Shown piece after piece: positions 1 to 20,409 of a stretch of DNA of 20,409 bases (the first letter of the stretch is position 1; the number at the start of each line of letters is the position of its first letter). Position numbers and translations under genes: made by a program. The stretch is from a virus. The notes under the pieces are model-generated. The model made no database searches and was not told the DNA's origin. It was given only the letters and a program-made list of their open reading frames with translations. The DNA lies in IMG/VR virus record IMGVR_UViG_3300030012_002593, positions 1-20,409 of that record, one strand, 5' to 3'.

Positions 1-392
1 TTGTCAACAGATACACCTGCATCGTCAGCCATTTTGTCTATTATATCTTCCATTTCTTTATCATCAAAAGATTTTGTTGATGCATCAGCATCATATCCAT
101 ATTTCTCTGCAAACTCAGCGTCATCATCCATATCTGGCTCATCCCCACCATCTCTGTCAAAATCACTACCACTTAACTTACCACCTTGTGGTTCTTCCGG
201 CTTCTTACCGCCATCGTCATCACTTTTTTGGTCAGCAGATTTTACATACTTACCTGAGTCTGTCTTTACAAACACATCAGCACTATCGTCATCTTCCTTA
301 CCTTTTAGTTTGAATCTACCGAAACCGATAGATACATACTTGTCGTCATCAGCCTCATTGATACTTTGTGCTATTTCAAGTAGTGATATCAT
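1..392 (-). CDS. Acidic phage protein of the head-gene region, C-terminus cut off by window edge
   Basis: The frame opens with ATG at 392-390 and stays open to the left edge, giving 130 visible residues. The start overlaps the stop of the upstream 62-residue gene as ATGA, and a strong GGGGAG Shine-Dalgarno lies 6 bases before it, inside that gene. The N-terminus (residues 1-50) has a compact motif, YVSIGFGRFKLKGKE, followed by KTDSGKYVK. From residue 54 on it is low complexity, rich in Asp, Gly, Lys and Glu, with runs such as DMDDDAEF. I do not recognise the family with certainty. Position after portal and high acidity would suit a prohead core, scaffold or other head-associated protein, but that is inference from context; the missing C-terminus could carry an enzymatic domain. 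Confidence 0.75.
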   Translation of the reverse strand, partial: MISLLEIAQSINEADDDKYVSIGFGRFKLKGKEDDDSADVFVKTDSGKYVKSADQKSDDDGGKKPEEPQGGKLSGSDFDRDGGDEPDMDDDAEFAEKYGYDADASTKSFDDKEMEDIIDKMADDAGVSVD

Positions 393-577
393 TTATCTCT
401 CCCCATCATTATTTCGTGTTTAAGACTTTCCAATTGTTCTATCCATTGGTTAAGTCTCCTTAACATATAATTCTTATCTACTTCTTTGTTCTGTATCTCT
501 ACCTGCCATCTTTTTAACAGAGTGGCTATACTGAACAAAGTGTCCATATAAGACTTTTTATTATCTTCGAAAGGCAT
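389..577 (-). CDS. Small helical protein of unknown function (62 aa)
   Basis: A 62-residue frame starts with ATG at 577, nine bases after the stop of the 141-residue gene, and ends in an ATGA overlap with the next gene. The protein has no Cys or Gly-rich stretch except near the end (MMGRDK), and it is predicted by eye to be almost wholly alpha-helical, with heptad-like leucines (LFSIATLLKRW, RLNQWIEQLESL). The Shine-Dalgarno is weak (GAG about 9 bases upstream), so it may be translated by coupling to the gene before it. T4 has small prohead-core genes (67, 68) at the equivalent place after the portal, but I see no sequence resemblance that would let me assign one. The tight overlaps on both sides are the main reason to believe that it is a gene. 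Confidence 0.7.
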   Translation of the reverse strand: MPFEDNKKSYMDTLFSIATLLKRWQVEIQNKEVDKNYMLRRLNQWIEQLESLKHEIMMGRDK

Positions 578-586
578 GGTATTACT

Positions 587-1012
587 CTACTGTAACTGAC
601 CAACTTTGTTTGCTAGTTTAACTAACCTCTCACTTATTTTATTTAAAGCCTTATGTGTATTTTTCCAATATGACCTAGAATCGACATTCAATTCATTTTT
701 AAGACGAACATTCATCTTTACTAATTTATCTAAATTATTGAGACTATCTCTAATCTCTCTCATAGAACGACCTATCTTTTGTTTTGGTGTCATAGTTTCA
801 TCGTTTCTATATTCATGGTATCTACCTTCAGATACATAGTTGTATCCTGTAGAACCCAAGTCCCTCTTCTTTTTCTTTTTCTTATCTTTTTTCGGGTCTG
901 AAAAAGCAAATGGTGTCTGATAGCCAGGCACATTAGCTGAAGTAGAAGCTTCTTCAAGCTCCTTTTTGATTAACTCTCTGATTATCTCTTTGAGTTTATC
1001 CATCTTTGACAT
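587..1012 (-). CDS. Phage protein of unknown function with TPFAF motif and poly-Lys stretch (141 aa)
   Basis: I place the start at ATG 1012-1010 because AAGGAG lies 7 bases upstream; a TTG two codons earlier would have no such site. The first 17 bases overlap the end of the 287-residue gene. Residues 1-22 form an amphipathic, Glu/Lys-rich helix. Next comes a short conserved-looking segment, ASTSANVPGYQTPFAFS, then a strongly basic stretch (DPKKDKKKKKKRD), a GYNYVSE segment, and a helical C-terminal half (roughly residues 76-141). Short phage proteins with a similar GY-TPFAF segment beside the portal occur in other T4-like phages from memory, always as hypotheticals. The basic stretch could bind DNA or the acidic protein encoded downstream; this is inference. 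Confidence 0.8.
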   Translation of the reverse strand: MSKMDKLKEIIRELIKKELEEASTSANVPGYQTPFAFSDPKKDKKKKKKRDLGSTGYNYVSEGRYHEYRNDETMTPKQKIGRSMREIRDSLNNLDKLVKMNVRLKNELNVDSRSYWKNTHKALNKISERLVKLANKVGQLQ

Positions 1013-1859
1013 TTTCAAGCTCCTTAACTAATTGATAGTATCTCATTAGTGTAACTACTTGTTTGTCTTCCACAATTCTACCCTTCATAAGAGTTTCTGC
1101 TTGATTGATAGCTTCTTTAAGCTTAATCTTAGTAACTTTATCACTTACTTTAGGTAAAAATGATTGGAGTTTGGCTTTTACCTTATAAGTTTCGGTTTCT
1201 ACGAACTCTTTAAGAGAATTTGTGTTAGAAATATTGTTAATATACTCTTTGAGTAACTTTTTCTGTGATTGACTCAAAGAACTATACTTTTTATTGAACT
1301 TTTCGACTAATATACCATACGCAAGCAATCTCAAGTCCTTTTCTTGCTTTTTGTAACCCTCAACAAGTTTCTTATCCTCTTTTTTATTGGATTTCTGTTT
1401 TCTTGTTACGTGTTCTACGATCGTAAAACGACTATCTGTCTCTGTAGCTGGATTTCCATCAGTATTGGAATCGAAAACCTTAAATATTGAAGCATTTACC
1501 TTATAATTTGGAATCCTAGCCATAAAGAAGTCATTTATGTCGTAATTTTTCTTAATTTCTTTGATTAGATTGTACTTTTCTCTTTTCAATTGAGAATTAT
1601 TTAATTTTTGACGAGCTTTTACTACAGCATCTACTAAATGATTGGCTTTGATTTCAGATGTGTAATTTTCTACAGTCAAAACTCTGTACAACTCATACTC
1701 TTTTCCTAACTGAGTTTTCTTATTGAAAAATTCCTTTAATATTTTAGCAGCTGAACCTTTTTTATCATTATTTAGGACATCAACTGTAATTTGTCTTGTC
1801 AATAACTCAAATAAGATACCCGTATTACGGATTTTTGAGTGTTTTGTCTTTGAACTCAT
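996..1859 (-). CDS. Basic helical protein of unknown function downstream of portal (287 aa)
   Basis: I choose ATG 1859-1857 (MSSKTKHSKIRNTG) because GGAG lies 6 bases before it; the in-frame TTG at 1871 lies upstream of that ribosome site. The protein is Lys-rich, mostly helical and soluble, with no signal peptide, membrane segment or Cys cluster. The opening segment KHSKIRNTGILFELLTRQIT looks like a family signature. Further helical segments follow (ANHLVDAVVKARQKLN; LLKEYINNISN), with a likely linker around residues 134-152 (DSNTDGNPATETDSRF). It is separated from the portal gene by the largest gap in this half of the window, which holds a repeated AT-rich element, so it may start a separate transcript with the three genes after it. 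T4 has no clear counterpart that I can recognise; a head-assembly role is suggested only by position. Confidence 0.85.
   Translation of the reverse strand: MSSKTKHSKIRNTGILFELLTRQITVDVLNNDKKGSAAKILKEFFNKKTQLGKEYELYRVLTVENYTSEIKANHLVDAVVKARQKLNNSQLKREKYNLIKEIKKNYDINDFFMARIPNYKVNASIFKVFDSNTDGNPATETDSRFTIVEHVTRKQKSNKKEDKKLVEGYKKQEKDLRLLAYGILVEKFNKKYSSLSQSQKKLLKEYINNISNTNSLKEFVETETYKVKAKLQSFLPKVSDKVTKIKLKEAINQAETLMKGRIVEDKQVVTLMRYYQLVKELENVKDG
1020..1025 (-). promoter_or_regulatory. Shine-Dalgarno deciding the start of the 141-aa gene
   Basis: AAGGAG on the minus strand sits 7 bases before ATG 1012, inside the end of the preceding gene. This favours the ATG over the in-frame TTG at 1018, which would be only one base from the site. 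Confidence 0.7.
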
Positions 1860-1865
1860 TTTAAA

Positions 1866-1869
1866 CTCC
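1866..1869 (-). promoter_or_regulatory. Shine-Dalgarno deciding the start of the 287-aa gene
   Basis: GGAG on the minus strand lies 6 bases before ATG 1859. It falls inside the extra four codons that a TTG start at 1871 would add, so the TTG start is unlikely. Confidence 0.7.
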
Positions 1870-1886
1870 AATCATTTGTATAATAC

Positions 1887-1902
1887 TTCATATATAAATA
1901 TA
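1887..1902. promoter_or_regulatory. AT-rich 16-base element, copy 1 (possible promoter)
   Basis: The plus-strand sequence TTCATATATAAATATA lies in the gap between the portal stop and the 287-residue gene, starting 28 bases before that gene. An identical 16-mer lies at 10524-10539. It contains TATAAATA, the T4 late-promoter core, but in plus orientation, opposite to all genes; the minus strand reads TATATTTATATATGAA. Regulatory function is inferred from exact repetition in two gaps between genes. Confidence 0.35.
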
Positions 1903-1909
1903 TCATTAC

Positions 1910-3715
1910 CTAATTTTTCTTAGTATTAATAGAAGATACTTCTGATTTATACTCATTTTCTAACTCACTTGACTCAGATATAAGTTGTTTCTCCTTATCA
2001 CCAAGACCTTTGAACAAAGTTTCGTAATGATGACTAGCAACAGCGCCATGTGCCATCTTCTTATCATGTGCACCCAATGGGTCTCTACCTCTAGCTCCAC
2101 TATCCTTACCATATTTGTTAGCTTCCTTTGGTCTTCCGGCGCCTGGTTGTCCTCCTTCTTCCGAACCACCCTCATCATCCAACTCATGACCAGTTCTACC
2201 CATAGCTAAATCAGATGGTGTACCTTGAGATTGTCCTGTCTTAGCAGGATCGTTACCCTCTGCTTCTATCTGTTGTCTTCTGAATTTATTTTTGTAATCA
2301 AAAATTATCTGTTCATCGTTTTCTTTCATTTCTTCATCGGTAAAACCAAACACATTTTTGTAAATCCATTCTGATGACATTAATCCATCCCTAACCATAG
2401 AATCAGCTAATGAAGTTTTCTGTGTCCATAGCTCTAACTTCTCTTGTTCATAGATTGTAGATGGATTTGTTAATCCTAAATCAAAATTTACCAATTCTTG
2501 GTCACGAAAACCTTGAGCGTATAGATGAACCACAGCTATTTTAGTCAACTCACTAACTACAATTCTCTGTATTCTCTCTATCGTTCTAGCAAAACGGACA
2601 TCTTCAGCAGCTAACGTAGCCTTAGAACCTAAACCTTCCTCATATCCTAAGAAAGCCTTCGGAACTCTTAGTGAAGCCATAAGTCTGTTTCTTAGATATT
2701 CGATATCGTCAACAGCATCGTAACTCAAACCACTAAGTGACTCAATATTAGTTCCGCTATCTCCACCCCTTACAGGTAAAAAGAAATCTTCTGTGAGGTT
2801 TTGGATGTTATAACGAAGATTGTAGTCACCTGTTTTCTCATCGATTACAGGAGCCTTCTTCATCTTATTGATTGTCTGTTGCATAAAATTATCAACTTCA
2901 GCTGGTGGTATGTTACCAATATCTAACTTAAATATTCTCTTCTCTGGCGCTCTCATAATACGATGTATCAACATAGCGTCTTCCATAAGAGTTAATTGTT
3001 TCCAAACCTTCCTACCAGCCTCTAACATAGAACGGCCGTAAGGAACGTAATTAGAATCTGATAGTAATCTGAAGTGAGCTACCTCATAGTTCTCAAATGT
3101 CTTTGGGTCTTTCTGTTTAGCTGAATGTCTACTAGCGTCACCTTGTGGTGTTAGTAGAAACTGAACCATCTGTGGATTATCAGGATCGTGTCCTTCCATT
3201 CTAGCCACATCGTAGGCTGACATTGGTGTTACATTTGTGATACCGTACTTATCGGTAATCTCTAATTGTAAAAAGAAATCACCATACTTATTCATATTAC
3301 GAACCCAAGGCCATAGATTGAACTCTATGTTCAAAATATCGTAAAATAGATTATGTAGTATATCATGTATTTGATTATTATCGGTAGTTATATTTAATAC
3401 CTTACCATATTCATTTTTCATCGTAGACTCATCCGAGTAGATGTCTAAAGCAGATGCAATTATAGAATCACTATCCATAGATTCATAATCCCTAAATAAT
3501 CCTAAACGGAGCTGCTGTTGATATAATTGGTCGTTATAACCATATTGTTGCATGTTGGAATACAACTTACTATACCTATCGACTAAGTTAGTTTGTACGC
3601 TGGATTGTAACTGTCCTGTATCTACAATCTTCAACTTCTTTCCACCGATATTACGAACAATCGTATTTGTAGAAAAAAGTCGTTTTAGTCTTGAAAATAA
3701 ATCTTTTTCTGCCAT
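1910..3715 (-). CDS. 20: Portal protein, T4 gp20-like
   Basis: A 601-residue protein forming the dodecameric ring at the head vertex through which DNA is packaged and released, and to which the tail joins. T4 gp20 is similar in length (about 520 residues) and shares several segments: the acidic, helical N-terminal region, DIYSDEST near residue 91, YVPYGRSMLEAGRKVWKQL at 223-241, RAPEKRIFKLDIGNIPPAEV at 255-274, and DDIEYLRNRLMASLRVPKAF at 336-355, matching the gp20 pattern of a DIEYF-type stretch followed by LNVP. Residues 487-560 form a Gly/Asp/Glu-rich low-complexity extension, then a short helical tail, which is longer than in T4. The ATG at 3715 has AGAGGT six bases upstream and follows the terminase stop by 11 bases, so the two are co-transcribed. 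Confidence 0.93.
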   Translation of the reverse strand: MAEKDLFSRLKRLFSTNTIVRNIGGKKLKIVDTGQLQSSVQTNLVDRYSKLYSNMQQYGYNDQLYQQQLRLGLFRDYESMDSDSIIASALDIYSDESTMKNEYGKVLNITTDNNQIHDILHNLFYDILNIEFNLWPWVRNMNKYGDFFLQLEITDKYGITNVTPMSAYDVARMEGHDPDNPQMVQFLLTPQGDASRHSAKQKDPKTFENYEVAHFRLLSDSNYVPYGRSMLEAGRKVWKQLTLMEDAMLIHRIMRAPEKRIFKLDIGNIPPAEVDNFMQQTINKMKKAPVIDEKTGDYNLRYNIQNLTEDFFLPVRGGDSGTNIESLSGLSYDAVDDIEYLRNRLMASLRVPKAFLGYEEGLGSKATLAAEDVRFARTIERIQRIVVSELTKIAVVHLYAQGFRDQELVNFDLGLTNPSTIYEQEKLELWTQKTSLADSMVRDGLMSSEWIYKNVFGFTDEEMKENDEQIIFDYKNKFRRQQIEAEGNDPAKTGQSQGTPSDLAMGRTGHELDDEGGSEEGGQPGAGRPKEANKYGKDSGARGRDPLGAHDKKMAHGAVASHHYETLFKGLGDKEKQLISESSELENEYKSEVSSINTKKN

Positions 3716-3726
3716 AGTTTTACCTC

Positions 3727-5304
3727 TTAGTTAATTAACCAATCTAACGACTCTTTTTCTCCGTTGGGTCCTACTTCTATTTCCCAAGAGTTCGTTTTGT
3801 TGGTTGGTTTTTGTGGTATCATCTGTGATGCTACACCACTCAAAGTTTTTTTAGTTAATTCTATTCCTTCATTTCTTAATCTTAATGCAGTATCTCTTAC
3901 CCAAAGAGTCAAAGCAAAACTCATAACTAAATCATCGTTATATCCCTGCATCGCTTCAGCTTTATTGTTGTTATATATAAATACAAACAACTCATCAATT
4001 AATCGATTTGAACGGACAATTACTGACTTTTCTCTAAAATATTCCTCTAATTTAGCGATTACCAAAGGTCTTGTCTTCATTGTCATAGAAAAACCAGCTA
4101 CCATATTCCTATCTTGGTTTCTATATCTATTATTTATCTGATGTTCCGTATCCACATACTTTAAATCTTTACTTGTGTAAAATAGGTTTTCGTATCCTCT
4201 ATCAATGCATTGCTGTAGAGCAGCCCAACCTATGTTATTATTCTCAACCACCAATAGGGCGTTGTTATATTCAGTAGCTACATTTACACATAGGTTACCA
4301 AAATCTTTTGTGGACATTCTACCCTTATACTCAGCTACCTGTTCCATAGTTTCTATATCCATAACGTGAAAAGCTGAATAATCTGAACCATCTCCTCTAC
4401 TGACATCAGCACTCAACACATAATCTTTTGTGTAATTTGGTGGTTGCCATATCCAAAGGTTACTATCAACACCTCTTTTTTCCAATGGGTCTTGAGCTTG
4501 TTTTTCTCTATACTCATCTAATATGATACCATCTATTACAGTTTGTCCTGAAGTAATAAAGTCACAATCACATTCTTGAGCCGCTAATGATGGGCCTAAT
4601 AGTTTGTCTTGCTCTTTTCTCCACTCATCGTTTCTCTCAGGATGTAGATTCCAATGCAACTTAATCCAATTCCAATCATTAGTTCCTTCTTCGGCACCAA
4701 CCCAAGTCTTATGAAACCAATTACCAACACCATTTGGTGTGGATAGTGCGATACATTGTCCACCAGTAGATAGCGTCTGTGAAGCAGCAGCCCATATTGG
4801 TTCAATCTTATCGATGAAAGCAGCCTCATCCAATATTAGCAGCGATAGTGCTTCTGAACGACCACTATCCTCACCACTCGATACAGCCTTTATCTGTGAA
4901 CCATTGTTATATCGTAAGGATAGTTTGTTATCTTCCGTACATTTCTGTTTCAACCAAGAGGGTAAGTTGGCATGCATTACTCTTACCTTAGTTACCAAGT
5001 TCTTAGCGGTATCTTGTTTGGTAGCGATTACCAATATGTTCTTATCTTGACCAAATGTCATCATCCAAAGAGAGTAACCAGCAGTCAATGTTGATAATCC
5101 CAACTGACGAGCTTTAAGTATAATGTTAAATCTATGGTCTTCAAACGTCTTCAAAGATTTTTCTTGATACTCATAAAGGTGAAAAGGAACCTTACCTTTC
5201 ATTGGATGCTGAACAACACAATACTTTTTTAAAAAGTATACAGGATCTTTAGCACACTTTTGGTACTCCTTTTTTATTACTTCTTTTAGAACACCTGGTT
5301 TCAT
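3727..5304 (-). CDS. 17: Terminase large subunit, T4 gp17-like
   Basis: The DNA-packaging motor: an ATPase that pumps DNA through the portal, joined to a nuclease that cuts concatemers. With the start at ATG 5304 it has 525 residues. The ATPase part shows an adenine/Walker A-type loop KARQLGLST (64-72, same style as T4 SRQLGKTT), Walker B LLILDEAAF with catalytic DE at 159-160, and the coupling motif STPNG (188-192). The RNase H-like nuclease part shows SADVSRGDGSDYSAF with Asp 300, VVENNN with Glu 354, and YNDDLVMSFAL with Asp 457/458 as metal ligands. All key residues look intact. The start overlaps the preceding stop as ATGA and has AGGA upstream; an in-frame TTG at 5340 lacks such support. 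No recognisable small terminase gene precedes it. T4 has genes 18 and 19 between terminase and portal; here they are absent. Confidence 0.96.
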   Translation of the reverse strand: MKPGVLKEVIKKEYQKCAKDPVYFLKKYCVVQHPMKGKVPFHLYEYQEKSLKTFEDHRFNIILKARQLGLSTLTAGYSLWMMTFGQDKNILVIATKQDTAKNLVTKVRVMHANLPSWLKQKCTEDNKLSLRYNNGSQIKAVSSGEDSGRSEALSLLILDEAAFIDKIEPIWAAASQTLSTGGQCIALSTPNGVGNWFHKTWVGAEEGTNDWNWIKLHWNLHPERNDEWRKEQDKLLGPSLAAQECDCDFITSGQTVIDGIILDEYREKQAQDPLEKRGVDSNLWIWQPPNYTKDYVLSADVSRGDGSDYSAFHVMDIETMEQVAEYKGRMSTKDFGNLCVNVATEYNNALLVVENNNIGWAALQQCIDRGYENLFYTSKDLKYVDTEHQINNRYRNQDRNMVAGFSMTMKTRPLVIAKLEEYFREKSVIVRSNRLIDELFVFIYNNNKAEAMQGYNDDLVMSFALTLWVRDTALRLRNEGIELTKKTLSGVASQMIPQKPTNKTNSWEIEVGPNGEKESLDWLIN

Positions 5305-5684
5305 AATAGCTTTCCTAAGTAAATTCCTACTGCAAACCAAAGATATCTATGTTCCCATATTTTTGGTTTTACCAACTTAATCATTTTTTGATTAGCTTCA
5401 TCTCTATCTTTCAATATCTCAATCTGTTCACTCTTCTTCAATAGAAGTAAAGAATCAGTTTTAACCTGACTTTCTAATTCTTTTATCAACATATCAGAAT
5501 CATCGATTACTTCTTTCTGCGATGCGATTAGGTTATTAGCATTGTCTACCTTACCCTGCCATTGTAAGTCCCTTTCCTTTATCATCTCCAGCACTTCGGA
5601 TTGTGTGTAGGATTGACTACTAGCAACTGATAGTACAAAGAATGATACCAAAAAGTATTTAAGTATTTTTACAGCTAACTTCAT
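5301..5684 (-). CDS. Membrane-anchored coiled-coil protein (127 aa), possible lysis protein
   Basis: The start at ATG 5684 overlaps the stop of the preceding gene as ATGA and has AAGAG close upstream; the stop overlaps the terminase start as ATGA. Residues 1-7 are short and basic (MKLAVKI), 8-23 are hydrophobic (KYFLVSFFVLSVASSQ), and this looks like a signal peptide or membrane anchor. Residues 28-105 form a polar coiled coil rich in Glu, Lys, Asp and Leu. The C-terminus (about 113-127, YLWFAVGIYLGKLL) is a second hydrophobic segment. An N-terminal anchor, periplasmic coiled coil and C-terminal hydrophobic end is the layout of a unimolecular spanin, though there is no lipobox Cys. Paired with the 102-residue gene before it, a lysis or envelope role is plausible but unproven. 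Terminase small subunits also use coiled coils, but they lack a signal peptide. Confidence 0.8.
   Translation of the reverse strand: MKLAVKILKYFLVSFFVLSVASSQSYTQSEVLEMIKERDLQWQGKVDNANNLIASQKEVIDDSDMLIKELESQVKTDSLLLLKKSEQIEILKDRDEANQKMIKLVKPKIWEHRYLWFAVGIYLGKLL
5310..5316 (-). promoter_or_regulatory. Shine-Dalgarno deciding the terminase start
   Basis: AGGAAAG on the minus strand lies 5 bases before ATG 5304, within the end of the preceding gene. It supports the ATGA-coupled start over the upstream in-frame TTG at 5340. Confidence 0.65.
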
Positions 5685-5989
5685 TTGCTCTTAGCGAACT
5701 TTCTCAAAAAGTCTTCTGCTGATTCTACCTCATCGTTATCATAAACCTCTTGCATCTTTTCGGTTTTCTTTTTAGAAATGGTAAGCTTTCTTTTTAGATT
5801 ACCTACCTCTTTTTTAGAGGATGTCTTAGCTTCTTCTAATTCTTTGATTTGTTTCTCAACCTTCTTCTCTTTCTTCTTATTCTCTTTGATAACTTTTTTA
5901 AGCTCTCTCACTTCTTTACTCTTTGAAGAAGCAGCGAAGAGAGCTCCAACGGCTCCTAAAATACCAAGTATTATTTTCCACAACTTCAT
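5681..5989 (-). CDS. Small membrane protein with lysine-rich coiled coil (102 aa)
   Basis: The start ATG 5989 overlaps the stop of the Zn-ribbon gene by one base (TAATG), with GGAG about 8 bases upstream; the stop overlaps the next start as ATGA. A hydrophobic stretch at residues 4-20 (WKIILGILGAVGALFAA) after a short basic start predicts one membrane span, followed by about 65 residues of highly charged Lys/Glu coiled coil and a short acidic then basic end (NDEVESAEDFLRKFAKSK). The topology would put the coiled coil outside the cytoplasm if it is type II, as in inner-membrane spanins. I do not recognise a named family. Together with the next gene it forms a two-gene membrane cassette just before terminase. 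Confidence 0.78.
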   Translation of the reverse strand: MKLWKIILGILGAVGALFAASSKSKEVRELKKVIKENKKKEKKVEKQIKELEEAKTSSKKEVGNLKRKLTISKKKTEKMQEVYDNDEVESAEDFLRKFAKSK

Positions 5990-6516
5990 TATTCGTTCTC
6001 CAACTTTTCTAAAGCTTCATTATACTTTTCTAAAGCATCATCTGCTTCTTTTTTGATTTTATTAACATCGATATCCCACTTTTCTTCCTCTAATTCTGGT
6101 GTATTAACACCAACATTATTAAACCAAGTAGGAGCCTTTGTATTTCTCCACTCTTTTATAGCTTGTATTTGTTCCTTTACAAAAGATATTTTGTTTTGTT
6201 TTACTTTTTCTTTTTCCCACTCTTCATATGTTCCATCCATTCTCATCTTATTTTCTATCTCTATCTGACAATCAAAACAATGTCCGTACATATACCAAAA
6301 CTTATTATCAAGTCTTTTTTTCATAATAACATCACATTTAGGACAGAACATTGGCATTCTGGCTTCCTTCATAACATCAGAAAGTCTACTAATCTTATCA
6401 CCGCTTTCTTGTTCTTTACCTTTATAACCAACCATTACTCTTTTTTCAGGAGTTTTACCTGATAGTAAATCTCCTAACGCTTTGTTTTGTCTTTCCGATT
6501 CCTTACTATATCCCAT
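5989..6516 (-). CDS. Zinc-ribbon protein of unknown function (175 aa)
   Basis: The ATG at 6516 has AGGAG six bases upstream, and that site overlaps the stop codon of the fusion gene before it, so translation of the two is probably coupled. The central region carries two CxxC pairs, CPKC at residues 58-61 and CFDC at 80-83, separated by 18 residues containing aromatic residues (FWYMYGH). This is a classic four-Cys zinc ribbon. Upstream is a polar segment with a repeated basic/Gly character (VMVGYKGKEQESGDK). Downstream is a long helical region rich in Glu, Lys and Trp, ending in a coiled-coil tail (DDALEKYNEALEKLENE). Zinc ribbons often bind nucleic acid or act in assembly; no specific job can be given. 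The TAATG overlap with the next gene places it in the terminase-leading operon. Confidence 0.85.
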   Translation of the reverse strand: MGYSKESERQNKALGDLLSGKTPEKRVMVGYKGKEQESGDKISRLSDVMKEARMPMFCPKCDVIMKKRLDNKFWYMYGHCFDCQIEIENKMRMDGTYEEWEKEKVKQNKISFVKEQIQAIKEWRNTKAPTWFNNVGVNTPELEEEKWDIDVNKIKKEADDALEKYNEALEKLENE

Positions 6517-6525
6517 AACCTACTC

Positions 6526-9500
6526 CTATACGAATTTTAACATACCTAAGATTTGATTTGCTGGAGCAAAAGCACCAGTATACTTATATAACTTTCCTTT
6601 GAACACAAAAGTAATACCTTCTGATGGTACTACTGACTTCAAACCACCTATAGCTTTTAGTCTATCCAGCTGAGTCTTTAATGTGTTTAGCACCTTTGGG
6701 TCTTTTGATTGTCTAACTTTACTAACCGCTTTTACTAAGTCTTTACGAATTTGTTGTGCAGCTTTGGCTGGATTAGCAGCTATGAAGTCACTAAGGTTAG
6801 ATAGTATCTCAGCTCCTAACTCAAAGAAAAGAACTTCCCAATCTCTGATATGTTTCTTTTGTAGCCCTTTTAAATCTGTTTTATCTGTTCTCAATATCCA
6901 ATTTAAAAACTTTTCATTCTTTATATCTTTTCTAATCTGTGGTATCTTATAAGATTTATCTAAGAATGCCCATCTTTTGGTTAACTTAACCAATATATTG
7001 TTCGGAACATTATACTTATATTGTTTTCCTGCATTGAAAATAAATTCCATCCAATAAGCTTGATGATAATCAGCTAAAGTGTTGCTATCTCTTAGTCCAT
7101 ACCTATTTTTCAATTTATTTAACTTACCTAAAAAGTAGCTTTGTCTTCTACTAAAATCCTTTACCTTTGGTAAATTAGATACAAAAGGTTTTGTAATACT
7201 ATAAGTCTTTTGTACATTTTGATTTATCTGTTTTATCATACCAGCTAACATTCTAGCACTTCCTCTATCTTCACCTATGGGAGAACCAGCAGAGTCATAC
7301 TCTATCGTTCCATGAAACTGAAGTAGAGACTTATCGTAAGGTATGACATTTGCTGTCTTAGGATATATAACCTCTAACGACATAAACTTCCTACCCTCAT
7401 CAAATATCTTATTCTTTTGAGCATCACTCAAACCACCAACCGCTTTCTGTAAATCTCTCATAGCGTAGACAAAGGCTTTCTCAATATCACCTCTACCTGC
7501 AAACATACTTTTTATTCCGTTGATATCTAATGCACCAGCACCGTAGTTTTTGATGTGACCTTTATTTCTAGCGGCGATAAGTTTTCCACCTTTCCAACTT
7601 ACCATTATATTTTGACCATCTGTTTTTTCTGTAACTGCTCCTTCACTATCCAGTTTACCCTGTAGTGTATTAATAATTAGTGTCTTGAAATCTGAAAACG
7701 TTAAATTTTTATCATCGAATGGATGATTTAGATGTCCGTATGCACCACCTTCTAGTAGTAACTTTACCTCACTATCTAAGTTTATCCTTTCGGTTAGTTT
7801 GAAATCTTCTTCGGTGTACTCATCAGCATCAGCACCAGCTGCAAATAGAGTACCGATGATATTGTTGATAGCTGCTGTGGTTCCCATCCAACTAACAACT
7901 TCCCAACCCAATGGTTCTATAACCTCACCCATCCACTTTTTATACTTTGTTACAGCGGATGTAGAACCAGCTGCTTGACCGTGGTCAAGATATGTAAGAG
8001 GAACTGACCTATACTCATCTTTGAACGTACTACTAGCACTATTCCTTAAAACATAATCGACTACCTTCCAACCAGCATCAGAATAAATTGAATCCAACCA
8101 TTCTTTGGATGTTTTTTTGTATGTGTTGTAGTCGGTGTAAAATGTAGATGGCCCGTCATCTAAATTACCAGCAGGTGTGGCAGTAGCCTCTATTAGAAAC
8201 TCCTTTATCAACTCATCGGATAAATCATAAGACTCAAATAATTTTTTGAATTTATTTGTCATCATATTATAGATACCTTTATCAAAGTATCCAAACACTT
8301 TTTTGAAAGACTTTTCTCTTTCCTTATCCTCTATCTTCGGGTCACCCAAAAGTTTTCTCATCTGTGTTCCGCTAACGGAACCGAACTGTGGAGCGGTGAT
8401 ATAGTAACCATGCTTTTCAAAACCCTCTAAGTTGTTTTTATTCTTATTGAAATCTTGATAGTAAGTCTTACCACCACTCTTCTTAGTTCCACCTTTGAGG
8501 CGACCGGCATCTTTTTTCCCAAACGCATAAACCACAGCGGTTGTGTCGGGATTGAATTTTTTGAGCGTATTAACTGCTACATACGGAGTTTTCTCCTGTA
8601 CGATTCTATTCTTCTTTATACCCATCTTAGTCATATGACGAACCTTTTCCTTAAAGTCCATTGGATGTCTTGGTGGTTGTTTGATGTTTGATGTTGTTAT
8701 GTAAACCTCATCTACCTTTGTCTTTAACCAATTGTATGTAGCTAGATGTCCGCTGTGAAATGGTTGAAATCTACCACCGAATATACCGATTGTTTTTTTG
8801 ATTTCTTTTTGTTCGTTTACTTTCTTGTAACCACTTCCGTAAGGAACTGAGGTGTTTCCCTTTCTCTTCATCTTCTTTACCATCTTACGACTTGGTGATG
8901 GTAACATACCAGCAGGTGCTCCGAACTCCTCATTCTTCTTTTTGGTTTTCTTCTTCATCTTATTTATGTATGCTCTGTAGACAGCAGCCTGTGAAGCCTT
9001 ACCCATCTCCCTAGCTCTCTGTTCCATAGCGACAGCAGCTTGTATCTTATGTGCGTGTGACTTACCGCTACCTCTAATTTTACTGACCGATGCTTTAGCA
9101 TCCTTTACTGTAGCAAACTTCAATCCTTTGATTGTACCCTTTGGATTTTCATCTGTGTATAAGTCTGAATGTTTCTTTGAGTTTCTTCTCTGACCTTTCT
9201 TACGAGGTATTCTTGGAGCCTCATTCATCTTTAGTTTTTTTCGTAAAGAACTAATTTTTTTTATAAGTTCCTTTTGTTTAGGAGAGCCAGGCAACATTTT
9301 CATAGCCTGTGTGTACATTCTAAACAAGTCTTTATTTTCTCCTAAAGCATCATAGCCTACAATAGCCATCGCTACATCTCTTGTAGAATCTCCTCTGAAT
9401 TGTTTCTTGACTTTCTTATAATATTTCTTAATCATAGAAGAGGCTTTCTTAGCAGATTTTGTATGTTTTGTAAGGAAGTTTTGTAAAACTTTAATTTCTT

Positions 9501-10506
9501 CTTTGTTCTCATCAACGCTCTTCAGAAAGTCCCTATCGTTTCCTTTTCTGAAAGTTACTATTTTCTTTCCGTTGATTGTAGGCATTCCAAACTTGTCCCT
9601 ACCGATTGATTTTACCTTTACCTTTTTGTTCTTAAATCTACCTGTGAGTATCGTATCACCGACACTAACATCTAATTTTATGGATTCAAAAAATCTAGAC
9701 TGACCAGGATCTTTGAATATCTTTTGATGTTTCTTTTCTCTTCTTATCCACTTTTTAGCTATAGGATTCTTTGGTGGTTTCTTAATAAACTTATCTATAC
9801 CCTTACTAACCAACATCTTAAAATGTTTCTTTATCTGTGCGTCTGAAAGAACTTTGTTGTTCTGAACAATCATAAAGTTAGAACCACCGAATAAACCTTG
9901 AAAGGCTCCCATATTGTTCTGTACATCCTGCCAACTTTTCTTGACGATGCTTGCTGGTACTACCCTATCTCTTTTTTCGTTTCGTTCCATAGCAACATCT
10001 AAGTTTGTATTTACGAAAACCATATAGGTATCATAACCCATATCCATTAGTTCTTTTCTTCTTTTCTTTATCTTAGAAAACTTATGACCAGTACCATCTA
10101 TGATAACACCTAACTTACCCTTTGTGTATAACCTTAATCTTTCTTGACTTAAATCCTTAGCAAATCTTCTCAATCCGCTTGTGCTATAATCAACAGGCTT
10201 ACCTTGCTTATCCACACCAGTTAGGTCAGCAAACAACTCATCAGGCATATTATCAATATCCGTAGTACCGAAGTACTTCTTCAGTAACATCTCTAACTCA
10301 GAGTCTTGGTTTACCATCTTTAAACCTGTCTTAGATACATTTATCTTTTCAGGTATACCGAATAGTTTTTGTGCTACAAAGGATTTACCGCTACCAGGTC
10401 CTCCAGCTAAAAAGATAGCCTTAAAGATACCAGGATCTCTAGCTCCTTCGTTTAGTATGTCTTCCTCTAAAAAAGGTTTCGTTAAGTATTCTGTAAGTTT
10501 ATCCAT
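6526..10506 (-). CDS. Fusion protein: P-loop kinase, HxGH nucleotidyltransferase and KxDG ligase-like domain (1326 aa)
   Basis: A single uninterrupted frame from ATG 10506 (AGGA just upstream). Residues 28-245 are a zeta-toxin/polynucleotide-kinase type P-loop kinase: Walker A GGPGSGKS (35-42), IIDGTG (135-140), and an Arg-rich lid ERNEKRDRVVP (174-184). Residues 275-325 look like a small beta-barrel. Residues 445-515 hold a conserved-looking HSDLYTDENPKGT and AMEQRAREMGK segment of unknown function. Residues 570-755 are a cytidylyltransferase-fold domain with GGRFQPFHSGH (577-587) and SGTQMR (712-717), as in NMN adenylyltransferases. Residues 760-905 are unassigned. Residues 910-1326 resemble ATP/NAD-dependent ligases or RNA ligases: KTDG with Lys 961, SLEVIYP (Glu 1045), and EGITFVFKGKLYKY near the end (1296-1309). 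Phosphorylating, adenylylating and ligating activities suggest nucleic-acid repair or NAD metabolism. The fold assignments rest on motifs; the physiological role is inference. Confidence 0.88.
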   Translation of the reverse strand: MDKLTEYLTKPFLEEDILNEGARDPGIFKAIFLAGGPGSGKSFVAQKLFGIPEKINVSKTGLKMVNQDSELEMLLKKYFGTTDIDNMPDELFADLTGVDKQGKPVDYSTSGLRRFAKDLSQERLRLYTKGKLGVIIDGTGHKFSKIKKRRKELMDMGYDTYMVFVNTNLDVAMERNEKRDRVVPASIVKKSWQDVQNNMGAFQGLFGGSNFMIVQNNKVLSDAQIKKHFKMLVSKGIDKFIKKPPKNPIAKKWIRREKKHQKIFKDPGQSRFFESIKLDVSVGDTILTGRFKNKKVKVKSIGRDKFGMPTINGKKIVTFRKGNDRDFLKSVDENKEEIKVLQNFLTKHTKSAKKASSMIKKYYKKVKKQFRGDSTRDVAMAIVGYDALGENKDLFRMYTQAMKMLPGSPKQKELIKKISSLRKKLKMNEAPRIPRKKGQRRNSKKHSDLYTDENPKGTIKGLKFATVKDAKASVSKIRGSGKSHAHKIQAAVAMEQRAREMGKASQAAVYRAYINKMKKKTKKKNEEFGAPAGMLPSPSRKMVKKMKRKGNTSVPYGSGYKKVNEQKEIKKTIGIFGGRFQPFHSGHLATYNWLKTKVDEVYITTSNIKQPPRHPMDFKEKVRHMTKMGIKKNRIVQEKTPYVAVNTLKKFNPDTTAVVYAFGKKDAGRLKGGTKKSGGKTYYQDFNKNKNNLEGFEKHGYYITAPQFGSVSGTQMRKLLGDPKIEDKEREKSFKKVFGYFDKGIYNMMTNKFKKLFESYDLSDELIKEFLIEATATPAGNLDDGPSTFYTDYNTYKKTSKEWLDSIYSDAGWKVVDYVLRNSASSTFKDEYRSVPLTYLDHGQAAGSTSAVTKYKKWMGEVIEPLGWEVVSWMGTTAAINNIIGTLFAAGADADEYTEEDFKLTERINLDSEVKLLLEGGAYGHLNHPFDDKNLTFSDFKTLIINTLQGKLDSEGAVTEKTDGQNIMVSWKGGKLIAARNKGHIKNYGAGALDINGIKSMFAGRGDIEKAFVYAMRDLQKAVGGLSDAQKNKIFDEGRKFMSLEVIYPKTANVIPYDKSLLQFHGTIEYDSAGSPIGEDRGSARMLAGMIKQINQNVQKTYSITKPFVSNLPKVKDFSRRQSYFLGKLNKLKNRYGLRDSNTLADYHQAYWMEFIFNAGKQYKYNVPNNILVKLTKRWAFLDKSYKIPQIRKDIKNEKFLNWILRTDKTDLKGLQKKHIRDWEVLFFELGAEILSNLSDFIAANPAKAAQQIRKDLVKAVSKVRQSKDPKVLNTLKTQLDRLKAIGGLKSVVPSEGITFVFKGKLYKYTGAFAPANQILGMLKFV
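6529..7794 (-). other. KxDG ligase-like domain of the fusion protein
   Basis: The putative nucleotidyl-accepting Lys is codon 7624-7626 in EKTDGQ. Downstream there is a basic AARNKGHIK, then SLEVIYP, and a terminal EGITFVFKG followed by KLYKY, in the order of ligase motifs I, III, IV and V. The roughly 250 residues between motifs III and IV are longer than in compact RNA ligases, suggesting an inserted helical region. Confidence 0.55.
8227..8799 (-). other. HxGH nucleotidyltransferase domain (NMN adenylyltransferase-like)
   Basis: Residues 570-760 carry GGRFQPFHSGHL at the domain start and SGTQMRKLL near its end, the two ATP-contacting signatures of the cytidylyltransferase superfamily. The GRFQP-type opening is that of NMN adenylyltransferases; pantetheine-phosphate adenylyltransferase is a less likely alternative. 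Confidence 0.82.
9772..10425 (-). other. P-loop kinase domain of the fusion protein
   Basis: Residues 28-245 begin KAIFLAGGPGSGKS and include IIDGTG and the lid-type ERNEKRDRVVP. The pattern is that of zeta-toxin/Pnk-like small-molecule or polynucleotide kinases. The substrate cannot be told from sequence. Confidence 0.85.
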
Positions 10507-10523
10507 AATTTCCTATGTTTTTG

Positions 10524-10539
10524 TTCATATATAAATATA
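10524..10539. promoter_or_regulatory. AT-rich 16-base element, copy 2 (possible promoter)
   Basis: TTCATATATAAATATA on the plus strand is identical to 1887-1902. It lies in the 40-base gap upstream of the fusion gene, 18 bases before its ATG. Function is inferred only from exact repetition and location between genes. Confidence 0.35.
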
Positions 10540-10546
10540 AGGTTTA

Positions 10547-10849
10547 CTAAATATCGTCACCAAAAGATGATGCAGACATCTGAGTATATCTATTGGAATA
10601 ATCTGGATGATTAATTACTTGATTTACAAATTCATCTCTACTAGCAGAAATAGCACTTACACTACTGTCTGCAATTAACTTTGGAATCCATTCCGATTGC
10701 ATTCTTTTATAACAGTTATTTATCTTACCTGTTATCGAACCTGAAACCCAAAGTGACAGAGGGTTACTTTCATTATCTTTATCGTAAATGTCATGTTTCA
10801 ATATCTCCATTTCGATGTCTGATATTGATTGTGATATTATTGTTGCCAT
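10547..10849 (-). CDS. Hypothetical protein following the giant fibre gene (100 aa)
   Basis: The ATG at 10849 has AGGAG six bases upstream and lies 25 bases after the stop of the giant gene. The protein has 100 residues, an N-terminal mixed polar/hydrophobic stretch (ISQSISDIEMEILKHDIY), a LWVSGSITGKIN segment with a possible helix around a single Cys, and a C-terminal SASSFGDDI tail. There is no membrane span or recognised motif. It sits between a fibre gene and the fusion gene, where tail-fibre-associated proteins or chaperones are often found, but nothing in the sequence shows that role. The spacing and ribosome site make it a convincing gene. Confidence 0.8.
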   Translation of the reverse strand: MATIISQSISDIEMEILKHDIYDKDNESNPLSLWVSGSITGKINNCYKRMQSEWIPKLIADSSVSAISASRDEFVNQVINHPDYSNRYTQMSASSFGDDI

Positions 10850-10874
10850 TATTAACTCCTATTATTTAAATTTT

Positions 10875-11324
10875 TTAACCCAATAGATAACCACTAAAGA
10901 ATGAATCCAATTGAGGTGTTGAGAGGCCTGGATTACCGGAATCTACATCTACTTGAGCTGTTCCACCAGATTGTTTAAACTCTACATGAGCAGTATCACC
11001 AGCATCCATATCAGCTATAACAGTCATGTTCATTCCAAATTGATTGAGGTCAGCACTAAAATTAGGATCTATGAACCTTCTGTATTCACGATTTGAGGTG
11101 ACAATTCGTATACTAGTCCAATCAGCAGCGGTGTCGATATCATCCAACCTCAACTGAGTGGTAAGTAGGTATTTTCCGGTTACAGGTGCGGTAAAAGTAT
11201 CGGTAGAGTTGTCATAATTGCTTGCTTGGTCGTAAACTTCTGAATTAAACTCAATCTTTACTAATGTATTTATAGACAAATTATTATCTGTGCTTGAATT
11301 TAAAGCTAAGAAAGCAGGTTGTGT
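10875..11324 (-). other. C1q-like C-terminal domain of the giant fibre
   Basis: The final about 149 residues contain NYDNSTDTFTAPVTGKYLLT and end SFFSGYLLG. This is the C1q/TNF-type jelly-roll signature, a trimeric fold used at the tips of some phage and bacterial fibres. The match is by motif only. Confidence 0.7.
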
Positions 11325-14300
11325 ATTGTTGGTGTAAGTTCCACCGACATCTAAATCACCGCCTGCTGTTATACCACCAGCACTGTGATTAATTGTTACT
11401 CCTACCGAACCATTTCTGGCAAAACTTGTGGCTACGACTCCACCATCTAATCTATTTGTCAAACCAGTACTAGCAAAATATGAGCCTGAGAAAGTGGTAT
11501 CACCGGTGGTATTTATAACACCTTTATTTATCTGTATTCCTGATCCATTCGATGTAATCTCAGTTGTATTACTTGAATCACTAACTAATCTTAATCCCGC
11601 GCTAGTACCTGAAGTATTAGAAGAGTCGATTATTACACCCGAACCGATACCACCAAAATTACCAGCACTTGAAGCAGATACATGAACATATCCACCACCA
11701 GCTAATATACTATATCCAATACCATCTTCCCTATGGTCTACCGTACTAGCAGTAACATACATAGGTCCTACGCTTACAACACCAAAACTTCCTGTAGCAA
11801 TCTTTTTACCAAAATCTTCTTGCCTAAGACGGAGTTCACTACTTACACCTAAAATACCAGCAGTCTTTCTGTAGTACCCACTTCCATGATTGAGATGAGA
11901 ACCTACAATACCTGCCATTATACCTTTTTGAGAACTTAGACTTCCTATATATCCTGCAGGAATACTTGATAAAGCAAAAGAGCTTCTACCATAAATACCA
12001 GCTCTACCACCATATATATTGTTTGGATTTCTACTCTTAGAGTAACCTTGAATTACAGAAGAAGTGTAATGAAAGTTTGTTGCTGTAGCACCATGATCTC
12101 CCATCTGACCAACTAACTTAGCTTCATTACTACCCATAGAAGAATTAGAACCTGATATCTTTATTCCGTATACACTACTACCAAATACAACTTCACCAGC
12201 ACTAGATAATTGTCCTATCTGTATAAGTTCATCACCAGCCAGAGAACTTTTAGCAGCATCATACAATACTATTCTATTGTTATTTGACTGAAATTCCATT
12301 CTATCACCGGTATCACCACTAAAGAAAGAAGAGGTAGTCATACTCCAACCACCGATTGTACCTTCGGTAGATATTACCTTACCACTCATTTCCAAACCAG
12401 CAACTGATGCTGATAGAGCAGTCGTGTTTGCGTCTGTCTTTATTTCTAAAGATGTTCCATCTATTTTTATATGTTTACCTGTAGTAGGGCCAATTGTGGT
12501 TGTTGTTCCAAAAGAAGCAGAAATTTGTGTACCTCTTCTGATGTCAACTGAATTACTATCTATAAATACATTATTATTGGTTCCTGTTGTTTGTCCGATT
12601 GTCGCATTAGTTCCTTCGAATGCTGCTATCGTATCACCGGTCATTCTGATGAACATCCCACCATCATTTATAATCGTATGTTGACGAATAGGTCTTCCAA
12701 TACGCACACCACCATAATTGGCATCACTACCACCTACATCTGTTGTCACTTGTGCAGCATTCGATAGCTCAAAGGCTGATGCTGATATAGATATATTAGA
12801 TTCTTCACCATCGAAGAAAATGTGACCGCCATCAGTTTCACCTACGAAAAAATGTGCATGTGGTTGAAAACTTGGACCTGAACCGCTGACTTGCAGTAAA
12901 AGACCACCTTTTTTGAGAATTAAACCACCACCTGTTGTAGTGCTTGTTGCTCTAGTTCGAGCTTCTGCAATACTTGGAACGGTTAGTGAGCCACTAACTG
13001 TAGTCGCACCTGTAAAAATAGTAGTACCTGTTGTTTGTGGATTGTTTGATATTTCAATAAAGTTATCCTTATTGGCACCATTATCGTTCACAGCTTTCAT
13101 TACAAATCTTGTTTGACCACTATCTGCAATCAAAGCCTGTTCTGCTTTAACAGTTGCACTTGAACTTACTCTAGAAATAACAAATATGTCAGCGGATAGG
13201 TTTCGAGTTGTCGCAATTATAGCAGCACCTGGTTTTTCTACTGATGCTGATTCAAAACTAGATAGTTTTATATTACCACCTGTCGAAGTATTACTAAATG
13301 ACATCGATGTAAAAGAACCATTACCTAAATCCGTTATTTTTTGTAATTTCGTATCTGTTATTTCATATGCAGCTATTTCACCACTTGTAGCAGTAATCTT
13401 ACCACTAAGGTCAGCAGCTGAAGCAGTAATCTGTCCACTTGATTTTAATAACAATCCACTAGCACTTATCTCTGTAGAACTCAGAGTAAACCCACCTATA
13501 ACTCCTGAACCAGTAGCATTAATGGTCGTAGCAGTTATGTTACCACTAAGTAACATATCTGAAGCAGTTACCGCTCCTCTAGCCCCATCTAACGTAAAAT
13601 TACTACCGCTAATATGAATATTAGTGCCATCAAATATTAACGCTCTGTTACTACCATTACCAACATAGAATCTTGGATTACCACTATTATACTCTAGTTG
13701 TACTCCATCGTTACCAAAAGTTGTATTGTTTATAGTTAACGCTTTAGTATTTGAGTTTAGTCCTATATTGGTTCCACTTTTTATTTCATCAGCATCAATT
13801 GTAAATCCGCCGATTTCACCGCTTGTAGCAGTAATCTTGCCACTAACATCAGCTGAAGTTAATTTAGCAGCTGATGCTGTAATCTGACCTGAACCAGATA
13901 GAACCAATTCCCCATCTGAACTTATCAACCCAACAGAGTTTAAGGTAAACCCTCCTATAGTTCCAGCAGTATTTGCTGTTATTGTGTTAGCAGTTATATC
14001 ACCTGTAATATTTGCGGCTGATGCGGTAATCTGACCTAACGCACCATTTAGTAAAAGTTTTGGTATTCCAGCATTTACCGTTATGGAATTACCCATACCG
14101 CTATGAGCAGTACAGAAATAGTAAAGCGATGTTGGTGTGCTAGCACTTACTACGATGGTTAGCGATGTACTCGTAACAGTAACACCATCCGATATAACAC
14201 CACCATTGGAAGATGTTCCAATCCTAAATGGATGATTACTCATCACACTACTAGCCATAGTAAACACGTAGGTGTTACCGACTACAAATGTTAGAGCTGG

Positions 14301-17300
14301 TTGGTTAGCTCCGTCTATAAGGTAGTAACTAGAACCATTATTTGTTACAGTATAGTTTACTGTTTCTCCAGCTAAAGCCGTACTCTTTATCTCATCAGAG
14401 TCTATAGTGAAACCACCGATGTTACCACTATCAGCAACAATTGTACCTGACATAGAAACTGCTGAAGCAGTAATCTGTCCATTTGATTTTAGTCTTAACA
14501 GATTATTAGAACTTCTTATCTCATTAGAACTTAATGTAAATCCCCCTATGACGCCTGAACCAGTAGCGTTTATAGTTTCAGCAGTTATGTTACCATTTAT
14601 TAGAGCAGATGATGCGGTAATCTGTCCACTTGACCTTAGAATAAGATTACTATTAGAACTACTGATAGTGGTTTGGTCGATTGAAAATCCACCTATGACT
14701 CCTGAACCTGTAGCATTTATTGTGGTTGCTGTTATGTTACCATTTATTAGAGCATCAGAAGCTGTAATCTGTCCACTAGCTCCTTTTAGCTTTAATGTAC
14801 CTGATGTAGAATCTAAATCTGTTCCTATATTGAATCCACCTATGGTACCTGACTCTGCGGTAATCTTACCTGTAATCTGTGCCGCTGATGCTGTAATTTG
14901 ACCTAGTGCTCCATTGAGAACCAATGGTGGATTGATAACACTAATAGAGTTACCCATACCACTGTGAGCGGTACAGAAGTAGTAAAGTGATGTTGGTGTG
15001 CTAGAAGTAACAACAATGGTTAAAGTTGAACTCGTAATTGTTACACCATCTGTTATAGTACCACCATTAGCGGATGTACCAATTCTAAACGGATGACTAC
15101 CTAAAGTACCACTTGAAATATCAAATACATATGTGTTTCCTACAACAAAAGTAAGTGTAGGTTTAACAACATTATCGATACGATATCCCTCACCACTTCC
15201 ACCAGGAGCTGTTACTGTTAAACTTGTGTTACTACCGCCAGCCGTACTCTTTATCTCATCGGAGTCTATAGTGAAACCACCTATGTTCCCATCTGTAGCA
15301 GTTATCGAACCACTAATAGTCATAGTATTATTAGATGGGTCTAGATGAAAAGCTGAAGAACTAATTTCTATGTTATTATTACTACCGCTTATGAATTGTG
15401 CGCCAGTCTTTCCTAAGAAGAAATCGTTTGTTTTCAATATTACTGAGCTACCGCTAATAGTTGCTGTCTGTGTGTTTATATCGATTCCACCACCAGCTGA
15501 AAACTTTATATAATCTTTATCATTGGTATTACCCTTAATAAGAACGTTACCACTCGCATCAGCAAAAAATCCGCTATTGGTTGTAGCAGTAGTTGTGGCA
15601 TTTGCTAAACTACCAACCTCAATCGAACCAGCGGAGTTCAGAGTAACCACACCGCCTGTTAGTGTACTACTTCCTATTGTCCATCCACCAACTTTTCCAC
15701 CTTCGAATAATACTTTTGAGCCTGTGATTTGTCCTGATGAAGACATAACCAAATTATTACTTGTATCACTAATCGTAGTACCATCAACATCAAAACCACC
15801 AATAGAAGCAGATACGAATCTAGCAAAACCTTGTGCGGTAATCTGTGCCTTTGGCGAACCACCGGTTGGTGTAGAAATACTATTAGCTGATAAGTCACCT
15901 TCTATCGTCACATCGGACGTAATAATACCACCTTGTAATAAAAACTTAGAGCCGGTTATACCCCCATCTGCATTAAGAGTAAGTCCACCAGCTTGACTTG
16001 TTATAGAAGATGTTCCGATATCAAATCCACCAATGCTACCTTCTGTTGTGGTTATCTTACCACTAACATTAGCATCGGAGGCTGTTATCTGATTCATTAT
16101 AACATCACCATCACGTTGTATGTGAAACTTAGAAGAACTTATTTCTATGTTTCCATTACTACCACTTACAAACTGACTGCTACCACCTAAGAAAAATCTT
16201 TCTGTAAGAATGCTTACTGAAGAACCACTCAATATCGCATTCTGTGCCTTTAGAACAAAATTAGTAGTTGATTGTCCATCACCACCATTTACGGATGTAC
16301 CAAATGAAACTAAATTATTATTATCAGCTTTAAATAAAAAGTTACCATTATTTTGTATAAAAGCATTCCATCCACTATTATAATATCCTAAATAATTTGC
16401 TGTTAAGAATAAACCATTACCGCTTGGCGTATCACTTGGAACTATAATTTTATTGTTAGCATCAGTAACTATACGAGCTGCTGTTGATGAAGAAACAGAA
16501 TTTAGATTAGACTGAACAGCTGATGCTGATGCAGCAGCTCCTTGACTAAATGATAATGCAGTAGCTTCAGCATTTGTTTGAGCAGCTGATGCTGAAGCAG
16601 TAGCACCCTCACCGATTGCACTAGCAAAAGTTTCAGCACCGGTCTGTGCAGCTGAAGCTGAGGCAGTAGCTCCTACTCCCAATGCACTAGCAAAAGTTTC
16701 AGCGGCAGAAGCCGAAGCAGTAGCTCCAACTCCTAAAGCACTAGCAAAGGTTTCAGCGGCAGAAGCTGAAGCAGTAGCTCCAACTCCTAAAGCACTAGCA
16801 AATGTCTCAGCGGCGGATGCTGAAGCAGCAGCGCCTGTACCTATCGCACTAGCAAAAGTTTCAGCACTTGATTGTGCGGCTGATGCTGAAGCTGCAGCTC
16901 CAGTGCCTATCGCACTAGCAAAAGTTTGAGCACTTGATTGTGCAGCTGAGGCTGAAGCTGCAGCTCCAGTACCGATTGCACTAGCAAAAGTTTGAGCACT
17001 TGATTGTGCAGCTGAGGCTGAGGCAGTAGCTCCAATTCCTATAGCAGATGCTGAAGCAACCGCGCCTGTGCTTAATGCAGCGGCTGTTCCTGCTGCATCA
17101 AAGCTACCACTAACGGAAGCAGGTGTGGCAAATCCCGTACCAGCGGTTATGTTTATAGCGCCTGTAACTGTAAGTGTACTACCATCCCAAACTAGCTTAT
17201 CACCCAAACTGAACTTACCAGTACTATCCATATAGAAACCAGTGTTGGAGTTATTATGTGTTCCTACACCTTGAAATAATTTTTTAGCATTTCCATCTAT

Positions 17301-20300
17301 AACGATACCATTGGTTGTACCGACGTGAACCTTACCTGTAAACGAACCTGTTGTGGCCGTTATAGCACCTTGTAAAAATACATTCTCTGTGAATAATCCA
17401 AAGCCCGGTGAAGCGTTTCCGTATAGTAATCCACTACTTAATCCACTTAAATCACCTAATCTAGCTTTCAACTCTACATCGTAAACTCCGCTACCAGTTC
17501 TTTCAACAATATCCATATATGGTGTGGTTGTATCATTAGGATTAGCATTCAATCTTATGAAACCAGTTCCAACTTTTCCTGTTGATACTATAACCTGACC
17601 TGGATCTAATGATTGTGAAATACCAGCAGAATCCCCTAACGAACCAGATGCTCCCGCACTACCACTACGATAACCTCTCACTACAAAAAGTTTACCTCTA
17701 AAATCGTTTTCGCTTGATGGAAAATCTCTTGAAGCACTTTGAACTAACATATACTCTGTATTAAAACCTGTACCACTAATCTTTTTAGCAGATAGTATTT
17801 CGTTAGCTACAAAACCACCAACGTTAGCTACACTCATCGTAGCCGCACTAGCTGATATAGCAACCGAACCTGTTATGACTGTTGAGTTAGCTATGTATAG
17901 TTGTCCACCAACTGCGTTTACCGACTCTTTTTCAAATACTGCAGTAGAGAGAGTTCCTCTTATCTTTATATTTTGAAATTCAGCCTCACCGTTTCCAATA
18001 GAAGATATTCTCCAACCAGTTTGTCCACTAGCAAAATTAGAAGTTTGTATTATACCATTTGAATTTAAAACTAAATTTTCAGAATCTATTTGTGTGGAAG
18101 ATATCGTGAAACCACCAACTTCACCGGATGTAGCAGTTATCTTACCACTAGCATTCACATTAGTTAAATTAGCATTTGATGCAGTAATATCGTTCATTAC
18201 AACATCACCATCTCTCTGTAAATGGAACTTAGATGAACTTATTTCAATGAGATTATTACTACCACTTATAAAGTTTGTATTCTTCTTTCCAAAAAAGAAA
18301 CTTGGAGTTTCGATACTAACTGAACTACCACTAGCGGTAAGTCTGCCTGTTTCTATATCGACATTATTACCATCGAATTTTATAAACCTATTCGTTCCAT
18401 TACCTACATAAAATCTTGAGGTGCCACCATTAAATTGTAATTGTATTCCAGATTGTCCGAATGAATGATTTTTTATAGTTATTGCCTTTACATCACTGTC
18501 TAATCTTATCTCATCTGTAGAGTCAGCAAACCTCTCAGATGATATATCCCAACCGGCTATTGTTCCTGTTCCCGTAACATCTATTGTTCCATCAAATAGT
18601 GCATTTGAAGCACTAAGGTCACCATCAGGTGTAACAGCAAAATTAGATGATGATATAAAGTAAGTTGCAGATGAGTTTCCATCTAAATGAAATGAAGTTC
18701 CTTGTTGTAACTTTGTTCCACTAATCTGAAATCCAGCTATATTACCAGCAGTTGCTGTAACTGTACCTGACATAGAAACAGCGGAAGCAGTTATCTGTCC
18801 ATTTGATTTTAACCTAAGTTTATTATTAGAAGAAGCTATCTCTGTAGAACTTATGTTAAAGTTAGCTATTGTACCAGCATTATTTGCTGTTATTGTATTA
18901 GCAGTTATATCTCCTGTAATCTGAGCAGCAGAAGCAGTAATTTGTCCACTACTACCTTTTAATTTTAATGTAGAGCCAGCACTATTTGATAAATCATCTC
19001 CTATTGTAAAACCACCTATCGTACCACCAGCTGCTGTAATCTCACCACTCATTGTGACATTACCTTGTGAAGTAAGATGGAAGTTAGAAGAACTTATTTC
19101 TATGTTTCCGTTACTACCGCTTACAAACTGATTACTTTTCTTCCCTAAGAAAAACTTAGGAGTTTCCAATGTAATTTCACTACCACTAATAGTGGCTTTT
19201 AAAGTTTTGATATTTACACCATTACTAGAATCATATCTTAAAAAGTTTTGAGCACCATCACCAACGTAGAATCTTGGATTACCACTATTAAAACCAAATT
19301 GTATTCCTTCACTTGCGAAAGTATGAGAATTTACAGATATCTCTGCGCTATTTCCATTACCATTAAGTCTGATTCCACCGCCTGTGCTCGATATATTATT
19401 ACCACTTATATTCCATGCAGCAATTTTACCACCTGTAAGCAATACGTTTGAACCTGTTATCTGTCCACTTGATTTTAATCTTAGGTTGTCACCACTATCC
19501 TTTATCTCATCTGATGTTATATCGAATCCACCGATAGAAGCTGATACTGTTTTTAGTAAACCACCTGATGATATAGATGAGCTAGGTGTTGGAGCCGCTG
19601 ATGGAACTGCGATACTATCAGCCGTAATAGCACCTTGCACTGTTAAGGTGTTGTTTACAAATTGTAAAAACTGACCAGCACTTTTGTTTCCTAATAGTAT
19701 TGCAGAACCTGTAACATTACCTTGTCTCGTCAGATGAAATTTAGATGAACTGATTTCTATGTTTCCATTAGAACCACTAATAAAGTTTGTAGAAACTTTA
19801 CCTAAAAAGAATCTTGGTGATTCCAATGTAATTGAACTACCACTTATAACCGCTGTGTTAGTGTTTATATCAATGGTACTACCATTGAATTTTAAATGAC
19901 CACCACTTCCTACTGCTGAAAACAATGGTGTAGAACCACCTGCTACTCCAAAAAATACTCCTACCTCACCAAAAGATTTATCCACAAGAGCTACAGATGG
20001 TTGGATACTAATGAACGGACTGTTACTATTACCTCTTATGAGAACCTCTTGACCAGTTCCCAAAGACATTGAGGCTTGTGTTGATGAAAGTTGAATGGAA
20101 TTGGCTGAATCTGTAAGCCCACCACTACTTAAAGTAAATCCACCAATGGTTCCACCACTAAACAATACAGATGAGCCCGTAATCTGTCCACTATCTTTTA
20201 GTTTAAGAATTGAACCTACGGATACCTCACCTTCACTAACAGCTATACCACCTACAGCACCACCGGTCAAATCCAAAGCTGAAGCTGTCACATCACCGCT

Positions 20301-20409
20301 AGCTTTCACATTGAAGTTAGACGATGATATAAAGAAATTATTTCCTGTAGAGGAACCACTAATTAAAAAGTTAGCAGAAGAAAGAGCATCATTGGTAATA
20401 TTAAAACCA
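10875..20409 (-). CDS. Giant modular fibre/adhesin-like structural protein, N-terminus beyond window edge
   Basis: The frame is open to the right edge, so an in-frame GTG at 20309 is internal, not the start; at least 3177 residues are visible. Most of the protein is built of beta-rich repeats of two kinds: a GGFTI...EIxSxxxxLxLxSxGQITAS unit, and an FFLGK...FISGSNGNIEISSS-FHL unit. Between 17105 and 16500 lies an Ala/Ser-rich tandem repeat. Two cupredoxin-like domains are inserted into equivalent repeats at 15231-14925 and 14366-14062. The last roughly 149 residues (from 11324) are C1q-like. The composition (Ser, Thr, Gly, Asn, Ala; few Cys) is that of phage fibres. It is probably a tail or surface fibre that contacts the host, but no receptor-binding site is identified, and a virion decoration or neck fibre is possible. 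It is followed by a 100-residue gene. Confidence 0.85.
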   Translation of the reverse strand, partial: GFNITNDALSSANFLISGSSTGNNFFISSSNFNVKASGDVTASALDLTGGAVGGIAVSEGEVSVGSILKLKDSGQITGSSVLFSGGTIGGFTLSSGGLTDSANSIQLSSTQASMSLGTGQEVLIRGNSNSPFISIQPSVALVDKSFGEVGVFFGVAGGSTPLFSAVGSGGHLKFNGSTIDINTNTAVISGSSITLESPRFFLGKVSTNFISGSNGNIEISSSKFHLTRQGNVTGSAILLGNKSAGQFLQFVNNTLTVQGAITADSIAVPSAAPTPSSSISSGGLLKTVSASIGGFDITSDEIKDSGDNLRLKSSGQITGSNVLLTGGKIAAWNISGNNISSTGGGIRLNGNGNSAEISVNSHTFASEGIQFGFNSGNPRFYVGDGAQNFLRYDSSNGVNIKTLKATISGSEITLETPKFFLGKKSNQFVSGSNGNIEISSSNFHLTSQGNVTMSGEITAAGGTIGGFTIGDDLSNSAGSTLKLKGSSGQITASAAQITGDITANTITANNAGTIANFNISSTEIASSNNKLRLKSNGQITASAVSMSGTVTATAGNIAGFQISGTKLQQGTSFHLDGNSSATYFISSSNFAVTPDGDLSASNALFDGTIDVTGTGTIAGWDISSERFADSTDEIRLDSDVKAITIKNHSFGQSGIQLQFNGGTSRFYVGNGTNRFIKFDGNNVDIETGRLTASGSSVSIETPSFFFGKKNTNFISGSNNLIEISSSKFHLQRDGDVVMNDITASNANLTNVNASGKITATSGEVGGFTISSTQIDSENLVLNSNGIIQTSNFASGQTGWRISSIGNGEAEFQNIKIRGTLSTAVFEKESVNAVGGQLYIANSTVITGSVAISASAATMSVANVGGFVANEILSAKKISGTGFNTEYMLVQSASRDFPSSENDFRGKLFVVRGYRSGSAGASGSLGDSAGISQSLDPGQVIVSTGKVGTGFIRLNANPNDTTTPYMDIVERTGSGVYDVELKARLGDLSGLSSGLLYGNASPGFGLFTENVFLQGAITATTGSFTGKVHVGTTNGIVIDGNAKKLFQGVGTHNNSNTGFYMDSTGKFSLGDKLVWDGSTLTVTGAINITAGTGFATPASVSGSFDAAGTAAALSTGAVASASAIGIGATASASAAQSSAQTFASAIGTGAAASASAAQSSAQTFASAIGTGAAASASAAQSSAETFASAIGTGAAASASAAETFASALGVGATASASAAETFASALGVGATASASAAETFASALGVGATASASAAQTGAETFASAIGEGATASASAAQTNAEATALSFSQGAAASASAVQSNLNSVSSSTAARIVTDANNKIIVPSDTPSGNGLFLTANYLGYYNSGWNAFIQNNGNFLFKADNNNLVSFGTSVNGGDGQSTTNFVLKAQNAILSGSSVSILTERFFLGGSSQFVSGSNGNIEISSSKFHIQRDGDVIMNQITASDANVSGKITTTEGSIGGFDIGTSSITSQAGGLTLNADGGITGSKFLLQGGIITSDVTIEGDLSANSISTPTGGSPKAQITAQGFARFVSASIGGFDVDGTTISDTSNNLVMSSSGQITGSKVLFEGGKVGGWTIGSSTLTGGVVTLNSAGSIEVGSLANATTTATTNSGFFADASGNVLIKGNTNDKDYIKFSAGGGIDINTQTATISGSSVILKTNDFFLGKTGAQFISGSNNNIEISSSAFHLDPSNNTMTISGSITATDGNIGGFTIDSDEIKSTAGGSNTSLTVTAPGGSGEGYRIDNVVKPTLTFVVGNTYVFDISSGTLGSHPFRIGTSANGGTITDGVTITSSTLTIVVTSSTPTSLYYFCTAHSGMGNSISVINPPLVLNGALGQITASAAQITGKITAESGTIGGFNIGTDLDSTSGTLKLKGASGQITASDALINGNITATTINATGSGVIGGFSIDQTTISSSNSNLILRSSGQITASSALINGNITAETINATGSGVIGGFTLSSNEIRSSNNLLRLKSNGQITASAVSMSGTIVADSGNIGGFTIDSDEIKSTALAGETVNYTVTNNGSSYYLIDGANQPALTFVVGNTYVFTMASSVMSNHPFRIGTSSNGGVISDGVTVTSTSLTIVVSASTPTSLYYFCTAHSGMGNSITVNAGIPKLLLNGALGQITASAANITGDITANTITANTAGTIGGFTLNSVGLISSDGELVLSGSGQITASAAKLTSADVSGKITATSGEIGGFTIDADEIKSGTNIGLNSNTKALTINNTTFGNDGVQLEYNSGNPRFYVGNGSNRALIFDGTNIHISGSNFTLDGARGAVTASDMLLSGNITATTINATGSGVIGGFTLSSTEISASGLLLKSSGQITASAADLSGKITATSGEIAAYEITDTKLQKITDLGNGSFTSMSFSNTSTGGNIKLSSFESASVEKPGAAIIATTRNLSADIFVISRVSSSATVKAEQALIADSGQTRFVMKAVNDNGANKDNFIEISNNPQTTGTTIFTGATTVSGSLTVPSIAEARTRATSTTTGGGLILKKGGLLLQVSGSGPSFQPHAHFFVGETDGGHIFFDGEESNISISASAFELSNAAQVTTDVGGSDANYGGVRIGRPIRQHTIINDGGMFIRMTGDTIAAFEGTNATIGQTTGTNNNVFIDSNSVDIRRGTQISASFGTTTTIGPTTGKHIKIDGTSLEIKTDANTTALSASVAGLEMSGKVISTEGTIGGWSMTTSSFFSGDTGDRMEFQSNNNRIVLYDAAKSSLAGDELIQIGQLSSAGEVVFGSSVYGIKISGSNSSMGSNEAKLVGQMGDHGATATNFHYTSSVIQGYSKSRNPNNIYGGRAGIYGRSSFALSSIPAGYIGSLSSQKGIMAGIVGSHLNHGSGYYRKTAGILGVSSELRLRQEDFGKKIATGSFGVVSVGPMYVTASTVDHREDGIGYSILAGGGYVHVSASSAGNFGGIGSGVIIDSSNTSGTSAGLRLVSDSSNTTEITSNGSGIQINKGVINTTGDTTFSGSYFASTGLTNRLDGGVVATSFARNGSVGVTINHSAGGITAGGDLDVGGTYTNNTQPAFLALNSSTDNNLSINTLVKIEFNSEVYDQASNYDNSTDTFTAPVTGKYLLTTQLRLDDIDTAADWTSIRIVTSNREYRRFIDPNFSADLNQFGMNMTVIADMDAGDTAHVEFKQSGGTAQVDVDSGNPGLSTPQLDSFFSGYLLG
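14062..14366 (-). other. Cupredoxin-like domain, second copy
   Basis: The segment runs from NYTVTNNGSS to ITVNAG and contains LTFVVGNTYVF, HPFRIG, and YYFCTAHSGMGN. The Cys codon is 14112-14114 and the first His codon 14232-14234. His, Cys, His and Met in this order and spacing match type-1 copper ligands (C-x2-H-x2-M). Confidence 0.65.
14925..15231 (-). other. Cupredoxin-like domain, first copy
   Basis: The segment runs from SLTVTAPGGS to ISVINPP and contains LTFVVGNTYVF, HPFRIG (His codon 15093-15095) and YYFCTAHSGMGN (Cys codon 14973-14975, second His 14964-14966, Met 14955-14957). All four putative copper ligands are also conserved in the copy 861 bases downstream. Confidence 0.65.
16500..17105 (-). 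repeat. Ala/Ser-rich tandem repeat within the fibre gene
   Basis: In-frame tandem units of 22 residues (TFASAIGTGAAASASAAQSSAQ type) and 18 residues (TFASALGVGATASASAAE type). The shared plus-strand octamer CTAGCAAA starts at 16621, 16687, 16741, 16795, 16849, 16915 and 16981, giving spacings of 66, 54, 54, 54, 66 and 66 bases. The short units lack four residues (QSSA-type). Three short units are almost identical at DNA level, a sign of recent amplification. Confidence 0.9.

Follow-up and report, generated by a model that had tools for sequence, protein, structure and literature searches.

The window analyzed here is a 20,409-base virus record, in which a very long fibre-like open reading frame (ORF) lies upstream of T4-like portal and terminase genes, all on the minus strand. 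Its relevant features are:

1910-3715, minus: T4-like portal protein gp20
3727-5340, minus: T4-like large terminase
10875-20408, minus: fibre ORF, at least 3177 aa, with its 5' end open at the window edge
10881-11270, minus: C1q-like domain (Pfam PF00386) at the fibre C-terminus, aa 3047-3176
13773-13814, minus: insert-free fibre module (IGGFTIDADEIKSG-TNIGLNS, aa 2199), an internal comparator for the insertion point
14058-14384, minus: cupredoxin domain copy 2 (STALAGET...ITVNAGIPK), ~105 aa
14094-14114, minus: copy 2 ligand loop CTAHSGM (Cys 14112-14114, His 14103-14105, Met 14094-14096)
14232-14234, minus: copy 2 ligand His (HPFRIG)
14925-15248, minus: cupredoxin domain copy 1 (STAGGSNT...ISVINPP), ~105 aa
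14955-14975, minus: copy 1 ligand loop CTAHSGM (Cys 14973-14975, His 14964-14966, Met 14955-14957)
15093-15095, minus: copy 1 ligand His (HPFRIG)

The T4-like portal protein places the contig among the T4-like phages, and the nearest relatives of its large terminase are those of Microcystis phage Mel-JY01 (56.5%) and the Flavobacterium phages immuto (53.8%). When the phage collection was searched at the DNA level with the domain region we obtained zero matches, so that collection contains no close relative of the window phage. The fibre ORF consists of repeats of the type 'IGGFTI..EI...L.L...GQITASA' and ends in a C1q-like domain (E 1.5e-6; 28.9 bits against a cut-off of 23.7) that is likely the trimeric tip. 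Judging from the repeats, the C1q domain and the packaging genes nearby, this ORF of 3177 or more residues can be classed as a phage tail fibre. Elsewhere in the window (6526-10506, minus) is a gene for a 1326-aa protein with a kinase-like AAA_33/zeta-type domain (aa 31-197) and a cytidylyltransferase domain (aa 575-659); by eye only, its C-terminal part also carries a nucleic-acid ligase-like KTDGQN motif.

A preliminary description of this DNA had singled out positions 14062-15231, a span that takes in both domain copies and the three fibre modules in between, and had claimed that each copy keeps a His (HPFRIG) and a Cys, His and Met (CTAHSGM), and that both copies are inserted at the same point of a repeated module. 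Both claims hold. All of the ligand residues are in frame in one minus-strand ORF, and each copy is flanked by '..GNIGGFTIDSDEIKSTA' and 'L.LNGALGQITASAA.ITG'. Only two Cys are found in the 3177 residues of the fibre, and these are the ligand Cys of the two CTAHSGM motifs. The copies share 63% protein identity, or 71% DNA identity when their flanks are included, and their cores differ by a dN of 0.145 and a dS of 1.28 (dN/dS about 0.11), which indicates purifying selection. The shared insertion point is best explained by one insertion followed by duplication of the module together with its insert; two independent insertions at one point were considered and rejected, because module duplication is simpler. 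A copy in a related contig (L004) shares 89% identity with copy 2, against the 63% between the two window copies, and so the duplication predates the split between the window and that contig. Both domains are situated mid-shaft, ~1000 residues ahead of the C1q-like tip.

An AlphaFold2 model of the domain, built with 84 family sequences, was predicted with a pLDDT of 91.7 and a pTM of 0.84. It is a Greek-key beta-sandwich with the 7-8 strands that characterize the cupredoxin superfamily fold. In a Foldseek comparison with the PDB, the best matches were rusticyanin (E 4e-5) and AcoP, followed by copper nitrite reductase, plastocyanin, pseudoazurin and laccases; protein arginine deiminase 2 was also matched, with weaker E-values. 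VIA-align superposed the model on cupredoxin domains with Z-scores of 9.3-8 and an rmsd of 2.6-3.3 over 92-100 residues, and all of the 50 matches listed had the cupredoxin fold. An immunoglobulin (Ig) or other non-copper fold as the nearest match was rejected, as cupredoxins head both structure lists. Viral proteins named 'Beta-sandwich protein', from Marseillevirus LCMAC and Pithovirus LCPAC, also match the model fold (BFVD A0A481YVH3, A0A481Z7Q7 and others, E about 1e-7).

The positions of the ligands in the model are the canonical cupredoxin ones: the first His is predicted just ahead of strand 54-59, the Cys at the end of strand 87-92, and the second His and the Met in the loop ahead of strand 100-105. 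VIA-align sets model residue 105, which is 7 residues past Met98 of the model, against residue 155 of rusticyanin, whose Met148 is named in structure entry titles. As modelled, then, His, Cys, His and Met follow one another in the order and at the structural positions of a type-1 copper site. In a 219-aa model that includes the fibre flanks, the domain was predicted with a pLDDT of about 77-96 and the flanks mostly with 50-70, a pattern that would fit a shaft that folds only as a trimer and carries the domain as an independent insert.

Direct sequence comparison of the domain with known blue-copper proteins gave little. A PDB sequence search with phmmer and a profile returned no significant match to the domain, the window copies had no hit to Pfam Copper-bind (PF00127), and all of their direct Pfam matches fell under the cut-offs, including those to the At5g54830-like family PF25489 (21.7 and 16.5 bits for the copies and 23.5 bits for the whole fibre, against a cut-off of 27). 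Among the 84 family members, 6 gave weak direct hits to Copper-bind at E 0.01 or better, and weak HMM alignments of the family to pseudoazurin and to a multicopper oxidase coincided at the ligand positions. A stronger link is provided by a 148-aa secreted protein of Prochlorococcus MIT 9201 (L199), which the family profile matches at E 6e-13 and which has a plastocyanin-type CSPHASFGM loop and the first-ligand motif HPFYIKT. This protein passes the Copper-bind (plastocyanin/azurin) cut-off of 21.2 with 29.4 bits, and also aligns with the phage family profile at His, Cys, His and Met (hhalign E 8.8e-13). A second small secreted protein (L201) resembles it.

If these domains do bind a metal, it could be another soft metal, or the site could be a structural one that holds only Cu(I), instead of a blue type-1 copper centre. 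Sequence cannot tell the identity of a metal, and there are two features that might alter the geometry. First, the residue after the first His is a Pro. Asn is usual at this position in small blue-copper proteins, while multicopper oxidases also have His-Pro at the first ligand, and His-Pro is likewise seen there in the alignment to 6vox. Second, the loop Cys-x2-His-x2-Met is of the amicyanin type, the shortest kind. We nevertheless regard a different metal or a Cu(I)-only site as distinctly unlikely, given that the four ligands are the same set in the same order as in plastocyanin and amicyanin, and that a plastocyanin-type loop is present in the relative that scores above the Copper-bind cut-off.

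We reasoned about selection on the site from a set of copies collected without bias toward the ligands, in three scans with single N-terminal queries that stop ahead of the Cys. These yielded 182 distinct copies, one of which is incomplete at a contig end. The complete ligand set (HCHM) was kept in 179 of the 181 complete copies, the other two having HSSM. The 182 copies make up only nine clusters at 60% identity and are therefore fewer independent tests than their number suggests; mean identity between cluster representatives is 47%. Because the queries contained no Cys, His or Met of the loop, this conservation argues that the site is under selection, and a chance motif was rejected on the same grounds. 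A YxCxxHxxM scan, which is biased for Cys, His and Met and unbiased for the first His, gave a similar picture, with the first His kept in 98% of 89 copies. Where a ligand was lost, the others had usually been lost together with it (YSQM, LNQM, YSEL, HSSM), and a search seeded with a ligand-free copy led to loci that lack the ligands as well. One subfamily on phage contigs (L205-L209) has lost the copper ligands (YSQM, LNQM, YCEL, YSEL). These data, together with the model fold and the bridge to Copper-bind, bear out the earlier proposal of a cupredoxin with intact type-1 ligands, as far as sequence and predicted structure can.

Ligand-free relatives argue against a simple copper reading. ORF080 of phage P-SS2 (L372:3992-4330), previously called only 'Cyanophage T4-like hypotheticals', is a one-domain member of the same family (hhalign E 3.4e-21) in which the His, Cys and His of the site are absent. 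Mass spectrometry of purified virions detected this protein by an average of nine peptides (PMC2784084 Table 2), which shows that the fold alone can be part of a virion and that metal is not required for this. The mass-spectrometric support for the family in virions comes from this ligand-free relative, and the HCHM genes are putative virion components by their 'virion structural protein' annotation. S-CREM2, whose virion proteome has been published (PMC10665884), encodes only a ligand-free distant relative within the genome stretches examined. Given such relatives in virions and in other phage ORFs, and the resemblance of the cupredoxin fold to Ig domains, the domain could be a metal-free decoration, an Ig-like adhesive beta-sandwich comparable to the ephrins, with the ligands kept for packing or by recent descent. 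We consider this unlikely: the ligands persist in 179 of 181 copies despite a mean identity of 47% between cluster representatives, they are lost as a set, the fibre has no other Cys, and such strong conservation would be surprising for a lone unpaired Cys that is not a ligand.

The preliminary description had suggested that similar segments may be present in other marine phages, which proved to be right and an understatement, as relatives occur on hundreds of viral contigs and in 117 phage records. The YxCxxHxxM scan of viral contigs identified the domain in at least 578 of 600 candidates, and scans with N-terminal queries found it in at least 592, at least 541 and at least 572 of 600 candidates each. 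A consensus-like query matched 117 records of the annotated phage collection; most of them are phages of Synechococcus and Prochlorococcus, and Pelagibacter and Methylophilales phages are also represented. The queries of this search and of the scan that gave 592 of 600 were hand-written consensus-like sequences and not natural proteins. Isolates with HCHM copies include Prochlorococcus phage P-HM2 and Pelagibacter phage EXVC032P. The genes with the domain are annotated as coding for tail fibres, for baseplate wedge/fibre connectors or for unnamed virion proteins. Of the 194 ORFs that were collected first, 136 have the domain internally and 58 have it near the C-terminus. Three PHROG families hold this very domain (E 8e-17 to 5e-14), namely 30742 (tail fiber protein), 677 (baseplate wedge tail fiber protein connector) and 6005 (virion structural protein), and their names refer only to tail or virion, with no cupredoxin or copper site.

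The domain is also found in cells. SAR86 bacteria encode one-domain lipoproteins with HCHM, chromosomally between metabolic genes, and 17 of 40 genomes of the family have a match; inspected by eye, the neighbouring genes included no evident copper genes. These lipoproteins carry the same domain as the phage fibre, but differ in being cellular and chromosomal, with a lipobox-like signal and a free-standing domain outside any fibre. Examples of ~180 aa with one HCHM domain are encoded at L104:5857-6405, L107:5857-6402 and L375-L377, and at the first two of these loci the gene adjoins one for an apparently secreted protein of ~970 aa. Other cellular homes are giant adhesin-like proteins of Prochlorococcus MIT 9201 and Flavobacteriaceae, and a Litorivicinus protein, while the hits in Pelagibacteraceae resemble phage fibre genes and may represent such genes. 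No close relative was found on plasmids. From these sequences, the best reading of the distribution is a mobile domain family with members both in the virion fibres and baseplates of ocean phages and in proteins that marine bacteria secrete or display on their surface.

Altogether, we favor the interpretation, with a probability of roughly 55%, that each of the two segments folds on its own as a cupredoxin domain whose type-1-like copper site is complete, and that both belong to a mobile family and serve as side modules on a T4-like fibre shaft. The fibre would fold in the reducing cytoplasm of the host, where its copper sites are probably empty, and after lysis the sites could load copper from the surroundings. 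A loaded site would be expected to stiffen the beta-sandwich and could shape a contact face, and the rigid sandwiches might then stand out from the shaft as decorations and touch the host surface or extracellular material. Copper would in this case act mainly in fold stability or the shape of the contact face, and not in redox chemistry. As possible roles, the preliminary description had offered a more stable fold, capture of seawater copper, or contact with a copper-bearing surface receptor. The mid-shaft location, ~1000 residues before the C1q tip, points to a decorating or avidity role over that of a primary receptor tip. We infer the copper occupancy, surface exposure, role in adsorption and any redox activity of the fibre domains.

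Alternatively, copper could serve as a receptor bait, such that a host copper-uptake or copper-protein receptor would recognise or exchange the fibre copper. This would parallel the 'Trojan Horse' hypothesis for iron, in which HxH-bound iron is carried in phage tail fibres (PMC11705849). The domain does occur on receptor-side fibres and baseplates, and the iron at the tip of T4 gp37, which that paper cites, sets a precedent. Such a role seems improbable to us, however, as the domains here lie far from the tip, the phages that share the domain infect very different hosts, bacterial surface proteins have it too, and no receptor is known. Finally, the type-1 ligand set and the electron-transfer proteins among the nearest folds could suggest a redox-active domain, used for surface electron transfer, for copper-catalysed oxidation or to shield the virion from reactive oxygen. 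We recognised no partner redox domain in the fibre, and no electron partner is evident for a domain in the middle of a fibre, which makes this role very improbable.

Given how widespread the domain is among ocean phages, copper in its sites would link the adsorption of phages to the marine copper pool, in parallel to the iron hypothesis. Many 'hypothetical' and 'virion structural' proteins also gain a name and a testable site. A further step, which we think rather unlikely, is that the virions of many abundant ocean phages carry copper in dedicated type-1 sites on their fibres and baseplates, as a pool of seawater copper and an attachment factor. Cupredoxins are known as cellular electron carriers and as domains of oxidases. 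In the open library of papers that was searched, we found no paper that joins cupredoxins with phage fibres or virions, and a cupredoxin module in virion proteins with its type-1 ligand set intact, as predicted from sequence, appears to be undescribed in the searchable literature.

How do these domains compare to known systems? Iron bound by HxH motifs occurs on T4 gp37 and on marine phage fibres, with a possible role in adsorption or metal cycling (PMC11705849). Metal on phage fibres is thus not unheard of, and the predicted copper would be a further case, although the sites differ in kind: the HxH fibres hold octahedral iron with motifs of the fibre itself, whereas the window domain has a predicted copper site inside a folded side domain. 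In sequence, the phage domain is too distant for direct assignment to any family of small type-1 copper proteins, from which it also differs in the Pro that follows the first His. It nevertheless shares with plastocyanin and amicyanin the cupredoxin fold and a His...Cys-x2-His-xn-Met set in the same structural places. Unlike these two proteins, and unlike rusticyanin, AcoP and pseudoazurin, it is embedded in a fibre and is not a free electron carrier.
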